Assembly (NCBI RefSeq): GCF_030719215.1
Contig: NZ_CP120983.1
Coordinates: 2,728,001-2,792,000, forward strand
Reading direction: 5' to 3'
DNA from: Streptomyces sp. Alt3
Lineage (GTDB): Bacteria; Actinomycetota; Actinomycetes; Streptomycetales; Streptomycetaceae
Length of the DNA: 64,000 nucleotides
Shown: piece by piece, positions 1-64,000 of the stretch
How positions within the stretch are numbered: the stretch's first letter is position 1
Layout of the letters: each line of letters opens with the position of its first letter
The notes under the pieces: model-generated
Database searches by the model: none
What the model was told of the DNA's origin: nothing
Seen by the model: the letters and a program-made list of their open reading frames with translations, nothing else
Program-made: the position numbers and the translations under genes

Positions 1-607
1 GCTCCCGGAGCCCGTTACCGGGCCGCCGCTGGGCGAGGTCGTTCGCGGGGGTCAGCGCGGGCAGGGCGGCCGGCCGCCGGCGACGCTCCTTCTCCGGCAC
101 GGCGCCAGGGTCGGTCCCGTCCACAGGGGCAGTCCCGGGCTCCGGCTCCGGCTCCGGACCGGCCACCGGCTCAGAAGCTGCCGGAGGCGCTGCCACCGGC
201 TCGGAGACTGCCGTGCGCGCTGCCACCGGCTCGGGGGCCGCCGTGCGTACGGCCGTCGGTTGCGGTGCCTCGGCGGGGGCAGGCACCGGCGGCGGCCCGT
301 CGGGGGCAGCGGGTGAGGGACCCGGCTCCTTCACGGCTCCGCGCCTGCGCATGCCTCTCATCGGCGGGATGCGTGGTACCGGCGGCGGGGCGGGCAGCAC
401 GGCCGGCACCTCCTCACCGACCAGGGCCGGAAGGTCCGGGACCTGCCGCGCGAGTGCGTCGGTCACCGCGTCCCGGTAGCGCGGGTGCAGGACCGTGATC
501 GTGCCGCTGCCCCGGTCCGCCCAGCCGATCGCCGTGCCGTCCGGCAGGTTCACATAGAGCCGGTCGTGCCCGAAGAGCTGCCATGACGTGACCTTGAGAT
601 CCTGCAT
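1..607 (-). CDS. NERD-domain (nuclease-related) protein, N-terminal part, cut by window edge
   Basis: The reading frame opens at ATG 605-607 and stays open to the window edge (about 202 residues visible). It begins MQDLKVTSWQLFGHDRLYVN, then a short beta-rich stretch (DGTAIGWADRGSGTITVL) and a long Pro/Ala/Glu linker with three near-copies of SEPVA. It ends in a PANDLAQRRPGNGLRE segment. The opening (K-V-T-x-W-x-x-x-G-H-D-R-L-Y-V-N) and the closing NDLAxxRPGxGxRE segment are, from memory, typical of Streptomyces proteins whose C-terminal half is a NERD domain. That domain itself lies outside the window, so the nuclease-related assignment is inference. No clear ribosome site precedes the ATG. 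It is oriented like glyA but separated from it by about 160 bp. Confidence 0.6.
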   Translation of the reverse strand, partial: MQDLKVTSWQLFGHDRLYVNLPDGTAIGWADRGSGTITVLHPRYRDAVTDALARQVPDLPALVGEEVPAVLPAPPPVPRIPPMRGMRRRGAVKEPGPSPAAPDGPPPVPAPAEAPQPTAVRTAAPEPVAARTAVSEPVAAPPAASEPVAGPEPEPEPGTAPVDGTDPGAVPEKERRRRPAALPALTPANDLAQRRPGNGLRE

Positions 608-764
608 CGTGCCCCCTCTGTTCACCCCACCGGCATCCTTGCTCCCCCAGCCTGTACGCGGGCCGTCCCGCCGCACAGGGCGCAGAGCGGGCGCGCGGAG
701 TCGGGGACACGGCGTTCCGGAGCTGTCCGGGGCCTGTGTGCCCCGGACTGCTCCGGTACCCCGG

Positions 765-2045
765 TCAGACCAGGGGGAGGCCGGGCGCCGGATAGGCGTC
801 CATCATCGTCCTCACTTCGTCCCTGACCTTGGAAACGGTCGTTTCGTCACCTGTACGAGCGGCATCGACCACACGATCGATCCACTGCGCCACCGCCCCC
901 ATCTCGGAGGCGGGCACGCCCCGGGACGTCAGGGCGGGTGTGCCGATGCGGATGCCGGACGGGTCGAAGGGCTTCCGGGGGTCGTAGGGAACGGTGTTGT
1001 AGTTGACGACGATCCCGGCACGGTCGAGCGCCTTGGCCGCGATCTTCCCGGAGACTCCCTTGCCCGTGAGGTCGGCCAGCAGCAGGTGGTTGTCCGTACC
1101 GCCGGACACGAGGTCGAAGCCGCGTGCCGCCAGTTCCTCGCCCAGCGCGCGGGCGTTGGCGACGACCTGATGGGCGTACGCCGCGAAGTCCGGCCCCGCC
1201 GCCTCCTTCAGGGCCACCGCGATGGCGGCGGTGGTCTGGTTGTGCGGGCCGCCCTGGAGCCCGGGGAAGACGGCGCGGTCGACTGCCCTGGCGTACTCGC
1301 CCCGGGTCAGCAGCATCGCCCCGCGCGGCCCGCGGAGGGTCTTGTGGGTGGTGGTGGACACCACGTCGGCGTACGGAGCGGGCGAGGGATGCGCGCCGCC
1401 CGCGATCAGCCCCGCGATGTGCGCGACGTCGGCCACCAGCACCGCTCCCACCTCCCGGGCGATCTCGGCGAACCCTGCGAAGTCGATCACGCGGGGCACG
1501 GCGGTGCCCCCGCAGAAGATCAGCCTGGGCCGCTCGGCGCGCGCCAGGTCGCGCACCTCGTCCAGGTCGATGCGCCCGGTGTCGCGCCGCACCCCGTACC
1601 GCACGCCCCGGAACCACTTGCCGGTGGCCGAGACGTCCCAGCCGTGGGTGAGGTGTCCTCCCATCGGCAGCGACATCCCGAGGACGGTGTCGCCCGGCTC
1701 CAGGAAGGCCAGGTAGACGGCGAGGTTGGCCGGGGAGCCGGAGTACGGCTGGACGTTGGCGTGGTCCATCCCGAACAGTGCCTGGGCCCGCTCGGCGGCG
1801 AGCGTCTCCACCTGGTCGATGACCTGCTGGCCCTCGTAGTACCGCTTTCCGGGGTATCCCTCGGAGTACTTGTTCTGCAGGACGGTGCCGGACGCCTCCA
1901 GGACGGCGGCGGACACGTAGTTCTCACTGGGGATCAGGCGCAGGGTGTCCGCCTGGAGACGCTCCTCGGCGTTCACCAGGGCGGCGAGCTCCGGATCGGC
2001 CGCTGTCAGGGCGGGGCGGCGGGAATCGGACGGCTGTACGGCCAC
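765..2045 (-). CDS. glyA: serine hydroxymethyltransferase
   Basis: A PLP enzyme interconverting serine plus tetrahydrofolate with glycine plus 5,10-methylene-THF in the cytosol; it is the main one-carbon source. 426 residues, normal for bacterial SHMT. Visible motifs are LIPSENYVSAAVLEA, the YYEGQQVIDQVE segment, GGHLTHG, VADVAHIAGLIAGG and the PLP-lysine motif THKTLRGPRG (Lys about residue 235). The GTG at 2043-2045 was chosen because GGGAGG lies 6 nt upstream; the longer open frame upstream has no ribosome site and loses family similarity. It is monocistronic here. A promoter candidate lies about 160 nt upstream, leaving a leader in which no known riboswitch was recognised. Confidence 0.96.
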   Translation of the reverse strand: MAVQPSDSRRPALTAADPELAALVNAEERLQADTLRLIPSENYVSAAVLEASGTVLQNKYSEGYPGKRYYEGQQVIDQVETLAAERAQALFGMDHANVQPYSGSPANLAVYLAFLEPGDTVLGMSLPMGGHLTHGWDVSATGKWFRGVRYGVRRDTGRIDLDEVRDLARAERPRLIFCGGTAVPRVIDFAGFAEIAREVGAVLVADVAHIAGLIAGGAHPSPAPYADVVSTTTHKTLRGPRGAMLLTRGEYARAVDRAVFPGLQGGPHNQTTAAIAVALKEAAGPDFAAYAHQVVANARALGEELAARGFDLVSGGTDNHLLLADLTGKGVSGKIAAKALDRAGIVVNYNTVPYDPRKPFDPSGIRIGTPALTSRGVPASEMGAVAQWIDRVVDAARTGDETTVSKVRDEVRTMMDAYPAPGLPLV

Positions 2046-2208
2046 GGGGATCCTCCCGGGTCGGTCGCGCGGGGGCGACATGGACCCGGATCGCCCAGGC
2101 GGACGGCTCTCCGGCGATGACGCCCCGGGCACGCCCGGAGTGTGCCGCTCCCTCGTGGTCGTTTCCACGGAGCGCCCTGCCGGGCACGCGCCAGTCACGG
2201 CACTCCGC

Positions 2209-2238
2209 ACCCTACTGCGCAGCGGCCCGTCGTGACAC
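2209..2238 (-). promoter_or_regulatory. candidate sigma-HrdB-type promoter for glyA
   Basis: On the minus strand GTGTCA (2233-2238) and TAGGGT (2209-2214) are separated by 18 bp, a fair match to the vegetative -35/-10 consensus. Transcription would start near 2202, giving a leader of about 155 nt before the glyA GTG. The 325 bp between glyA and the next gene (2046-2370) otherwise hold nothing I recognise. In particular, no glycine, SAM or THF aptamer core was found by eye. Confidence 0.35.
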
Positions 2239-2370
2239 GGTGCGGAGGCACGCGCGCCGATCGTTGCATCACGCACCAAAAGACGCCCAACCTCTGCAAG
2301 GACGCTTGAACGGGCACGAAACCGGGCAGCTTCCCGGGGACCTGATGAGGTTCGGCGGTGGGGGGCCGTG

Positions 2371-4035
2371 ATGGAGTCGCGCGATCAGTCGGATACACCG
2401 GAGCCCAGACCCGGCACCGGGTGGGAGACCGTACCGGAGCACTCCTCGGGGGCCGTTCCGCCGCCTCCTCCCACTCGGCCTCCGACGGCCGGTCCGCCAC
2501 CGCCCGGCGGCTCTCCGCGGGCGGTCGCCGCCGGTCTGCTGAGCCTCTCCGGCCTGGGGCTCGGCCACGTCCTGGTGCGCCACTGGGGCAGGGCCGCGGT
2601 GAGCTGGGCGGCGACGGCCGTCCTCCTCCTCGTCGCGCTGCCCGCCGACCCGGACGGGGTGCCCGCCGTCCTCGTCGCCGGCTATCTCCTGCTGCTGGTC
2701 CTCGCCGGGGCCGACGCGGCCCGCATCGCCCGGCGTACGGAGTTCCGTCGGTGGTCCCGGCCCGCCCTGGCTGCGGTGCTCGGGCTGCTCCTGCTGGGCA
2801 TACCGGTCGCGGGCACGGCCGCCTACGGCTCCGCGCGGGACGAGGCCGTGGAACAGGAGCTGCTCGGCCGGCTGGAGGAGGGCGACGACCTGGTCGCGAA
2901 GGCGGCGAAGAGCCCGTTCCCCCTCTCCGCGCCCGACTTCCGGCACGCGCTCTCCCTCTACCGGGAACTGGCCGAGGACCACGCCGGTTCACGCGCCGCC
3001 GCCCGTGTGCCGGGACGGCTGAAGGACTACTACGCCGCCGTCGCCTCGCCGTACCGCGCGAAGAAGCACTGCGAGGCCGTCGATCCCCTGACCTATCTGC
3101 GTACGCTCCGCGGCACGGTGGACCGGAAGCTGCTCGGCGACCTCGCGAACTGGCCCGACGCCCCGCTCGCGGAGTCGCTGTACGGCTGCGGCGTCTCCCG
3201 GCTGGACGGCGCGGGCACCGAATCCGGCGCGAAGGAGCTGGGCACCCTGCTGCGTACGTTCCCTGGCACCACGCAGGCGGACCGGGTCGGCCCGGCGGTC
3301 AGCGCCACGATCGACCGCCAGGTGGCCGGTCTGAAAGGTGCGGAGCCCTGCGCCGTGACCGACCAGCTGCGCCGGACGAGCACACTGGTGGGCGAGCTCC
3401 CCGCGTCCTCCGTGCCGTCCCTCGCACCGCAGGCCGCCGCGGGCGTCCGGGACGGTGTGTACGCCTGCGGCGTGGACGAGTTCGAGGACGAGCACTTCGC
3501 CGACGCGCGGCAGACCCTGACGGACTTCGCGGACACCTACAGGCAGGACGGGCGTCGTCGGCACGCCCTGGACATCGCCATCGCGGCCGAGATAGCCGAG
3601 GTCCGGCCCTCGGCCGGCAAGCGGCTGCCCGGTAGCGGGAAGCCGGGGGGCGTCCGCATGGAGCTCGTCATCAGCAACGGCGCCCCCAACGACGTGGAGG
3701 TGCTCTACACGGGGCCGGTCACCGGCACGGTGAAGCTGAAGGCGTGCGGAAGCTGCGCACGGTTCAGCAGCGAGGCCACGGGCGCGGCAGGCGCCTGCAG
3801 GGCGAGCGGCACGTCCTACCCGAAGGCACGTCTGCGGCTTCCCGCGGGCGAGTACCACTTCCTGTACAAGCACGGCACGGGAGCGTCCTCAGCCGTCGAC
3901 AGCTACGCCGCCGGGTCCAGCGTCAAACCCGGCTACTCGTACACGAGTTGCACCTACGTCATCGAGAGGGACCCGTACGGCCTGGACCTTCCCACGCTGC
4001 CGGAACTGCTGGAGCCGACGTCCGCGCCCCGGTGA
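2371..4035 (+). CDS. conserved membrane protein with large extracytoplasmic domain, function unknown
   Basis: 554 residues. The order is a Pro-rich disordered N-terminus (about 1-50), four hydrophobic segments (about 51-70, 75-92, 99-117 and 130-153), then a mostly hydrophilic region of about 400 residues. That region is rich in short Ala/Leu helices with six or more cysteines (AVDPL, GCGVSRLDG, YACGVDEFED, KACGSCARFS, CTYVIERD). The repeated CG/YxCGV segments suggest TPR-like helical repeats followed by a small beta domain near the C-terminus. GTG 2368 directly precedes ATG 2371; the ATG has better spacing from the G-rich stretch. It is followed convergently by ku with a 27 bp gap. The family is not recognised. 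Secreted or surface-exposed orientation of the C-terminal part is inference from the cysteines. Confidence 0.75.
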   Translation: MESRDQSDTPEPRPGTGWETVPEHSSGAVPPPPPTRPPTAGPPPPGGSPRAVAAGLLSLSGLGLGHVLVRHWGRAAVSWAATAVLLLVALPADPDGVPAVLVAGYLLLLVLAGADAARIARRTEFRRWSRPALAAVLGLLLLGIPVAGTAAYGSARDEAVEQELLGRLEEGDDLVAKAAKSPFPLSAPDFRHALSLYRELAEDHAGSRAAARVPGRLKDYYAAVASPYRAKKHCEAVDPLTYLRTLRGTVDRKLLGDLANWPDAPLAESLYGCGVSRLDGAGTESGAKELGTLLRTFPGTTQADRVGPAVSATIDRQVAGLKGAEPCAVTDQLRRTSTLVGELPASSVPSLAPQAAAGVRDGVYACGVDEFEDEHFADARQTLTDFADTYRQDGRRRHALDIAIAAEIAEVRPSAGKRLPGSGKPGGVRMELVISNGAPNDVEVLYTGPVTGTVKLKACGSCARFSSEATGAAGACRASGTSYPKARLRLPAGEYHFLYKHGTGASSAVDSYAAGSSVKPGYSYTSCTYVIERDPYGLDLPTLPELLEPTSAPR

Positions 4036-4062
4036 GCTCCGTCCGCCCGACGCGGCCGCGCG

Positions 4063-5187
4063 TCAGGCGGAGGTGCGCTTCCGCGCGCCCCGGGCGGTCT
4101 TCGCGGCGGGCTTGGCGGTGGCCTTCGTCGCCGACTTCTTCGCCGTGCTCTTCTTCGCCGTGCTCTTCTTCGTCGGGGCCTTCTTCGCGGCGGGCTTCTT
4201 CGTGGGTGCCTTCTCCGCCGTCGGCTTCTTCCCGGCCTGCTTCCCGGCCGGTTCCTTCGCCGCCGCCTTCCCGGCGGACGCCCTCCCGGCGGCCGCCTTC
4301 TTCGGTGCCGCCTTCTTCGCCGGGGCCCCCTGCGAGGCCGCCCCGCTCTGCTTCGGACCGCCACTCCTGCCCGATCCGATGTGGTGGACGTCCGCGACCT
4401 CGCCGTCCTCCCCCTGGGACTCCTTCGCCGCCCGGACGCTGCTCTCCAGCGCCGCCATCAGGTCGAGCACCTTGCCCTCGGGCTCCTCGGCCGCTTCCTC
4501 GGTGACGGGTTCGCCGGCCGCCTTCGCCGCGACGAGCTCCTCGACCGCCTCGCGGTAGTCGTCGTGGAGCGTCTCCAGATCGGCGTCGCCGAGGGTGTTC
4601 ATCAGTGCGTCCGCCAGGTCCAGTTCCGCGTCGCGGACCCTGACGTCCGAGTCGGGGGCGACGCCCTCGGGGGTGCGGATCTCGTCCGGCCACAGCAGCC
4701 CGTGCATCGCGATCACGTCGTCGACCACCCGCAGCATGCCGAGCCGTTCCCGCCCGCGCAGCGCGTACTTCGCGACGGCGACCTTGCCGCTGCGCCTGAG
4801 GGCCTCGCGCAGCAGGGCGTACGGCTTGGCGGCCGGGACACCGTTGGCCGAGAGGTAGTACGCCGAATCCAGCTGGAGGGGGTCGACGGCCGAGGCCGGC
4901 ACGAATCCCTCGATCTCGATCGTCCTGGCGGTGGGGAGCGGGAGCGAGGCGAGGTCCTCGTCGGTCACGGGGATCACCGTGCCGTCGGCGTCCTCGTACG
5001 CCTTGACGGTCTCGGAGGCCGGCACCTCCTCCTCGTCCAGTTCGCAGACCTTGCGGTAGCGGATCCGGCCGCCGTCGGAGAGGTGGATCTGCCGGAAGGA
5101 GATCGAGTGGTTCTCGGTGGCGTTCATGAGCTTGACCGGGATGCTGACCAGACCGAACGAGATGGAGCCGTTCCAGATGGACCTCAC
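4063..5187 (-). CDS. ku: Ku DNA end-binding protein with lysine-rich tail
   Basis: Homodimeric ring protein that binds double-strand DNA ends and recruits LigD in bacterial non-homologous end joining. 374 residues. The Ku core runs from MRSIWNGSISFGLVSIPVKL to about residue 260 (including YRKVCELDEEEV, IEIEGFVPA, RVVDDVIAMHGLLWPDEIR). A low-complexity tail from about 285 to the end is made of repeated KKxxAKK/PTKK units. Ku tails of this kind are known to add non-specific DNA binding. The start is GTG at 5185-5187, the usual MRSIWNG start. It is divergent from ligD with only 68 bp between the starts, so the two NHEJ genes probably share a regulatory region. Confidence 0.95.
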   Translation of the reverse strand: MRSIWNGSISFGLVSIPVKLMNATENHSISFRQIHLSDGGRIRYRKVCELDEEEVPASETVKAYEDADGTVIPVTDEDLASLPLPTARTIEIEGFVPASAVDPLQLDSAYYLSANGVPAAKPYALLREALRRSGKVAVAKYALRGRERLGMLRVVDDVIAMHGLLWPDEIRTPEGVAPDSDVRVRDAELDLADALMNTLGDADLETLHDDYREAVEELVAAKAAGEPVTEEAAEEPEGKVLDLMAALESSVRAAKESQGEDGEVADVHHIGSGRSGGPKQSGAASQGAPAKKAAPKKAAAGRASAGKAAAKEPAGKQAGKKPTAEKAPTKKPAAKKAPTKKSTAKKSTAKKSATKATAKPAAKTARGARKRTSA

Positions 5188-5255
5188 CGTTCACCCCTTA
5201 CGACCGCCATGACCGTCATGACCGCATCCATGCGATTTCATGTGATTCTTATCGT

Positions 5256-6149
5256 ATGACGCCGATCACGGAGGTGGAGGGGCGGCGCCTGGCGCTCAGC
5301 AATCTCGACAAGGTGCTGTATCCGGCCACCGGCACGACCAAGGGTGAGGTGCTGCACTACTACGCGGCCACGGCCGCCGAGGTCATGCTGCCGCACCTGC
5401 GGGACCGCCCCCTGTCGTTCCTGCGGTATCCGGACGGCCCGGAGGGGCTGCGCTTCTTCACCAAGAACCCCCCGCCCGGTACACCCGACTGGGTGCGCAC
5501 CGCTCCGGTCCCCCGCAGCGACGACCCCGGCGCACGGCAGGTCCTCGCCCAGGACCTGCCGTCGCTGATGTGGGCGGCGAACCTGGTGGTGGAGTTCCAC
5601 ACCCACCAGTGGCGGCAGGACTCCCCCGCCGTGGCCGACCGGATGGTGTTCGACCTGGACCCCGGCCCGCCAGCGGGCGTCGTGGAGTGCTGCACGGTCG
5701 CCCTCTGGCTGCGGGAGAGGCTGGCGCGGGACGGGCTGCCCTCGTACGGGAAGACGTCCGGCTCCAAGGGGCTCCATCTGCTCGTCCCCCTGGAGCCCAC
5801 CCCCTCCGAGGAGGTGACCGCGTACGCGAGGAAGCTCGCGGTCGAGGCACAGGGCGCACTGCCCGAGCTGGCCGTGCACCGGATGACGCGCGCGCTGCGC
5901 CCGGGGAAGGTGTTCGTGGATTTCAGCCAGAACGCCGCGGCCAAGACCACCGCCGCGCCGTACACCCTGCGGGCGAAGGGCAGTCCGACGGTCTCCGCGC
6001 CCGTCACCTGGGAGGAGATCGAGGGGTGCGGGGCTCCGGACGATCTCGTCCTCCTCGCCGGTGACATGGCCGCCCGCCTGGAGCGGTACGGGGATCTCCT
6101 CGCTCCGCTGAACGACCCCGGGCAGGCAGGGGCCCTCCCCGCGGGCTGA
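5256..6149 (+). CDS. ligD: LigD-type NHEJ polymerase/primase domain protein
   Basis: 297 residues corresponding to a stand-alone LigD polymerase domain (AEP primase superfamily). It fills gaps and adds ribonucleotides at Ku-bound ends. Motifs are the LSNLDKVLYP start, VFDLDPGP with the paired metal-binding aspartates, SGSKGLHLLVP, and FVDFSQNAAAKTT near the C-terminus. There is no ligase or phosphoesterase domain; in this group the ATP-dependent ligase is often encoded elsewhere. The ATG has no Shine-Dalgarno, but GATTCT (5244-5249) ends 6 nt upstream, suggesting a leaderless mRNA. It is divergent from ku, which supports the NHEJ role. Confidence 0.93.
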   Translation: MTPITEVEGRRLALSNLDKVLYPATGTTKGEVLHYYAATAAEVMLPHLRDRPLSFLRYPDGPEGLRFFTKNPPPGTPDWVRTAPVPRSDDPGARQVLAQDLPSLMWAANLVVEFHTHQWRQDSPAVADRMVFDLDPGPPAGVVECCTVALWLRERLARDGLPSYGKTSGSKGLHLLVPLEPTPSEEVTAYARKLAVEAQGALPELAVHRMTRALRPGKVFVDFSQNAAAKTTAAPYTLRAKGSPTVSAPVTWEEIEGCGAPDDLVLLAGDMAARLERYGDLLAPLNDPGQAGALPAG

Positions 6150-6374
6150 ACCGGGGCGACGCGAACGGGGTGCGCACAGCTGGAGCGCCCGTCCCGAGCG
6201 GTCACCCTCAGGGCCGGACCGGACGGAGCGGTCGCGGCATTCGCGGCGACAGTGCCGACGCAACGCCCGGTCGGAGCGGGGAAGCCTGGACGCAGCGGGA
6301 CCGACGGGCGCCCCTGCCATGAGCTGCACCGACTATCTCTCCACCCGGTCCACGAAAATCTATGTCGGCGGCAG

Positions 6375-6403
6375 TAGACATTGGATGGTGGCATAGCTAT
6401 GGT
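6375..6403 (+). promoter_or_regulatory. strong vegetative-type promoter of a long leader transcript
   Basis: TAGACA (6375-6380) and TATGGT (6398-6403) are spaced by exactly 17 bp. The -10 overlaps the palindrome CATAGCTATG (6392-6401). Transcription would start near 6410, about 630 nt before the MerR-type gene at 7041. Nothing with protein-coding character lies between. Confidence 0.5.
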
Positions 6404-6404
6404 T

Positions 6405-6982
6405 TCTCTCGTAGCCAGAGAGACAGCAGGGCCCGGCAGAGACGAACTGCCGGGCAGCGGTATCAGTGGTCGCAGTTCGCAGGACGGTGCGGTGGTGGAG
6501 TTTCGAAGCCAGGGTTGTCGCAGGACGGCGACGGGACTGACAACCGGACCGGGTGGCCCGCAGTAGTCAGGGGCCGCCACGAGAAGTACCGCAGCACTCG
6601 GCAGCGAAGTCGGGTGAGCAGCACCTCGGTGAAGGCGTCGGCTGCGGACGCGCGCACCGGTAGGTTCGGCAGTGGGCTTCCGAGCCGGAGCACACGCAGT
6701 ACGGGCAACGGGGCCGGCTGCCGAGGAGTGGCGCCGTGACGGGCCACCGAGCAATGCGCAGGACAGCAGTAGGCAAGTGATCCCAGAGGGAAGAACGGAG
6801 GAGCCAGGCGCCATCAGGATCGCCCGGGCGGAGCGTTGAGCCCGGGTACCGCAGGACATCGACAGTGAGGTGGTCTCCGGTCAAGCAACCGCGATCCCCG
6901 CAGCCCGATACCTTCCAGGTCGGGCCGGCGGACGCAGAGGGCCGGCGTAGTACCAGCCGGCAGATGGTGTAGCAGTTCCTTC
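6405..6982 (+). ncRNA. possible structured leader or small RNA upstream of the MerR-type gene
   Basis: The region 6150-7040 has no convincing gene; the short open frames in it use many AGA, GTT, TCT and ACA codons unlike the neighbours. Two hairpins follow the promoter. TCTCTC/GAGAGA (6405-6410 with 6418-6423) sits at the likely start. GCCCGGCAG/CTGCCGGGC (6431-6439 with 6447-6455) is a perfect 9-bp stem with a 7-nt loop. A 14-bp perfect hairpin closes the region at 6983-7014. This could be a cis-acting leader, a processed small RNA, or a decayed gene; I do not recognise a named RNA family. Confidence 0.35.
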
Positions 6983-7014
6983 GGGGCCCGGGTGCCGTAC
7001 GGCACCCGGGCCCC
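6983..7014 (+). terminator. perfect 14-bp hairpin just upstream of the MerR-type gene
   Basis: GGGGCCCGGGTGCC (6983-6996), loop GTAC, then the exact complement 7001-7014. There is no T-tract, as is usual for Streptomyces terminators. It sits 26 nt before the ATG and 14 nt before the ribosome site, so it could end the upstream leader RNA or control read-through into the gene. Confidence 0.55.
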
Positions 7015-7040
7015 TCCACGCGTTCCACAGAGAGGTGCAA

Positions 7041-7376
7041 ATGACAGCAGGCGACTCCTTCGGCCGTCTCGACGACGACGACTATCCCGCCTACACCATG
7101 GGGCGGGCCGCCGAGATGCTCGGTACCACGCAGGGATTTCTCCGCGCCGTCGGCGAAGCCCGCCTCATCACCCCGCTGCGTTCCGAGGGTGGCCACCGGC
7201 GCTACTCCCGCTACCAGTTGCGCATCGCCGCCCGCGCCCGCGAACTCGTCGACCAGGGCACGCCCATCGAGGCCGCCTGCCGCATCGTCATCCTCGAGGA
7301 CCAGCTCGAGGAAGCCCAGCGCATCAACGCCGAATACCGCGCCGCCGCCTCGGATAAGCCCACGACCGCGGGCTGA
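7041..7376 (+). CDS. MerR-type HTH regulator of the cold-shock cassette
   Basis: 111 residues. The N-terminal winged-helix MerR DNA-binding domain shows YTMGRAAEMLGTTQGFLRAVG, LITPLRSEGGHRRYSRYQL and a following helical segment. A short coiled-coil-like tail (EDQLEEAQRINAEYR) replaces the usual effector domain, so it probably senses no small molecule on its own. ATG 7041 was chosen because AGAGAGG lies 5 nt upstream; GTG 7035 overlaps that site. It precedes the cold-shock gene by about 540 bp in the same orientation. A role in regulating the cassette is inference from position. Confidence 0.85.
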   Translation: MTAGDSFGRLDDDDYPAYTMGRAAEMLGTTQGFLRAVGEARLITPLRSEGGHRRYSRYQLRIAARARELVDQGTPIEAACRIVILEDQLEEAQRINAEYRAAASDKPTTAG

Positions 7377-7511
7377 GGCGGCCCCGCCCCGCCCGCCCTC
7401 GACGCGCATCGCGGGCCGGGCTCCGGGCGGGCCGCCCTCCCGACCGCTTGCCCCGGACCATGACCGCCGGCCTCAGGCCCGCCGGTGGCACGATCCAGGG
7501 CACGCGCGAGC

Positions 7512-7544
7512 GGCCATGAACGCGTCAGGACGCGCTCATGGGCC
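7512..7544 (+). terminator. imperfect hairpin after the MerR-type gene
   Basis: GGCCATGAACGCGTC (7512-7526) pairs with 7529-7544 with one bulge and one wobble. It lies 136 bp after the stop codon, in a gene-free stretch (7377-7915), and is a plausible terminator. No T-tract follows. Confidence 0.35.
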
Positions 7545-7639
7545 ACCGCGGGACGAGGAAGGATGCCGGCGCGACAGTCGCGCCGCGAAGCCGTACGTGA
7601 CAACGACCCCTGCTGGAACACTGCGTCGCACGTGGGTCA

Positions 7640-7915
7640 ATATCTATTCCCGCGGAACCAGGGTTGATTTTGTCGCGCGGACAGCGTTTTTATCGCGGCG
7701 TCGAATTTGTACTATCGACCACACGCGGGTCACTACGGCATGCTACTGTCGATCCCAGTTGCAGTTGTGGTTCCCAAAAACTTCAACGCTCGCGCCGGCG
7801 TTCCGCTGCGGGAGCGTTTTATATTTCCGGTTATTCTCCGGGCGGGGCATCATCGCGGCGACCCGGTGTCCGTGGATTGCGGGCTCCGGCGCACTGCCCC
7901 ACAAGGAGACATGAC
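7640..7915 (+). promoter_or_regulatory. AT-richer promoter and 5' leader of the cold-shock gene
   Basis: The 280 bp before the csp start are clearly less GC-rich than the surroundings, with runs such as TTGATTTTG, GTTTTTATC, AATTTGTACTATC and TTTTATATTTCC. Possible promoter pieces are TTGATT at 7664-7669 with a T-rich -10 near 7688-7693, and TACTAT at 7710-7715. A long unstructured-to-structured leader is the rule for cold-shock mRNAs, where it controls translation at low temperature. The exact start site cannot be decided by eye. Confidence 0.45.
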
Positions 7916-8119
7916 ATGGCGTCCGGCACTGTGAAGTGGTTCAACGCGGCCAAGGGTTTCGGCTTCATCGAGCAGGACGGTGGCGGTGCGGACGTGTTCG
8001 CACACTTCTCGAACATCGCCGCGGAGGGCTTCCGTGAGCTGATCGAAGGCCAAAGGGTCACCTTTGACATCGCGCCGAGCCAGAAGGGCCCGACGGCCGA
8101 GAACATCGTTCCCGCCTGA
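7916..8119 (+). CDS. cold-shock protein (CspA family)
   Basis: 67-residue single OB-fold RNA/DNA chaperone. It has both RNP motifs, KGFGFIEQ (RNP1) and DVFAHFS (RNP2), and the usual ends [10 protein letters not shown] and [13 protein letters not shown] 7916 is preceded by AAGGAG at 7903-7908. The long AT-rich leader and strong terminator mark it as an independently transcribed gene. Ala at position 11 (FNAAKGFG) differs from the commoner Glu or Pro. Neighbouring cassette genes match those found beside some Streptomyces csp copies, from memory. Confidence 0.96.
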
Positions 8120-8135
8120 CGCTGACACGCACTTC

Positions 8136-8177
8136 GCAGCTGGGGCCCGCATCCCTCGGGGTGCGGGCCCCAGCTGC
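8136..8177 (+). terminator. csp terminator
   Basis: A perfect 16-bp stem: GCAGCTGGGGCCCGCA (8136-8151), a 10-nt loop, and its complement at 8162-8177. It starts 17 bp after the csp stop. Confidence 0.8.
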
Positions 8178-8414
8178 GGGCTTTTCCCTCGGTGACGCCA
8201 CCTGTGGGACAGAACGACCCCCGGCCTCTCACCAGGAGGCACGCTTTTCCGGACAGCTCCCTTCGACGCCGGGATCTCACGCCGATATGACGCCACTCAT
8301 TTCGTCGCCTGCGCCACACCGGATTCATTGCGCAGCTGCTTCCATTTCGCATTCCATTTCGGTCCGTTCTTGTCCGTTCTTGCGATTCCCCCGCACCGCC
8401 TTTCCGCCCTGGGA

Positions 8415-8659
8415 GTTCCTTGACACGACCGACGCGCTCACCCACTACGCCCGCTCGGTGGAGCGGCGCCGAAGTCGACGTGGCCGCACCGGGCCGGCCC
8501 AAGGACCTCATCGACGCCTCCGGCATCCCCGTCACGATCACCGCGCCGGTGGCGGAACATCCCGAGCGCGGCACCTCCTCACGCGGCCGTCGCGGTCCTG
8601 CGCCAGCCGCCCGGCGCAGGACAGCGCGGCAGACCTTCATCGACGCGGCGGCGGCCTGA
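8415..8659 (+). pseudogene. remnant of a DEAD-box RNA helicase
   Basis: Three short blocks resemble different parts of a Streptomyces cold-shock DEAD-box helicase, in the right order but with large deletions and a frame change. TDALTHYARSVERR matches the region after motif Ia (TDALxxYARxV). SGAEVDVAAPGRPKDLID is motif Ib (GGAEVVVATPGRxxDLI). SGIPVTITAPVAE plus RGTSSRGRRG matches the far C-terminus. All internal ATPase motifs (Walker A, DEAD, SAT, HRxGR) are gone. The first block is in one frame and the others in the next. An intact helicase next to csp is a known arrangement in Streptomyces, which supports decay in place. The stretch 8178-8414 holds nothing else recognisable. Confidence 0.6.
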
Positions 8660-8706
8660 AGGGCCTCATGCTCAGGAAACTCACCCATCACTGCCGGAGG
8701 CACCTT

Positions 8707-9117
8707 TTGACCCTGGTTCAGATGTATCCCCGCTCGACGGGCGTCATCCCCGCGCACAGCACCGCGGCACACGCCACGGACACGGACGCGGACATGCTGC
8801 AAGTCTGCGACGACATGACCATCGAAGTCGCCCTGTCCCTCATGGCCGGCGCCCGCACCGGGCGTCTGGCCGTCTGCGACAACGACGGTCTGTGCACCCA
8901 CCTGGTCACCCAGTTGCAGCTCACCGCGGTCCGCGACAGTCCCGCCTACACCGACCGGCTCCAACTGCGCGACGTCCTCGGCGGGGGTGGGCCGTTCACC
9001 GCACCCGTGACCACGACCGCCGAAGCCGAGGACGCAAGTCCGGGCCGCCGACTCGCCGCACTGCCGGCCGTCGGAGACCGGGCCGGCGCTCCGGGCGTCC
9101 TCGCCCTGACCCGCTGA
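8707..9117 (+). CDS. CBS-domain-like small protein
   Basis: 136 residues. One CBS-like half is visible: VCDDMTIEVALSLMAGARTG, RLAVCDNDG and LVTQLQLTAVRDS, followed by a strand-helix. The C-terminal 50 residues are low-complexity. CBS modules bind adenine nucleotides, usually in pairs, so this one probably dimerises. TTG 8707 was chosen because GGAGG (8696-8700) is 6 nt upstream and the protein then starts MTLVQMYPRSTG; ATG 8722 is the alternative. It follows the dead helicase and precedes a small conserved gene, all in the csp orientation. Its exact role is unknown. Confidence 0.65.
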   Translation: MTLVQMYPRSTGVIPAHSTAAHATDTDADMLQVCDDMTIEVALSLMAGARTGRLAVCDNDGLCTHLVTQLQLTAVRDSPAYTDRLQLRDVLGGGGPFTAPVTTTAEAEDASPGRRLAALPAVGDRAGAPGVLALTR

Positions 9118-9172
9118 ACCGCCTCACCGCGGTGGAACTGTCCCCCTCTTCCTCTTCTCCCTGTGAGGCATC

Positions 9173-9484
9173 ATGCGCTGTGTCATCGCTCGCTTCCCCT
9201 TCGACCTGACCAGGAACGGCGTTCTGGAATCCATGAAGGGCGTCAAGCCCGAACCGGCCGTCGGTGAATCCGTGATCATCGGCCGCCGCACCTACCCGGT
9301 CAAGCAGGTCGGGCAGGTCGTGACGCGCCAGGACCGCCGTGACTTCAGCACCGGTGAAGTCGTCCGGGCCATGACTCAACTCGGGTTCAGCTGCACCGAT
9401 CCGTCCCGGACCGCCGCGCCCGAGCGTGCCTCCACCCCGTTCCAGCAGGCTTCCGAGATGCTCGGCGCCCCTGACGCCGTCTGA
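9173..9484 (+). CDS. small conserved protein of cold-shock loci, function unknown
   Basis: 103 residues beginning MRCVIARFPFDLTRNGVLES. Its core is GESVIIGRRTYPVKQVGQVVTRQDRRDFSTGEVVRAMTQLGFSC. I recall near-identical proteins beside other Streptomyces csp genes; that has not been checked. There is no signal peptide, membrane segment or known domain. The R/K-rich beta stretch could bind nucleic acid, which is only a guess. A weak GTGAGG site precedes the ATG and a perfect hairpin follows it, so it closes the cassette. Confidence 0.75.
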   Translation: MRCVIARFPFDLTRNGVLESMKGVKPEPAVGESVIIGRRTYPVKQVGQVVTRQDRRDFSTGEVVRAMTQLGFSCTDPSRTAAPERASTPFQQASEMLGAPDAV

Positions 9485-9519
9485 CCGGCGAGCGGGCGCG
9501 AGCCGCCACCGGAACAACA

Positions 9520-9557
9520 GTGAGGGTCCGACCGGCATGTGCCGGTCGGACCCTCAC
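9520..9557 (+). terminator. terminator closing the cold-shock cassette
   Basis: An 18-bp perfect inverted repeat, GTGAGGGTCCGACCGGCA (9520-9537) against 9540-9557, begins 35 bp after the stop codon. The remaining 355 bp to the next gene (9558-9912) show no gene or recognisable element. Confidence 0.75.
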
Positions 9558-9912
9558 CGCGTTGCCGCGCTCCGTCGGCGCGCCGCTCCACCGAGGCAGC
9601 CGCTTCGACGAGCAGTTGGTCAGGCGTCGGTATGAGAGGCGATTCCGGCCAACGCCCACGGTCCGCCCTGATGGTGGCGCTGGTGCGACATGCAGGATCG
9701 AACTGAGCGGTCGAGGGCCGCGCGGACCGCACCGCTCCTTCATCGCCCGGCCGACGTGCGCACACACATGCAACGTCGCGGAAGAGACGACAAGGAGGGT
9801 GGAACGTCCCGGCCGTGGTGCACACTCTGCGCAGACACTGCGTCGCGGGCATCCGCCGTACCGGGCACGCGGCAAGAGGGCACGGGCAGGGAAGTGACGG
9901 GGAGGGTCTGGC

Positions 9913-12030
9913 GTGTTCACGGGGATCGAAGAGGTCGACTGGGCCTCGATGAAGCATGCCTACGGCCCGGCCGACGACGTGCCCGGGCTCCTGTACGGAC
10001 TCGCGTCCCCCGATCCGGCGGAGCGGGAGAGCGCGCTCGACGGCATGTACGGCGCCGTCCACCACCAGGGCAACGTGTACGCGTGCACGCTCGCCTGCAT
10101 ACCGTTCCTCTTCGAGCTGGCCGCCGACCCGGGCGTACGGGACCGGGGCAGCATCGTGGAGCTGCTCACCAGCATCGGCGGCATCGACCTGGACGAGGAC
10201 GAGGAGGTCGACGAGCTGGACGAGGACGAGATCGAGGGCGTGGCGAACTACGCGATGGCGTCCGCCGCCGTGTCCGCGGGCTCTCCGGTCTTCTTCGAGC
10301 TCGTGGCCGACGAGGATCCCGGGGTGCGGCTCGCCGCCCCGCTGGCGCTGGCCACACTGCACGCCCGGCCGGCGGCGGTCCTCACACTGCTGCGGGAGCG
10401 GCTGCCCCTGGAGGCGGACGACGAGGTGCAGCTGGCGCTCGTCGAGGCCGCCGGCCGGATAGCCCTGCGCCATCGGCAGCTGGCGCAACGGGCGGCCGAC
10501 TGGCTGAGCCGGCTCGCGGCGGAGGCGTATCCGCCCGGGCTGCGCCTCGCCGCCCTCGCGCAGCTCGCCAGGAGCACCCCCGAGGCCCTGCCCGGCGATG
10601 TCGTGCGGGTGGTGTCCGGTCTGCTGCGGGAGCTGCGCGCGGGGACCGCCCGTCCCGAGCCCGCCGGGGACCCTCCCTGCGGGGACGAGGCGACGACGGA
10701 CCGGGCCACGGCTCCGACGCTGGTGGGGCAGCTGCGCGAGCTGTCCGCCGAGGAGTCCGCGGCGCGCGGCACGCCGTGGGCCACCGATCTGCTGCGCACC
10801 CTGCACGTGGGCCTGGACGACCGCGTGGCCGACCGCACGGCGCTGCTGTCGGACCAGTTGCGCAGCCCCGATCCCTGGCAGCGCGTGGACGCCGTACGGA
10901 TGAGCAGCGGGCTGATGCGGGCCTGGCGCGGGTCGTACGAGGACCTGGTGCGTCTGATCGGCGTGCAGCTCGCGGATCCGGAGCCGCGGCTGGCCGAGGC
11001 CGCCTCGTACGCGCTGGAGGACCTGTTCGGCCTGGCCGCGCCGGCCGGCGACGCGCTTGCCGCGCGGGTGGCGGCGGATCCGGGGGCCTGGGTCAAGGAG
11101 TGGCCGAGCGGCCCTCCGGGACTCGGCTCGTCGGTGAAGGCGCTGGCCGGGCTGGGGGACGCGCGGGTGCTGCCCGCACTCGCGGCGGCGCTGGAGCGGC
11201 CGGAGGTGCCGCACGACGTGGGCTTCGCGATCAGCTGTCTGGGCGGGACGGCCGCCCCACTGGCCGGGGCGCTGCGGCGCAGGCTGGGCGAGGTCGGCCT
11301 GGACGAGGGCGCGTACGACCGGGCGAGCCCGCTGCTCGCCGGGCTGACGGCGCTGCGCGCGGGCGAGGCCGCCCCCGAGGTGCTACGGGTGCTGCGGGGG
11401 GCACCCGAGTACCGGGGCGAGTGGCTGCGCACGGCGGCGCTCCGGGCACTGGGCTCGTTCGGGCCGGCCGCCCACTGCGCGGTTCCGGAGCTCCGGCGGC
11501 TGGTCCGCGGGACGGGGACAGGGGCGACCGAGGCGGCGGAGGCCCTCTGGGCGGTCACCGGGGACGCCGAAACGGTGTTGCCCGTGCTCGCCGAGGGGCT
11601 GGGTACCGGACAGGCGCGTGACTGCCGGGCGGCCGTGGGCGCGCTGGGCGCGCTGGGGCCGCGCGCCGGGGCGGTCGCGCCGCGGCTGCGGGCGCTGCTG
11701 GCCCACGAGGAGCTGTGGCTCCGGGTCGAGGCGGCGATCGCCCTGTGGGAGATATCGGGACGGGCCGCCGAGGTGGTGCCCGTGCTCCTGTCCGCCTGGG
11801 AGAAGAACTGCCATGTCAGGGTCCGGGTGGCGGAATGTCTGGCGCGGATGGGCCCCGGCGGTGCAGGCTCGGACGCGACACGGGTGCTGCGCGCCGAGCT
11901 CCTGTCCGTCCGCCGGCACAAGGCGATGGACGGCGGGTACGGCAGTCATGACACCCATGAGGACGAGAAGCTGCTGGCGCTCTGCCGGCGAGCGCTCACA
12001 GGACACACGGGGAGAGGAACCACATCATGA
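9913..12030 (+). CDS. HEAT-repeat protein
   Basis: 705 residues made almost entirely of paired helices of HEAT type. Repeat cores include DPGVRLAAPLALATL, DPWQRVDAVRMSSGLM, DPEPRLAEAASYALEDL and EELWLRVEAAIALWEIS. An acidic loop (LDEDEEVDELDEDE) lies around residues 95-110. The N-terminal module (MYGAVHHQGNVYACTLACIPFLFELAADP) recurs in diverged form in the protein at 58335-59837. Such scaffolds mediate protein binding; the partner is unknown. GTG 9913 follows GGGGAGGG. The 3' end overlaps the next gene by 4 bp (ATGA), so the two are translationally coupled. Confidence 0.85.
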   Translation: MFTGIEEVDWASMKHAYGPADDVPGLLYGLASPDPAERESALDGMYGAVHHQGNVYACTLACIPFLFELAADPGVRDRGSIVELLTSIGGIDLDEDEEVDELDEDEIEGVANYAMASAAVSAGSPVFFELVADEDPGVRLAAPLALATLHARPAAVLTLLRERLPLEADDEVQLALVEAAGRIALRHRQLAQRAADWLSRLAAEAYPPGLRLAALAQLARSTPEALPGDVVRVVSGLLRELRAGTARPEPAGDPPCGDEATTDRATAPTLVGQLRELSAEESAARGTPWATDLLRTLHVGLDDRVADRTALLSDQLRSPDPWQRVDAVRMSSGLMRAWRGSYEDLVRLIGVQLADPEPRLAEAASYALEDLFGLAAPAGDALAARVAADPGAWVKEWPSGPPGLGSSVKALAGLGDARVLPALAAALERPEVPHDVGFAISCLGGTAAPLAGALRRRLGEVGLDEGAYDRASPLLAGLTALRAGEAAPEVLRVLRGAPEYRGEWLRTAALRALGSFGPAAHCAVPELRRLVRGTGTGATEAAEALWAVTGDAETVLPVLAEGLGTGQARDCRAAVGALGALGPRAGAVAPRLRALLAHEELWLRVEAAIALWEISGRAAEVVPVLLSAWEKNCHVRVRVAECLARMGPGGAGSDATRVLRAELLSVRRHKAMDGGYGSHDTHEDEKLLALCRRALTGHTGRGTTS

Positions 12031-12350
12031 TCATTTTCGGCACGCGAGGCTATCTGTACCAGTTGGCGGTCCTGACGATGGTGTGCGGCTGGTGCGGCAA
12101 TCCGGCGGCGCACACCCTGCGCAAGCGGGTCACCAAGTTCACGCTGTTCTTCGTGCCGCTGTTCCCGTTCTCCACGAAGTACGCGACGCAGTGCACCTTC
12201 TGCGGCGGGGAGCGGCAGATACCGAAGGAGCAGGCCGACGGGCTGCTGGCGCAGGCCCAGGGCGGTCAGGACGGCAATCCGTACGGCGCGGCACCGCAGC
12301 AGCAGCCCGGCTACGCGCCTCCCGGCGGCCAGAACCCGTACCAGAGCTGA
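12027..12350 (+). CDS. zinc-ribbon protein coupled to the HEAT-repeat gene
   Basis: 107 residues. A treble-clef/zinc-ribbon pattern is formed by CGWC near residue 21 and CTFC near residue 54. Between them is a hydrophobic helix (KFTLFFVPLFPFS), which may be a membrane-interacting segment. The C-terminal 35 residues are a Gln/Gly/Pro/Tyr-rich tail. It starts in the ATGA overlap with the HEAT-repeat gene, which suggests the two act together. It is a common small protein in actinomycetes and its function is unknown. Confidence 0.8.
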   Translation: MIIFGTRGYLYQLAVLTMVCGWCGNPAAHTLRKRVTKFTLFFVPLFPFSTKYATQCTFCGGERQIPKEQADGLLAQAQGGQDGNPYGAAPQQQPGYAPPGGQNPYQS

Positions 12351-12432
12351 GCCGTACCGGGAGCACCTGCGGAGAAGTGCCACGAAGCTGACATAAGGGA
12401 AATAAGACCCTCCTCTTGCTACGTTGCGTGGC

Positions 12433-13827
12433 ATGACCGCAACGACGGCGGACGCACGCCCGCCCGAGCTACGCCTGCCGAAGCGGCGCGGGGTCGAGCT
12501 CTCGCTCCTGATCGGGGCCGTGCTCATCTCCGTCTACGGCTACGCCGCCGTCGGCCTCGCCCGGAACGACGCCGTACCGCCCGATGTCGCCGGGTACGGC
12601 GCCGGTCTCGGTCTCCTCGCCCTGCTCGCGCACCTCGCGGTCCGCTTCCGCGCCCCGTTCGCCGATCCGCTGCTGCTGCCCATCGCAGTCCTGCTCAACG
12701 GACTGGGCCTGGTGCTGATCTACCGCCTCGACCTGGAGACCCCGAGCGACCGGGCGGCGACGACACAGCTGATCTGGTCGACGCTCGGGGTCGCCTTCTT
12801 CATCGCCGTCGTCGTGCTGCTGCGCGACCACCGGGTGCTCCAGCGCTACGCGTACCTCTCGGTCGCCACGGCGCTGGTGCTGCTGATCGTGCCGATCTTC
12901 TTCCCCGCCGTGAACGGGGCCAAGATCTGGATCCGGATCGGCGGACTCTCCTTCCAGCCGGGCGAGTTCGCCAAGATCCTGCTGGCGGTCTTCTTCGCCG
13001 CGTACCTGGCCGCGAACCGCAACGCGCTCGCGTACACCGGCCGCAGGGTCTGGAAGCTCCAGTTCCCCACCGGGCGGGTCCTCGGCCCCATCGTCGCGAT
13101 CTGGCTGCTCAGCGTCGGCGTCCTCGTGCTCGAACGGGACCTGGGGACCTCGCTGCTCTTCTTCGGCCTCTTCGTGATCCTGCTCTACGTGGCCACCGGC
13201 AGGATCGGGTGGATCGCCGTCGGACTGCTCCTGGCCGCCGCGGGCGCCTTCGTCGTCGGCTCGTTCGAACCCCATGTGCACAGCAGGGTCGAGGACTGGC
13301 TGGACCCGTATGCCACGATCGACGCCGGCCAGGGACCGAGCCAGCTCGCCCAGTCCCTCTTCGCGTTCGCCGCGGGCGGGATGTTCGGCACCGGCCTCGG
13401 GCTCGGCCACTCCATCCTCATCGGCTTCGCCGCGAAGTCCGACTTCATCCTGGCCACCGCGGGCGAGGAGCTGGGGCTGGCCGGGCTCACCGCGATCTTC
13501 CTGCTGTACGCCCTGCTGGTGGCACGCGGCTTCCGGGCGGGCCTGGCCCTGCGGGACCCCTTCGGACGGCTGCTGTCGATCGGCCTCGCCTCGATCCTGG
13601 CGCTCCAGGTCTTCGTGATCGCGGGCGGAGTGATGGGGCTGATCCCGCTGACCGGCATGGCGATGCCGTTCCTGGCCCAGGGCGGTTCGTCCGTGGTCAC
13701 CAACTGGATCATCGTGGCGCTGCTCATCCGGGTCAGCGACGTGTCCCGCACGCCCGACCCCGGCCCCGACCCCGACCCCGCCACCGCCGCCGCCGCCGGG
13801 GACGGACCGGCCGGGGAGGCCGAGTGA
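12433..13827 (+). CDS. SEDS peptidoglycan glycosyltransferase (FtsW/RodA/SpoVE family)
   Basis: Polytopic membrane enzyme that polymerises lipid II into glycan strands together with a class B PBP. 464 residues and about ten transmembrane segments. Family motifs include NGAKIWIRIGGLSFQPGEFAKI, LERDLGTSLLFFGLF, AAKSDFILATAGEELG and the C-terminal PFLAQGGSSVVTNWI. The short Pro/Ala-rich tail is dispensable-looking. ATG 12433 fits the family start; there is no Shine-Dalgarno, and TACGTT (12420-12425) ends 7 nt upstream, so the mRNA is probably leaderless. It overlaps the PBP gene by GTGA, the usual SEDS-PBP pairing. Division versus elongation or sporulation role cannot be told from sequence. Confidence 0.94.
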   Translation: MTATTADARPPELRLPKRRGVELSLLIGAVLISVYGYAAVGLARNDAVPPDVAGYGAGLGLLALLAHLAVRFRAPFADPLLLPIAVLLNGLGLVLIYRLDLETPSDRAATTQLIWSTLGVAFFIAVVVLLRDHRVLQRYAYLSVATALVLLIVPIFFPAVNGAKIWIRIGGLSFQPGEFAKILLAVFFAAYLAANRNALAYTGRRVWKLQFPTGRVLGPIVAIWLLSVGVLVLERDLGTSLLFFGLFVILLYVATGRIGWIAVGLLLAAAGAFVVGSFEPHVHSRVEDWLDPYATIDAGQGPSQLAQSLFAFAAGGMFGTGLGLGHSILIGFAAKSDFILATAGEELGLAGLTAIFLLYALLVARGFRAGLALRDPFGRLLSIGLASILALQVFVIAGGVMGLIPLTGMAMPFLAQGGSSVVTNWIIVALLIRVSDVSRTPDPGPDPDPATAAAAGDGPAGEAE

Positions 13828-15281
13828 TCCCGTACATCCGGCACGCCGCCGGTTTCTGTCTGCTCCTGCTCCTGGCCCTGCTGGCCAACGCGGCCCGCGT
13901 CCAGGTCTTCGAGGCCGACGAGCTCGACAGCAACTCCGCCAACCGCCGCACCACCATCGACCGTTACGACCAGCCGCGCGGCAACATCCTGGTCGGGGAC
14001 GAACCCGTCACCGGGTCGAAGGACACCGGCCAGCAGCTCGCGTACGAACGCACCTACCGCCACGGCCCGCTGTACGCGCCGGTGACGGGCTACGCCTCGC
14101 AGACGTACGGCACCTCGCTGCTGGAGAACGCCGAGGACCGCGTCCTGTCCGGCACCGACCCGCTCCTGGCCCCGCTCCCGCTGTGGGGGGACGTCACGCG
14201 CAGCCGACAGCCGGGCGGGAATGTCGTCACCACCATCGAGGGCCCGGTGCAACGCGCGGCGTACGAGGGCCTGGACGGCCGGCGTGGCGCGGTCGCCGCC
14301 CTCGATCCGGCGACCGGCCGGATCCTGGCGCTGGTCTCCACCCCTTCCTACGACCCCGAGGTGATCTCCGGCACCGGCACCGCCGTCACCGACGCGTGGA
14401 CGCGGCTGAACCGTGCGCAGAGCCGGCCGATGCTCAACCGGGCCATCCGGCAGACCTACCCGCCCGGTTCGGCGTTCAAGATCGTGACGGCCGCGGCGGC
14501 GCTGGACGCCCAGGTGGTCACCGATCCGGACGCGGCGACCGACACCCCGTCCCCGTACGTCCTCCCGGGTACCTCGACCGTGCTGCCCGACGAGGCGCGG
14601 GGCTGCGAGGAGGCGTCCCTGGCGGAGGCGATCCGGGTCTCCTGCAACACGGTGATGGCCCACCTCGGGGTCGAGGTGGGACTGGACGGGATGCTGGAGG
14701 CGGTGGGCAGGTTCGGCTTCAACGACAACGACCTGAAGATCCCCTCCCGGGTGGCCCGCAGCAATTTCGACTCGGACATGAGTGACGACCAGCTGGCCCA
14801 GTCCTCGATCGGCCAGTTCGACACGGCCGCCACCCCTCTCCAGATGGCGATGGTGGCCTCGGCGGTCGCGAACGACGGCGATCTCCGGCGCCCGCACCTG
14901 GTGGACCGGGTGACCACCGACGACGGCGACACGGTCCGGCAGCAGGGCTCGGACTCGTACCACCAGGCCATGAACCCGACGACGGCCCAGCAGCTCCGGC
15001 GGATGATGGTCGACGTGGTGGAGGACGGCACCGGCACGAACGCGGCGATCGACGGGGTGACGGTCGGCGGGAAGACGGGCACCGCCCAGCACGGGGTCGA
15101 CAACTCCGGTACGCCGTACGCCTGGTTCATCGCATGGGCGCAGGCGCCGGACTCCGGCCGTCCCGCCGTCGCCGTCGCGGTGGTCGTGGAGGACGCCGCC
15201 GCGGACCGGGCCGACGTCAGCGGGGGCGGCAACGCGGCCCCGATCGCCCGTGCGGTGATGGAGGCGGCGCTCGACCGCTGA
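13824..15281 (+). CDS. class B penicillin-binding protein (transpeptidase)
   Basis: 485 residues. An N-terminal membrane anchor (AAGFCLLLLLALLANAARV, about residues 7-25) is followed by a short dimerisation-like domain and the transpeptidase domain. The active-site triads are complete: SAFK (Ser about 216), SCN (about 273) and KTG (about 417). It cross-links peptidoglycan outside the membrane. GTG 13824 overlaps the SEDS gene stop, so both are made in one coupled unit and should form a SEDS-bPBP synthase. It resembles PbpA-type enzymes of actinobacteria. Confidence 0.94.
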   Translation: MIPYIRHAAGFCLLLLLALLANAARVQVFEADELDSNSANRRTTIDRYDQPRGNILVGDEPVTGSKDTGQQLAYERTYRHGPLYAPVTGYASQTYGTSLLENAEDRVLSGTDPLLAPLPLWGDVTRSRQPGGNVVTTIEGPVQRAAYEGLDGRRGAVAALDPATGRILALVSTPSYDPEVISGTGTAVTDAWTRLNRAQSRPMLNRAIRQTYPPGSAFKIVTAAAALDAQVVTDPDAATDTPSPYVLPGTSTVLPDEARGCEEASLAEAIRVSCNTVMAHLGVEVGLDGMLEAVGRFGFNDNDLKIPSRVARSNFDSDMSDDQLAQSSIGQFDTAATPLQMAMVASAVANDGDLRRPHLVDRVTTDDGDTVRQQGSDSYHQAMNPTTAQQLRRMMVDVVEDGTGTNAAIDGVTVGGKTGTAQHGVDNSGTPYAWFIAWAQAPDSGRPAVAVAVVVEDAAADRADVSGGGNAAPIARAVMEAALDR

Positions 15282-15326
15282 GACCCGGCCTGTCGCGGCC
15301 GCGCACGAGGGCCGAGACTGACTGCC

Positions 15327-16400
15327 ATGACAGCGGCACTCGAAGCGTCCCTCGCCCGGATCGTCCGGCTCGACCCGGAGCTGTGCGCGTTCACCGACGT
15401 GTGGCACGAGGAGGCGCGGGCCCGCGCGGAGGCCGCTTCCCGTCTTCCGCTCGCCGGGCTGCCGTTCGCCGTGAAGGGCCGTGCGGGGATCCGTTCCTTC
15501 GCGGCCCGCCGGCTGGCCGCCGCGGGCGGGGTCCCGGTCGGTTCGACCTCCGTCCCCGGCCCCGGCACGCCCTGGCGGACCTGGGGGCAGGGGGCGCACG
15601 GCCGTACGGTCAACCCCTGGCGCCGGGACCGCACTCCGGGCGGGTCGTCGGCGGGGGCCGCGGCGGCCGTGGCCGCGGGCATGGTGGACCTGGCGACCGG
15701 CAGCGACGGGGCGGGGTCGGTGCGGATCCCGGCGGCCTGGTGCGGGGTGTTCGGCCTGAGGACGACCGCGGGCCTGCTCCCCTCCCCCGACCGTACGGGC
15801 CTGGCGTCCCCCGGCGTCCTCGCCCGCTCGGTGGACCTGGCCGAGGTCTTCCTGCGCCAGGTGACCGACGGGTACGCCCCGCGGCCGGCGAGGCTGCCCG
15901 TTCCGGCCGTGTACAGCCCCGACCTGGGGTTCGCCGAGGTCACCCCGGAGGTCGCGGACGTGACCCGGCGGGCGGTGGGCCGTCTCGTGGCCGCCGGGGC
16001 GGTGCGGCTCGTGGCGGGCCCCTGCGAACTGCTCGACCCGGCCGAGGCGTGGACCGCCGTGCGCGCGGGTCTGCCGGGGCCCCCGGCGGAGCGGCTGCGC
16101 GCCGCCAACGACCGGACGCTCGACGCCCTCTTCTCCCGTGCGCCCCTGCTGCTCACCCCGGTCGCGCCCACCCCGCCGCACGGCCATGAGGGCCCAGGAG
16201 ACGTCTACTCCACCGCGCTCACCTGGGCGTTCAACCTCAGCGGCCATCCGGCGGCGAGCCTGCCCGCCGGTTTCACCCCGGACGGCTGTCCGGCCGGACT
16301 CCAGCTGGTCACCGACCGGGGGACGGACGCGGAACTGCTCGGTTACGCCCGCGCGCTGGAGCGCGTCCTCGGCCCCGCGCCCGTCCGGTCGGACGGCTGA
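15327..16400 (+). CDS. amidase signature family hydrolase
   Basis: 357 residues. The Ser-cisSer-Lys triad is present: Lys in PFAVKGR (about 50), the GGSSAG loop (about 106-110), and the nucleophile in [13 protein letters not shown] (Ser about 131). The ending [12 protein letters not shown]...PAGLQLV is typical. It is about 100 residues shorter than GatA-like amidases, and the central region between about 200 and 250 is reduced. Substrate cannot be predicted. ATG 15327 has no ribosome site; GAGACT ends 7 nt upstream, so the mRNA may be leaderless. It converges on the ADP-ribosylglycohydrolase gene. Confidence 0.87.
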
Positions 16401-16413
16401 CCGGCCGGCGCCG

Positions 16414-17304
16414 TCAGCCCAGCGGTTCCCGCCGTGCCAGCCATTCGGCGGGAGCGGCGTCGATCCCCGTGGCCGCGCCGACGACTCCCCCGGTGATGGC
16501 GCAGGTCGTGTCCACGTCCCCGAAGCCCTCCGCCGTCGCCCAGAGGGCCCCCTCCAGGTCGTCCTGGTGCCGGGCAGCGGTCCACAGGGCGAACGGCACC
16601 GTGTCGTCCGCCCTGATGCGGCTCCCGTTGCCCAGCAGGTCGGCTGCCTTCCACGGCTCCGTGGCGAAGGGCACCTCCAGGGCACGGAGTACGCCCTCCC
16701 GCACCGGCCCCTCGGGGGTGCGCGCGGCGACCGCCTCCAGGGCGAGCTCGCCGCGCGCCGAGAGCGCCGCGGCGACGGCGACCGCCACCGCGCCGGCGAC
16801 GCCCTGCGGATGGGCGTGGGTGACGACCGCCGAGAGCACGGCCTGTTCGGCGACCTGGCCGAGGTCCGCGTGGAAGCGGGCCCCGAGCGGCGCGACCCGC
16901 ATCGCCGCCCCGTTGCCGAGGCTGCCGCCCTCGAAGAGTCCGGGCGCCAGGGTGCGCCAGTCACCCGGAGCGGTCAGGAGCTGCGGGAGGAGCATGTGCA
17001 TCCCGTGCCCGTACCCACGGGCCTGGTCCGCGTCGAAGGCCAGGGCGTAGTACAGGGCCAGCCGGTCCTGTTCCACCTGTCCGTACTCGTCCAGGAGCCG
17101 CTGGAGGGCCAGGGCCAACGCGGTGTCGTCGGTCCAGTGCCAGACCGGCTCGTGCGGGGTCCTGCGCGCCCTGACCTCGGCGTACGCCTGCCGGGGCGGC
17201 CGGAAGAGGGGGAACCACCGCTCCCCGAAGGCGTCGCCGAGCGCCAGGGCTTCGAGGCTGCGCCGCGCGGCGGCCGTGTCCCCTTGTACGGAGGTCGAGT
17301 TCAT
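16414..17304 (-). CDS. ADP-ribosylglycohydrolase family protein
   Basis: 296 residues of the DraG/ARH fold, which removes ADP-ribose from proteins or hydrolyses related N-glycosidic bonds using two metal ions. Metal-binding motifs are visible: WTDDTALALAL near residue 57 and GFGDVDTTCAITGGVVGA near the C-terminus. The LGDAFGERWFP start is also typical. ATG 17302-17304 is preferred because GGGGGGAGG is 9 nt upstream; the ATG at 17313 abuts that site. No ADP-ribosyltransferase partner is nearby, so the target is unknown. Confidence 0.88.
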   Translation of the reverse strand: MNSTSVQGDTAAARRSLEALALGDAFGERWFPLFRPPRQAYAEVRARRTPHEPVWHWTDDTALALALQRLLDEYGQVEQDRLALYYALAFDADQARGYGHGMHMLLPQLLTAPGDWRTLAPGLFEGGSLGNGAAMRVAPLGARFHADLGQVAEQAVLSAVVTHAHPQGVAGAVAVAVAAALSARGELALEAVAARTPEGPVREGVLRALEVPFATEPWKAADLLGNGSRIRADDTVPFALWTAARHQDDLEGALWATAEGFGDVDTTCAITGGVVGAATGIDAAPAEWLARREPLG

Positions 17305-17357
17305 GGTTCCCATCCTCCCCCCGGGGCCATGCGGCGTACATCGGTTTCGGTCCTGGC

Positions 17358-18467
17358 TCAGTCGCCCGCGCGGCCCTCCGCTATCGCCTCCGCGACCTCC
17401 TCGACCCGCGCCTGTTCCTCGGCGGCGAAGCGGTCCCGGTCCAACTGCTCGGCGATCTCCTCGTCCTGGGCCATCAGCAGGTCCAGGTTCGAGTCGCCCA
17501 TCTCGAACACGCCCATGTCGACGTAGGCCTTCTGGAGCCGTTCGCCCCAGAGGCCGATGTCCTTGACGCAGGGGACTATGCGGCTGAACAGCAGTTTGCG
17601 GAAGAGCTGGAGGTACTCCGAGTGCTCGGAGAGCTCCTTGGCCTCCTGTTTGCCGATGCCGAAGTTCTCCAGCACCTCCACGCCGCTCAGACGGTCGCGC
17701 ATCAGGTAGCAGCCCTCGATGACGAACTCCTCGCGCTCCCGGCGTTCGGCGTCGCTCAGCTGCTTGTAGTAGTCGCGCAGCGCCATCCGTCCGAAGGCCA
17801 CGTGCCGCGCCTCGTCCTGCATGACGTAGGCGAGGATCTGCTTGGGCAGCGGCTTGGTCGTGGTGTCGCGGATCATGCCGAACGCGGCGAGTGCCAGCCC
17901 TTCGATGAGGACCTGCATGCCGAGGTAGGGCATGTCCCAGCGGGAGTCGCGCAGGGTGTCGCCGAGCAGCCCCTGGAGGTTGTCGTTGATCGGGTAGAGC
18001 ATCCCGACCTTCTCGTGCAGGAAGCGGGCGTAGATCTCCGCGTGCCGCGCCTCGTCCATCGTCTGGGTCGCGGAGTAGAACTTCGCGTCCAGGTCGGGGA
18101 CGGACTCCACGATCCGGGCGGCGCAGACCATGGCGCCCTGCTCACCGTGCAGGAACTGGCTGAACTGCCAGGAGGTGTAGTGCTTGCGCAGTTCGCCGCG
18201 GTCCCGCTCGGTCATCTTGGCCCAGTGCGGGGTGCCGTGGAGCGTGAGGGCCTCGTCCGGGGTGCCCAGGGGGTCGGCGGGGTCGACCTCCAGGCTCCAG
18301 TCGATGCGCTTGTTGCCGTCCCACTGCTTGTCCTTGCCCTTCTGGTAGAGGGCGAGGAGACGCTCGCGGCCGTCGTCGTAGTCCCAGCTGAACCGGGCCG
18401 CCCCCGTGGCGGGTACCTGCCACGTCGGGTCCGGTGGCGCGGTGGTGTAGAGGTCGTGTGTCGACAC
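17358..18467 (-). CDS. ferritin-like diiron protein (R2/oxygenase-like)
   Basis: 369 residues, mostly helical. Two ExxRH metal-binding motifs are visible, TMDEARHAEIYARFLHEK and QDEARHVAFGRMAL. A further Glu in HGEQGAMVC and one in LIEGLAL suit a four-helix-bundle diiron centre. An oxygenase, oxidase or desaturase-type reaction is likely, but the substrate is unknown. GTG 18465-18467 follows AAGGAG. It is divergent from a second diiron-type gene (18657), with 189 bp between the starts containing a strong operator-like repeat. Confidence 0.85.
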   Translation of the reverse strand: MSTHDLYTTAPPDPTWQVPATGAARFSWDYDDGRERLLALYQKGKDKQWDGNKRIDWSLEVDPADPLGTPDEALTLHGTPHWAKMTERDRGELRKHYTSWQFSQFLHGEQGAMVCAARIVESVPDLDAKFYSATQTMDEARHAEIYARFLHEKVGMLYPINDNLQGLLGDTLRDSRWDMPYLGMQVLIEGLALAAFGMIRDTTTKPLPKQILAYVMQDEARHVAFGRMALRDYYKQLSDAERREREEFVIEGCYLMRDRLSGVEVLENFGIGKQEAKELSEHSEYLQLFRKLLFSRIVPCVKDIGLWGERLQKAYVDMGVFEMGDSNLDLLMAQDEEIAEQLDRDRFAAEEQARVEEVAEAIAEGRAGD

Positions 18468-18572
18468 GGGCAGCTCCTTCGCCTGGCGAGGATCGTGCAT
18501 TCCGTGGTGCTGACGTCAGTTGGCAGGTTCACACGTTGGTAGACGCGCGGTCAACAAGTCGCGCACAGGGGA

Positions 18573-18604
18573 TTGACTGCCTTGCTGACAGGCAGTCTCA
18601 TAAT
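18573..18604 (+). promoter_or_regulatory. promoter with embedded operator for the AurF-like gene
   Basis: TTGACT (18573-18578) and CATAAT (18599-18604) form a promoter with a long 20-bp spacer. The spacer is filled by an 8-bp-armed inverted repeat, GACTGCCT (18575-18582) and AGGCAGTC (18590-18597), 7 nt apart. A repressor there would block RNA polymerase directly. The TetR protein encoded two genes downstream (19634) is the natural candidate. A related half-site, TTGGCAGGTT at 18520-18529, lies toward the divergent gene. Confidence 0.6.
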
Positions 18605-18656
18605 CCATGACCGGAAACCTGACCGCCGGTAACCCCTGTGCGAGGTGCCTTCAGCC

Positions 18657-19592
18657 ATGACGACCGTGACCGACGAGGACATCCGGGCGCTGCGCGATGC
18701 GCTCGGCCCGCTCAAGGACCGCGAGCAGGTCGCGGCCCGCCTGCTCGAGGCCTCGGCCAAGCACTCCTTCGATCCGGACACCGAGCTGGACTGGGACTCG
18801 GGCGCCGAGGACGGCAAGTGGTTCTGGCCGCCCGAGCTGGTCTCGCTCTACGACACCCCGCTGTGGCGGAAGATGTCCGAGGAGCAGCGGATGGACCTGG
18901 CGCGCCACGAAGCGGCGTCGCTGGCCTCGCTCGGCATCTGGTTCGAGATCATCCTGATGCAACTGCTCGTCCGGCACATCTACGACAAGTCCGTGACCAG
19001 CAAGCACGTCCGCTACGCCCTCACCGAGATAGCCGACGAGTGCCGGCACTCCATGATGTTCGCCCGCATGATCGAGTGGGGCGGGGCACCCGCCTACCCG
19101 GTCCCCCGGCGCTACCACAACCTGGCGCGGGTGCTGAAGACCATCTCCACCACACCCGGATCGTTCGCCGCGACCCTGCTCGGCGAGGAGATCCTGGACT
19201 GGATGCAGCGGCTCACCTTTCCCGACGAGCGCGTCCAGTCGCTCGTGCGCGGCGTGACCCGCATCCATGTCGTCGAGGAGGCCCGGCACGTGCGCTACGC
19301 CCGCGAGGAGCTGCGCCGCCAGATGGTGACCGCGCCCCCGTGGGAGCGCCGGCTGACCCGGCTCAACTGCGGTGAGGCGGCACGTGTCTTCTCCGTCTGC
19401 TTCGTCAACCCGCAGGTCTACGAGAACGTCGGCCTGGACCGCCACGAGGCCGTCGCCCAGGTGAGGGCCAGCGGTCACCGGGCGGAGGTCATGCAGACGG
19501 GAGCCAAGCGCCTCACCGACTTCTTCGACGACATCGGTGTGCTCAACGGGGTGGGCCGCAGGCTGTGGAAGAGTTCGGGCCTGCTGGCCTGA
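18657..19592 (+). CDS. AurF-like diiron N-oxygenase family protein
   Basis: 311 residues resembling the p-aminobenzoate N-oxygenase (AurF) / YbgL-type diiron family. Metal ligands appear in EIADECRHSMMFARMIEW and IHVVEEARHVRYAREEL, with an upstream Glu in ARHEAASLASLGIWFE. AurF-type enzymes oxidise amines to nitro groups, but most family members have unknown substrates. ATG 18657 is preferred over GTG 18645, which overlaps the only possible ribosome site (GAGG). It is followed by a TetR gene 41 bp later in the same direction. Confidence 0.82.
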   Translation: MTTVTDEDIRALRDALGPLKDREQVAARLLEASAKHSFDPDTELDWDSGAEDGKWFWPPELVSLYDTPLWRKMSEEQRMDLARHEAASLASLGIWFEIILMQLLVRHIYDKSVTSKHVRYALTEIADECRHSMMFARMIEWGGAPAYPVPRRYHNLARVLKTISTTPGSFAATLLGEEILDWMQRLTFPDERVQSLVRGVTRIHVVEEARHVRYAREELRRQMVTAPPWERRLTRLNCGEAARVFSVCFVNPQVYENVGLDRHEAVAQVRASGHRAEVMQTGAKRLTDFFDDIGVLNGVGRRLWKSSGLLA

Positions 19593-19633
19593 GGCCGCTC
19601 CCCCTTCCCGGGGGACCGCTTAGGCTTCGGAGT

Positions 19634-20395
19634 ATGACCTCCGCACCCGCAGCACCGCCGGCCCGCGCGTACCGACGCCTGGGTGTCGAGGAACGCCGCG
19701 CCCAGCTGCTGGGCGCGGCCCTCACCCTCTTCGCCCACCGGGCGCCGGACGACGTGTCGATCGACGAGGTGGCTGCCGCCGCCGGGGTCTCCCGTCCGCT
19801 GGTCTACCGCTACTTCCCGGGCGGCAGGCAGCAGTTGTACGAGGCGGCCCTCGGTTCCGCCGCCGAGCAGCTGACGCTCTGCTTCTCGGAGCCCGCCGTC
19901 GGCCCGCCCACCGAACGGGTCAGCCGGGTCCTGGACCGCTACCTCGGGTTCGTCGACGAGCACGACGCGGGCTTCAGCGCGTTGCTGCGCGGCGGCAGCG
20001 TGGCCGAGACCTCGCGCACGTCGACGATCGTGGACGGTGTCCGCCGGTCGGCGGCGGAGCAGATCCTGCTCCACCTGGGCCGGGGCGGCGGGCCTGGCCA
20101 GGAACCCGCCGGGCCTCGCCTGCGGATGATGGTTCGCACCTGGATAGCCGCGGTGGAGGCGGCGTCCCTGATCTGGCTGGACGAGGACAAGCAGCCGCCG
20201 GCCGCCGATCTGCGGGGCTGGCTGGTCGATCACCTGATGGCCCTGCTCGCGGTCACCGCGGCCTCGGACGAGGAGACGGAAGCCGTGGTGGCGGAACTGC
20301 TGGCCCAGGAGACCGCCGACGGCCCCGCCGGCCGGCTCGCGGCGCTGATCGTCCCCGTGGCGGGGCACGCGGCGCACCTGCTGCCGCCTGAGTGA
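19634..20395 (+). CDS. TetR-family transcriptional repressor
   Basis: 253 residues. The N-terminal HTH shows RRAQLLGAALTLFAHRAPDDVSIDEVAAAAGVSRPLVYRYFPGG, with a large ligand-binding helical domain after it. ATG 19634 has no Shine-Dalgarno; TAGGCT (19621-19626) ends 7 nt upstream, so it probably has its own leaderless transcript as well as possible read-through from the AurF-like gene. The inverted repeat at 18575-18597 is a likely target. The ligand is unknown; a fatty or aromatic substrate of the diiron enzymes is a guess. Confidence 0.9.
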   Translation: MTSAPAAPPARAYRRLGVEERRAQLLGAALTLFAHRAPDDVSIDEVAAAAGVSRPLVYRYFPGGRQQLYEAALGSAAEQLTLCFSEPAVGPPTERVSRVLDRYLGFVDEHDAGFSALLRGGSVAETSRTSTIVDGVRRSAAEQILLHLGRGGGPGQEPAGPRLRMMVRTWIAAVEAASLIWLDEDKQPPAADLRGWLVDHLMALLAVTAASDEETEAVVAELLAQETADGPAGRLAALIVPVAGHAAHLLPPE

Positions 20396-20405
20396 CACTG
20401 GCCCG

Positions 20406-20681
20406 GTGAAAAGCGAGAACACGCCCTTCCGCGGCGGCCCCCTGGACGGCCGGGTGCTGCCGATCCTGCTCGGTCCGACCGGTCATCCGCCCAAGTGGTA
20501 CGAGGTCCCGGTGCCGGACGCCGACGGAGGCCCCGCCACCGTCCACGCCTACCGGCGTGCTCCCGCCGGCTATTCGAAGCGGCTGGGGCTGCAGCGCGGC
20601 TGGGTCTACGAGTACGCCCCCGGGGGACGGGAGCGCTTCACCCCCAAGTGGCCCTGGAAGAAGCCCCGCAGCGGGTCCTGA
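20406..20681 (+). CDS. small hypothetical protein
   Basis: 91 residues starting at GTG 20406 (MKSENTPFRGGPLDGRVLPIL). It is rich in Pro, Gly and Trp (WYEVPVP, RGWVYEYAPGG, PKWPWKKP) and looks like a small beta-rich domain. No known family is recognised. No ribosome site is visible; GACACT (20394-20399) ends 6 nt upstream, a leaderless pattern. It sits 10 bp after the TetR gene. Confidence 0.6.
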   Translation: MKSENTPFRGGPLDGRVLPILLGPTGHPPKWYEVPVPDADGGPATVHAYRRAPAGYSKRLGLQRGWVYEYAPGGRERFTPKWPWKKPRSGS

Positions 20682-20752
20682 GCCCCATCCGCACCCGCGC
20701 CCGTAGGATCGGCGGTCCGGTGCCGTGGGCACGGTCACGAGGGGGGTGCGCC

Positions 20753-23431
20753 ATGGAGGCGCTGCGTCAGGACGATCCACGCCGCTTCGGCCCGTACACC
20801 GCACTGGCGCGCTTGCGCGGGAGCGCGGGCGCCGTGCACTTCATCGCCCGGGGTGCGGGCCCTGACGACCTCGCCGTGGTGACGGCCGCCCGGCCCGCCC
20901 TCGCCTCCGTGCCCGCCTTCCGGCGGCGCTTCCGGTCCGAGGCGCTCACCGCCGGACGCCTGGCCGGCGGCTGGGTGCTGCCGCCGGTGGTCTCCCCCGA
21001 GGACGACGGTCCGTGGACGGCCACGGCGTACGTGCCCGCGGTGACGCTCTCCGAAGCGATCGCTCTCGCGGGTCCGCTGCCCGAGCGTGCGGTGCGGGTG
21101 CTGGGTGCGGGTCTGGCCGAGACGCTCTCCCGGGTGCACGTGTCCGGGGCCGTGCTCCAGGGGCTGGCTCCGGGGACGGTACTGCTGGCGGAGGACGGCC
21201 CACGGCTGACGGCCTTCGGGCCCCTGGGTGCCGCGGCCCACGCCGAGGCCCGCAAGGGCGGACAGTTGTCCGTGCGGCTGGGCTATCTCACCCCGGAACA
21301 GGTCGGGGGCGAGGAAGCGGGACCGGCGTCGGACCTGTTCGTCCTCGGTCTGCTGCTGGCCTACGCGGCGACGGGAACGACCCCGCTCGCCGACGGGCCC
21401 GCGGAGGAGGCGGCCGAGCGGATCGCCCACGGCTCCGCCGAACTCGGCGCCGTACCGGCCGAGTTGCGTGCACTGATCGCGAGCTGCCTGGCGAAGGACC
21501 CGGCCGGCCGGCCCACGGCGGAGTCCGTCGCCGCACAACTCGCTCCGCAGGGCGCGGCGGGCCTCGCCCAGGACGGCTGGCTGCCCGCGCCGCTGACGGC
21601 CGCCGTGGCGGACCAGGCCGCGCGGGCGCGTGCCCTGGAGCCACCTGCCGAACCGGTGGTGGACGAGGCGCCGGTGCGTCCTGTGGAGGACAGAGTGCCC
21701 CCGGGCTCGGTGTCCACGGACGCGGTGCCCCCGGAGCCCACGGACTCAATGCCATCGGAGCCTGCGGACTCGGTGCCACCGGACGTGGCGCCCCCGGACG
21801 GTGGCGTTCCCGGCGAGGGCGGCCCTCCCGGCGGTGCGGAAGCCGGCGGGGACATCGGCGAGGACAGCCGGACCACGCGATTCCTGGGTGCGCGCGCCCC
21901 TCGGTCCGACCTAGCGACGGCCCAGCTCGCCCTCCCCAGGGAGGTGACGGGTGCCGCACCCCCGCACCTCCCCGCGGCAGTCCCACCACCCGCACCAGTA
22001 CAGCCGTACGCCTACCCGGCCTCCGCCCCCGCGCCGGGCGCACCCGCGCCCCTCCCTCCGGCCCTGCCGGCCGCCGCGCCGCCCGTGCCGGAGCCGCGCA
22101 CGGGGCCGGTCACCGGCCGGCGGGCGCTGCTGACCACCGCCGCCGCCGGTGCGGCCGGGCTCGTCCTGGGCGCCACCGCCGTGGCCGTCCTCGGTTCGGA
22201 CGAGTCCGCCTCCGCCACCACGGACGAGAAGCCGGCCGCCGAGCCCCGGCCCACCCTTCCGGGGCGGGCGCCCGAGCCCCGGTGGATGTACGCCAGGCCG
22301 GCGACGGCACCGGCCCCGCTCACGGCGGGCGTCTGGCAGGACAGGCTGCTGGTGCTCACGGACACGGCCGGGGCGACCGCCGTCGACCTCCGGACCGGCC
22401 GGAAGGCCTGGGAGCGCGCCGAGGCCGCCGGGGCCCGGAGCGTGCTGACGGCCGGGGACGGCCTCTGCTTCCTGGCGGCCCCGGCCGAATTCCTCTGGCT
22501 GTCGCCGAAGGACGGGCGGATCGAGCACCGGGTGCGCTTCGTGGACCAGTTCGACGGCGTACCGGACATGAAGGTGGCTCCGGTCACCGGCCAGTCGGGG
22601 CCCGTGCTCTGGTTCACCGGTTCCCACACCGTCACCGTGAAGGCGCCGAAGCCGAAGAAGGGCAGGAAGCGCGGCAAGGACACCCAGGCCGTCAAGGCCT
22701 ACTTCTTCGCCTACGACGTCGTCCGGCGCGAGGAGGTCTGGCGCGTCGCCGTCCCCGCGGGCCGGGCACCCGGAACCCCGGCCTACCGGCTGATCGCCGT
22801 CAGGGACGCCGATCTCGTCGTGCGTCAGGACGCGGGCACGCTCACCCCGGCCGACGTCGAGGCGGGCAAGGGCAAGGCGGTCTTCCGCTGCTTCGACCGC
22901 ACCACGGGGAAGCAGCTGTGGAACCGGCAGTTCGGCACGGTCGCGCCCGGCGGCGCGGCGGCAGGTGACCAGGAGGGGCGGCTCTTCGGCGCGGTGGGCG
23001 ACGATCTGGGGGCCTTCGAGACAGGGAGCGGAAAGCCGGTCTGGACGCTGAACGGAACCGCTTCCTCCGTCTTCGGCACGCCCGTCGCCGCCGGGGCGCT
23101 GCTCCACACGACGAACCGCAACCAGGAGGTCGGGGCGGTCGAGCGGGCCACCGGAAAGGTGGTCTGGCGACGGTCCACCGAGGTTCCGATCGGCGGCGGA
23201 TCCCCCGCGCTCACGCTGAGCGGCAGCGGCAGGACACTGCTCGCCGCGGACACCTCGCAGGTGACCGCGTTCGCCGCGGCGGACGGGCGCCGGCTGTGGA
23301 AGTTCCAGGACATCGGCGCCCCGGGCCCGGACGGGGCCACGGTCAGCGCCCCCTACCGGGTGCTGGCCGCCGGGAAGACCTCCGTCGTCGTCCAGCGTGA
23401 ACGGGCATTTTACGCGTTCCCCGTCGAATGA
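20753..23431 (+). CDS. membrane-anchored pseudokinase with extracytoplasmic PQQ-type beta-propeller
   Basis: 892 residues. Residues 1-270 have a Ser/Thr-kinase fold (FGPYTALARLRG, YLTPEQVGGEEAGPASDLFVLGLLLAYAATG, CLAKDPAGRPTAESV). The catalytic elements are lost: no beta-3 Lys (LAVVTAARP), HRD replaced by LQGLAPGTVLL, DFG replaced by AFGPLG. A Pro/Asp-rich linker (about 290-450) leads to one membrane helix (about 455-480). A repeat domain with WD-like/PQQ blades follows (AVDLRTGRKAWERA, CFDRTTGKQLWNRQF, AVERATGKVVWRR, AAADGRRLWKFQD). ATG 20753 follows a G-rich site. It is likely a ligand-sensing scaffold rather than an enzyme. Confidence 0.87.
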   Translation: MEALRQDDPRRFGPYTALARLRGSAGAVHFIARGAGPDDLAVVTAARPALASVPAFRRRFRSEALTAGRLAGGWVLPPVVSPEDDGPWTATAYVPAVTLSEAIALAGPLPERAVRVLGAGLAETLSRVHVSGAVLQGLAPGTVLLAEDGPRLTAFGPLGAAAHAEARKGGQLSVRLGYLTPEQVGGEEAGPASDLFVLGLLLAYAATGTTPLADGPAEEAAERIAHGSAELGAVPAELRALIASCLAKDPAGRPTAESVAAQLAPQGAAGLAQDGWLPAPLTAAVADQAARARALEPPAEPVVDEAPVRPVEDRVPPGSVSTDAVPPEPTDSMPSEPADSVPPDVAPPDGGVPGEGGPPGGAEAGGDIGEDSRTTRFLGARAPRSDLATAQLALPREVTGAAPPHLPAAVPPPAPVQPYAYPASAPAPGAPAPLPPALPAAAPPVPEPRTGPVTGRRALLTTAAAGAAGLVLGATAVAVLGSDESASATTDEKPAAEPRPTLPGRAPEPRWMYARPATAPAPLTAGVWQDRLLVLTDTAGATAVDLRTGRKAWERAEAAGARSVLTAGDGLCFLAAPAEFLWLSPKDGRIEHRVRFVDQFDGVPDMKVAPVTGQSGPVLWFTGSHTVTVKAPKPKKGRKRGKDTQAVKAYFFAYDVVRREEVWRVAVPAGRAPGTPAYRLIAVRDADLVVRQDAGTLTPADVEAGKGKAVFRCFDRTTGKQLWNRQFGTVAPGGAAAGDQEGRLFGAVGDDLGAFETGSGKPVWTLNGTASSVFGTPVAAGALLHTTNRNQEVGAVERATGKVVWRRSTEVPIGGGSPALTLSGSGRTLLAADTSQVTAFAAADGRRLWKFQDIGAPGPDGATVSAPYRVLAAGKTSVVVQRERAFYAFPVE

Positions 23432-23544
23432 CCGCCCCGGCGTCCGCCGTTCGGGGCACGCCCCGGAGCGGCACACCGGACGGTCCTTGCATCACCCGGG
23501 CCCGAGTGACCGGATGGACGAAATCCGAGCACTTGTGGGGTAGT

Positions 23545-23556
23545 CCGATTAATCGG
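23545..23556. promoter_or_regulatory. 12-bp perfect palindrome upstream of the NlpC/P60 gene
   Basis: CCGATTAATCGG lies 29 bp before the start codon, in an AT-richer patch. It could be an operator or a binding site overlapping the promoter; no cognate regulator is nearby. Confidence 0.3.
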
Positions 23557-23584
23557 CATCACCCCTGACACCGGAGGTGATCTC

Positions 23585-24733
23585 GTGTCGGGCAGAGTCG
23601 CACGCTCCCTCTGCACGGCGGTACTGGCCGCGGCCGTCGCCGCCTCCCCCGCGGTCGCCGAACCGTCCGGACCGGAACCGGCACCCGCACCCGCGGCCGG
23701 CCCCGCTCCGCAGAGCGTGGCGGGACTGCTGAAGCAGCTGCAGACGCTCTACCGGAAGGCCGAGGAGGCGGGCGAGCTCCACAACGGCACCGAGGAGGAA
23801 CTGAAGAAGCGGGCGGCCGAGGCAGGAAAGCTGCGCGGCGAGCTGGCCGAGGCACGGGCAGCCCTGGACTCCGGCCGCCGGGACGCCGGACGGCTGGCAC
23901 GTGACCAGTACCAGGGGCGCACCGACTTCTCCATGTACCTGCGGCTGCTCCTGGCCGACGACCCGGCCCGGGCCCTGGAACAGAGCCATGTCATCGAACG
24001 CGCCCAGGCCGGCCGGTCCGCCGTGGTCGAGCGGCTGACGGGGGCGGAGAGGCACGCCGAGGTGCTGGCCGCCAAGTCCCGGGCGGCGCAGGACCGGCAG
24101 CGGGAGCTCACCGCACAGCGGAAGGAGCAGCACGACACCGTGCGGTCCCGGCTGAAGGCCATCGAGGCGATGCTGGCCTCCCTGTCCACCGGGCAGCTCG
24201 AAGCGCTGTCGGCGCTGGAGGAGAAGAACATCGGCGAGGCGCAGGACGCCCTCACCGCCTCGGGGGCGCTCAGCTCGGTCCGCACGCCGTCCGGGGAAGG
24301 CGGGAAGGCCGTCCGCTACGCCGTCGAGCAGATCGGCAAGCCCTACGTGTGGGGTGCGGAGGGGCCGGAGACGTACGACTGCTCCGGACTCACGTCACAG
24401 GCCTGGTCGGCCGCGGGCCGGGACATCCCGCGCACCTCGCAGGAGCAGTGGCGCCGGCTGCCGAAGGTGCCGTTGGGCTCGCTGCGCCCCGGCGACCTGG
24501 TGGTCTACTTCCCGAAGGCCACCCACGTCGCGCTGTACATCGGCGACGGCCTGGTGATCCAGGCGCCCAGGCCCGGAACCACGGTGAAGGTCTCGCCGCT
24601 GGCCTCGAACCCGCTGCTGGGGGCCGTACGCCCCGACCCGGACAGCGAGCCTCTGAGCGCGTACACCCTGCCGGAACTGCCCGAGGACGCCACCTCGGGG
24701 CCGGACACCGGATACGACGCCCCGCACGCGTGA
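23585..24733 (+). CDS. secreted NlpC/P60 peptidoglycan endopeptidase
   Basis: 382 residues. It has a Sec signal peptide (SLCTAVLAAAVAASPAVA) and a Pro/Ala linker. A long coiled coil (about 45-235, KRAAEAGKLRGELAEARAAL and similar) is followed by a C-terminal NlpC/P60 domain. The catalytic Cys is in YDCSGL (about 266) and the His in THVALYIG (about 314). It cleaves D-Glu-mDAP type stem-peptide bonds. The coiled coil resembles the autoinhibitory or FtsX-binding region of RipC/PcsB-like enzymes. GTG 23585 has an excellent ribosome site (GGAGGTGATC). No ydaO-type leader was seen. Confidence 0.92.
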   Translation: MSGRVARSLCTAVLAAAVAASPAVAEPSGPEPAPAPAAGPAPQSVAGLLKQLQTLYRKAEEAGELHNGTEEELKKRAAEAGKLRGELAEARAALDSGRRDAGRLARDQYQGRTDFSMYLRLLLADDPARALEQSHVIERAQAGRSAVVERLTGAERHAEVLAAKSRAAQDRQRELTAQRKEQHDTVRSRLKAIEAMLASLSTGQLEALSALEEKNIGEAQDALTASGALSSVRTPSGEGGKAVRYAVEQIGKPYVWGAEGPETYDCSGLTSQAWSAAGRDIPRTSQEQWRRLPKVPLGSLRPGDLVVYFPKATHVALYIGDGLVIQAPRPGTTVKVSPLASNPLLGAVRPDPDSEPLSAYTLPELPEDATSGPDTGYDAPHA

Positions 24734-24788
24734 AAGCCGGGCCGCCCGTCCGTCGCGTCGTGCGTGACGGATGGTGGCGGCCCGGCTT
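24734..24788. terminator. bidirectional terminator between convergent genes
   Basis: A 13-bp perfect stem, AAGCCGGGCCGCC (24734-24746) against 24776-24788, with further pairing inside the loop. It fills the space between the NlpC/P60 stop and the stop of the minus-strand flavoprotein gene. Confidence 0.75.
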
Positions 24789-24800
24789 CCTCGCCGGCTG

Positions 24801-26042
24801 TCAGCCCTGGGCGCCGGTGAGCGAGGCCAGGTAGGCGTTCGTCCTCTCCGGCTCGAAGAAGAAGTTGTCGAAGTCCGCCGGGTCGTTGAACCCGTTGGCG
24901 AACCGGTCGGCGGCCGGCTGGAGCTGGCCGGACGCGCCGATCAGGTTCAGGACGTGCTCCGGCGGCGGGCCGAGCATCGCGTTCGTCCACTTCACGACGT
25001 GCTGGGTCTTCTCCCAGTGCCGCTCGAACGTCGCCTCCATCCACTCCTCGTCGAACGGGCGGTCGCCGTGTTCGAGGATCGAGTGCAGGTAGGAGTGCGC
25101 ACACTTGGACGCGGTGTTGGAGCCCTGCCCGGTGATCGGGTCGTTGGCCACGACCACGTCGCCGACACCGAGGACCAGTCCGCCGCCGGGCAGCCGGCCG
25201 ACGGGCTTGCGCACGGTCGGGGCGTAACGGCCCGCCAGCGTGGCGTTGGCGTCGGTCAGCTCGACCTTGGTGGCGCGCGCGTACTCCCACGGGGTGAACT
25301 TCTCCATGAGTTCCAGCGTCTTGGCCAGGTGCTCCGAGGGGTCCTTGACGCCCTGGAAGGCGTCGAGGGGGCCGCCGGGGACGCCCTCCCAGAACAGGAT
25401 GTCGGCGCGGCCCGACGTCGTCAGGGTCGGCATGACGAAGAGCTCGCCGACGCCCGGGACCAGGTTGCAGCGCACCGCGTCGAACTCCGGGTGCTCCGGG
25501 CGCGGGCCCAGACCGTGGACGTAGGCGACGGCGAGAGCGCGCTGCGGGGTGTCGAACGGCGAACGGGAGGCGTCCCGGCCGAACATGGAGACGAGCTCGC
25601 CCTTGCCGGCCGAGACCATCACCAGGTCGTACGTGCGGGAGAAGTAGTCCAGGTCGGAGACCGCCGCGCCGTGGATGACGAGCTGACCGCCGCGCTGGGC
25701 GAAGGTCTCCATCCAGCCGGCCATCTTCACGCGCTGGTCGACGGACTGGGCGTAACCGTCCAGCTTGCCCACCCAGTCGATGACACGCGAGGAGTCCGGG
25801 CCCGCGACGGAGACGCCGACACCCTCGGTCCGCGGGGCCTGGGACTCCCAGAAGTTGAGCTGGAGGTCACGCTCGTGCTGGAGAGCCGTGTGGAACATGC
25901 ACTGCGTCGACATGACCCGGCCGGTCCGGATCTCGTCCGCGGTGCGGTTGGACATCAGGGTGACTTCGTACCCGTTGGACTGCAGCCCGAGGGCCAGCTG
26001 GAGACCGGACTGGCCGGCTCCGACTATGAGTATCTTCCGCAT
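24801..26042 (-). CDS. styrene-monooxygenase-like FAD-dependent oxygenase (StyA/indole monooxygenase type)
   Basis: 413 residues. The FAD-binding Rossmann start is ILIVGAGQSGLQLALGLQ, and a second FAD motif, LGVGDVVVANDPITGQGSN, lies near residue 295. Overall similarity is to StyA, the epoxidase component of two-component styrene/indole monooxygenases. No StyB-type flavin reductase is encoded nearby. It lies 39 bp after cvnD in the same direction, so it is probably the last gene of the conservon transcript, where other conservons carry a P450. The substrate is unknown. Confidence 0.85.
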   Translation of the reverse strand: MRKILIVGAGQSGLQLALGLQSNGYEVTLMSNRTADEIRTGRVMSTQCMFHTALQHERDLQLNFWESQAPRTEGVGVSVAGPDSSRVIDWVGKLDGYAQSVDQRVKMAGWMETFAQRGGQLVIHGAAVSDLDYFSRTYDLVMVSAGKGELVSMFGRDASRSPFDTPQRALAVAYVHGLGPRPEHPEFDAVRCNLVPGVGELFVMPTLTTSGRADILFWEGVPGGPLDAFQGVKDPSEHLAKTLELMEKFTPWEYARATKVELTDANATLAGRYAPTVRKPVGRLPGGGLVLGVGDVVVANDPITGQGSNTASKCAHSYLHSILEHGDRPFDEEWMEATFERHWEKTQHVVKWTNAMLGPPPEHVLNLIGASGQLQPAADRFANGFNDPADFDNFFFEPERTNAYLASLTGAQG

Positions 26043-26081
26043 CGCGGTTCTCCGTTACGTGTTCTGGAAGTGCGTCTGTCG

Positions 26082-26732
26082 TTACTCGGGAGAGACGGCG
26101 AGTGCGTGGCCCACCAGGGCGAGCAACGACTCGACGACGGTGATCCTCTTACGCGCATCCATGATCACAACAGGTACGTGCGGAGATACGGACAGGGCGT
26201 CCCTGACGTCGTCCTCGTCGAAACCGGGCGTTCCCTCGAAGTGGTTGACGGCGACGATGTAGGGCAGGCCGCAGCTCTCGAAGTAGTCGAGCGCGGCGAA
26301 GCAGTCGGCGAGGCGCCGTGTGTCGGCCAGGACGACCGCGCCGATCGCACCGCGCACCAGGTCGTCCCACATGAACCAGAAGCGCTGCTGCCCGGGCGTC
26401 CCGAACACGTAGAGGACGAGGTCGTCGTCCAGCGTGAGACGGCCGAAGTCCATCGCGACGGTCGTGGTGACCTTGTCGGGTGTGGCCGTGAGATCGTCGA
26501 TCTCCTCGCTGGCCTGCGTCATCATCGCTTCGGTCTGCAACGGGTCTATCTCGGAGACCGAGCTGACGAAAGTCGTCTTGCCCACGCCGAACCCGCCCGC
26601 CACCACGATCTTGGTGGCGATCGGCGCGCGCGTGTGGTCGAGCTGCCAGGCCTGCACCGACTCGTCGGGCTTGTCCTGCGGACCCCGCTGACGCGGAGTG
26701 AAGAGCGGCGCCTCAGAGACGGCGGAGTCCAT
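26082..26732 (-). CDS. cvnD: conservon small GTPase-like protein CvnD
   Basis: 216 residues of the Ras/Gtr-like ATP/GTP-binding family found in actinomycete conservons. The P-loop GGFGVGKTTFVSS, switch region TTTVAMDFGRL, FGTPGQQRFWFMW (DxxG-like) and AVNHFEG (NKxD-like) are visible. It is the signalling output of the CvnA-D complex. The start lies inside the end of cvnC (20-bp overlap), so translation is coupled. Confidence 0.94.
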   Translation of the reverse strand: MDSAVSEAPLFTPRQRGPQDKPDESVQAWQLDHTRAPIATKIVVAGGFGVGKTTFVSSVSEIDPLQTEAMMTQASEEIDDLTATPDKVTTTVAMDFGRLTLDDDLVLYVFGTPGQQRFWFMWDDLVRGAIGAVVLADTRRLADCFAALDYFESCGLPYIVAVNHFEGTPGFDEDDVRDALSVSPHVPVVIMDARKRITVVESLLALVGHALAVSPE

Positions 26733-27126
26733 TGAGCACCCTTTCGAGCAGCGCGCGGTCGGGCTGGCCGGTGCCGTGACCGGTTCCGTAGACGCGGATC
26801 TTTCCCTGGTCGGCCAAGTCGCTGAGCAGTACCCGGACGACTCCGAGCGGCATCTTCAACAGGGCGGAGATCTCCGCGACCGTACGCATACGGCGGCAGA
26901 GTTCGACGATGGCGTGGAGCTCCGGCATGACACGCGAGGCGAGATTGCCGTTGGTGAGCTCGCGGCGCTCCTCGGGTGCGTCCAGCGCGGCCACGAAGGT
27001 CTCGACGAGCAGGACGTGGCCGAAGCGGGTGCGGCCGCCGGTCAGGGAGTACGGGCGGACCCGCGCGGCCTTGCGGTCGGCGCCCCTGACGGGGAGTTTT
27101 CGTACGGGTTCAGCAGCTGACGTCAC
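26713..27126 (-). CDS. cvnC: conservon DUF742 protein CvnC
   Basis: 137 residues. DUF742 with a winged-helix-like region (MRTVAEISALLKMPLGVVRVLLSDLADQGKIRV) and the RPYSLTGGRT element. It bridges the roadblock protein and the GTPase in conservon complexes. GTG 27126 overlaps the cvnB stop by GTGA. Confidence 0.92.
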   Translation of the reverse strand: MTSAAEPVRKLPVRGADRKAARVRPYSLTGGRTRFGHVLLVETFVAALDAPEERRELTNGNLASRVMPELHAIVELCRRMRTVAEISALLKMPLGVVRVLLSDLADQGKIRVYGTGHGTGQPDRALLERVLNGLRRL

Positions 27127-27602
27127 TGGGTGCTCTCCATCGATTTGCGCAGCTCACTGCGGAGTTCGGGGGTGAGTACGTGTCCGGCACGACCGACGAA
27201 GAGCGCCATGTGGTACGCGATGACGCTCATGTCGCAGTCGGGGGTGGCGTGCACACCGAGCAGCGAACCGTCGCTGATCGACATGACGAAGACACTGCCC
27301 TCGTCCATCGCGACCATGGTCTGCTTGACGCCACCGCCGTCCATCAGCTTGGCGGCGCCGATGGTGAGGGACCCGATACCGGAGACGATGGTGGCCAGGT
27401 CGGCGCTGGAGCCCCTGGGCCCCGTCTGCCGTCCTTCCGCCTTCGCGGTCGCGAGACCGGGATCCGAGGAGAGGAGCATGAGCCCGTCGGACGAGACGAC
27501 GGTGACCGAGTGGACCCCGGGCACCTCCTCCACCAGATTGCTCAGCAACCAGTGAAGGTTCCGGGCCTCGGTGCTCAGCCCGAACGCGCTGGGCGCAGTC
27601 AA
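27123..27602 (-). CDS. cvnB: conservon roadblock/LC7 protein CvnB
   Basis: 159 residues. The roadblock/LC7 domain shows LLSNLVEEVPGVHSVTVVSSDGLMLLSSD and IGSLTIGAAKLMDGGGVKQTMVAMDEG. It acts as a GTPase-binding regulator for CvnD. The start is TTG at 27600-27602, overlapping the cvnA stop by TTGA, an uncommon start that is fixed by the overlap. Confidence 0.92.
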   Translation of the reverse strand: MTAPSAFGLSTEARNLHWLLSNLVEEVPGVHSVTVVSSDGLMLLSSDPGLATAKAEGRQTGPRGSSADLATIVSGIGSLTIGAAKLMDGGGVKQTMVAMDEGSVFVMSISDGSLLGVHATPDCDMSVIAYHMALFVGRAGHVLTPELRSELRKSMESTQ

Positions 27603-30502
27603 CTGCGTGCCTCCTCGACTGTGTCCCCCGTCTCATCGATGCGACCGTCGGTACGGTCGTGGTCGGTCTGTGGGCCGCTCTCGGCGATCTCCGTCTCGAC
27701 ATCGCGCCGGCCGTCCTTCGCGCCCTGGTGGAAGCCGCCGAGCCGACGGCGCAGGGCGTCCTTGTCCAGGCTGCCCTTGCGCTCGGTGGGCGCGGCGGCA
27801 GGCGGCGCGGTGATGTTGGGGGTGCGCTTGGGCAGTCCCTTGTCGGTGAGGCGCTCGGGCACGGGTGCCGGGTCGGGCACCTCCTCGCCGAGGCCGGTCA
27901 GCGGCTGCCGGGGGCCCGGAAGGGCGTCCGCGGCCGGTGCGGGTGCGGGTACCGGTGCCTGTGCGGGGTCCGTCGTGGGGCTGGTGTCGGCGGAACGCTC
28001 GTGCCGGTCGGGGCCGATGGCGTACGGGCTCGGTGCGTCCGGCTGCACGGGCAACCGGACCTGCATCGTGGTCTCGGCCTCGGACTCCTCGCGGATCGCG
28101 GGCTCACCGGCCGGGCCGGTCTCCGGCGCGGTGGGTGCGGGGTGTTCCGGCGTCGCGGATCGCGGTCCCACGGGCTCGGGCGCGGGTGCTGCCGGTTCCG
28201 GTGCCTCGGGCTGCGCGGGCGCGGGCTGGGGGCCCGCCTGCCGCAGGGTGCGTTCGGCCGCCTCGATCAGCGGGTCCTCGCCGGGAAGGGCCGAACGCGA
28301 CGGCAGCGCGTTGGAGTTCGCCTCGGCGACGGAACCCGGGAGATTCAGCGTGGGCGCGTCCCCGGGCAGCGCCACGGGCGGCGGGGAGGCGGCGGGCGGC
28401 GCCTTGGGCAGGAGCGCCTGCGGAAGGACGACGACCGCGGTCACCCCGCTCCCCTTCTGCTCGCGCAGCTGCACCTGCACGCCGTGGCGGGCCGCCAGCA
28501 GCGAGGTCACCTGGAGACCCAGTCCCGCGCCGTCCGCGGCCTGTTCGCCGGCCTCGAAGGATGTGGGGTCGGCCAGCCTGGCATTGAGTTCGCCCATCCG
28601 GACCGCCGACATGCCGATGCCCTCGTCCTGCACGGAGAGCATCACCTCCCCGGTCTCCAGCAGCCAGCCGGAGAGCTCGACATGGGAGTCGGGCGGGGAG
28701 AAGGAGGTCGCGTTCTCCAGGAGTTCGGCGACCAGGTGGCTCACGTCGTCGGCGGCGAAGCCCGCGATCTGGGCGTGCGGCGGCAGGGACTGGATGGTGA
28801 CCCGCTCGTACCGCTCGATCTCGCTGACCGCGGCGCGCAGTACGTCGACGAGGGGGATCGGGCCGACGTGCCCCTGGTTGTGGTCGGTCCCCGCGAGGAC
28901 CAGCATGTTCTCGCTGTGGCGCCGCATGACGGTGGCCATGTGGTCCAGCTTGAAGAGGGTCGCGAGGCGCTCGGGGTCCTGCTCGCGCTCCTCCATGCCC
29001 TCGATGACACCGAGCTGGCGTTCGACGAGGCCGAGGGCGCGCAGGGACAGGTTCACGAAGGTGTGGTGCACCGTGTTCCGGAGCCGCTCGAGCTGCCCGG
29101 TGAGTTCCGTCACCCGGGCCTGGAGTTCGGCCCGCTGGAGCGTGAGGGCCTCATGTCCGGCGGCCAGTTCACCGTGCTCGCTCTGCATGCCCTCGAGCCG
29201 GCCGGTGACGTCGTGCTGCAGTCCGTGCAGCTTGCCGTGGAGGGCGTTGATGGACCGTACGACCTGGGCGAACTCGTCGTTGCGCCCGGTGTAGCGGACC
29301 GGCTCGGCGGTCTCGGGCTCGGCGGCGATGCGGCCGGCCCCGATGCGCAGGACCGCGAGGGGCTGGGTGAGGGTGCGGGCGACCGCGGTGGAGACGCCGA
29401 CGGCGACCAGCAGGCAGCCGCCTAGCAGGGCGAGGCGGAGCTCCAGCGCGGTGACGTCGTCGTCGCGCAGTGCTTCGAGCCGCTTGACCTGCGCGGTGCC
29501 CAGCGCGGACTCGACCCCGCGCATGCGGTCGAGGCGGGCGGACAGCGCCGCCTCGACCTTCTCGGGGTCGGCCTCCCGGTCGGTGTCGGACAGTTCGGGG
29601 CGGTCGGTGAGCCGGGTGAGATACTTCTCCGCTCCGGCGACCTCGGGGCCGGTGACCGTGGAGGCGAGGCTGTCCCGTGCGGAGGAACCGGCGGCCTGGT
29701 CGAACTCGGCGAGGGAGGCGAGCTCGCGCACCCGGGCCTGCTGGGCCGCGGCGCTCAGCTCGTCACGGATGCGGTCGTCGTCGCTGTCGCCCGTGTCCTG
29801 GCCCTGGACGGGCAGACCGGTGAACGGGTCGATCTGCTGCTGCGGCTCCGTGCCGGGCACGGCGAGCGCGGCCAGCAACAGACCCCGTGTGGCGGAGGCC
29901 TGTTCGACGGCGCTGCCGAGCGCGAGCGGGGCGCGGGTGGCGTCGGCGGCGCGCGGCGGGGTCTTCTCCGCGAGCTCGTCGGCGAGGTCGTGGAGCTTGG
30001 CGATGACCTCGGAGTACGCCTGGTAGGCCTCCATCGCGGAGCCCTTGCCGGTGAGGGCGGTCCTGCGGAGGGAGGGGATGGCGGAGAGGTCCCTGCGCAG
30101 CGCCGCTGGGGCGGCCTCCAGGATCTCGTCCACCTGCTGGTCGACGCGGGCCGCCGGACTCGTGGTGCTGTCCTTGCCGTCCTCCTCCTCACGGCCGCCC
30201 GCGATGTGGGTGGTCACCTCGTCGCGCTCGTCCGCGAGGGAGTGCGCGAGGGTGATCGCCTGCTGGTTCAGCTCGGCGAGCGTCACCAGACGCTGGGACT
30301 CGTTGAGGTCCGAGGACGCCGACAGGGCCGCCGGGGCCCCCGCGGCGATGACGGTGATCCCTACGACGGCAACGCCGGCGACGAGCCGGCTGCGTACCCG
30401 TACGGTCCGCTTGGAGGCACCCGCTGCCGGAGGCGTCGCCCCGGACTCCTCGCGCGTGCTGTCCTTGCTCCGAGGCCGCTTCTTCTGCACCGGTGCTCGC
30501 AA
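27599..30502 (-). CDS. cvnA: conservon sensor histidine-kinase-like protein CvnA
   Basis: 967 residues. The order is: membrane helix about 40-62; an extracytoplasmic helical NIT-type (nitrate/nitrite-sensing-like) domain about 65-350; membrane helix about 352-375; HAMP; coiled coil; a region with HHTFVNLSLRALGLVERQ (conservon H-box analogue); and an ATPase with ELLENATSFSPP (N box) and DEGIGM and GAGLGLQV (G boxes). A long Pro/Ala/Glu tail (about 690-967) is disordered. The start is TTG 30502 with GGACGAG 6 nt upstream; GTG 30490 is an alternative. It heads an operon of five overlapping or close genes. Confidence 0.92.
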   Translation of the reverse strand: MRAPVQKKRPRSKDSTREESGATPPAAGASKRTVRVRSRLVAGVAVVGITVIAAGAPAALSASSDLNESQRLVTLAELNQQAITLAHSLADERDEVTTHIAGGREEEDGKDSTTSPAARVDQQVDEILEAAPAALRRDLSAIPSLRRTALTGKGSAMEAYQAYSEVIAKLHDLADELAEKTPPRAADATRAPLALGSAVEQASATRGLLLAALAVPGTEPQQQIDPFTGLPVQGQDTGDSDDDRIRDELSAAAQQARVRELASLAEFDQAAGSSARDSLASTVTGPEVAGAEKYLTRLTDRPELSDTDREADPEKVEAALSARLDRMRGVESALGTAQVKRLEALRDDDVTALELRLALLGGCLLVAVGVSTAVARTLTQPLAVLRIGAGRIAAEPETAEPVRYTGRNDEFAQVVRSINALHGKLHGLQHDVTGRLEGMQSEHGELAAGHEALTLQRAELQARVTELTGQLERLRNTVHHTFVNLSLRALGLVERQLGVIEGMEEREQDPERLATLFKLDHMATVMRRHSENMLVLAGTDHNQGHVGPIPLVDVLRAAVSEIERYERVTIQSLPPHAQIAGFAADDVSHLVAELLENATSFSPPDSHVELSGWLLETGEVMLSVQDEGIGMSAVRMGELNARLADPTSFEAGEQAADGAGLGLQVTSLLAARHGVQVQLREQKGSGVTAVVVLPQALLPKAPPAASPPPVALPGDAPTLNLPGSVAEANSNALPSRSALPGEDPLIEAAERTLRQAGPQPAPAQPEAPEPAAPAPEPVGPRSATPEHPAPTAPETGPAGEPAIREESEAETTMQVRLPVQPDAPSPYAIGPDRHERSADTSPTTDPAQAPVPAPAPAADALPGPRQPLTGLGEEVPDPAPVPERLTDKGLPKRTPNITAPPAAAPTERKGSLDKDALRRRLGGFHQGAKDGRRDVETEIAESGPQTDHDRTDGRIDETGDTVEEARS

Positions 30503-30860
30503 TCTTGACTCGTCCGCCCTTGAAGCAGAGGTGACGCACGGTCACGTGAAATGGGCGCCCCGCCCTGATGTGCACCGTACGGCTTCCGACCATTCCAGCG
30601 CTTTTGAGAGGGGGCCGTGCATCAACCGCTCCGCCACTCGAACGAGTGAACCCCAATCCGGAGTTGGCGAACAAGTCTCCCCACGGGCGCCGCACGGCAT
30701 GCACGGACCGCCGGGTGGAAGTTCGGGCCAGGCTTTGGCAGTATGCCCGCCCGCATATGCGCGCAGCATTGGATTCCGCCATCGAGAGCCGCCTGACCTG
30801 CTGGTACGGTCCGACCGGGCATCGTGCAGGCACCGTGAAGACATCGTGCAGACTGGCCGG
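30503..30860. other. intergenic region between cvnA and the PP2C-like gene
   Basis: 358 bp between divergent starts. It must hold the conservon promoter. No convincing operator, small gene or RNA was found; open frames here lack coding bias. Confidence 0.4.
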
Positions 30861-31646
30861 ATGCGTATCGAACTCGCCACCGAGCCGGGCAGCTCCGAGC
30901 GCCCCAACGAGGACTGGGCGTCGACCGCCGTCCCCGCAGCAGGGAGGGGTGGCGCGCTCGTCCTGCTGGACGGTGTCACGCCACCACAGGGCGACGACGG
31001 CTGCGTGCACTCGGTTCCGTGGTTCACCGCAAGGCTCGGCGGGGCACTGGCCGAACTGTCCGCTTCGCGACGGGATCTGACACTGTCCGAGATCCTCTCC
31101 GAGTCCGTCCGGCGTACCGCCGACGCCCACCGGCCCCTGTGTGACCTTTCTCACCCGCGCACGCCTCAGGCGACGGTGGTCCTGGCGCGTTGGGACCACG
31201 AGCGGGTCGAGCACCTGGTGCTCTCCGATTCCGTCCTGCTCGTCGAGGCGCCCGACGGCACGGTCCGGCCACTGCTCGACGACCGTCTCGACCGGCTGCC
31301 CCCGGGCTCGCTCGCCTCGGAGGAGATCGCGGACGCACGGGCGCGGAACAAGGAGGGCGGCTTCTTCACGGCAGCCGCCGACCCCCTGGTGTCGTCACGT
31401 GCGGTGACCGGCGAGACCCCGCGGTCGGAGGTCCGGGCCCTCGCGGCGCTGACCGACGGGGCGAGCCGCTGGACGGAGAAGTTCCGGGAGGGCGACTGGA
31501 CGGCGACCCTGAAGGTGCTGCGCCAGGAGGGGCCGCAGGGGCTGATCGACCGCGTCAGGGACCTGGAGCGGGCCGACACCGACCGCGTGCACCTGCGTCG
31601 CGGCAAGCGGCACGACGACGCGACGGCGCTCCTCGTGGAGCTGTGA
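30861..31646 (+). CDS. PP2C-like protein phosphatase, diverged
   Basis: 261 residues. Residual PP2C motifs are NEDW near the start, VLLDGVT (metal-binding Asp-Gly), LSDSVLL, ALTDGASRW (Asp-Gly) and HDDATALLVEL at the end. The order fits a compact PPM-fold phosphatase of the SpoIIE/RsbU-related type, without a sensor domain. ATG 30861 has no ribosome site, and CAGACT ends 6 nt upstream, so the mRNA may be leaderless. It is divergent from the conservon; a functional link to it is only positional. Confidence 0.75.
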   Translation: MRIELATEPGSSERPNEDWASTAVPAAGRGGALVLLDGVTPPQGDDGCVHSVPWFTARLGGALAELSASRRDLTLSEILSESVRRTADAHRPLCDLSHPRTPQATVVLARWDHERVEHLVLSDSVLLVEAPDGTVRPLLDDRLDRLPPGSLASEEIADARARNKEGGFFTAAADPLVSSRAVTGETPRSEVRALAALTDGASRWTEKFREGDWTATLKVLRQEGPQGLIDRVRDLERADTDRVHLRRGKRHDDATALLVEL

Positions 31647-31677
31647 GCGCCGACGGGGACAGCTCGTCGCGCACGCG

Positions 31678-31749
31678 TCAGCCCTCCGCGCGCTCGCTGA
31701 ATCAGTCCTCCGCGCGCTCCTTGAATCAGTCCTCCGCGCGCTCGTTGAA
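31678..31749. repeat. three tandem 24-bp repeats at the 3' end of the MarR gene
   Basis: Exact borders 31678-31701, 31702-31725 and 31726-31749. The unit reads TCAGTCCTCCGCGCGCTCNTTGAA with a few changes. On the minus strand each unit encodes F-x-E-R-A-E-D/G followed by TGA. The gene's own last codons and stop have therefore been copied twice downstream, keeping frame. Confidence 0.9.
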
Positions 31750-32223
31750 GTGGTGCAGGAGACGGGCCAGTTCCGCGACCTCGGCCCGGTCCCAGCCCGC
31801 GAGCTTGCGGGCGTACCGGCCACGACGGGCGTCACGGACACTGCGGAAGCGCGCGAGACCGTCGTCCGTGAGGTGGACGAGCGACGCCCGGCCGTCCGCC
31901 GGGTCGGTCTCCCGCGCCACCAGTCCGAGACCCTCCAGGGCCCGCAACTGGCGGCTCATGGTCGCCTTCCCCACGCCGAAGTAGGCGGCGAGATCCGTGG
32001 CGCGCTGCCGTCCCGCGGACTCCAGCCGCACGAGGAGCCCGTAGGCCGCGGCTTCCAGGTCCGGGTGGACCTCGCGGGCCATCTCCCCCGAGTTGGCCCG
32101 CGCCCGGCGCAGGAAGACCGCCAACTCGCGTTCCAGGGCGAGGAACTCATGGTCCACACCATTTCCGGCCGTCGCGCCGGGTCCACCGCCGCTTCCGCTC
32201 CCGTGCACGTCAGCACCCCTCAT
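31726..32223 (-). CDS. MarR-family transcriptional regulator
   Basis: 165 residues. The winged-helix core is RATDLAAYFGVGKATMSRQLRALEGLGLVARETDPADGR, with the usual wing ending SLVHLTDDG. A Gly-rich N-terminus of about 20 residues precedes it. The start ATG 32221-32223 has only a weak ribosome site. An inverted repeat lies 15 bp upstream and is a likely autoregulatory site. The stop is the first of three tandem stop-bearing repeats. It may also control the divergent GH25 gene; that is inference. Confidence 0.88.
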   Translation of the reverse strand: MRGADVHGSGSGGGPGATAGNGVDHEFLALERELAVFLRRARANSGEMAREVHPDLEAAAYGLLVRLESAGRQRATDLAAYFGVGKATMSRQLRALEGLGLVARETDPADGRASLVHLTDDGLARFRSVRDARRGRYARKLAGWDRAEVAELARLLHHFNERAED

Positions 32224-32238
32224 ACGCTTTCCCGCCGA

Positions 32239-32253
32239 TGAAACTTTCTTTCA
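32239..32253. promoter_or_regulatory. candidate MarR operator
   Basis: TGAAACTTTCTTTCA is an inverted repeat of TGAAA/TTTCA with a 5-nt spacer, 15 bp upstream of the MarR start in a locally AT-rich patch. The size and position fit MarR autoregulation. Confidence 0.5.
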
Positions 32254-32459
32254 ACTGGGGCCATCGCCGCAGTTGGGCCAGTATTTCGCAGGCGTAGACC
32301 TCCGGCAGTGGCCGGACCCCCTTCCGGAGCACGGGTCTACGTGCGTAGCTTCATGAGTGCCATGGGTGGCATGTCCACACCACGGCGCACGTACCGCAGG
32401 AGTGTCCCGCACCCGCTCCTGGGCCATGAGCTCCCCCACCGAGCCCTCGGAGGCACGCA

Positions 32460-33293
32460 ATGCCCGTGCACAGATCCGGAACCACAGCCCCCCGCCGCCG
32501 ACCCCGCCTCTTCGCGGCAGGCACCCTCCTCGCCGCGCTCACCCTTCTGCTCACCCTGCCCGCACCGGCCTCCGCGGCCGACGTCCCCGAACGGGGTACG
32601 GCGAGGATGGGCCAGGGGGTCATCGCCCACGACGGCCAGGGCGGCGCGCCGGCCGGCACGAGGGCGGTCCAGACCGAAGGCGTGGACGTCAGCAGCCACC
32701 AGGGCGACGTCGCCTGGCCGACTCTCTGGAACAGCGGTGTGAAGTGGGCCTACGTCAAGGCCACCGAGGGGACGTACTACAAGAACACGTACTTCACGCA
32801 GCAGTACAACGGTTCCTACAACGCAGGCATGATCCGGGGCACTTACCACTTCGCCACCCCGGACACGACGAGCGGCGCCGCCCAGGCGAACTACTTCGTG
32901 GACAACGGCGGCGGCTGGTCCAAGGACGGCCGGACACTGCCCGGCGTGCTGGACATCGAGTGGAATCCGTACGGCGCGCAGTGCTACGGCAAGACCCAGG
33001 CCGGGATGGTCGCCTGGATCCGCGACTTCGTGAACACCTACAAGGCGCGCACCGGCCGTGACGCCGTGATCTACACCGCGACCAGCTGGTGGAAGGACTG
33101 CACGGGCAACAACGCGGGCTTCGGCGCCACCAACCCGCTCTGGGTGGCGCGGTACAACACCACCGTCGGGGAACTCCCGGCCGGCTGGGGCTACTACACG
33201 ATCTGGCAGTACACCTCGTCCGGCCCGACCGTCGGCGACCACAACCACTTCAACGGCGCCCTCGACCGCGTGGTGGCGCTCGCGAACGGCTGA
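32460..33293 (+). CDS. secreted GH25 muramidase (lysozyme)
   Basis: 277 residues. A twin-Arg-like basic N-terminus and hydrophobic core (RRRPRLFAAGTLLAALTLLL) form a signal peptide ending near ASAAD. The GH25 domain has the catalytic pattern GVDVSSHQGDV near residue 73, FVKATEG-type VKATEGTYYKN, YHFATP, GVLDIEW (catalytic Asp/Glu) and WQYTSSG. It cleaves the MurNAc-GlcNAc bond, including O-acetylated glycan in cellosyl-type enzymes. There is no separate wall-binding domain. GGAGG lies 7 nt before ATG 32460. Confidence 0.94.
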   Translation: MPVHRSGTTAPRRRPRLFAAGTLLAALTLLLTLPAPASAADVPERGTARMGQGVIAHDGQGGAPAGTRAVQTEGVDVSSHQGDVAWPTLWNSGVKWAYVKATEGTYYKNTYFTQQYNGSYNAGMIRGTYHFATPDTTSGAAQANYFVDNGGGWSKDGRTLPGVLDIEWNPYGAQCYGKTQAGMVAWIRDFVNTYKARTGRDAVIYTATSWWKDCTGNNAGFGATNPLWVARYNTTVGELPAGWGYYTIWQYTSSGPTVGDHNHFNGALDRVVALANG

Positions 33294-33316
33294 TCCCCGC
33301 ACGACGCGACATCGGG

Positions 33317-33345
33317 CCCCGGTGACCAGCCCCAGGTCACCGGGG
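33317..33345 (+). terminator. terminator after the GH25 gene
   Basis: An 11-bp perfect stem, CCCCGGTGACC (33317-33327) with 33335-33345, and a 7-nt loop, 24 bp after the stop. Confidence 0.75.
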
Positions 33346-33452
33346 TCCGGTGTTGCGTCACACCCCACTATGCACTTCGCGTATACACGCTATGTATAGT
33401 CACGCCGTGCCGCACCGCCGGCGTGTGGCCGAGCCAGGGGAAGTGACGTGCT

Positions 33453-34226
33453 GTGCCTGTTGTGCCCGGAAAGACGACGCCGTTCCGTACAGGGTTGGCC
33501 GCCGCTCTGGTGACGGTGCTCACACTGACGCTCGGCGGATGCGCGATGCAGACCACGGCTCCCGGGTCCGCCCGCGCCGACGCCGCCTCCGACGCCAAGG
33601 GGTCGTACGGGCAGGCGGACTGCCGGAAGGCCAAGTGCATCGCGCTGACGTTCGACGCGGGTCCGGCGAAGGACACCCCGCGTCTCCTGGACGTGCTCAA
33701 GGAGAAGAAGGTGCCCGCCACGTTCTTCCTGCTGGGCAGGGACCACGTGCTGAAGCACCCGGAGACCGTGCGGCGCATCGAGGCCGAGGGCCACGAGGTC
33801 GCCAACCACACCTGGTCCCACGAGATCCTGACGGACAAGGAGCCCGAGGAGATACGGGCCGAGCTGGAGAGGACCCAGCTCGCGATCGAGGACATCACCG
33901 GGAAGAGGCCCAGGCTGATGCGTCCCCCGCAGGGCCGCACGGACGACACCGTCTCCGAGGTCTGCGAGGAGCTCGGGCTCTCGCAGGTCCTGTGGAGCGC
34001 GACCGCCAAGGACTACTCCACGAACGACTCCGCGCTGATCAGGAAGCGGATACTCGACCAGGCCGGCAAGGACGGGATCATCCTGCTGCACGACATCTAC
34101 GAGGGCACGGTCCCCGCGGTGCCAGGGATCATCGACACGCTGAAGGAACGGGGCTACACCTTCGTGACCGTCCCTCAGCTGATGGCCCCGGCGGAGCCGG
34201 AGCCAGGCACGGTGTACCGCCCCTGA
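33453..34226 (+). CDS. polysaccharide deacetylase lipoprotein (NodB/CE4 family)
   Basis: 257 residues. The signal peptide ends in the lipobox LGGC (about residue 30), so it is a membrane-anchored lipoprotein. The NodB domain has LTFDAGP (motif 1), HTWSH (motif 2, metal-binding His pair), RPPQGRTDD (motif 3) and ILLHDI (motif 5). In motif 1 the usual second Asp is Ala (DA, not DD), a change seen in some actinobacterial members. It is a probable peptidoglycan or chitin-like N-deacetylase. The AT-rich stretch 33368-33400 (TATAGT at 33395) may be its promoter. GTG 33453 follows GGGGAAG. Confidence 0.9.
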   Translation: MPVVPGKTTPFRTGLAAALVTVLTLTLGGCAMQTTAPGSARADAASDAKGSYGQADCRKAKCIALTFDAGPAKDTPRLLDVLKEKKVPATFFLLGRDHVLKHPETVRRIEAEGHEVANHTWSHEILTDKEPEEIRAELERTQLAIEDITGKRPRLMRPPQGRTDDTVSEVCEELGLSQVLWSATAKDYSTNDSALIRKRILDQAGKDGIILLHDIYEGTVPAVPGIIDTLKERGYTFVTVPQLMAPAEPEPGTVYRP

Positions 34227-34243
34227 CCCGGCCCGCACGCGCA

Positions 34244-34275
34244 ACGGCCCGCCCTCCCGGAGGAGGACGGGCCGT
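34244..34275. terminator. bidirectional terminator between deacetylase and lon
   Basis: A 14-bp stem, ACGGCCCGCCCTCC (34244-34257) with 34262-34275, and a 4-nt loop; one G-T pair. Confidence 0.75.
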
Positions 34276-34322
34276 CCGTACCCGGCCGTCGGCGTGATGC
34301 CACGCCCGTCACAGCATGGCGC

Positions 34323-36758
34323 CTACGCGGCGGCCGGGAGCCTGTCCTGCGCCCTGGCCGAGGCCGGGGCGAGCGCGATCTCGAGCACCTGGCGGACGTC
34401 GGTCACCGGGTGGACGTCCAGGGTGTCGAGGACCTCCGCCGGGACGTCGTCCAGGTCGGCCTCGTTGCGCTGGGGGATCACCACGGTGGTGATGCCCGCG
34501 CGGTGGGCGGCCAGCAGCTTCTGCTTCAGACCGCCGATCGGCAGCACCCGTCCGGTCAGCGACACCTCACCGGTCATCGCCACGTCCGTGCGGACCAGCC
34601 GCCCGGAGAGCAGCGAGGCCAGCGCGGTCGTCAGGGTGATGCCGGCGCTCGGGCCGTCCTTCGGGACCGCGCCCGCCGGGAAGTGGATGTGCACACCCCG
34701 GTCCTTCAGGTCCGCGACCGGAAGCTCCAGCTCCGCCCCGTGCGAGCGCAGGAAGCTCAGGGCGATCTGCGCGGACTCCTTCATGACGTCGCCGAGCTGG
34801 CCGGTCAGGGTCAGCCCCGACGCCCCGGTCTCCGGATCTGCGAGCGACGCCTCGACGAACAGCACGTCACCGCCCGCTCCGGTCACAGCCAGCCCGGTGG
34901 CCACGCCCGGCACCGCGGTGCGGCGCCCGGCCGGGTCCTGGGCGGACTCGGGAACGTGGTGCGGCCGTCCGATCAGTCCCCGCAGATCCTGCGCGGACAC
35001 GGTGAACGGGAGCTCCCGCTCGCCCAGTTCGTGCTGGGCCGCGACCTTTCGCAGCAGCCGGGCGACGGACCGCTCCAGGTTCCGCACCCCGGCCTCCCGG
35101 GTGTACTCGCCCGCCAGCTTGCGCAGTGCGGACTCGTCGAGACCGACCTCGTCCTTCTCCAGACCGGCACGCTCCAGCTGGCGCGGGAGCAGGTGGTCAC
35201 GCGCGATGACGACCTTCTCGTCCTCGGTGTAGCCGTCCAGCGTGACCAGCTCCATGCGGTCGAGCAGGGCTTCCGGAATGGCGTCGAGAACGTTGGCGGT
35301 GGCCAGGAACACGACGTCGCTGAGGTCGAGTTCGACCTCCAGGTAGTGGTCGCGGAAGGTGTGGTTCTGCGCCGGGTCGAGCACTTCGAGCAGGGCGGCC
35401 GCCGGGTCGCCCCGGAAGTCGGATCCGACCTTGTCGATCTCGTCGAGCAGGACGACCGGGTTCATCGATCCGGCCTCCTTGACGGCCCGGACGATGCGGC
35501 CGGGAAGCGCGCCGACGTACGTGCGCCGGTGGCCCCTGATCTCGGCCTCGTCCCGCACCCCGCCGAGCGCGACCCGGACGAACTTGCGTCCCATGGCGTG
35601 CGCGACGGACTCGCCGAGGGAGGTCTTGCCCACGCCGGGCGGGCCGACCAGGGCCAGCACGGCACCGCCGCGCCGGCCGCCGACCACACCGAGCCCGCGG
35701 TCGGCACGCCGCTTGCGCACCGCGAGGTATTCGGTGATGCGCTCCTTCACGTCGCCCAGGCCCGCGTGCTCGGCGTCGAGGATCTCCCGCGCGCCGCGGA
35801 TGTCGTAGGCGTCCTCGGTCCGCTCGTTCCAGGGGAGCTCCAGGACCGTGTCCAGCCAGGTCCGGATCCAGGACCCCTCGGGGCTCTGGTCGGAGGCGCG
35901 CTCCAGCTTCTCGACCTCCTTGAGGGCGGCCTCGCGGACGTGTCCGGGGAGGTCGGCGGCCTCGACGCGTGCCCGGTAGTCGTCGGACTCGTCGCCGGAA
36001 CCGGATTCGCCGTTGAGCTCGGAGAGCTCCTTGCGCACGGCGTCGAGCTGTCGCCTCAGCAGGAATTCGCGCTGCTGCTTGTCGACGCCCTCCTGGACGT
36101 CCTTGGCGATGGACTCGGCCACGTCCTGCTCGGCGAGGTGCTCGCCGAGCCACTGGATGGCCAGCTTCAGACGGGTGACCGCGTCGGCGGTCTCCAGCAG
36201 CTGGACCTTCTGCGCGGTGGTGAGGAAGGGCGAGTACCCGGAGTTGTCGGCGAGGGCGGAGATGTCGTCGATCTGCTGGACCCGGTCCACGACCTGCCAG
36301 GCACCGCGCTTCTTCAGCCAGCTGGTCGCGAGGGCCTTGTACTCCTTGGCCAGCTCGGCGGCGGAGCCGGGCAGGGGATCGGGCAACGCCACCTCGATCC
36401 GGGTGCCCTCCACCCACAGGGCGTTGCCGGGACCACTGGTCCCCGCACCGATGCGCACCCGGTCACGGGCGCGGATGAGTGCGCCCGGGTCCCCGTCGGA
36501 CAGCCGGCCGACCTGTTCCACGGTGCCCAGGACACCGGTCCCGGTGTAGTTCCCGTCGATGCGCGGCACGAGCAGAACCTCGGGCTTGCCGCCCCCGGGC
36601 CGCGCGACGGCCTGGGCGGCCTCCACGGCGGCGCGTACCTCCGCGTCCGACAGGTCGAGCGGCACCACCATTCCGGGCAGTACGACCTCGTCGTCCAGCG
36701 GCAGCACGGGCAGGTCGATCGGCGTGGACGCCCTGGAGGCGTTGGATCCTTCAGTCAT
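34323..36758 (-). CDS. lon: ATP-dependent protease Lon
   Basis: 811 residues. The substrate-binding N-domain comes first ([21 protein letters not shown]), then the AAA+ module with Walker [10 protein letters not shown] (about 370) and Walker [11 protein letters not shown]. The protease domain has the Ser-Lys dyad: Ser in [10 protein letters not shown] (about 704) and Lys in [12 protein letters not shown] (about 745). It degrades misfolded and regulatory proteins in the cytosol. ATG 36758 is preceded by AAGGGGAG. A HAIR element lies just upstream, so heat-shock control by HspR is expected. Confidence 0.96.
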
Positions 36759-36780
36759 GATCTCCCCTTAAGCAGGCAAG

Positions 36781-36799
36781 TTGAGCTATGTGGACTCAA
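36781..36799 (-). promoter_or_regulatory. HAIR element (HspR operator) upstream of lon
   Basis: TTGAGC-N7-ACTCAA, i.e. TTGAGT-N7-GCTCAA on the gene strand. This matches the HspR-associated inverted repeat (CTTGAGT-N7-ACTCAAG) in 11 of its 12 core TTGAGT/ACTCAA positions. It lies 22-41 bp before the lon start. HspR control of lon is established in S. coelicolor. The rest of the 380-bp gap to 37138 shows a possible -35 (TTGACG on the minus strand, 36812-36817) and nothing else recognised. Confidence 0.75.
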
Positions 36800-37138
36800 T
36801 GCTTGTGAGCCCGTCAATGTTCCCCGACTTGCGTTCGCTCTCAGCGATCAGCACCCCGGCCGACCCCCGGGCCGGGCCCCACCTGCGGAACTCCCCGCAG
36901 TGGCGGCCGTCCGCCCACCAGGCTCCGCACCCGCCTCCACAGCAGCACCCCGAGGGCCGCGGCCATTCCCGGACGGTCCGGCCCCCGCCGCGTGGGGGGC
37001 ACGCGGGCTCCGCCGGAGCCCCCGAGGGGTGGCACCTGGCAAAACCGCTGGCCCGAGAGGCCACGGCAGGGAAACATGGGACCGCCCGAGGGGAGCCCGG
37101 GAGCCAACGCCGCCTGCCGGAAACCGGAGACCGTGCCC

Positions 37139-37825
37139 ATGCCGTCCACCACTGACGCCCACCGCCCCGTCGTCCTCGACCGGCGCGAGGGGCCGTTCGG
37201 CGAAGTCGTCCTGCGTGAGCGGGGCCGTGACTTCGAGATCATCGCCAACGGCTGCTTCCTGATGGACACCTCCGACGGGCGGTCCGAGAGGCTGCTGATC
37301 GACGCGGCGCTCGCGGCCCTGCCCGCCGGCCGGCCGGACCCGTCGGTACTGATCGGCGGGCTCGGCGTCGGGTTCTCGCTGGTCCGGGCCGCCGAGGAAC
37401 CGCGATGGGGCCGGATCGCGGTCGTCGAGCGCGAGGAGGCCATCGTGGACTGGCACCTCGACGGGCCGCTCGAACAGATCTCCGGTGCGGCGCTCGCCGA
37501 CCCCCGGACCGAGGTGCTGCGCACGGACCTCGTCGCCCACCTCCACACGACCACGGAGCGTTACGACGCTCTGTGCCTGGACATCGACAACGGCCCCGAC
37601 TGGACCGTCACGCAGGACAACGGAAGCCTCTACTCGGCGGCCGGTCTGGAAGCCTGCCGGACGCGCCTGACGCCCGGTGGAGTGCTCGCCGTATGGTCCG
37701 CGCAGCCGTCCGCCGACTTCGAGTCAGCTTTGCGGAATGCCGGATTCCACGCAGTAACGACCGAAGAAGTAGCCGTTGCCCGAGGTGTGCCGGACGTGGT
37801 CCATCTCGCACTCCGGGGAGAGTGA
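37139..37825 (+). CDS. spermidine/spermine synthase-like protein
   Basis: 228 residues. A Rossmann-type spermidine-synthase fold is shown by VLIGGLGVGFSLVRAA, the acidic strand IAVVEREEAIVDWH, and YDALCLDIDNGPDW, with GLEACRTRLTPGGVLAVWS at the end. The usual polyamine-binding gatekeeper and the N-terminal tetramerisation strands are reduced, so actual aminopropyl transfer is uncertain. ATG 37139 is chosen from GGAGA 9 nt upstream and the family start; upstream codons lack similarity. It is divergent from lon. Confidence 0.8.
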   Translation: MPSTTDAHRPVVLDRREGPFGEVVLRERGRDFEIIANGCFLMDTSDGRSERLLIDAALAALPAGRPDPSVLIGGLGVGFSLVRAAEEPRWGRIAVVEREEAIVDWHLDGPLEQISGAALADPRTEVLRTDLVAHLHTTTERYDALCLDIDNGPDWTVTQDNGSLYSAAGLEACRTRLTPGGVLAVWSAQPSADFESALRNAGFHAVTTEEVAVARGVPDVVHLALRGE

Positions 37826-38058
37826 ACCCCCCACCCGGTATGCACACCCCGGTCGCCCCATGGACCGGACCCCACAAGACCGCCGATCCGTCTCCTTTCC
37901 GTGGGTAACACCTTCACGACGGACAACACCCTGCGTAGCCGGGAGGCCTCCTGTGCCTTTACGCTGCTGACCGTCACAAGGGATCACCGACGACATCCAC
38001 AAGCGATAACCGTGCCTCCGGAGGAATGGCCTCCGCGAGAACGGGCAGGGGCGGGGCG

Positions 38059-38796
38059 ATGGAACAGACACACACCACCCACAACGGCGTCGCGGCCACC
38101 CCGGGAGCTCAGCGCCGGGTGCTGGTGGTAGAGGACGACGCGACGATCGTCGACGCCATCTCCGCCCGGTTGCGGGCCGAGGGCTTCCTGGTGCAGACGG
38201 CGCTCGACGGCCCGGCGGCCGTGGACGCCGCAGAGGCATGGCAGCCCGACCTGATGGTGCTCGACATCATGCTTCCCGGCTTCGACGGCCTGGAGGTCTG
38301 CCGTCGCGTGCAGGCCCAGCGTCCGGTGCCGGTACTGATGCTCACGGCACGCGACGACGAGACCGACATGCTGGTCGGGCTCGGCGTCGGCGCCGACGAC
38401 TACATGACCAAGCCGTTCTCCATGCGGGAACTGGCGGCGCGGGTCCACGTCCTGCTGCGCCGGGTCGAGAGGGCCGCACTGGCCGCGGTGACTCCGCGCA
38501 GCGGCATCCTGCGCCTCGGCGAGCTGGAGATCGACCACGCGCAGCGCCGTGTCAGGGTGCGCGCCGACGACGTCCACCTCACCCCGACGGAGTTCGACCT
38601 GCTGGTCTGCCTGGCCAACACCCCGCGTGCGGTGCTGTCCCGGGAACAGCTGCTGGCCGAGGTCTGGGACTGGGCGGACGCCTCCGGGACCCGCACGGTC
38701 GACAGCCACATCAAGGCTCTGCGCCGGAAGATCGGCGCCGAGCGGATCCGTACCGTGCACGGCGTCGGCTACGCCCTGGAGACCCCCGCGCCATGA
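38059..38796 (+). CDS. OmpR-family response regulator
   Basis: 245 residues. The receiver domain has VLVVEDDATIVDAI, phosphoacceptor Asp in VLDIMLPG (about 69) and the KPFSMRELAARV lysine. The winged-helix output domain has LTPTEFDLLVCLANTPRAVLSREQLL and RTVDSHIKALRRKIG. ATG 38059 is preferred; ATG 38026 sits too close to GGAGGA to use it well. It overlaps the kinase gene by ATGA. Confidence 0.93.
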   Translation: MEQTHTTHNGVAATPGAQRRVLVVEDDATIVDAISARLRAEGFLVQTALDGPAAVDAAEAWQPDLMVLDIMLPGFDGLEVCRRVQAQRPVPVLMLTARDDETDMLVGLGVGADDYMTKPFSMRELAARVHVLLRRVERAALAAVTPRSGILRLGELEIDHAQRRVRVRADDVHLTPTEFDLLVCLANTPRAVLSREQLLAEVWDWADASGTRTVDSHIKALRRKIGAERIRTVHGVGYALETPAP

Positions 38797-39869
38797 CGCG
38801 GCCCGGCTCCGGACTGCGGCCCTTCTCGATCAAGGCCAAGCTGGGCACGCTCGTGGTGGTCTCCGTGTTCATCACGACCGGGCTCCTCATCGTCGCCCTG
38901 CGGACCAGGACCGAGTTCCGGTTCATCACGGTCTTCTCGGTGATCGCCACCCTGCTGATCACCCAGTTCGTGGCACACGGGCTGACCGCGCCGCTGGACG
39001 AGATGCGTGCCGTCGCGCGGTCGATCTCGCACGGCGACTACACGAGACGGGTGAGCGGCGCCGGGCGACGTGACGAGCTCGGCGACCTGGCGCAGACGAT
39101 CAACCGGATGACGGACGATCTGGAGGCGGAGGACCGGCACCGCAAGGAGCTGGTGGCCAACGTCTCCCACGAGCTGCGCACACCGATCGCGGCGCTCAGA
39201 GCCGTCCTGGAGAACGTGGTGGACGGGGTGTCCGCCGCGGATCCGGAGACGATGCGCACCGCGCTGAAACAGACCGAACGCCTGGGCAGACTGGTGGAGA
39301 CCCTGCTGGATCTCTCCCGCCTGGACAACGGCGTGCTGGCGATCAAGGCGCGCCGCTTCGAGGTCTGGCCGTACCTGTCGGGTGTGCTGAAGGAGGCGAA
39401 TCTCGCCGCCTCCCAGCGCCGGCTCTCCTCAGGTTCGGGCAATCACTCGCGCACCGACGTCCATCTGCACCTCGACGTGTCACCGCCCGAGCTGACGGCC
39501 TACGCGGACGCGGAACGCCTCCACCAGGTGGTCGCCAATCTGATCGACAACGCCGTGAAACACAGCCCGCCGCACGGCCGGGTCACGGTGCTGGCGCGGC
39601 GCGGGGAGTATCCCGAGTCGCTGGAGCTGGAGATCGTCGACGAGGGCCCCGGCATCCCCGAGGCGGAGCGCCACCGGGTCTTCGAGCGCTTCAACCGCGG
39701 CCAGGCGCCCTCCCCGCACGGCCCGGGCAGCGACGGCGGCACGGGGCTCGGCCTCGCGATCGCCCGTTGGGCGGTGGATCTGCACGGCGGCCGCATCGGC
39801 GTGGCCGAATCGACCCGTGGATGCCGTATCCAGGTCACCCTTCCAGGGGAAGTACGAACCCAGGGTTGA
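38793..39869 (+). CDS. sensor histidine kinase partner of the OmpR-type regulator
   Basis: 358 residues. Two membrane helices (about 18-36 and 43-62) are separated by only a few residues (RTRTEFR), so there is almost no extracytoplasmic sensor; the signal is probably intramembrane or cytosolic. HAMP follows, then the H box NVSHELRTPIAALRA (His about 126), N box NLIDNAVKHSPP, and G boxes DEGPGIP and GGTGLGLAIARW. It is translationally coupled to the regulator. Between it and kgd (39870-40128) no gene was seen. Confidence 0.93.
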   Translation: MTRPGSGLRPFSIKAKLGTLVVVSVFITTGLLIVALRTRTEFRFITVFSVIATLLITQFVAHGLTAPLDEMRAVARSISHGDYTRRVSGAGRRDELGDLAQTINRMTDDLEAEDRHRKELVANVSHELRTPIAALRAVLENVVDGVSAADPETMRTALKQTERLGRLVETLLDLSRLDNGVLAIKARRFEVWPYLSGVLKEANLAASQRRLSSGSGNHSRTDVHLHLDVSPPELTAYADAERLHQVVANLIDNAVKHSPPHGRVTVLARRGEYPESLELEIVDEGPGIPEAERHRVFERFNRGQAPSPHGPGSDGGTGLGLAIARWAVDLHGGRIGVAESTRGCRIQVTLPGEVRTQG

Positions 39870-40128
39870 CTCTGCGTTCGAAGCGGAGGGACCCGTTTCT
39901 GCTTCCCGTCCGGGAAGAGATACGGTCCAGGGGGCCGCAGCACCGGCCCCGCGTACCCGAAGGGCAGTGGAACCCTGCTTGTTTCCCGCCATTTCATGCG
40001 CCGAAACCCGGCTTCGGATGTGATGTGCACGACGAAGACCGGCCCGGCCTGCACGTTACGGCTCGGGAGGCGTAGCCTTGATTTCCGCTGTCCATCACCT
40101 TGTGAAGCGGAAGAGGGCGGTTGCCGCC

Positions 40129-43100
40129 GTGTCGTCTCAGTCCCCCAGTAACTCGAGCATCTCGACCGATCAAGAAGCGGGCTCCGGGTCCAACCCGGCC
40201 GCCGCTTTCGGCCCCAATGAGTGGCTCGTCGACGAGATCTACCAGCAGTACCTCCAGGACCCCAGTTCGGTCGACCGCGCCTGGTGGGACTTCTTCGCCG
40301 ACTACAAGCCGGGTACGTCCGGCACGGCGGACAAGCCCGTCACCGCCCCCGCGGGAGCGGTGACCCCGGCCCCGGCCGCCGCCACCGTGAACAACGGCGC
40401 GACGGCACAGGCTCCGGCCGCGCCCCCCGCGGCCCCGGCCAAGCCCGCGGCCGCCGCTCCGGCGAAGGCTCCCGCCGCCCCCGCGAAGGCCGCGCCGGCC
40501 AAGGCCGCCCCGGCACCCGCGAAGGCGGAGGCCCCGGCCGAGGCCCCCGGGGGCCCGGAGTTCGTGACGCTGCGCGGCCCGTCGGCCGCCGTCGCGAAGA
40601 ACATGAACGCCTCCCTGGAGCTGCCGACGGCCACGTCGGTCCGCGCCGTGCCGGTGAAGCTGCTCTTCGACAACCGCATCGTCATCAACAACCACCTGAA
40701 GCGGGCCCGCGGCGGGAAGATCTCCTTCACGCACCTCATCGGGTACGCGATGGTGCAGGCCCTCAAGGCCATGCCGTCGATGAACTACTCCTTCGCGGTG
40801 AAGGACGGCAAGCCGACCCTGGTCAAGCCGGAGCACGTCAACCTCGGCCTCGCCATCGACCTGGTCAAGCCGAACGGCGACCGTCAGCTCGTCGTGGCGG
40901 CCATCAAGAAGGCCGAGACGCTCAACTTCTTCGAGTTCTGGCAGGCCTACGAGGACATCGTCCGCCGTGCGCGCGTCGGCAAGCTCGGCATGGACGACTT
41001 CTCCGGGGTCACCGCCTCGCTGACGAACCCCGGCGGCATCGGCACCGTGCACTCGGTGCCCCGCCTGATGCCCGGACAGGGCCTCATCATGGGCGTCGGC
41101 GCGATGGACTACCCGGCGGAGTTCCAGGGCACCTCGCAGGACACCCTGAACAAGCTGGGCATCTCGAAGGTCATGACCCTGACCTCGACGTACGACCACC
41201 GCGTCATCCAGGGTGCCGCGTCCGGCGAGTTCCTCCGCGTCCTGGCCCAGCTGCTGCTCGGCGAGAACGACTTCTACGACGAGATCTTCAAGGCGCTGCG
41301 CATCCCCTACGAGCCGGTCCGCTGGCTCAAGGACATCGACGCCTCGCACGACGACGACGTCACCAAGGCCGCGCGCGTCTTCGAGCTGATCCACTCCTAC
41401 CGGGTCCGCGGTCACGTGATGGCCGACACCGACCCGCTGGAGTACCGCCAGCGCAAGCACCCCGACCTGGACATCACCGAGCACGGCCTCACCCTGTGGG
41501 ACCTGGAGCGCGACTTCGCGGTCGGCGGTTTCGCCGGCAAGACGATGATGAAGCTCCGCGACATCCTCGGCGTCCTGCGTGAGTCTTACTGCCGCACCAC
41601 CGGCATCGAGTTCATGCACATCCAGGAGCCGAAGGAGCGCAAGTGGCTCCAGGACCGGGTGGAGCGTCCGCGCCCGGCCCCGGAGCGCGAGGAGCAGCTG
41701 CGGATCCTGCGCCGCCTCAACGCCGCCGAGGCGTTCGAGACGTTCCTCCAGACCAAGTACGTCGGCCAGAAGCGCTTCTCGCTGGAGGGCGGCGAGTCCG
41801 TCATCCCGCTGCTCGACGCGGTCATCGACTCCGCCGCCGAGGCCCGCCTCGACGAGGTCGTCATCGGCATGGCCCACCGCGGCCGGCTGAACGTCCTGGC
41901 CAACATCGTGGGCAAGTCGTACGCGCAGATCTTCCGGGAGTTCGAGGGCAACCTCGACCCGCGGTCGATGCACGGTTCCGGCGACGTCAAGTACCACCTG
42001 GGCGCCGAGGGCACCTTCACCGGTCTGGACGGCGAGCAGATCAAGGTCTCGCTGGCCGCCAACCCCTCGCACCTGGAGGCCGTCGACCCGGTCCTCGAGG
42101 GCATCGCGCGCGCCAAGCAGGACATCATCAACAAGGGCGGCACGGACTTCACGGTCCTGCCCGTCGCGCTCCACGGCGACGCGGCCTTCGCGGGCCAGGG
42201 CGTCGTCGCCGAGACGCTCAACATGTCGCAGCTGCGCGGCTACCGCACCGGCGGCACGGTGCACGTGGTGATCAACAACCAGGTCGGCTTCACCGCCGCC
42301 CCGGAGTCCTCGCGCTCCTCGATGTACGCCACGGACGTGGCGCGCATGATCGAGGCGCCGATCATCCACGTCAACGGTGACGACCCGGAGGCCGTGGTCC
42401 GCGTCGCGCGGCTCGCCTTCGAGTACCGGCAGACGTTCAACAAGGACGTCGTCATCGACCTCATCTGCTACCGCCGCCGCGGTCACAACGAGGGCGACAA
42501 CCCGGAGTTCACCAACCCGCAGATGTACACCCTGATCGACAAGAAGCGCTCGGTGCGCAAGCTCTACACCGAGTCCCTCATCGGTCGTGGCGACATCACC
42601 CTGGAAGAGGCCGAGCAGGCGCTCCAGGACTTCCAGGGCCAGCTGGAGAAGGTCTTCGCGGAGGTCCGCGAGGCCACCTCGGCGCCGTCCCAGCCGCATG
42701 TCCCGGACGTCCAGGCGGAGTTCCCGGTCTCGGTCGGTACCGCGGTGTCCTCGGAGGTCGTGAAGCTGATCGCCGAGTCGCAGGTCAACATCCCCGACGG
42801 CATCACGGTGCACCCGCGTCTGCTCCCGCAGATGCAGCGGCGCGCGGCCTCGGTGGAGAACGGCACGATCGACTGGGGCATGGGCGAGACCCTGGCCATC
42901 GGTTCGCTGCTGATGGAGGGCACCCCGGTCCGGCTCGCCGGCCAGGACACCCGCCGCGGCACGTTCGGTCAGCGCCACGCCGTCCTCGTCGACCAGAAGA
43001 CCGGCGAGGACTACACCCCGCTGCTCTACCTCTCCGACGACCAGGCCCGTTACAACGTCTACGACTCGCTGCTCAGCGAGTACGCGGCGATGGGCTTCGA

Positions 43101-43917
43101 GTACGGCTACTCGCTGGCCCGCCCGGAGTCCCTGGTGATCTGGGAGGCCCAGTTCGGTGACTTCGTCAACGGCGCCCAGACCGTCGTGGACGAATTCATC
43201 TCCTCGGCCGAGCAGAAGTGGGGCCAGACGTCCGGCGTCACCCTGCTGCTCCCGCACGGCTACGAGGGCCAGGGCCCGGACCACTCGTCCGCCCGCCCGG
43301 AGCGTTTCCTGCAGATGTGCGCGCAGGACAACATGACGGTCGCGATGCCGACCCTCCCGTCGAACTACTTCCACCTTCTGCGCTGGCAGGTGCACAACCC
43401 GCACCACAAGCCGCTGATCGTCTTCACCCCGAAGTCGATGCTGCGTCTCAAGGCAGCGGCGTCGAAGGCCGAGGAGTTCACCACCGGCGGCTTCCGTCCG
43501 GTGATCGGCGACGAGACGGTCAGCGCCGAGGCGGTCCGCAAGGTCGTCTTCGTGTCCGGGAAGCTCTACTACGACCTGGACGCCGAGCGCGAGAAGCGCG
43601 GCGACACCGAGACGGCGATCATCCGGCTGGAGCGCCTGTACCCGCTGCCGGGTGCGGAGATCCAGGCCGAGATCGCCAAGTACCCGAACGCCGAGAAGTA
43701 CCTCTGGGCGCAGGAGGAGCCGGCGAACCAGGGTGCGTGGCCGTTCATCGCGCTCAACCTGATCGACCACCTGGACCTGGCCGTCGGCGCCGATGTGCCG
43801 CACGGTGAGCGCCTGCGCCGCATCTCGCGTCCGCACGGCTCGTCCCCGGCGGTCGGCTCGGCCAAGCGCCACCAGGCGGAGCAGACCCAGCTGGTCGCCG
43901 AGGTCTTCGAGGCCTGA
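40129..43917 (+). CDS. kgd: multifunctional 2-oxoglutarate decarboxylase/dehydrogenase E1-E2 (Kgd)
   Basis: 1262 residues. The order is a short [16 protein letters not shown] leader helix, an Ala/Pro/Lys linker (about 65-145), an E2-type acyltransferase domain without lipoyl domain (to about 390; TYDHRVIQG), and a ThDP-dependent E1 domain ([46 protein letters not shown]). A transketolase-like C-terminus is [11 protein letters not shown] and [23 protein letters not shown]. It feeds 2-oxoglutarate into succinyl-CoA in the TCA cycle. GTG 40129 gives the family start [13 protein letters not shown] 40078, 7 nt after GGGAGG, would add 17 residues and cannot be excluded. Confidence 0.95.
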
Positions 43918-43940
43918 TCAGCCGCTGTACGACACCGATG

Positions 43941-43973
43941 GCCCGGCTCCGCGAGATCTTCGCGGGGCCGGGC
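43941..43973 (+). terminator. kgd terminator
   Basis: A 14-bp stem with one wobble, GCCCGGCTCCGCGA (43941-43954) against 43960-43973, 24 bp after the stop. Confidence 0.7.
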
Positions 43974-44006
43974 CCTCCGGTTTCCGGGGCTCGTTATTCT
44001 GGTCCC

Positions 44007-44186
44007 ATGTACTTCACGGACCGTGGCATCGAGGAACTGGAGAAGCGGCGCGGCGAGGAGGAGGTCACCTTCGAGTGGCTCGCCGAGCAGCTCCGTACGT
44101 TCGTCGACCTCAACCCCGACTTCGAGGTTCCCGTCGAGCGGCTCGCGACGTGGCTGGCCCGCCTGGACGACGACGAGGACGAGTAG
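44007..44186 (+). CDS. small acidic conserved protein (DUF6104-like)
   Basis: 59 residues, MYFTDRGIEELEKRRGEEEV...LDDDEDE. It is helical with a strongly acidic C-terminus and is widespread in Streptomyces downstream of kgd, from memory. There is no known function. ATG 44007 has no ribosome site; TATTCT (43995-44000) ends 6 nt upstream, a leaderless arrangement that also fixes the start. Confidence 0.82.
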   Translation: MYFTDRGIEELEKRRGEEEVTFEWLAEQLRTFVDLNPDFEVPVERLATWLARLDDDEDE

Positions 44187-44243
44187 CCGTCCGGCGGGTC
44201 AACGCCCCGGGCCGTTGCGGGGCACCACCCCTGGCCGCGGCGT

Positions 44244-45104
44244 TCACCGCCCGGGACTGTCCGCGTCCGCACCTCTGAAGCGGTCGTACGCGAGTCCCAG
44301 CAGGCCCTGCGCGAGGAGGACCAGGCCCGCGGTGATCCAGCCGCCGCTGCGCCGCCGGGCACCCCACAGGGTCAGCGGCAGTCCCGCGGCGATCTGCGCG
44401 CCTGCCACCGCGCGGGCCTTCGGTCCGAGCATCCAGGGGCCGAGGCTGCCGCTCTCCACGGCGTCGAGCTCCACGCGCACGGCGTCCCGCCAGCCGCCCC
44501 GTTCGACGGTTTCGGCGTGCGGGAGGACGCCGGCCACCGAGCGGAGCCGGTCGGCCGGTTCGCCGGGCGTGAGTCCGGGCGGCAGGTCCACCCCGGTACG
44601 GCCGAGCACAGCCAGCAGGCCGCGCAGCCGTGTGCCGGCGTCGGCCTCGGCGTCCCCGCGTGTGAGCCCTTCCAGCACCTGGACGTCGAGGACCGGGTCG
44701 AGACCCAGACGGGCGGCGAAGGTCCGCATGGCCTCGTCCTCGCCCACCGGGGTGCCGTCGGCCAGCCAGACGTATCCGACGGGGCGCCGGAACCCGGCGG
44801 CCAGGGTGAAGCCCGAGCGGTCGTCGTCCCACCACAGGGCGATCACCGGCCAGGTGGAACCCACCGCGAGTGCGGTGGCCCAGCCGCCGACGACCCGGTC
44901 GACCGGCTCCGCACCTCCCTCCGCCGGGGCGCCGGCGGCCGAAGGGCCGTGCGTGCGCCAGGGCTTTCCCTCGGGGACGAGCACGCTCCAGCCGTCCCCG
45001 GCCGGGACGAGCGTCATGCCCTCCTGAAGGAGATGGGCCACGGGCCGTACGGTCTCGGGGTCGGCCCGGCACAGCAGCAGGGCACCCACGGATGTCGCGG
45101 TCAT
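44244..45104 (-). CDS. hypothetical protein with C-terminal membrane-like segments
   Basis: 286 residues. The first 100 residues look like an Ala/Leu-rich globular domain (WSVLVPEGKPWR, WATALAVGSTWPVIALWWDDD). Residues 240-275 hold two short hydrophobic stretches (AVAGAQIAAGLPLTLWGA and WITAGLVLLAQGLLGLAY) that may insert in the membrane. The family is not recognised. ATG 45104 is supported by TAGCGT ending 7 nt upstream, with no Shine-Dalgarno. Confidence 0.75.
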   Translation of the reverse strand: MTATSVGALLLCRADPETVRPVAHLLQEGMTLVPAGDGWSVLVPEGKPWRTHGPSAAGAPAEGGAEPVDRVVGGWATALAVGSTWPVIALWWDDDRSGFTLAAGFRRPVGYVWLADGTPVGEDEAMRTFAARLGLDPVLDVQVLEGLTRGDAEADAGTRLRGLLAVLGRTGVDLPPGLTPGEPADRLRSVAGVLPHAETVERGGWRDAVRVELDAVESGSLGPWMLGPKARAVAGAQIAAGLPLTLWGARRRSGGWITAGLVLLAQGLLGLAYDRFRGADADSPGR

Positions 45105-45190
45105 GCCTCACACGCTAGGGCAATTCCCCCATCAGCGGATCATTCGCACCACCGAGACCCCCCTTCCGCGAGCATCCATTCGATTCCCCC

Positions 45191-45244
45191 TTGACTTCCC
45201 TCATCCGCGATATATCGTGTTGGAAAGAGACGCGATATGTTGCG
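45191..45244 (+). promoter_or_regulatory. promoter and PadR-type operator of the DUF4097-PadR operon
   Basis: TTGACT (45191-45196) and TATCGT (45213-45218), 16 bp apart, form the promoter. The palindrome CGATATATCG (45208-45217) covers the -10. A second copy of its left half, CGCGATATGTTG, lies at 45231-45242. ATAT-centred repeats of this kind are typical PadR targets, and the operon's second gene encodes a PadR protein. Confidence 0.6.
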
Positions 45245-45272
45245 TCGTGCCATTCAGCGGGAGGTCAGATCC

Positions 45273-46130
45273 ATGCCCGAGTCGACGTGGACCGTCGCCG
45301 AGCCCCGGAAGCTCGCGTTCGACGAACCCGTGACAGCGCTCAACGTGCGCATCGTCGACGGAGCGATCAACGTCGTCGGCACGGACGAACCGGCCGCACG
45401 GCTGGAGGTCTCCGCGATCGACGGGCCACCGCTGATCGTGACCCTGGTGGACGGCACGCTCTCCGTCGCCTACGAGGACCTTCCGTGGCAGGGCCTTCTG
45501 ACCTGGCTGGACCGCAGGACTCCGCGCCGCAGGGCCGCGGTCTCGCTGGCCGTACCGGCCGGGGCGGCGGTGGAGGTCGGCGTGATCGGCGCCGAGGCGG
45601 TCGTGTCGGGGATCCGGGGACGCACCGAGCTGCGCGGCATCTCCGGGGACAGCACCCTGGTGGGTCTCTCCGGCGTCGTGCGGGCCGAGACGGTGTCCGG
45701 CGGCCTGGAGGCCCAGGCCGTCACCGGCGACCTTCGGTTCCAGTCCGTGTCGGGTGATCTCACGGTCGTCGAGGGCGCGGGCACCTCGGTCCGGGCGGAG
45801 TCGGTGACCGGGCACATGGTGCTCGACCTCGACACCTCGCCGAAACCGACCGACATCAGACTGACCTCGGTGTCCGGTGAGATCGCCATCCGCCTGCCGC
45901 ACCCCGCCGACGCGAAGGTGGAGGCGAACACCGCGAGCGGGACCGTCTCCAACGCCTTCGAGGACCTGCGGGTGGGCGGCCAGTGGGGCGCGAAGAAGAT
46001 CACCGGCACCCTCGGCGCGGGCACGGGGAAGCTGAAGGCGACCACCGTCTCGGGTTCGATCGCCCTGTTGCGCCGGCAGGCCGCCCAGGACCACGCGCAT
46101 GATGCCGAGCCGACCGGAAAGGTGCTCTGA
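45273..46130 (+). CDS. DUF4097-family beta-helix protein
   Basis: 285 residues. A repetitive right-handed beta-solenoid pattern is formed by repeated G-x-T-x-L-x-G-x-S-G units (VSGIRGRTELRGISGDSTLVGLSGVVRAETVSGGLEA, and so on). There is no signal peptide. The pattern is that of DUF4097 adhesin-like domains, which in actinobacteria and Firmicutes pair with PadR and membrane-stress genes. GGGAGG lies 7 nt before ATG 45273. The stop is 1 nt from the PadR start, so they are co-translated. Confidence 0.85.
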   Translation: MPESTWTVAEPRKLAFDEPVTALNVRIVDGAINVVGTDEPAARLEVSAIDGPPLIVTLVDGTLSVAYEDLPWQGLLTWLDRRTPRRRAAVSLAVPAGAAVEVGVIGAEAVVSGIRGRTELRGISGDSTLVGLSGVVRAETVSGGLEAQAVTGDLRFQSVSGDLTVVEGAGTSVRAESVTGHMVLDLDTSPKPTDIRLTSVSGEIAIRLPHPADAKVEANTASGTVSNAFEDLRVGGQWGAKKITGTLGAGTGKLKATTVSGSIALLRRQAAQDHAHDAEPTGKVL

Positions 46131-46131
46131 C

Positions 46132-47109
46132 ATGGCCCCCGTATTCGCCCACGGCCGCTTGCGCCTGTATCTCCTCAAGCTTCTGGACGAGGCTCCCCGC
46201 CACGGCTACGAGGTGATCCGCCTCCTGGAGGAGCGCTTCCAGGGGCTGTACGCCCCGTCGGCGGGCACCGTGTATCCGCGCCTGGCCAAGCTGGAGGCCG
46301 AGGGCCTGGTGACCCACGCCACCGAGGGCGGCCGCAAGGTCTACTCCATCACCGACGCCGGACGGGCCGAGCTGGCGGGCCGGGGCGGCGAACTGGCGGA
46401 TCTGGAGCTGGAGATCCGCGACTCCGTCTCCGAGCTTGCGGCAGAGATCCGCGACGACGTGCGGGGCGCGGTCGGCCAGCTGCGCAGCGAGATGCGCGCG
46501 GCGGCCTCCGAGTCACGGCAGACCTCCGGCGGGGGCCGGAGCGGCTGGGACCCCGGCTTCGGGGAGAAGGAGGCATGGCGCCTGGCGAAGGAGGAGCTGC
46601 GCAAGGCGAAGCAGGAGTGGAAGGAACAGGCCCGAAGGGCGAAGGACGAGTCCCGCAAGGCCCGTGAGGACGCCGAGCAGGCACGCCGTCAGGCCCAGGA
46701 GGCGCACGAGAAGGCGCGGGAGCAGGTACAGAACGCCGCGCGCCAGGTCCAGGAGCACTTCGCTCGGGGCGACTGGCCGGCAGGCGTGCGGGACGGCCTG
46801 GCCGAGATCACCGGCCAGCTCGGCGGCTTCGCCAGGACGGGCACCTGGCCGTCGTACAGCCGCCCCGCACCGGAAGAGCCGGACATCGAGTGGGCAGCCG
46901 ACACCACGACCACCGGGGACCCGGCACGTGACCTGGACCGCCTGCTGGACCGCTTCCGTGACGACATCCGTGACGCGGCCCGGGACCGAGGCGTCACCGG
47001 GACCCAACTCTCCGAGGCACGCGGCCATCTGGCCACCGCCGCGACGCACATCGACTCGCTGCTGCGGGGAACGGCCGACGAGACGAAGGACCCCGAGGGC
47101 GCGTCCTGA
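46132..47109 (+). CDS. PadR-family regulator with long coiled-coil C-terminus
   Basis: 325 residues. The PadR winged helix is at 1-85 (LRLYLLKLLDEAPRHGYEVIRLLEERF, YPRLAKLEAEGLV). A very Lys/Arg/Glu/Ala-rich coiled coil follows (about 130-225, EELRKAKQEWKEQARRAKDE), then a helical tail. It is about twice the usual PadR length, and the coiled coil suggests binding to a partner or to DNA. It probably represses its own operon through the 45208-45242 sites. Confidence 0.88.
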   Translation: MAPVFAHGRLRLYLLKLLDEAPRHGYEVIRLLEERFQGLYAPSAGTVYPRLAKLEAEGLVTHATEGGRKVYSITDAGRAELAGRGGELADLELEIRDSVSELAAEIRDDVRGAVGQLRSEMRAAASESRQTSGGGRSGWDPGFGEKEAWRLAKEELRKAKQEWKEQARRAKDESRKAREDAEQARRQAQEAHEKAREQVQNAARQVQEHFARGDWPAGVRDGLAEITGQLGGFARTGTWPSYSRPAPEEPDIEWAADTTTTGDPARDLDRLLDRFRDDIRDAARDRGVTGTQLSEARGHLATAATHIDSLLRGTADETKDPEGAS

Positions 47110-47112
47110 TCT

Positions 47113-47160
47113 CCGTCCGCCGCACTGCGCCGTCGGCCCACGGCGCGGTGCGGCGGACGG
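47113..47160. terminator. bidirectional terminator between padR and the Clp_N gene
   Basis: Nested perfect stems: CCGTCCGCCGCAC (47113-47125) with 47148-47160, and GCGCCGT/ACGGCGC inside. Confidence 0.75.
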
Positions 47161-47164
47161 CCGG

Positions 47165-47734
47165 TCAGCTCGCCCGGCGGCTCTCCCCGCCCTCTCCGTA
47201 CAGCGCCCGCTCCACCGTCGCGTAGGTCGCCCCGTTCTCGGCGAGCACATCGGCGACGGGGCCGGGACAGGCGGTCAGGGCCAGCAGCAGGTGCTCCTCG
47301 CCGATGAAGCGGTCACGCCGGCCGAGGGCGATGCGAAGGGACTTCTCCAGGATGCCCTTGGCGCCGCCGGTGAAGGGGCGCCGTCCGGACCACCGGCGTC
47401 TGTTGCCGCGCGCGCCCGCCAGGACTCCCTCACCGTGGACGCCCTCGACGCGGGCCAGGATCTCGGTGATGTCGATGCCGATACCGGCGAGTGCCTCGGT
47501 GTCCGCCTTGGTGAGCCCGCCCCGGCGGCGGGCCTCCGCGAGCGCCGCCTCCATGGAGGCACGCCGGTCGACGAGCCCGAGGGCGGCGACGGCGAAGGAG
47601 GCGCGGCTGCCCCTCCGATCCAGGAGGGAGAGAAGCAGGTGCTCCTCGGTGACGGAGTCCGCCTGGGCCTGCTCGGCATGAGTCACGGCGCCGGTCACGG
47701 TGGCCCGCGCCCCCTTGGTGAATCGCTCGAACAT
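47165..47734 (-). CDS. Clp N-terminal-domain protein without ATPase
   Basis: 189 residues made of two Clp_N repeats (MFERFTKGARATVTGAVTHAEQAQADSVTEEHLLLSLL and AKGILEKSLRIALGRRDRFIGEEHLLLAL). There are no AAA+ modules, so it cannot unfold proteins itself; it may act as adaptor, decoy or stress sensor. GGGAGG is 5 nt before ATG 47734. Its start shares one base with the stop of the upstream HTH gene (TGATG), so the two are coupled. Confidence 0.88.
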   Translation of the reverse strand: MFERFTKGARATVTGAVTHAEQAQADSVTEEHLLLSLLDRRGSRASFAVAALGLVDRRASMEAALAEARRRGGLTKADTEALAGIGIDITEILARVEGVHGEGVLAGARGNRRRWSGRRPFTGGAKGILEKSLRIALGRRDRFIGEEHLLLALTACPGPVADVLAENGATYATVERALYGEGGESRRAS

Positions 47735-47943
47735 CAATGCCTCCCGTACTTCTTGTGCACGGCCTGCCTGCTGACACCCAGCTCGGCAGCGATCTCCTGC
47801 CACGACCATCCCTGGACGCGGGCACTTCTCACCTGGACGGCTTCGAGTTGTTCTAGCAGCCTCCGCAGCGCGGCGACGGCCCGCAGCCCGACGCGCGGGT
47901 CGCGGTCACCGGCACGTGCGGCGAGATCCGTTGCTTCGGTCAT
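47734..47943 (-). CDS. small HTH DNA-binding protein coupled to the Clp_N gene
   Basis: 69 residues. An N-terminal helix-rich region ([24 protein letters not shown]) is followed by a helix-turn-helix, WSWQEIAAELGVSRQAVHKKYG. ATG 47943 is supported by a -10 TAGGTT ending 6 nt upstream, so the mRNA is leaderless. Both promoter elements lie in identical-class inverted repeats, which points to autoregulation. Confidence 0.85.
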   Translation of the reverse strand: MTEATDLAARAGDRDPRVGLRAVAALRRLLEQLEAVQVRSARVQGWSWQEIAAELGVSRQAVHKKYGRH

Positions 47944-47945
47944 AA

Positions 47946-47990
47946 TGTCAACCTACGTTGACATTCACTCCATGTCAATCAAAGTTGACA
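47946..47990 (-). promoter_or_regulatory. promoter with two 18-bp operators for the HTH-Clp_N operon
   Basis: Two inverted repeats of the form TGTCAA-N6-TTGACA lie at 47946-47963 and 47973-47990, 27 bp centre to centre. On the minus strand TTGACA (47973-47978) is the -35 and TAGGTT (47950-47955) the -10, spaced by 17 bp. One operator therefore covers each promoter element. The upstream operator also contains the stop codon of the preceding acetyltransferase gene. Confidence 0.75.
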
Positions 47991-48520
47991 TCATCGGTGG
48001 CGAGGAGTGCGTGGCGCTCCACGTCGTAGCGGACATCCCCGTAGCGGAGCTTGTTCCGCTCGATTCCCTCCGCGGCGAAGCCGGCCCGCAGGGCGACGGC
48101 GCAGGAGGCAGGGTTGTTCGTCCTGTGTCCGAGCTCCAGCCGGTGGAGCCCGAGATCGCCGAAGGCCCAGCCGGCCAGGGCCCGCAGCCCCGAGGAGGCG
48201 ACACCGGTCCCCCGGGCCGCCTCCGTGGTCCAGTACGAGACCCAGCCCGTGTCATGGACGTGGTTCACCGAGGTCACGGCGACGGATCCGAGTGCGACTC
48301 CCTCGCGGACGACCGCCCAGCTGTATCCACTGCCGGCCGCCCGCTCGTCATCCCGGTCTGCGATCCACTCCGAGGCCTCGGCCGTGGTCGTGACAGGCCG
48401 GGCGGCCTGCCGGGCCATCTCCGCGGGCGCGAAGGCGCGGAGCACCGCCGGAGCGTCGTCCGGCCGCCAGGGACGGAGCAGGAGCCCCTGGCCGGTCAGC
48501 AGTTCCGCCGTGTCGCTCAC
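47975..48520 (-). CDS. GNAT-family N-acetyltransferase (RimJ/RimL type)
   Basis: 181 residues. The GNAT core is LLLRPWRPDDAPAVLRAF, VSYWTTEAARGTGVASSGLRAL (acetyl-CoA loop) and HRLELGHRTNNPASCAVALRAGFAAEG, the pattern of ribosomal-protein or small-molecule acetyltransferases. GTG 48520 overlaps the stop of the upstream oxidoreductase gene (GTGA). Its last codons lie inside an operator of the next operon. Confidence 0.9.
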   Translation of the reverse strand: MSDTAELLTGQGLLLRPWRPDDAPAVLRAFAPAEMARQAARPVTTTAEASEWIADRDDERAAGSGYSWAVVREGVALGSVAVTSVNHVHDTGWVSYWTTEAARGTGVASSGLRALAGWAFGDLGLHRLELGHRTNNPASCAVALRAGFAAEGIERNKLRYGDVRYDVERHALLATDDVNFD

Positions 48521-49482
48521 GCGGTGGTGAGAACGATCTTCCCGAAGAGGTCACCGGCGGCCAGCCGCTCGAAGCCCTCACGGGCCCGGTCCAGCGGCAG
48601 CATCCCGTCGATGACCGGCCGCACACCGGTGGCCGCGCAGAACGACAGCAGGTCCTCCAGCTCGTCCTTGGAGCCCATGGTGGAGCCGACGATCTTCAGC
48701 TCCAGGAAGAAGATCCGGGTCAGCTCGGCGTGGGAGGGCCGGTCTCCGCTGGTGGCGCCCGAGATGACCAGAGTGCCACCCGACCGCAGCGACTTGACCG
48801 AGTGGGACCAGGTCGCCGCTCCGACGGTCTCGATGACGGCGTCGACACGCTTCGGCAGCCGGGCACCGGGCTCGTAGGCCTCGACGGCCCCCAGCTCGAC
48901 GGCCCGCTCGCGCTTGGCCGCGTCACGGCTGGTGGCGAACATCCGGAGCCCTGCGGCCTTGCCGAGCACGATCGCGGCGGTGGCCACACCGCCGCCCGCG
49001 CCCTGGACGAGGACGGAGTCCCCGGGTCGCACACCGGCGTTCGTGAACAGCATCCGGTACGCCGTCAGCCAGGCGGTCGGCAGGCAGGCGGCCTGCTCGA
49101 AGGTGAGTTCCTTCGGCTTCGGCAGCACGTTCCAGCTGGGGACGGTGACCTGCTCGGCGAACGTGCCCTGGTAGCGCTCGGTGAGGATCGAGCGCGGCTC
49201 GTCCGGGCCGACGCCGTGCCCTGTCTGCCCGATGACGGAGTGCAGGACCACCTCGTTGCCGTCCTGGTCGATACCGGCGGCGTCGCAGCCGAGGATCATG
49301 GGCAGCTTGCCCTCGGCGAGGCCCACACCCCGCAGGGACCAGAGGTCGTGATGGTTGAGCGACGCGGCCTTGACCCGGACCGTGGTCCACCCGGACCGCG
49401 CCTCCGGGGCGGGGCGTTCACCCAGCTCCAGTCCGTCGAGGGGGCGGTCACGGTCGATGCGGGCTGCGTAGGCGGCGAACAT
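48517..49482 (-). CDS. zinc-type alcohol dehydrogenase/quinone oxidoreductase-like protein (MDR)
   Basis: 321 residues of the medium-chain dehydrogenase/reductase superfamily. GCDAAGID, TAWLTAYRMLFTNAGVRPGDSVLVQGAGGGVATAAI (nucleotide-binding) and the C-terminal DRAREGFERLAAGDLFGKIVL are visible. Catalytic-zinc ligands of true alcohol dehydrogenases are missing, so an NADPH-dependent quinone or enone reductase is more likely. ATG 49482 is supported by TATCGT ending 7 nt upstream (leaderless pattern). Co-transcribed with the GNAT gene. Confidence 0.9.
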   Translation of the reverse strand: MFAAYAARIDRDRPLDGLELGERPAPEARSGWTTVRVKAASLNHHDLWSLRGVGLAEGKLPMILGCDAAGIDQDGNEVVLHSVIGQTGHGVGPDEPRSILTERYQGTFAEQVTVPSWNVLPKPKELTFEQAACLPTAWLTAYRMLFTNAGVRPGDSVLVQGAGGGVATAAIVLGKAAGLRMFATSRDAAKRERAVELGAVEAYEPGARLPKRVDAVIETVGAATWSHSVKSLRSGGTLVISGATSGDRPSHAELTRIFFLELKIVGSTMGSKDELEDLLSFCAATGVRPVIDGMLPLDRAREGFERLAAGDLFGKIVLTTA

Positions 49483-49577
49483 GGCCACGACGATAGGCCG
49501 TGACGCGCCGTGACGTAACCGTTCGAAGGTGTGACACACGCCCCAGCTCGCGGAGCTCCCGTGCGCGGAAGTGGGGC

Positions 49578-49621
49578 GGGGCGGGGTGCGCCTCACTCGG
49601 CACGCGACCGCACCCCGCCCC
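49578..49621 (-). terminator. terminator after the malic enzyme gene
   Basis: A 13-bp perfect stem, GGGGCGGGGTGCG (49578-49590) against 49609-49621, just past the malic enzyme stop (49630). Confidence 0.7.
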
Positions 49622-49629
49622 GTCCTGCG

Positions 49630-50865
49630 TCAGCGCCGCGCGACACCCTCGGCACGCGCGGCCGCGGCCACCGCGGCGGTGACGGCGGGTGCGACCCGCT
49701 CGTCGAACGGCGACGGGATCACGTACTCGGCCGCCAGCTCGTCGCCGACGACGTCCGCGAGCGCGTTCGCCGCCGCGATCTTCATGCCCTCGGTGATCCG
49801 GGAGGCCCGCACCTGCAGCGCTCCCGCGAAGATGCCGGGGAACGCCAGCACGTTGTTGATCTGGTTCGGGTAGTCCGACCGTCCGGTCGCCACCACGGCC
49901 GCGTACTTGTGCGCGATGTCGGGATGGACCTCGGGGTTCGGGTTGGCCATGGCGAACACGAACGCGCCGGGCGCCATCGAGGCCACGGCCGGCTCGGGGA
50001 CCGTACCGCCGGAGACGCCGATGAAGACGTCGGCGCCGGCCAGGGCGGTCTCCAGGGAGCCGGTGATGCCCGCCCGGTTGGTGATCTCCGCCAGTTCGCG
50101 CTTGACGTCCGTGAGGTCGTCACGGTCACCGCTGACGACGCCCTTGCGGTCGGCGACGGCGACGTCACCGATGCCGGCCTCCAGGAGGAACTTCGCGATG
50201 GCCACACCCGCCGCGCCCGCACCGGAGATGACGGCGCGCAGGTCACCGAGCGTACGGCCGGACAGCTTCGCGGCGTTGCGCAGGGCCGCGAGGGTGACCA
50301 CCGCCGTGCCGTGCTGGTCGTCGTGGAAGACCGGGATGTCGAGACGCTCCTGGAGCTTGCGCTCGATCTCGAAGCACCGGGGCGCCGAGATGTCCTCCAG
50401 GTTCACACCGCCGAAGGAGGGCGCGAGGCGGACGACGGTCTCGACGATCTCGTCCGCGTCGGTGGTGGCGAGCGCGATCGGCACCGCGTCGACCCCGCCG
50501 AACTGCTTGAACAGGATCGCCTTGCCCTCCATCACGGGGAGGGATGCCTCAGGACCGATGTCCCCGAGGCCGAGGACTGCGGTGCCGTCCGTGACGACGG
50601 CCACGACCTGCGACTTCCAGGTGTAGTCGTGGACGAGTTCGGGCTGCTCGGCGATGGCGCTGCACACCTTGGCCACGCCGGGCGTGTACGCGAGGGACAG
50701 GTCGTCCTTGTCGCGGATCGGAACGGTGGCCTGCACGGCCATCTTCCCGCCACGGTGGAGGGCGAAGGCCGGATCGAAGGGCTCGTCCGCACCGCTGGGT
50801 CCTGCCGCACCGGCCGGGCCGTGCGTCGTGCTGTCGCTGCGAGGATTGACGATCTCCGCTGCCAT
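49630..50865 (-). CDS. NAD(P)-dependent malic enzyme
   Basis: 411 residues. It decarboxylates malate to pyruvate. Motifs are [56 protein letters not shown] and [16 protein letters not shown] (Rossmann), the pattern of the short bacterial enzyme without phosphotransacetylase domain. ATG 50865 is preceded by AAGGGG. It supplies NADPH and pyruvate; cofactor preference cannot be read reliably. Confidence 0.94.
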
Positions 50866-51391
50866 TGTGTTGACCCCTTAAGTCTTCATCATTTGAGGGT
50901 GGCCACTCCTGGTTGAGGAGGGGTGGGCGGGCACCGCGTACGTTCCCGGCGCTGAGCGGTTGGACCGCTCCGGCAGGGGAGACACATACGCGCGGGCGCG
51001 CCGCACACGCGCCCTGAGCCCCGGATGAGGGGTGTAAAGGTCTTTCTTACCGGACGGACCGGGCCTCTTACGAGTCGGTATCGACTCGGTGAGATGACTC
51101 ATAGCCGAATATCTGGACAAGTCCACTAAGGGCTACAAAGGCAGTCCGTAGGTCGAGACGCACCGGAGATTCTCCGGAAGGGTGCGCACTTTCCAGCAGA
51201 TGGTCCGGCCTTGCCATACCGGCCCGTTGAGGTTCGGGGGTCGCCCGTTACCCGATTTTGACATGCCTGGACCCCTGATCGGGTGAGTCCGAATGGCAAG
51301 ATGCCCTAATCACACAAGGTGGCGTCACTCGAAGGTGCGTGCGTACCCACCTGAAAAGGCAGCATTCCCTCACCGCCGGAGGATTCCGATC
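50866..51391. promoter_or_regulatory. 526-bp divergent regulatory region with an inverted repeat
   Basis: Between the malic enzyme and the ABC transporter. It contains the 18-bp repeat CGAGTCG-N4-CGACTCG (51071-51088) and an AT-richer patch (51090-51145). A perfect -35, TTGACA (51258-51263), has no good -10 at the right distance. No gene was found. Confidence 0.4.
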
Positions 51392-52351
51392 ATGACCGCA
51401 AGCACCCTCTGTCGTACGACCGCGAAGTCCCGGATTGCCGCGGTCTGCGCAGTCGCGGTCGCCGGCACCCTGCTGCTGACCGCCTGTGGCGACCAGACCG
51501 ACAGCGGTTCGAAGAAGGCCGCGGACAGCACGTCCGGAAACAGTGCCCCGCTCTTCGACAAGCTCCCGGAGAAGTACCAGAAGTCCGGCGTCATCAAGGT
51601 CGGCACGAATGCCGAGTACGCGCCGATGGAGTCCGTCGAGAACGGCAAGATCGTCGGTGTCGACCCCGACCTCGCCGAGGCCCTCGGCAAGCAGCTCGGC
51701 GTGAAGTTCGAGTTCACCTCCGGCTCCTTCGACGGCCTGATCACCGCCCTCAACACCGGCCGCCACGACATCGCCATGTCGTCCATCACGGACAACAAGC
51801 AGCGCCAGGAGGGCCTGGACGACAGCGGCAAGAAGCTCGGCAAGGGCGTCGACTTCGTCGACTACTTCCTGGCCGGCACCGCCGTCTACACCAAGAAGGG
51901 CAACCCCGAGGGCATCAAGTCCATCGAGGACCTGTGCGGCAAGGGCGCGGCGGTCCAGCGCGGCACCACGTACGAGAAGGCCCTGCAGAAGCAGTCGAAG
52001 GCCTGCACGGACGGCGGCAAGAAGGCCGTCGACATCCAGTCCTTCGAGAACGACACCGAGGCCCAGACCCGTGTGAAGTCGGGCGGCGCCGTCGCCGGTG
52101 TCAACGACTACCCGGTCGCCCTCGACCTGGCCCGCAAGGCCAACGGCGGCAAGGACTTCGAGGTCGTCGGCGAGCAGGTCGACGCCGGCCCCTTCGGCAT
52201 CGCCGTGAACAAGGACAACACCGAGCTGCGTGACGCCCTGAAGGAGGCCGTCGACGCGATCATCGCCGACGGTTCCTACCAGAAGGTCCTCGACAAGTGG
52301 GGTGCCGGCACCGGCGCGATCGACAAGGCCGCCGTCAACGGCGGCAAGTGA
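51392..52351 (+). CDS. amino-acid ABC transporter substrate-binding lipoprotein
   Basis: 319 residues. The signal peptide ends in lipobox LLTAC (Cys about 31). The type-2 periplasmic-binding domain shows GVIKVGTNAEYAPMESVENGKIVGVDPDLAEALGKQLG and FDGLITALNTGRHDIAMSSITD, typical of polar amino-acid (glutamate-family) binding proteins. GGAGGA lies 8 nt before ATG 51392. First gene of the three-gene operon. Confidence 0.93.
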   Translation: MTASTLCRTTAKSRIAAVCAVAVAGTLLLTACGDQTDSGSKKAADSTSGNSAPLFDKLPEKYQKSGVIKVGTNAEYAPMESVENGKIVGVDPDLAEALGKQLGVKFEFTSGSFDGLITALNTGRHDIAMSSITDNKQRQEGLDDSGKKLGKGVDFVDYFLAGTAVYTKKGNPEGIKSIEDLCGKGAAVQRGTTYEKALQKQSKACTDGGKKAVDIQSFENDTEAQTRVKSGGAVAGVNDYPVALDLARKANGGKDFEVVGEQVDAGPFGIAVNKDNTELRDALKEAVDAIIADGSYQKVLDKWGAGTGAIDKAAVNGGK

Positions 52352-52378
52352 CCGGCGCACCACCGAAGGGCAGTCACC

Positions 52379-53347
52379 GTGACTGACAAGTTCGACAAGG
52401 TGCCCGGCGGCCCATCGGTCGCCGACGCACCCGTCTCCAAGGCCACCACCGTCGCACCGGAGACCATCAAGGCCATCCCCGTACGGCACGTCGGCCGCTG
52501 GATCAGCGGCGTGGTCGTGCTCGCACTGCTGGCGGCTCTGGTCTACGCCTTCTCGCAGGGCAACATCCAGTGGCAGGCCGTCCAGGACAAGCTGTTCGAC
52601 GACACCGTCCTCGCGGGAGCCGGCCGCACCCTGATGATCAGTGTGCTCGCCATGGCCCTCGGTGTGGTCCTTGGTGTGGTCCTCGCCGTCATGCGGCTCT
52701 CCAGGAACCCCGTGACCAGCTGGGTGGCGTGGCTGTACATCTGGTTCTTCCGCGGCACTCCGGTCTACGTGCAGTTGCTGCTCTGGTTCAACCTGGCGCT
52801 GATCTTCCCGGTCCTCAACATCCCGTTCATCTACAAGGACGAGATGACCGACGTGATGACGCCGTTCATGTGCGCCCTGCTGGGGCTGGCCCTCAACGAG
52901 GCCGCGTACATGGCGGAGATCGTCAGGGCGGGCATCCAGTCGGTGGACGAGGGCCAGACCGAGGCCTCGCACGCGCTCGGCATGACCCAGGCGAAGACGA
53001 TGCGCCGCGTGGTGCTCCCGCAGGCCCTGCGGGTGATCATCCCGCCGACCGGCAACGAGTTCATCAACATGCTGAAGACCTCGTCCCTGGTCTACGCGGT
53101 GACCTACAACGAGCTGCTGCGTTCCACGTCGCAGATCGGCTCGACGTCGTACGCGGTGATGGAGATGCTCTTCGTCGCCTCCATCTGGTACATCGTGATG
53201 ACCAGCGTGTTCAGCGTCGGCCAGTACTACCTGGAGCGCCGGTACGCCCGGGGCACCCTGCGCAGCCTGCCGCTGACCCCGTGGCAGCGGGTCAAGGTCA
53301 ACCTCGCCTCCTTCAGCAACCGTCCTTCGGGGGGTGTCTCCGCATGA
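52379..53347 (+). CDS. amino-acid ABC transporter permease
   Basis: 322 residues. Five or more membrane helices from about residue 42, with the HisMQ-type permease loop [29 protein letters not shown] and the coupling segment [28 protein letters not shown]. An unusually long cytosolic N-terminus (about 40 residues) precedes the first helix. Start GTG 52379. The single permease gene implies a homodimer. Confidence 0.93.
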
Positions 53348-54105
53348 CCGCCATGGTGAAGGCCGAGGGCGTCCACAAGTCCTTCGGCCCCGCGCACATC
53401 CTCAAGGGCATCGACCTGGAGGTCGCCCCGCGTGAGGTGTTCTGCCTGATCGGCCCGTCCGGTTCCGGCAAGTCGACGTTCCTCAGGTGCATCAACCACC
53501 TGGAGCAGATCAACGCCGGACGGCTGTACGTCGACGGCGATCTGGTCGGCTACCGGCAGAAGGGCGACAAGCTCTACGAGCTCAGGGACAGCGAGGTCGC
53601 TCTCCAGCGCCGTGACATCGGCATGGTCTTCCAGCGCTTCAACCTGTTCCCGCACATGACGGCCCTGGAGAACGTCATGGAGGCGCCGATCCAGGTCAAG
53701 CGCGAAGCCAGGGCTGTCGCCCGGGCCCGCGCGGAGCGTCTGCTGGACCGGGTCGGCCTGTCCGACAAGGCGAAGAACTACCCCTCCCAGCTCTCCGGCG
53801 GACAGCAGCAGCGGGTGGCCATCGCCCGCGCCCTGGCCATGGAGCCGAAGCTGATGCTCTTCGACGAGCCGACGTCGGCCCTCGACCCGGAGCTGGTCGG
53901 CGACGTCCTGGACGTCATGCGCGGCCTCGCGGAGGAGGGCATGACGATGATCGTCGTCACCCACGAGATGGGCTTCGCCCGTGAGGTCGGTGACGCGCTG
54001 GTCTTCATGGACGACGGTGTCGTGGTCGAGTCCGGCCACCCGCGTGACGTCCTGACGAACCCTCAGCACGACCGGACGAAGTCCTTCCTGTCGAAGGTGC
54101 TGTAA
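53344..54105 (+). CDS. amino-acid ABC transporter ATP-binding protein
   Basis: 253 residues. Walker [11 protein letters not shown]-loop [11 protein letters not shown], signature [15 protein letters not shown], Walker [14 protein letters not shown] and H-loop [12 protein letters not shown] are all intact. It energises uptake by the permease above. ATG 53344 overlaps the permease stop by ATGA. A strong hairpin follows. Confidence 0.95.
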
Positions 54106-54123
54106 CACCGCTGCCGGCAGCAC

Positions 54124-54162
54124 GAGGAGGGCGGTACGGACCCGGTCCGTACCGCCCTCCTC
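54124..54162. terminator. strong bidirectional terminator after the ABC operon
   Basis: A 19-bp perfect inverted repeat (54124-54142 with 54144-54162), starting 18 bp after the ATPase stop and 12 bp before the convergent gene end. Confidence 0.8.
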
Positions 54163-54173
54163 GCCGTTCCCCG

Positions 54174-54950
54174 CTACTTCCGGGGCAGCAGCCCGGGACG
54201 CGTGAGCAGGGTGCCCAGTTCCTCCTGGCCGACCGGCGGGGTCTTGAGCAGCGGGCCCTGGGACCGTTCGCCGAGGTAGCCCGTGCTGGAGCGCGCGGCC
54301 AGCATCGAACCGTCCTTGAGCACCAGCCTGCCGACGACCTCACGGCCCCACTCGGGTGTGCCGCCGTAGCCGTGGTCCATCGAGTCGCTCCATGTCGTCA
54401 GGACGCTGCCGTCCGGCTGCTCCTCACGGACGCAGTCGGTGACGGGCGGCTCGTTGCCCCGGGTCTCGCAGAGATTGTCCGGCCCGGCCCCGGCACCGAA
54501 CTTCTTGCTCACCGCGGTGTGGTCCATGAAGGACAGGACGAGGTAGCCGGTACCGCCGTCCTTGCGGACCATGTACTCCCCGTCCAGCGGCCCGGTGTAG
54601 GCCGTCCGCGCCTGCTCAGGCGTCGCACCCTTGATCAGGACGGCCAGCGAGACCCGTTCGACGCTGCCCACGTCCGGCGGCAGCAGCGCGGCGAGGCGGT
54701 CCGCCTTCCCGCCCCCGTCGGCCCGGGCCACCGGTGACGCGGCCACCGAGGCCTGCTCATGCTGCTCGCCGCCGACGACGCCTGGCAGGGTGACGGCCCC
54801 GGTGGCGACCACCGCGAGCGCGGCGGCGGACACCGCGGCCCGGCGCCTGAACCGGATCCTGGCCGCCCGGGCGTGGACCGCCTCCGTCGAGACCGCGGGG
54901 CTCCCTGCGGACTCGACGGCCCGCTCCAGCAGTTGGTGCACGGTGTTCAT
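54174..54950 (-). CDS. probable anti-sigma-like membrane partner of the SigE-family sigma factor
   Basis: 258 residues. A short cytosolic N-terminus (MNTVHQLLERAVESAG) precedes one membrane helix (AAVSAAALAVVATGAVTLPGVV, about 38-60). An extracytoplasmic region carries two cysteines (NLCETRGNEPPVTDCV). ATG 54950 overlaps the sigma gene stop by ATGA. The layout is that of an anti-sigma or sigma-associated membrane protein, but no known anti-sigma domain is visible, so the role is inferred from position. Confidence 0.65.
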   Translation of the reverse strand: MNTVHQLLERAVESAGSPAVSTEAVHARAARIRFRRRAAVSAAALAVVATGAVTLPGVVGGEQHEQASVAASPVARADGGGKADRLAALLPPDVGSVERVSLAVLIKGATPEQARTAYTGPLDGEYMVRKDGGTGYLVLSFMDHTAVSKKFGAGAGPDNLCETRGNEPPVTDCVREEQPDGSVLTTWSDSMDHGYGGTPEWGREVVGRLVLKDGSMLAARSSTGYLGERSQGPLLKTPPVGQEELGTLLTRPGLLPRK

Positions 54951-55450
54951 ACGAGTTCCTCCGCCAGGTCCGCCGTCATGTCGGCGCGCAGCGCCGCCAG
55001 GCCCCGAGCCGTGTGGCTCTTGACCGTGTTCTCCCGCATCCCGAGCGCTTCGGCCGTGGCCTCCACGCTCAGGTCCTCCCAGTAGCGCAGCACCAGCACC
55101 GCCCGCTGCCTGGCCGTGAGCCGGGCGAGCGCCGCCCGGACCAGCAGACCGGTGTCCGAGTCGGCCTGTTCGCCCGCGTTGTCGGGCAGTTCGCCGTACG
55201 GCCGCTCACGCCGCCAGAACCGGCGGCGGGCGGCGATGTGGGTGTTGACCAGGGTCTTGCGTGCGTACGCCTCGATGTTGTCGAGCCGCCCGTGGCGCTT
55301 CCCTCCGAGTACGACCTTGACCAGGGTCGTCTGGACCAGGTCCTCCGCCTCGTGCCGGTCGCCGCACAGCAGGTAGGCGCTGCGGAACAGCGCGGTGCGT
55401 CTGCTCTCCACGAACGCGTGCAGTGCGGCGTCGTCGTCGCTCCGCGTCAT
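54947..55450 (-). CDS. SigE-family ECF RNA polymerase sigma factor
   Basis: 167 residues. Sigma region 2 shows RSAYLLCGDRHEAEDLVQTTLVKVV. Region 4 shows LARLTARQRAVLVLRYWEDLSVEATAEALGMRENTVKSHTARGLAALR. The ATG overlaps no other gene upstream. A possible self-type promoter (GCAACC at 55518-55523, minus strand) lies about 70 bp upstream; that is weak. Signal unknown. Confidence 0.92.
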   Translation of the reverse strand: MTRSDDDAALHAFVESRRTALFRSAYLLCGDRHEAEDLVQTTLVKVVLGGKRHGRLDNIEAYARKTLVNTHIAARRRFWRRERPYGELPDNAGEQADSDTGLLVRAALARLTARQRAVLVLRYWEDLSVEATAEALGMRENTVKSHTARGLAALRADMTADLAEELV

Positions 55451-55542
55451 CGGCGCCCCTCTCCGGGCCCGCGGGTGCGGACCTTCTCACCCTTCCAGTG
55501 CGCCGGCGGGGGCGGCAGGTTGCAGCGGGGGCCGGAACGCAT

Positions 55543-55568
55543 CGAGGGGCGGCCGCAGCCGCCCCTCG
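55543..55568 (-). terminator. terminator of the methyltransferase gene
   Basis: An 11-bp perfect stem, CGAGGGGCGGC (55543-55553) with 55558-55568, and a 4-nt loop. Confidence 0.7.
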
Positions 55569-55585
55569 CTCTTCGTACCGCCGCC

Positions 55586-56341
55586 CTACTTCACGGCGAG
55601 GACCAGGCTGTCCGACGGCGAGGCCCAGACCGCCCGCGCCTCCGCGAAGCCGGCCTCGCGCAGCGTGCGGGCGTGCCAGTGGACGGACGGCATGTCACCG
55701 TCCGCGTGCTCGCCGTAGATCGCGAACCGCTCGGCCGTGGGCTCCGCGAGGACCGGGTCCTTCGCCGCCAGGGCCCACCAGTCCGCCCAGTCCACGGCCC
55801 CCCGGTCCCTGGCCCGGTCCATGGCAGCGTGCCGCTGGGCACGTTCGGCGGCGTTGATGCGGGGGGTGTCGGTGTCGATCATGTGGTCCGCGTTCATGAA
55901 GACCCCGCCGTCCCTGACCAGTCCGCCGATCTGCCCGTAGAGGGTGGCGAGCGGCTCGCTGTGCAGCCAGTGCAGTGCGGTGGCGGTGAGGACGGCGTCG
56001 TACGCGGGGTGCGGAAGCCGTTCGGTCCAGGCGGCGTCCTTCAGGTCGGCGGTGACGAAGGTGACCCGGTCGTCCCCCTCGAAGGTGCCACGCGCGATGG
56101 CGAGCAGCGCGGGGTCGAGATCGACGCCCGTGCTGGTGGCTCTGGGGAACCTCCTGAGGAGCCGGTCCGTAATACTGCCCGTACCGCACGCCAGGTCGAG
56201 CACTCTCGGTTCGGGCCCCACCACGGCCTCGACCATGTCCAGCATCACCCGGAACCGCTCCTCGCGGTCCGGCATGTACCACTCCTGCTGCCGGTCCCAG
56301 CTCTCCTGCCAGGACTGCCAGTCGGTGCCTGTCGCCGTCAC
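55586..56341 (-). CDS. class I SAM-dependent methyltransferase
   Basis: 251 residues. Motif I is VLDLACGTGSITDRLL, followed by STGVDLDPALLAIARG, VTFVTADLKD and YDAVLTATALHWL. The pattern is a small-molecule methyltransferase; substrate unknown. GTG 56341 is 3 nt after GGAGG. It is divergent from the CGNR regulator gene, which may control it. Confidence 0.88.
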   Translation of the reverse strand: MTATGTDWQSWQESWDRQQEWYMPDREERFRVMLDMVEAVVGPEPRVLDLACGTGSITDRLLRRFPRATSTGVDLDPALLAIARGTFEGDDRVTFVTADLKDAAWTERLPHPAYDAVLTATALHWLHSEPLATLYGQIGGLVRDGGVFMNADHMIDTDTPRINAAERAQRHAAMDRARDRGAVDWADWWALAAKDPVLAEPTAERFAIYGEHADGDMPSVHWHARTLREAGFAEARAVWASPSDSLVLAVK

Positions 56342-56401
56342 CGGACCTCCACCTCGTCACGCACGCTCGTAATACCCATTAGTGGCAATCAATCATTACA
56401 C

Positions 56402-56419
56402 TGGTCGACACATCGACCA
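56402..56419. promoter_or_regulatory. inverted repeat between the methyltransferase and CGNR genes
   Basis: TGGTCGA-CACA-TCGACCA, 7-bp arms, 26 bp before the CGNR start, next to AT-rich TTAGTGGCAATCAATCATTACA. It is a plausible operator for the CGNR protein. Confidence 0.45.
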
Positions 56420-56444
56420 TAGACCCACGCCGTAAGGACTACAA

Positions 56445-57074
56445 GTGGAATTGGCCTATTACTCGGATTACGCCGTGCGTCTGGTCAACACCGAGGAGCC
56501 GGCCCGGGGCACGGACTCCCTCACCACGGTCGAGTCCGTCCGCGACCTGTTCGGCGCCAACGCGCAGGCGGCCCGCCGTGCGGCCGACGGGGACGTGACC
56601 CGCTTCCGGTCCGTGCGGGCCCGGCTGCGCGCGGTCTTCGAGGCGGCGGACGGCGGCGACGAGACCCTCGCGGTCGATCTGCTCAACTCCCTGCTGCTGG
56701 AGTTCCCGGTGAGTCCGCAGATCTCGGGCCACGACACCCGGGCCGAGGACGGCACGCCGGACTGGCACATGCACCTCGCCGACCACCCGTCGAACGCGAC
56801 GGCGGGCTACGCCGCGATCGCGGCGATGGGCCTCGCCTTCCACCTCACCTCGCACGGCGTGGACCGGCTCGGCCTGTGCGAGGCCGCACCGTGCCGCAAC
56901 GCCTATCTCGACACCTCGACGAACCGCTCCCGGCGCTACTGCTCGGACCGCTGCGCGACCCGGGCCAACGTGGCCGCCTACCGGGCCCGCAAGCGCCTGG
57001 AGTCCGAGCGCTCCGACGAGACCCGGCGCACCGCCGACACCGCCCAGCCCAGCAGCCCGGACACCGACCGCTGA
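56445..57074 (+). CDS. CGNR zinc-finger (ABATE-type) transcriptional regulator
   Basis: 209 residues. The N-terminal ABATE domain starts MELAYYSDYAVRLVNTEEP and the C-terminal CGNR-type finger is CEAAPCRNAYLDTSTNRSRRYCSDRCATRANVAAYRARKR. It carries cysteines C-x4-C and C-x3-C. The start is GTG 56445. The 3' 97 bp overlap the 3' end of sodX on the other strand. Target unknown; the adjacent inverted repeat suggests autoregulation. Confidence 0.88.
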   Translation: MELAYYSDYAVRLVNTEEPARGTDSLTTVESVRDLFGANAQAARRAADGDVTRFRSVRARLRAVFEAADGGDETLAVDLLNSLLLEFPVSPQISGHDTRAEDGTPDWHMHLADHPSNATAGYAAIAAMGLAFHLTSHGVDRLGLCEAAPCRNAYLDTSTNRSRRYCSDRCATRANVAAYRARKRLESERSDETRRTADTAQPSSPDTDR

Positions 57075-57415
57075 TCCTTCCTCAGCGGCCGGTAGCGGGC
57101 CCGCACCCGGGCCAGCACGAGCTCTTCGGGCACCGTCCCGTAGTCCGTGCTGTCCCCGCCCGCGAACGAGTTGTCCCCGAGCACCCACCAGCCGCCGCCG
57201 CGTCGCTCGGATGCCCGCTTCACGACCAGCAGGTCCTGCTGGAGCGGATGACGCAGGATCACCACGTCCCCCGGGCGCACCGGCGCCCCGCGCTGCACGA
57301 GCAGCAGGTCCCCGTGGTAGAGCGTGGGCACCATCGACGGCCCCGTCACCTCCACCACCTGGAACGGCCTGCGCGCCGCCCGCCCGCTCCACGGCTCCTC
57401 CGCCGGTTCCGGCAT
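56978..57415 (-). CDS. sodX: nickel superoxide dismutase maturation protease
   Basis: 145 residues of the S26 (signal-peptidase-like) family. The catalytic Ser motif is VTGPSMVPTL near residue 26, followed by GDLLLV and RPGDVVILRHP, the general-base Lys KRASERR, and GDNSFAGGDSTDYG. In Ni-SOD loci this enzyme trims the SodN leader to expose the His-Cys nickel hook. ATG 57415 follows GGGGAGG by 8 nt. It is divergent from sodN, the standard pairing. Its 3' end overlaps the CGNR gene by 97 bp antisense. Confidence 0.93.
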   Translation of the reverse strand: MPEPAEEPWSGRAARRPFQVVEVTGPSMVPTLYHGDLLLVQRGAPVRPGDVVILRHPLQQDLLVVKRASERRGGGWWVLGDNSFAGGDSTDYGTVPEELVLARVRARYRPLRKDQRSVSGLLGWAVSAVRRVSSERSDSRRLRAR

Positions 57416-57595
57416 CTGTGGCACCTCCCCGTCCATCCTCCGGTACACGGCTGCGCGCACCACTGCGTATTTTCGGCCGACGGTCCCATCCTCACCCCGG
57501 ACTTTTGGCCTAAGCCCCAGGGGGCAGCCGCTGAAAGGGGCCTCCCACGGAGTAATGTCCCACCTGAGAAGACGATCACGAGGAAGGACAGCTCC

Positions 57596-57991
57596 ATGCT
57601 TTCCCGCCTGTTTGCCCCCAAGGTGAAGGTCAGCGCCCACTGCGACCTGCCCTGCGGTGTGTACGACCCGGCCCAGGCCCGCATCGAGGCGGAGTCCGTC
57701 AAGGCCGTCCAGGAGAAGTACCAGGCCAATGAGGACGCGGACTTCCGCACGCGCGCCGTTCTGATCAAGGAACAGCGTGCCGAGCTCGCGAAGCACCACG
57801 TCTCGGTGCTCTGGAGCGACTACTTCAAGCCCCCGCACTTCGAGAAGTACCCGGAGCTGCACCAGCTGGTCAACGACACCCTGAAGGCGCTCTCCGCGGC
57901 CAAGGGCTCGAACGACCCGGCCACGGGCCAGAAGGCTCTGGACCTGATCGCCCAGATCGACACGATCTTCTGGGAGACCAAGAAGGCCTGA
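57596..57991 (+). CDS. sodN: nickel-containing superoxide dismutase precursor
   Basis: 131 residues. A 14-residue leader (MLSRLFAPKVKVSA) precedes the nickel hook HCDLPCGVYDP; after cleavage His1, Cys2 and Cys6 bind nickel. The rest is the four-helix bundle (ARIEAESVKAVQEKYQ and so on). It dismutates superoxide in the cytosol as a hexamer. AAGGA precedes ATG 57596. Nickel-dependent expression is known for the family, but no Nur box could be identified in the 180 bp between sodX and sodN. Confidence 0.97.
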   Translation: MLSRLFAPKVKVSAHCDLPCGVYDPAQARIEAESVKAVQEKYQANEDADFRTRAVLIKEQRAELAKHHVSVLWSDYFKPPHFEKYPELHQLVNDTLKALSAAKGSNDPATGQKALDLIAQIDTIFWETKKA

Positions 57992-58035
57992 CCCCGGGCC
58001 CGGCCGACCGCCGGCGGTCCCCGCCGGTCACGTCG

Positions 58036-58245
58036 CCCATCTGTCCGCACCCGGTCCGCCGGACGCCGTCCACGGCGCCCCTCACGGACCGGGTGCGGTC
58101 TTCTTTTCCCGCCTGCAGATGCGGCGCAGATACGCAGGCTGATGACGGCGGAAGCGTGGCCGACGACCATCTGGACCTGCTTGACGCCCGCCCCTCCTGC
58201 GACGAGCGCGGCGGCGTGGGGGGTGCGCGGCCATCTCCACCGCGC
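58036..58245 (-). pseudogene. C-terminal remnant of a tyrosine site-specific integrase
   Basis: On the minus strand, ALVAGGAGVKQVQMVVGHASAVISLR matches the HxxR-to-GHAS region of phage/ICE tyrosine recombinases (usually LIAxGxSVKxVQxxLGHxSxxxTLxTYxHL). The continuation EDRTRSVRGAV follows in the next frame and DRVRTDG back in the first, as in integrase C-termini, so at least two small frameshifts have occurred. The upstream catalytic Arg and the Tyr are lost. No tRNA or att repeat was found next to it. It marks the left border of an accessory segment. Confidence 0.65.
58045..58107 (+). terminator. hairpin with T-tract downstream of sodN
   Basis: CCGCACCCGGTCCG (58045-58058) and its complement (58085-58098), followed by TCTTCTTTT. 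This is the only plain T-tract terminator noticed in the window. Both arms fall on codons of the decayed integrase. Confidence 0.6.
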
Positions 58246-58334
58246 CACGCCTTCCGGCCACGCCAGTGGTCGTGAGGTCCGAAGAGGGCAGTCGGCACCG
58301 CTGAAGGCGTGGTCAGATGCTCTCGCAACGTCTT

Positions 58335-59837
58335 CTAGGAGTAGTTCCACTCTTCGCTGGGCAGCGAGTGCCACAGGTCGAGCCAGCTGTGGAGCAGGAA
58401 GAGCGGTCGGCTCAGGACGACGTCGCCGGCCCGCTGGGACCGGATCGCCAGGCCGAGGTCGGCGAGGACCGGATCGGCGGCGGGGCTGTAGGTCAGGCTC
58501 CCGGGCGGCATCGTCGTGCGGCGGACGAGCCAGTCCTCCACGTGGGAAGGCAGGCAGCCGGTCAGAGGGGCTCCGTCCAGTCTCACCTGGGGGCCGGCAA
58601 GGGCGTCCACGGCAACACACCCGAGGCAGTCTTCCTCGAAGAGGGCCCGGATCCCACTCCTGGCGAAGTCAGCGCAGTTGAGCTGTTGGTCTTCGCCGTG
58701 ACGGGAGTGGGTCAAGACGGCCGGTTCTTCGCCGAGCGCACCGGTGATCTCCCGCAAGGTCATCCCGAAACGCAAGGGACCGACTCCTACGTACGGCGTG
58801 AACGCCCACTCGGCGCGCTCCTCTTCCCTGGCTATCCGCCACGGGCCGAGGTACCCGGGCTCGCTCCCCGGATCAGCCACGGGTGGCTCGGGTGCCGGCT
58901 CGTGCGGGGCGGCTTGTGCACGTGCGGTCCGGTCCTCACACCGGCGGCCGAGTCGTTCCGGAGCCGCGGTGTCCTCGGGTTGCTCCTCCAGCCAGCGGAT
59001 CGCCTGCTCCTGGCCCTCCCCGAACGGGTCGTCCGCCAGAGCGTGCGCCCGGTCCAGGGCCGCGCGGTGTTCCCTCTCCGCGGCGAGGAGACCGGTGACG
59101 TCTTCTCCCCAGGCCACGAGGCGTTCCCGGGCGATCCACCGGTAGTACGAGTCTGCGCTCACGGCGAGGATCGTACGGACGGCGGGTGCGTACCGGGGGA
59201 CGGACGAGGTGAGGGCGGGGTCGGCCAGGAGCAGGGCGGTGGCCGCGAGCGCGGCCTCCTTCACCAGTCGATCATCGTCCTCGCAGAAATCCGCGATGCG
59301 GTTGTGGAGCACCGGCCGTGCCTCACGGGCAGCGGCCAGATCCTGCGCCGCCCCGACACCGTCCTCGACGTCCAGGCGGGCGATGTCGGCGAACGAAGCC
59401 AGCCAGTTCAGCAGTTCGGCGCGGAGCGGTCGGCGGCCGGCCCTGCGCTCCCACCGGTCTTCGGCGAGGGTGCGCGGATCGTCGACCAGACGAGCGACGA
59501 CCAAGGCCGCCGGAGCGGTTGCCGGAAAGACCCGCGCCTGATTGAGGAGCAGCCGGTACAGATCCCCGACCGCCCGCACCCGGCGGGCCGGGGCTTTGGC
59601 GAGCACCGCGCCGAGGATGTCCGGTGTGTCGGGCACGCCGTGCCGACCTGTACAGAAGTGCGGCAACTCCTCCCAGGCGGTGCCCGCGAGTTCAACCTGT
59701 GCTGCGGGGGGCAGGGAGTCGGCGGGATCATCAGGAAGGCCCGGGGCTGTTTCGTTGATCACGGCCGCAGTGTTCCAGCCGACTCCGACATCAGGGGTGC
59801 CGATCCCTGCCACAGACAGCAGACGGCTCACGGTCAC
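58335..59837 (-). CDS. HEAT-like helical protein with C-terminal unknown domain
   Basis: 500 residues. The N-terminal 300 are alpha-helical with HEAT-type pairs (YRLLLNQARVFPATAPAALVVARLVDD, RLVKEAALAATALLLADP). This matches in style the N-terminal module of the HEAT protein at 9913-12030. A Pro/Glu-rich linker (about 300-330) leads to a beta-rich C-terminal domain (YVGVGPLRFGMTLREITGAL, ARSGIRALFEEDCLGCVAVDA). The combination is reminiscent of immunity-type or scaffold proteins, but no toxin gene is adjacent. GTG 59837 is the track start; GTG 59831 is equally possible, and neither has a clear ribosome site. Confidence 0.65.
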   Translation of the reverse strand: MTVSRLLSVAGIGTPDVGVGWNTAAVINETAPGLPDDPADSLPPAAQVELAGTAWEELPHFCTGRHGVPDTPDILGAVLAKAPARRVRAVGDLYRLLLNQARVFPATAPAALVVARLVDDPRTLAEDRWERRAGRRPLRAELLNWLASFADIARLDVEDGVGAAQDLAAAREARPVLHNRIADFCEDDDRLVKEAALAATALLLADPALTSSVPRYAPAVRTILAVSADSYYRWIARERLVAWGEDVTGLLAAEREHRAALDRAHALADDPFGEGQEQAIRWLEEQPEDTAAPERLGRRCEDRTARAQAAPHEPAPEPPVADPGSEPGYLGPWRIAREEERAEWAFTPYVGVGPLRFGMTLREITGALGEEPAVLTHSRHGEDQQLNCADFARSGIRALFEEDCLGCVAVDALAGPQVRLDGAPLTGCLPSHVEDWLVRRTTMPPGSLTYSPAADPVLADLGLAIRSQRAGDVVLSRPLFLLHSWLDLWHSLPSEEWNYS

Positions 59838-59845
59838 GTAAGGCG

Positions 59846-59882
59846 CCGATGCCCTCGCTGATTACCACAACGAGGGCATCGG
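59846..59882 (-). terminator. terminator after the HAD gene
   Basis: A 12-bp stem, CCGATGCCCTCG (59846-59857) with 59871-59882, lies 4 bp past the HAD stop codon. It separates the four-gene operon from the HEAT-like gene. Confidence 0.7.
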
Positions 59883-59885
59883 TCG

Positions 59886-60431
59886 TCAGACGGCGCGGAC
59901 TACGGGTAGCTGCGAGACCCATGTCGTCAGCTTGGTCAGGTGCTCAGGTTGCAGCCCCAGGTAGGGGTCTGGCTGAACGAGGAGGGTCGGCGTCCCCTTG
60001 GCGGTGCGCTCTGCTGCCCATTCATGGTCGAGGCTGGTGAAGTCGTCGTCGATCCAGACGGCGGGGGCGTTTGCCAGCCAGTCGTTGACGTGGTCACGTT
60101 TCCAGAGGTAGCCGTCGGGGTGGCTGGTGGTGATCTGGGGGCGAGGCAGGTCGAGGTAAGGGAAGTCGGGCAGCCCCAGGAGAGGGCCGATGATCGTGGT
60201 GGCGTCCTTGCGCCAGCTCGTGCACCACACGGGGGTGACGAGTCCGCTGGTCACGAGGTCGGTGAGAAGGCAGCCCTGGCTGGGGTCGAGCCAGATGGGG
60301 ACGGGGTCGTCGGGGTGCCGGCCGGTGGGCAGGACGGTGTGGCGGACGTGGGTGGGCGGGGTGCTGCCGTCGGCGGCCGGGAAGGGGATGAGGACGCCGT
60401 CGATGTCCAGGAGCAGGTAGGGCAGGGTCAT
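59886..60431 (-). CDS. HAD-family phosphatase-like protein (RNA-repair SAK type)
   Basis: 181 residues. HAD motif I is [12 protein letters not shown] (Asp-x-Asp). Motif II is [10 protein letters not shown]. Motif IV-like acidic residues are in VWIDDDFT. A small insert replaces the usual cap. The order and the TSWxxDA element resemble the HAD domain of 'Swiss Army Knife' RNA-repair proteins. That class is associated with 3'- or 5'-phosphate processing, but the activity here is unproven. GGAGG lies 5 nt before ATG 60431; last gene of the operon. Confidence 0.85.
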
Positions 60432-60446
60432 CGGTGCCTCCGGCGG

Positions 60447-61139
60447 TCAGCGTTTGCGGGCGGTGATCAGGAGGGTGGTGGGCCACGGGTCGCGGCGCGG
60501 GTGCCGCAGCTCCACCGCCGAGGTGACGCGCAGGCCGGTCCGGGAGAGATGAGCGCCCCAACGGCAGGCGTCGAACTCCCATCGAGCGAGGGGCAGTCGG
60601 GTGCGGTCGGGCATGGTGACGTAGTCCTCGCGCGGACGGTCGTCCGTGGATGGATGTCTTCCGGCCCGTGCCGGGTGAGGAACGGAGAAGGCCAGGACAC
60701 CGCCCGGTTCCAGGCGCCGGGAAATGGCGGCGAGGAGGAGCTCGGGGGCGACGAGGCCGACGGCACCGAAGACGGAGTAGATCGTGTCGAAGGTCTGGCC
60801 GGTGGCCTGAAGGTGGTGCAGTGCGTGGCCGGCGGCGAACGTGGCGCCGTCGATGTGGCCGTAGTGGGAGCGGGCCCGGCGTACCTGGAGGCCGACCAGG
60901 TCTACGCCGGTGACGCGGGCCTGGTGATGCTTCGCGATGTGGGCCACGTTGTGGCCGGGGCCACAGCCCAGCTCCAGGACGCGTTTGCCGCACAGGTCCC
61001 GGCCCAGGATCTCGGCGCCGGGACCGATGCCCGCGTGGGTGCTCCATTCCATACGGGCCGGTGCGGCGAGGGCGTGCGCGGGGGCAGCGGCTGTGCGCTG
61101 GGCGGCATGGGCGTACCAGGGGGAGATCTGGGCGAGCAC
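60447..61139 (-). CDS. class I SAM-dependent methyltransferase (operon gene 3)
   Basis: 230 residues. Motif I is VLELGCGPGHNVAHIAKH, followed by VTGVDLVGLQVRRARSHY, TFDTIYSVFGAVGLV and EPGGVLAFSVPHPA. The PxxP and aromatic insertions between motifs suggest a small-molecule or polar substrate. GTG 61139 abuts the stop of the upstream kinase gene directly (TAG-GTG), with GGAGG in the last codons of that gene, so it is tightly coupled. Confidence 0.87.
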   Translation of the reverse strand: MLAQISPWYAHAAQRTAAAPAHALAAPARMEWSTHAGIGPGAEILGRDLCGKRVLELGCGPGHNVAHIAKHHQARVTGVDLVGLQVRRARSHYGHIDGATFAAGHALHHLQATGQTFDTIYSVFGAVGLVAPELLLAAISRRLEPGGVLAFSVPHPARAGRHPSTDDRPREDYVTMPDRTRLPLARWEFDACRWGAHLSRTGLRVTSAVELRHPRRDPWPTTLLITARKR

Positions 61140-62051
61140 CTAGACCTCCAGGAGTTGGACCACGTCGTTCAGGTGGCGGCGGACGACGGGGATGTACGCG
61201 GGGTCCTTGGCCGGGTCGTTGATCCAGCGGATGGCCTGCTCCATGAACCACTCCACGGCCCACATGCGGTGCCAGCCCAGGGCCCATGCCTCGGCGGCCA
61301 GGCCGCCCCGGACGGCGAGGGCGTCCTCATGACCGCCTGCGGTGACGTACTGCTCCAGGAACACCCGCATGCGGAAGGGGCTCGGCACGTCGGTGGTGCC
61401 GTGGTACGAGGCGAGGTCGATCAGGCCGGGTCCGGTGAAGGCGCGGGCGAAGTCGAGGAGGTGCCAGCCGTTCTCCCCGATGTGGACGCTCGTGGGGTGG
61501 AACTCGGAGTGGACCCAGCCGAACGGGTCGAGCGTCGCCCCCTGGACACGGGCCTCTGCCGCGGCGGAGATCTTCCCCAGGGCGATCTCGATGTCGTCGC
61601 AGTCCGTCCATCGGTCGGTCTTCCGCAGCCGCTGGAGGTGGCCGAGGGCTCGGCCGGGCAGGGCAGCGAGGCCCGCCCCATCGAGGAGGGGCAGACCGCC
61701 CCCTGGGCGGGCGGAGTGGAGCATGACGGCGGCGGCGACACCGTCGACGTCGTCGGCGTCCCGTACGGGGGTGCCGAGGTCGTCCATGAGCATTCCGAGC
61801 CACTTGTCCTGCATGGCGGTGGCGTGGAGCGCGGGGACCGGGAGCCCGCGCTGGTATGCCGCCCGAAGGGCCTGCGCCTCGCAGTCGAAGGGCTTCTTGG
61901 CATACTTGAAAACGGCTGTGGTGCCGTCGGGGAAGGTGACGCGTTCGACGCCGGACATCCCCCAGACACGAATCTCGGCACGGTCGGGGAGGGGCTTGCC
62001 GACGAGGGTGCACAGGTCGTCCAGCAGGGTGGCGGACAGGCTCTGGTCCAT
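61140..62051 (-). CDS. APH/choline-kinase-fold phosphotransferase (operon gene 2)
   Basis: 303 residues. Kinase-like features are VFKYAKKP (nucleotide-binding Lys), a catalytic loop WVHSEFHPTSVHI that corresponds to the usual HGDxHxxN, and LLDFARAF for the metal-binding Asp. In the loop the catalytic Asp is Glu and the Asn is Ser/Val-flanked, so activity may be altered. Family members phosphorylate aminoglycosides, choline, sugars or homoserine. ATG 62051 follows TGGAGA. Confidence 0.8.
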   Translation of the reverse strand: MDQSLSATLLDDLCTLVGKPLPDRAEIRVWGMSGVERVTFPDGTTAVFKYAKKPFDCEAQALRAAYQRGLPVPALHATAMQDKWLGMLMDDLGTPVRDADDVDGVAAAVMLHSARPGGGLPLLDGAGLAALPGRALGHLQRLRKTDRWTDCDDIEIALGKISAAAEARVQGATLDPFGWVHSEFHPTSVHIGENGWHLLDFARAFTGPGLIDLASYHGTTDVPSPFRMRVFLEQYVTAGGHEDALAVRGGLAAEAWALGWHRMWAVEWFMEQAIRWINDPAKDPAYIPVVRRHLNDVVQLLEV

Positions 62052-62073
62052 GGGGGTCTCCAGGGGGATGGCG

Positions 62074-62115
62074 GGCTCCGGGGCGGGCGCGCGCGAGCTG
62101 GCCCGCCCCGGAGCC
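62074..62115 (-). terminator. hairpin inside the operon, between genes 1 and 2
   Basis: A 15-bp perfect stem, GGCTCCGGGGCGGGC (62074-62088) with 62101-62115. It lies between the first gene's stop (62131) and the kinase start (62051), so it could be an attenuator or a processing site rather than a full terminator. Confidence 0.6.
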
Positions 62116-62130
62116 GTACTGGGGGCAGGG

Positions 62131-62880
62131 TTACTCGGCTGCGGTCACGCGGCGGGCGTAGACCTGCTCGATCCAGCCCGCCTTGAACTCGGCCAGGTCG
62201 TCACGGAAGTTGGCCATCGAGGCACCGTAGGGTGCGACGACGCCGCCGGACTGGTCCGGCACGGACTGGCAGCCATGCACGAGTCGGCCGCCGAGCGCGG
62301 CGTGGGCTTTGATGGACTCGATCCGGCGGTGCTCGTTGAACCAGCCGCCGTGGTAGACCTCGTCCAGCATTCCGCCCGTCGCGTCGTCCAGGTCGAAGAC
62401 GACGGACGTGGCGGCGGGGAAGAACCAGCACGGGCCGACGTTGGAGATGTGCCCGTCCAGCTCGGCCTTGTTGAGCGCCATCAACGTCGCTGCCTCGCGC
62501 AGCATGCGCAGGTGGTCGGCGGTGATCTGCGGGAGGCCGAGGCCGGCCAGGTGTTCCTCGCGGAAGAGGTACGTGTACACCCCGTACGCCGCCGTCAACA
62601 CGCGGGCGGCGTCGGAGGTGGACTCGCCGTGGTTCTTGATGAAGTCGAGCGCGAGCTGCTCGACCGTGCTCTCGGTCGTCTCATCCACGTCGAGGAGCTG
62701 GGCCTTCACCAACTCCCAGTCGGCGACGAGCCAGGTGCTGGACTCGAAGCGGAAGAAGTACTCGGCCGGATCGATGGTGATGCGCCGGCCGCCCACGTGG
62801 ATGCCGGGCAGGCGGTTCCAGCGCGGGTCGAAGGGGTCGGGCAGCTCGACCGTGATGGTCGCGGTGTCGATGGTGGTCAC
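62131..62880 (-). CDS. unknown protein, first gene of the accessory operon
   Basis: 249 residues. A short beta N-terminus (TITVELPDPFDPRWNRLPGIHVGG) precedes mostly helical sequence with several Trp/Tyr/Phe clusters (YFFRFESSTWLVADW, YGVYTYLFREEHLAGLG, NVGPCWFFPAATSVVFDLDD, HGGWFNEHRR). The family is not recognised. GTG 62880 is preceded by GGAGA. It is divergent from the HTH regulator gene, with 202 bp between starts. Conserved aromatic and acidic residues suggest an enzyme or a binding protein, but no motif supports a named activity. Confidence 0.7.
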   Translation of the reverse strand: MTTIDTATITVELPDPFDPRWNRLPGIHVGGRRITIDPAEYFFRFESSTWLVADWELVKAQLLDVDETTESTVEQLALDFIKNHGESTSDAARVLTAAYGVYTYLFREEHLAGLGLPQITADHLRMLREAATLMALNKAELDGHISNVGPCWFFPAATSVVFDLDDATGGMLDEVYHGGWFNEHRRIESIKAHAALGGRLVHGCQSVPDQSGGVVAPYGASMANFRDDLAEFKAGWIEQVYARRVTAAE

Positions 62881-63082
62881 CGTGTCTCCGTCTCTGATCG
62901 TCCGGGCCGGGGCATGGGAATGCCCGAGCCCGTTGGGGCGTACGGAACTTGGGAGCCGCCCGGCCCGCGATGCCGTGAGTGGGGCGGCTATCGATAAGTG
63001 AACCGTCCGCTACGCAGAGTGGGTACGGTGTGACCGAGGTCAAGCGGTATACACGGTTTACGGATCCGGAGCGGAGGCGATC

Positions 63083-64000
63083 GTGCCGGCACCGACCAGC
63101 GCCAACTCCCGCCTGCGCGACACGATCAACGCCGCCGGGTGCACGTATGACGCGCTCGCCAAGGACGTACGCCGCATCGCCGCCGAGAACGGCGAACTGC
63201 TCCAGACGAACAAGTCAGCCATCTCCCACTGGGTGGTCGGTGCCCGCACACCGACCGGCCAGGCAGGCCAGTACCTCGCCGAAGCCCTCTCCCGGCGGCT
63301 GGGACGCGTCGTCACCCGAACCGAGCTCGGCCTCCACTCACCCGACACGGAGTCGCCACCGGACACCGACCCCGTCACCGCGGTCACCGACCTCGGTCGC
63401 GCGGACGTCGAGCGTCGCCGCTTCCTCGCCATCGCCGCGTTCACCACGGCCGGCGTGGCCATGCCGCTTCTGCACGACCACGAAGCCACCTCGCGGATGC
63501 TCCGTGCCCGCACTGCCCGCTCCCTGGTCGGCAGCGACGACATCGACGTCGTACGGCAGATCACGTCAGCCTTCAGCGCCGCCGACGAACGGCTCGGCGG
63601 CGGGCACGGCCTGACCACAGTCACCGCATACCTCGCCGACACGGCAGCCCCCATGCTGCGCGGCCGCTTCCCCACAGAAGCCTTACGCCAAGCAGCCTTC
63701 GGCGCCGTCGCCGAACTCGCCTACCTCGCAGGGTGGAAGCACCACGACCTCGGCCACGAAGGCGCCGCCCAGCGCTACTACCAGGTCGGCTACCAACTCG
63801 CCTGCGAAGCCGACCCCCACGGCCACGCCGCCTGGATGATGCGCGCCCTCGCCCACCAGTCCCTCAGCCTCAAGCAACCCCACCACTGCGTAGACCTCGT
63901 TAGGGGAGCCCTCACCCGGGGCCTCGGCCACGTAGACGGCCAGACGGAAGCGCTCCTCCACATCACGCACGCCCGCGCCTACGCAGCGGTCGGCGAGAAC
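63083..64000 (+). CDS. HTH regulator with TPR-like C-terminus and a TTA codon, cut by window edge
   Basis: 306 residues visible. The N-terminal HTH is of XRE type (LRDTINAAGCTYDALAKDVRRIAAENGELLQTNKSAISHWVVGARTP). A linker with RRRFLAIAAF precedes a helical TPR-like region (AAFGAVAELAYLAGWKHHDLGHEGAAQRYYQVGYQLA). GTG 63083 is 5 nt after GGAGG. Codon 201 (63683-63685) is TTA, read only by the bldA tRNA in Streptomyces. It is divergent from the four-gene operon and is its probable regulator. The 3' end lies beyond the window. Confidence 0.85.
   Translation, partial: MPAPTSANSRLRDTINAAGCTYDALAKDVRRIAAENGELLQTNKSAISHWVVGARTPTGQAGQYLAEALSRRLGRVVTRTELGLHSPDTESPPDTDPVTAVTDLGRADVERRRFLAIAAFTTAGVAMPLLHDHEATSRMLRARTARSLVGSDDIDVVRQITSAFSAADERLGGGHGLTTVTAYLADTAAPMLRGRFPTEALRQAAFGAVAELAYLAGWKHHDLGHEGAAQRYYQVGYQLACEADPHGHAAWMMRALAHQSLSLKQPHHCVDLVRGALTRGLGHVDGQTEALLHITHARAYAAVGEN

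Follow-up and report, generated by a model that had tools for sequence, protein, structure and literature searches.

What controls a small operon that pairs a helix-turn-helix (HTH) protein with the N-domain of a Clp unfoldase, and what would such a pair respond to? The question is raised by a 64,000-nucleotide stretch of DNA from Streptomyces sp. Alt3 (the window), in which the original prediction had described a 69-residue HTH gene coupled through TGATG to a gene for a Clp_N protein without an ATPase, behind a promoter whose -35 and -10 elements each lie in their own TGTCAA-N6-TTGACA repeat. The features are as follows:

47165–47734, minus strand: Clp_N gene, 189 aa, two Clp_N repeats (ORF list and Pfam)
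47732–47736, minus strand: TGATG overlap of the HTH stop and the Clp_N start (read from sequence)
47734–47943, minus strand: stand-alone HTH gene, 69 aa (ORF list and Pfam)
47946–47963: proximal operator TGTCAACCTACGTTGACA, N6 spacer (sequence; conserved in relatives)
47950–47955, minus strand: -10 element TAGGTT, within the proximal operator, 6 nt before the ATG (read from sequence)
47973–47978, minus strand: -35 element TTGACA, within the distal operator (read from sequence)
47973–47990: distal operator TGTCAATCAAAGTTGACA, N6 spacer, 27 bp from the proximal one (sequence; conserved in relatives)
47975–48520, minus strand: GNAT acetyltransferase gene, the upstream neighbour of the HTH gene (sequence, ORFs and Pfam)

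This description was confirmed throughout. The ORFs bear out the TGATG junction, which suggests that the two genes are translationally coupled; Pfam matches HTH families in the small protein and finds Clp_N (PF02861, E 1.3e-12, two stretches) and no AAA+ domain in the larger one; and counting gives 17 bp between the -35 and the -10. Both operators are exact TGTCAA-N6-TTGACA sites, and they are not expected by chance, because the pattern occurred 0 times in each of 100 dinucleotide shuffles; a search of the 8.65 Mb genome gave no further exact match. The promoter is apparently leaderless. Absent from the earlier description is an overlap: the distal operator contains the final codons of the GNAT gene (…DDVNFD-stop). 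A PadR-like regulator (46099–47109) also adjoins the pair and overlaps an upstream 297-aa ORF (45237–46130).

A larger regulon in the window genome was considered and rejected: two further places fall within one mismatch of the full N6 palindrome, both loci were inspected, and neither is tandem. Nor does this genome hold a second tandem of the exporter type described below. With neither place tandem, local autoregulation is all that is supported in the window genome. (N7 sites within one mismatch numbered 107 against 64 in the control, too many to interpret.)

The original prediction had named lack of conservation upstream of orthologues as what would count against it; the repeats were searched for and proved to be conserved. 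Among the 46 closest named relatives (all but three named Streptomyces or “[Kitasatospora]”), 44 have two exact N6 sites, separated by 27 bp in 35 genomes and by 28 bp in nine, and in 41 of the 44 the start codon begins 3 nt past TTGAC. Within the proximal site, the third and fourth interior positions are T and A in 43 of the 44 each, as expected if they form part of a -10, and the distal interior is variable. There are two exceptions: L026 has one site, mismatched, and L047 has lost most of the HTH gene, has a short Clp_N ORF and retains one operator, so that its locus looks like a case of decay.

Farther out, a search with the HTH protein gave 73 matches in 62 of 296 Actinomycetota genomes (E <= 1e-6), and the surroundings of all 73 loci were inspected. 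A strict scan found two N6 sites at 46 of them, a single N6 site at 12, one N6 plus one N7 site at one, a single N7 site at one and none at 13; several of the last group have degenerate GCAA-type half-sites (e.g. GCAAC...GTTGAC). A same-strand match to the Clp_N model (the weakest at 18.8 bits) accompanies 61 of the 73 HTH genes. It is absent at the other 12, seven of which keep N6 sites (L141, L144, L145, L151, L152, L154 and L158); at two of these seven Clp_N-free loci, L152 and L154, an ABC exporter gene follows the HTH gene. In a class sample, N6 tandems were present in 124 of 394 genomes (29 of the 40 same-genus genomes) and N7 tandems in 105. The split pair with tandem operators is spread across Actinomycetota, and this is new: a search of the open-licence literature found no description of the pair, nor of the spacer rule and helix code set out below, and the pair is not described in the available portions of PMC10030653, PMC13284704, PMC12913811 and PMC7159879. 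At seven HTH-Clp_N loci (L143, L146, L148, L150, L153, L155 and L157), degenerate outer half-sites (GCAAC…GTTGAC) go together with VTRQA/NVTRQA helices.

The original prediction knew of no characterised example of such a system. That holds for the split arrangement; more generally it does not, since mycobacterial ClpC2, of a type (Rv2667) also present in other actinobacteria, is a characterised relative (PMC10030653). ClpC2 is a fusion of HTH and Clp_N that acts as an autorepressor and cyclomarin sponge: its operators are two tandem CGTCAAC-n5-GTTGACG sites over an apparently leaderless promoter, and cyclomarin A releases the repression, after which ClpC2 sponges cyclomarin A (PMC10030653). 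The likeness to the window system is extensive. First, the stand-alone HTHs are homologous to ClpC2 N-domains (hhalign probability 98.3%, E 2e-14), and in the alignment ClpC2 R57 and the acidic D46 match R42 and E31 of the window HTH. Second, as in ClpC2 (Rv2667 type), HTH and Clp_N occur with no AAA+ domain (Pfam and fold). Third, judged from sequence alone, the promoter is again apparently leaderless, with its -35 and -10 lying under two tandem GTCAA/TTGAC operators. The window pair is nevertheless set apart from ClpC2 proper, because ClpC2 is one chain whose operator amounts to GTCAA-N7-TTGAC, whereas the window domains lie on separate, overlapping ORFs and the operators are N6. Unlike ClpC2 alone, moreover, the window pair coexists with a fused ClpC2 in one genome: a 249-aa paralogue with tandem N7 sites is encoded at about G000:C1:1311824-1312570 (L056, L090). 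Nine same-genus genomes of the phylum sample contain the split HTH in eight cases, the fused protein in seven and both in six. Because both forms are held by the same genome and by same-genus genomes, the window pair is, on the evidence of these sequences, a paralogous split system beside ClpC2. The window genome also encodes a third related HTH protein of 199 aa (L054, G000:C1:7071770-7071934), with 38% identity over the HTH and a GTCAA-N6-TTGAC site upstream.

The length of the spacer follows the architecture. Among tandem-site loci chosen by protein, the stand-alone HTH genes had N6 sites in 46 of 46 cases and the fused genes N7 sites in 19 of 19. A tandem search blind to protein gave the same division: the N6 pattern was found at 39 places in 37 of the 296 genomes, 38 of them at a stand-alone HTH and 0 at a fused ClpC2. 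For the N7 pattern there were 23 places in 21 genomes, of which 19 lie at a fused ClpC2 and none at a stand-alone HTH; the reversed pattern, run as a control, gave 0. The four leftover N7 places are another fused ClpC2 (L212), an HTH protein without Clp_N (L199) and two monooxygenases (L207, L221). This marking of architecture by spacer, N6 for stand-alone and N7 for fused, is also new.

The fold of the Clp_N protein gives a view of what the pair might sense. In the PDB, its AlphaFold model (pLDDT 86.7) best matches ClpC1 N-domains bound to rufomycin, ecumicin, cyclomarin or lassomycin, together with the C-domain of ClpC2 (8ad9). The cyclomarin contacts F2, F80 and E89 of ClpC1 (F96, F172 and E181 of ClpC2) have equivalents in the window protein. 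Across 47 near relatives, a number that counts the window itself, the three positions are conserved in 47, 46 and 45; they are less fixed farther out (45, 39 and 33 of 54 phylum sequences). Binding and induction can come apart: in M. tuberculosis, ilamycin and ecumicin are described as binding ClpC2 without inducing it (PMC12913811), so the inducer of the window pair cannot be deduced from binding alone.

Taken as a whole, the reading that is somewhat favoured here is that the window pair is a split, two-gene paralogue of the ClpC2 autorepressor and sponge. An HTH dimer would bind both N6 operators over the -35 and the -10 and would thereby shut off its own leaderless, translationally coupled operon; such autorepression seems likely, with good confidence. 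The Clp_N protein would mimic the N-domain of ClpC, keeping the residues that hold cyclomarin-type ligands in ClpC1 and ClpC2. A ClpC-targeting natural product or an unfolded protein on Clp_N might then cause the HTH/Clp_N complex to leave the DNA, as ClpC2 would suggest, and the extra Clp_N might mop up the ligand and spare ClpC. Belief and doubt are evenly balanced on this last part, Clp_N as ligand sensor and sponge, which is argued from ClpC2. The partnership of the two proteins is proposed because the same two domains form one chain in ClpC2, and the original suggestion of a “decoy for ClpC” would fit the characterised role of ClpC2, which sponges a drug directed at ClpC1. The defence-like ABC exporters that share such operators in some other genomes, described below, also speak for the reading. 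In tuberculosis ClpC1 is a drug target, and ClpC2 is known to act as a rescue system when one class of ClpC1 inhibitors is present; if the reading is true, the widespread split version would give antibiotic-producing genera a second, orthogonal sensor.

The partnership is the step at which the strongest alternative departs. The HTH could repress its own operon autonomously, its level being controlled through proteolysis by ClpCP, with Clp_N as output only (an adaptor or competitor for ClpC) and no sensor at all. The genes are, after all, separate; the same operators persist beside HTH relatives that lack Clp_N, which means that the HTH is able to work alone; and one N6 tandem adjoins a clpX gene (a single case, L227 in G616, with a divergent ATPase-like ORF). 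Yet the pairing at 61 of 73 loci across the phylum and the natural fusion in ClpC2 argue for a physical link, and the cyclomarin contacts are kept in near relatives. An autonomous HTH therefore seems unlikely, and with the two genes separate, a requirement for Clp_N in repression is open to direct testing.

Which of the two proteins reads the DNA bears on both the sensor reading and the published ClpC2 model. Taylor et al. placed DNA binding of ClpC2 in its C-domain (R185/R189) and dimerisation in its N-domain; the R185A/R189A changes weakened DNA binding and raised expression 2.0-fold (PMC10030653). By extension, Clp_N itself could bind the window operators, and the R185 position is indeed Arg in 45 of 47 near relatives. 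However, that position is Arg in the same genome's own ClpC too, and the second arginine, R189, is unlike ClpC2 in not being kept: none of the 47 near relatives has Arg there, against 17 of 54 phylum sequences. The N-domain crystal, moreover, covers residues 4–72, ending at 72 through proteolysis (PMC10030653); in the alignment residue 72 falls inside the HTH, before the recognition helix (...GV-TKQAAQKRF), so the published structure stops short of the part in question.

The recognition helix itself supplies further evidence. In the window HTH it reads ...GVSRQAVHKK, and the residue after Q (here A61) covaries with base 5 of the half-site: A goes with GTCAA, and S or T with GTCAG. The comparison set was 102 loci chosen by protein similarity (73 HTH, 24 fused and 5 named), 70 of them with tandem sites; base 5 includes G at 2 of 62 A-type against 8 of 8 S/T-type tandem loci (Fisher p 4.8e-9, which is optimistic because the loci share ancestry). 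A larger count that includes loci found by the GTCAA pattern is biased and was left out. Both helix types occur side by side in G042, where L080 pairs A with GTCAA and L120 pairs S with GTCAG, and likewise in G028 (L068 and L121). By inspection, the S/T loci without a tandem pair (L130, L131, L136 and L160) have at least one GTCAG half-site each, and L131 and L136 additionally have a GTCAA/TTGAC site. Because of the covariation, the Clp_N-free loci that keep N6 sites and the unconserved R189, the HTH and not the Clp_N domain is most likely the DNA reader; that the HTH reads the operators seems very probable, and binding by Clp_N, rejected on the same three grounds, very improbable. Two predictions, that the HTH reads the two operators and that the promoter is built to be blocked by them, gain support from comparison: the conservation in 44 of the 46 near relatives, that in most orthologues across the phylum, and the covariation all point this way. 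The split pair may be regarded as a natural dissection of the DNA-reading domain and gives reason to re-examine the published ClpC2 model.

The fold of the HTH was compared as well. Its AlphaFold model (pLDDT 87.1; helices at 2-14, 16-43, 48-55 and 59-67) gave no Foldseek match at E <= 0.001, and VIA-align returned Fis and DeoR rows (Z 4.6-5.2), which may reflect a common arrangement only; 8ADA (ClpC2 4-72) was not among the rows. A search of a phage collection with the HTH gave no match. Another short HTH protein of the same broad family is RelI, of the M. tuberculosis RelS-RelI system (PMC13284704); unlike that system, the window pair has no adjoining RelS toxin, and unlike the window pair, relSI has no inverted repeats reported upstream in that paper. 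It is hardly credible that the window genes form a toxin-antitoxin-like pair akin to RelS-RelI in which Clp_N is a toxin that hijacks a protease: the HTH is weakly similar to RelI (9sdc, phmmer E 0.0011), itself thought to be derived from ClpC2 (PMC13284704), but the flanking ORFs are Clp_N, GNAT and PadR-like with no RelE/BrnT-like toxin gene next to the pair, and Clp_N resembles a ligand-binding N-domain.

Beyond the window genome, some tandems stand before other genes. N6 tandems were re-searched in ten f84 genomes and four others, most of them chosen for at least two sites. Seven of the ten f84 genomes (G341, G421, G485, G529, G545, G577 and G639) have a two-exporter layout, in which HTH-Clp_N and a divergent ABC exporter flank and share one tandem (L226, L234, L253, L254, L256, L258 and L259) and a second precedes another ABC exporter (L229, L230, L232, L233, L250, L257 and L260); this 7/7 count describes f84 genomes that were picked for at least two sites and then showed the layout. 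Two f84 genomes also have a tandem before a DUF998 gene (L231, L255), and an alpha/beta hydrolase gene has an N6 tandem in G050 (L220) and G654 (L252). The exporter, hydrolase and clpX sites hint at a detoxification regulon in some genomes. Tandem GTCAAGTGTGCTTGAC-type sites (L222, L262, L263 and L264) were set aside as not belonging to the ClpC2/HTH-Clp_N family, with no HTH-family or Clp_N match at any of the four; those at L263 and L264 precede small XRE-like ORFs, a different regulator with a look-alike operator.

The same kind of HTH also occurs with the N-domain of another unfoldase. In G601, a 125-aa protein (L242:566-940) consists of a ClpX C4 zinc domain (PF06689) followed by an HTH of the ClpC2 kind, with no AAA+ domain and with a tandem N7 site upstream. 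It has kin among named records in a Streptomyces zaomyceticus plasmid (WP_327166968.1, “ClpX C4-type zinc finger protein”) and in Nonomuraea gerenzanensis. In all, three loci (L242, L270:1477-1848 and L271:1486-1848) fuse the ClpX zinc domain to an HTH, with no AAA+, behind tandem N7 sites. Like the window pair, these proteins tie an HTH to a Clp unfoldase N-domain without AAA+ behind tandem sites; unlike it, they carry the ClpX zinc domain, are fused, and in the S. zaomyceticus and N. gerenzanensis cases have S after Q and tandem GTCAG-N7-CTGAC sites. The boldest element of the proposal, which draws on these three loci, is that the HTH would be coupled to N-domains from two Clp unfoldases and not one. 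A broader idea is put forward tentatively, doubt slightly outweighing belief: Actinobacteria at large may carry “unfoldase N-domain sentinels”, each a small HTH repressor linked, by fusion or as a coupled gene pair, to the Clp_N of ClpC or the zinc domain of ClpX, with an operator code in which the spacer follows architecture and the half-site follows the helix residue, and which act as parallel sensors within a genome, switching on sponges, exporters and detoxifying enzymes under Clp attack. Genomes can be searched with such a code, which would help to uncover further genes, such as those for exporters and modifying enzymes, that respond to Clp-directed natural products. Among the N7 tandems, those at L207:1606-2811 and L221 immediately precede genes for FAD-dependent monooxygenases, which are orthologous and belong to two genomes of the same genus, and another lies 2 nt before a methyltransferase gene (L243:662-1498).

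Follow-up and report, generated by a model that had tools for sequence, protein, structure and literature searches.

The question raised by this locus is whether an orphan protein and the enzymes encoded around it form a single system, and what such a system might do. The window, meaning the whole stretch of 64,000 nucleotides that was analysed, derives from an 8.65-Mb genome that clusters with Streptomyces. On its minus strand lies an operon whose first gene encodes a 249-residue orphan protein, here called U249 (positions 62131–62880), followed by genes for an APH-like kinase family protein of 303 residues (61140–62051), a class I SAM methyltransferase of 230 residues (60447–61139) and a HAD-family phosphatase-like protein of 181 residues (59886–60431). 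Diverging from this operon on the plus strand is the gene for an NsdA-family HTH-TPR regulator of 451 residues, which begins at position 63083 and extends past the window end at 64000. A first-pass annotation had assigned coordinates and strands to these five genes, all of which are correct, and had described the minus-strand genes as tightly packed. This description holds for the kinase, methyltransferase and HAD genes, which are separated by 0 and 15 bp, but not for U249 and the kinase gene, which are 79 bp apart. Likewise, all five genes of the proposed set are present, but the real unit has six, because a gene for a 176-residue Nudix hydrolase that follows the regulator after 1 bp (contig positions 2792440–2792970, L002:7441–7971) lies outside the window and was overlooked. 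The mobile element that surrounds the cassette had been overlooked as well.

Comparison with related loci establishes that the six genes are one divergent unit, in which regulator and Nudix genes face U249, kinase, methyltransferase and HAD genes. A neighbourhood comparison of 120 loci recovers this fixed order, as do tblastn searches with the window proteins against loci from other genomes, and the genes on both flanks of the cassette vary. All six genes are present at 104 of these loci, although the loci were drawn from two collections and some genomes might be counted twice. Every gene is under purifying selection, with median dN/dS values of 0.15–0.31 for sampled pairs. Given the same order in more than 100 Streptomyces loci under purifying selection, the arrangement is not due to chance, and the genes do not occur mostly apart in other genomes. 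U249 is nevertheless sporadic, being present in 43 of 247 sampled Streptomyces genomes and in 58 of 392 sampled genomes of the order, as well as in 187 stretches of GTDB species genomes. The earlier view of a dedicated accessory system rather than a housekeeping function is borne out, and the co-occurrence check suggested with it points to one system. None of the literature searched describes this combination of genes, and the cassette looks like one undescribed system. Roughly one in six Streptomyces species carries it, and the protein at its centre falls outside every described family.

How the cassette comes to be scattered in this manner is evident from its surroundings. A MobA/VirD2-type relaxase is encoded at 60 of the 120 loci and a MobC/NikA-like protein at 54, both beyond the HAD gene, and a tyrosine integrase is encoded at 20; sodN follows at 16 of the 120 loci and ychF at 18. 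With flanks of about 7–9.5 kb, all these counts are lower bounds. Integrase, relaxase and flanking direct repeats at a fixed chromosomal site, the features of an integrative mobilizable element, are found among the loci, and the cassette is cargo of such elements, which carry it among Streptomyces species and integrate beside sodN or ychF. The copy in the window retains only remnants of this machinery. The first-pass annotation had reported an integrase remnant near the genes, and the broken C-terminal end of a tyrosine integrase is indeed present at 58026–58182 on the minus strand, where tblastn with intact 384-residue copies gives matches of 48–85% over short pieces. Next to it, the last 27 residues of a relaxase are encoded at 58221–58301 on the plus strand (59–67% by tblastn).

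These remnants adjoin the chromosomal gene sodN, which encodes nickel superoxide dismutase (57596–57991, plus strand; PF09055, E 3e-44). A 142-bp direct repeat starts at the sodN 3′ end (attL, 57970–58110, no strand), and its second copy, 97% identical, lies 15.2 kb away on the right, outside the window (about contig positions 2801150–2801291). A repeat core of about 21 bp recurs at the sodN 3′ end in other sodN loci, and in a genome without U249 (G005) the right-hand flanking gene follows sodN after 617 bp with no element between. The window copy lies in a decayed element of about 15 kb, and its cassette is intact despite the decay of the relaxase and integrase. No clear long direct repeat was found at ychF loci within the DNA examined, ARAGORN detected no tRNA attachment site in 18 of 19 loci and gave a lone unassigned call in the other, and L002 matches no Rfam family. 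A tree built from the concatenation of all six proteins shows at least two switches between the sodN and ychF sites on branches with good support, and parsimony counts five, so the cassette has changed site.

The cassette travels with a regulator that appears to be its own. The full protein matches the NCBIfam model NF053720 with an E-value of 1e-105 (354.8 bits versus a cut-off of 75), and it shares this HTH-TPR-like subfamily with NsdA and NsdB of Streptomyces coelicolor. However, it scores well below the equivalog cut-offs of these two proteins, and unlike them it is horizontally carried and has an operator-like element and a conserved TTA codon. In Streptomyces, TTA is a rare codon that is read by the bldA tRNA. 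The TTA codon noted at first reading is present at 63683–63685, and 77 of 104 relatives have TTA at position 201, with 93 of 104 carrying at least one. The other cassette genes mostly do without TTA codons, with the exception of the HAD gene (40 of 104). This pattern suggests that the cassette regulator may be under bldA control.

An alignment of 101 gaps between the regulator and U249 genes reveals an 18-bp element made of two tandem 9-bp units, GTAWACCGYGTATACCGC, which occurs once per locus, and always in this gap, in nearly all full loci. In the window it reads GTAAACCGTGTATACCGC (63044–63061, minus strand), with two copies of GTA[A/T]ACCG[C/T], and it is found only once in its own genome even when up to two mismatches are allowed. 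The tandem repeat is a probable operator. It is located 22–39 bp upstream of the regulator start, and a TATACA or TATACG within it could serve as the −10 box of the regulator promoter. A scan of positions 59800–63200 returned no sigma-70-like promoter or terminator. With six fixed genes, a single operator-like element and a single regulator, the cassette lends itself readily to experiment.

Each enzyme of the cassette belongs to a known superfamily, and U249 is the exception. The initial statement that this protein belongs to no recognised family is upheld by searches of Pfam (including 20 members of the family), NCBIfam, PADLOC, PDB profiles and phage records, none of which yielded a relative. 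The U249 family occurs almost exclusively in Streptomyces, and a phylum-wide search found it nearly absent outside the order. The one weak match from that search, in genome G560, sits in a GGDEF/EAL protein and was dismissed as chance. The most conserved stretches are in the C-terminal half (DEVYHG.WFNE.RR.E..KAH.ALGGRLVHGCQ). Two AlphaFold2 models, built from 20 and 46 sequences, depict a mixed but mostly helical protein (pLDDT 74), with low confidence at residues 143–149 and also at 201–222, even though the latter are highly conserved. Foldseek searches of PDB and viral structures and VIA-align gave no fold match, a result limited by these two regions, such that U249 might still adopt a known fold.

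Codon usage offers a further clue. The GC3 of U249 is 0.965, close to the values for ychF (0.967) and sodN (0.959), and it shows about half the synonymous diversity of the neighbouring genes; GC3 is 0.87–0.91 in the five genes that complete the cassette and 0.85 in the relaxase gene. We infer that U249 is highly expressed. We also considered a hidden gene inside U249 as the cause of the low synonymous diversity and rejected it: many sequences do contain long alternative frames, as high GC leads one to expect, but these are not conserved in all, and expression-linked codon choice is a better explanation.

The partners of U249 differ in how readily they can be classified. The methyltransferase matches Methyltransf_25 (E 1.2e-14), and its ELGCGPG motif is kept in 95 of 99 relatives. 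The HAD protein matches Pfam HAD_SAK_2 (PF18143) above the cut-off (E 1.8e-8), with motifs LDIDG, WCTSW, WKRDH and WIDDD kept in 83–95 of 99 relatives. The Nudix protein matches PF00293 (E 4e-20) and has a conserved Nudix box of the form GX5EX7REUXEEXGU. Thus, catalytic motifs are intact in all three enzymes. The kinase-like protein is more troublesome. It had been read as an APH-fold kinase, an assignment backed only by relatives: two divergent members among 17 relatives match PF01636 (APH; best E 1.8e-12), but the window protein has no Pfam match and its catalytic motif is unusual. Instead of the APH signature, HxD with Asn five residues on, 102 of 103 members carry HSEFHPTS and the other carries HSELHPTS. 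In nearly all members, Glu thus replaces the catalytic Asp and Ser replaces the Asn, although K49, E58 and D200 are kept; along with H181 and E183, these three are invariant in the 17 relatives. Given these substitutions, the protein may be no kinase at all.

Variant loci show which of these genes stay together. At six loci (L064, L065, L067, L219, L220 and L154, on plasmid pMDJK44.1), U249 is accompanied by a 34–51% identical methyltransferase, and both kinase and HAD genes are absent. U249, kinase, methyltransferase and HAD genes are all present at another five (L063, L066, L068, L185 and L221), with U249 broken in L068. Plasmid CP108401.1 has U249, kinase and a short methyltransferase annotated, and tblastn found no HAD gene on it. 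U249 and the methyltransferase are therefore the constant pair and minimal core. Kinase and HAD genes are mostly gained or lost jointly, loci with a kinase gene generally having a HAD gene, and this linkage would suit a phosphate that is added and then removed. At the five reduced loci other than the plasmid, the divergent side is occupied not by regulator and Nudix genes but by two others, f109 and the P-loop protein gene f61, which are partly broken or missing in some of them. Neither matches PADLOC or Pfam models, and f61 is found also in genomes without U249.

Taken as a whole, these features lead us to favour, with less than even confidence, a self-regulated chemical modification pathway headed by U249. 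U249, as an abundant protein, would be the founding enzyme or the carrier of the substrate, and the methyltransferase, its constant partner, would methylate the resulting product or else the U249 protein. A phosphate might be added by the kinase-like protein and later taken off by the HAD phosphatase, providing temporary protection or activation, and the Nudix enzyme might clear a nucleoside-diphosphate-linked by-product or reset a signal. Bound to the tandem repeat at its own promoter, the NsdA-type regulator would repress both arms, and the rare TTA codon in its gene would couple the regulator to development via the bldA tRNA. Late in growth, the product would benefit the cell or the element as a signalling or protective small molecule. 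The word ‘enzyme’ is a guess in the case of U249, because its models (pLDDT 74) display no recognisable fold, and the direction of the kinase and HAD reactions, the repression, the developmental timing and the nature of the product are likewise put forward as conjecture. The altered catalytic residues of the kinase-like protein count against a pathway, as does the absence of a transporter gene, which one would look for if the product were secreted. Streptomycin biosynthesis, where a kinase and a phosphatase permit self-protecting antibiotic tailoring, similarly combines kinase, methyltransferase and phosphatase genes in one operon, but the cassette differs in having no known scaffold enzyme and no transporter, and in possessing the orphan U249 and an atypical kinase motif. 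If the cassette does make a product, its pathway would escape genome mining tools that rely on known enzymes.

The main rival, which we regard as a serious but less likely explanation, is that the cassette serves its mobile element in immunity or exclusion: regulator and Nudix protein would act like xre-nud/Pif, and U249 with the modifying enzymes would block a second element, a competing plasmid or a phage. It owes this rank to precedent and to the defence cargo alongside. The Nudix protein Pif of pSAM2 confers conjugal immunity, and xre-nud(-mdp) clusters occur on the actinomycete ICEs pSAM2, pMEA100 and pSE211 (PMC3218068). As in those clusters, an XRE-type regulator adjoins a Nudix gene on an integrating actinomycete element; however, the cassette regulator is of the NsdA type with TPR, there is no mdp gene, and a divergent U249–kinase–methyltransferase–HAD operon is attached. 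Furthermore, xre-nud(-mdp) ICEs carry an FtsK-like transfer protein, whereas the carrier of the cassette has a MobA/VirD2-type relaxase.

An immunity role would suit the location of the cassette on relaxase, MobC and integrase elements in about half of the loci, as well as the company that it keeps. The element that holds the window copy has, beyond the window, a Gabija pair (GajB, E 9e-197; GajA, E 3e-209) and a HEC-07-like gene; Mokosh-, AbiJ- and protein-kinase-like genes turn up in other copies amid a good deal of unrelated cargo. The GajA frame begins about 100 residues late. It would also be in keeping with exclusion that two full copies were encountered in no genome among the 247 genus and 392 order genomes sampled, but a single copy may reflect only one acquisition, and one strain, Streptomyces sp. 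ISL-12, does have a pair (L100 and L107). Persistence of an intact cassette after decay of the transfer genes argues against immunity, and the conserved TTA codon fits developmental timing better than instant defence. PADLOC models are unmatched by U249, the kinase, the HAD and the regulator, and the methyltransferase matches mad2 only partially, so we rejected a known anti-phage defence system. If the cassette does protect its element, the arms race between mobile elements gains a further module.

More speculative, and in our judgement unlikely, is the idea that U249 founds a new kind of system. Here the abundant orphan protein would itself be modified, through methylation, phosphorylation and dephosphorylation, or would make a nucleotide-like messenger for the HTH-TPR regulator, in a signalling or immunity circuit of small mobile elements.

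We consider it improbable that the cassette is a resistance or detoxification operon, with kinase and methyltransferase inactivating an antibiotic, HAD and Nudix proteins disposing of what is left and the regulator acting as drug sensor. Phosphorylation and methylation are common resistance chemistries, and mobility with a dedicated regulator would be appropriate, but this explanation leaves U249 without a role, even though no gene is better conserved or, apparently, more strongly expressed. In addition, the phosphatase encoded nearby would reverse any resistance that the kinase conferred, the kinase motif is atypical and a transporter is absent.

Finally, the RNA-end repair or modification role once suggested after the HAD_SAK name is very hard to credit, because the HAD shares its PF18143 domain with the Swiss-army-knife RNA repair proteins but stands alone, the cassette proteins include no RNA ligase, RNA kinase domain or other RNA repair or RNA-binding domain, the HAD gene is missing from loci with U249 and methyltransferase genes only, and HAD relatives are widespread in the genus, occurring in 46 of 61 related genomes and mostly away from such loci.

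The decayed integrative mobilizable element that carries the cassette beside sodN, about 15 kb in length, also holds a pair of Gabija defence genes, GajB and GajA, which lie past the end of the window at positions 8368-10257 and 10254-12134 of the own-genome locus L002 (G000:C1 about 2793367-2797133). The G+C content of this stretch is merely 51-56%, and the GajA frame begins about 100 residues into its profile. Adjoining the right end of the element is a gene for a 580-aa protein (L002:14296-16038) whose C-terminal part matches HEC-07, a candidate defence family. Also within the element is a gene for a 500-aa protein (window 58335-59837), for which searches of Pfam and NCBIfam returned no match; its relatives adjoin the cassette in 18 loci. 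Elements of this type are also found beside the 3' end of ychF (for example in L041, L078 and L097), where the far end was sought within the fetched DNA and not found.

Some copies of the cassette are damaged, with frameshifts or deletions in the gene for the orphan protein U249, the kinase or the methyltransferase (L048, L058, L222 and L223). A host can thus survive loss of the cassette. In 37 of the 104 loci that hold all six genes, the HAD gene has a TTA codon close to its 3' end, at codon 175 in relatives, which might represent a second link to bldA.

U249 and the methyltransferase also occur in an alternative arrangement (L064, L065, L067, L219 and L220), in which they face two genes of unknown family encoding a 432-aa protein and a 436-aa P-loop protein. 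In L064 and L220, a 297-330 aa protein encoded nearby looks ParB/DGQHR-like when judged by eye. Finally, the kinase-like protein has a lone relative (L184:9311-10231; 40% identity) in a genome that lacks U249; this relative carries the motif HTEIAGNG in place of HSEFHPTS.
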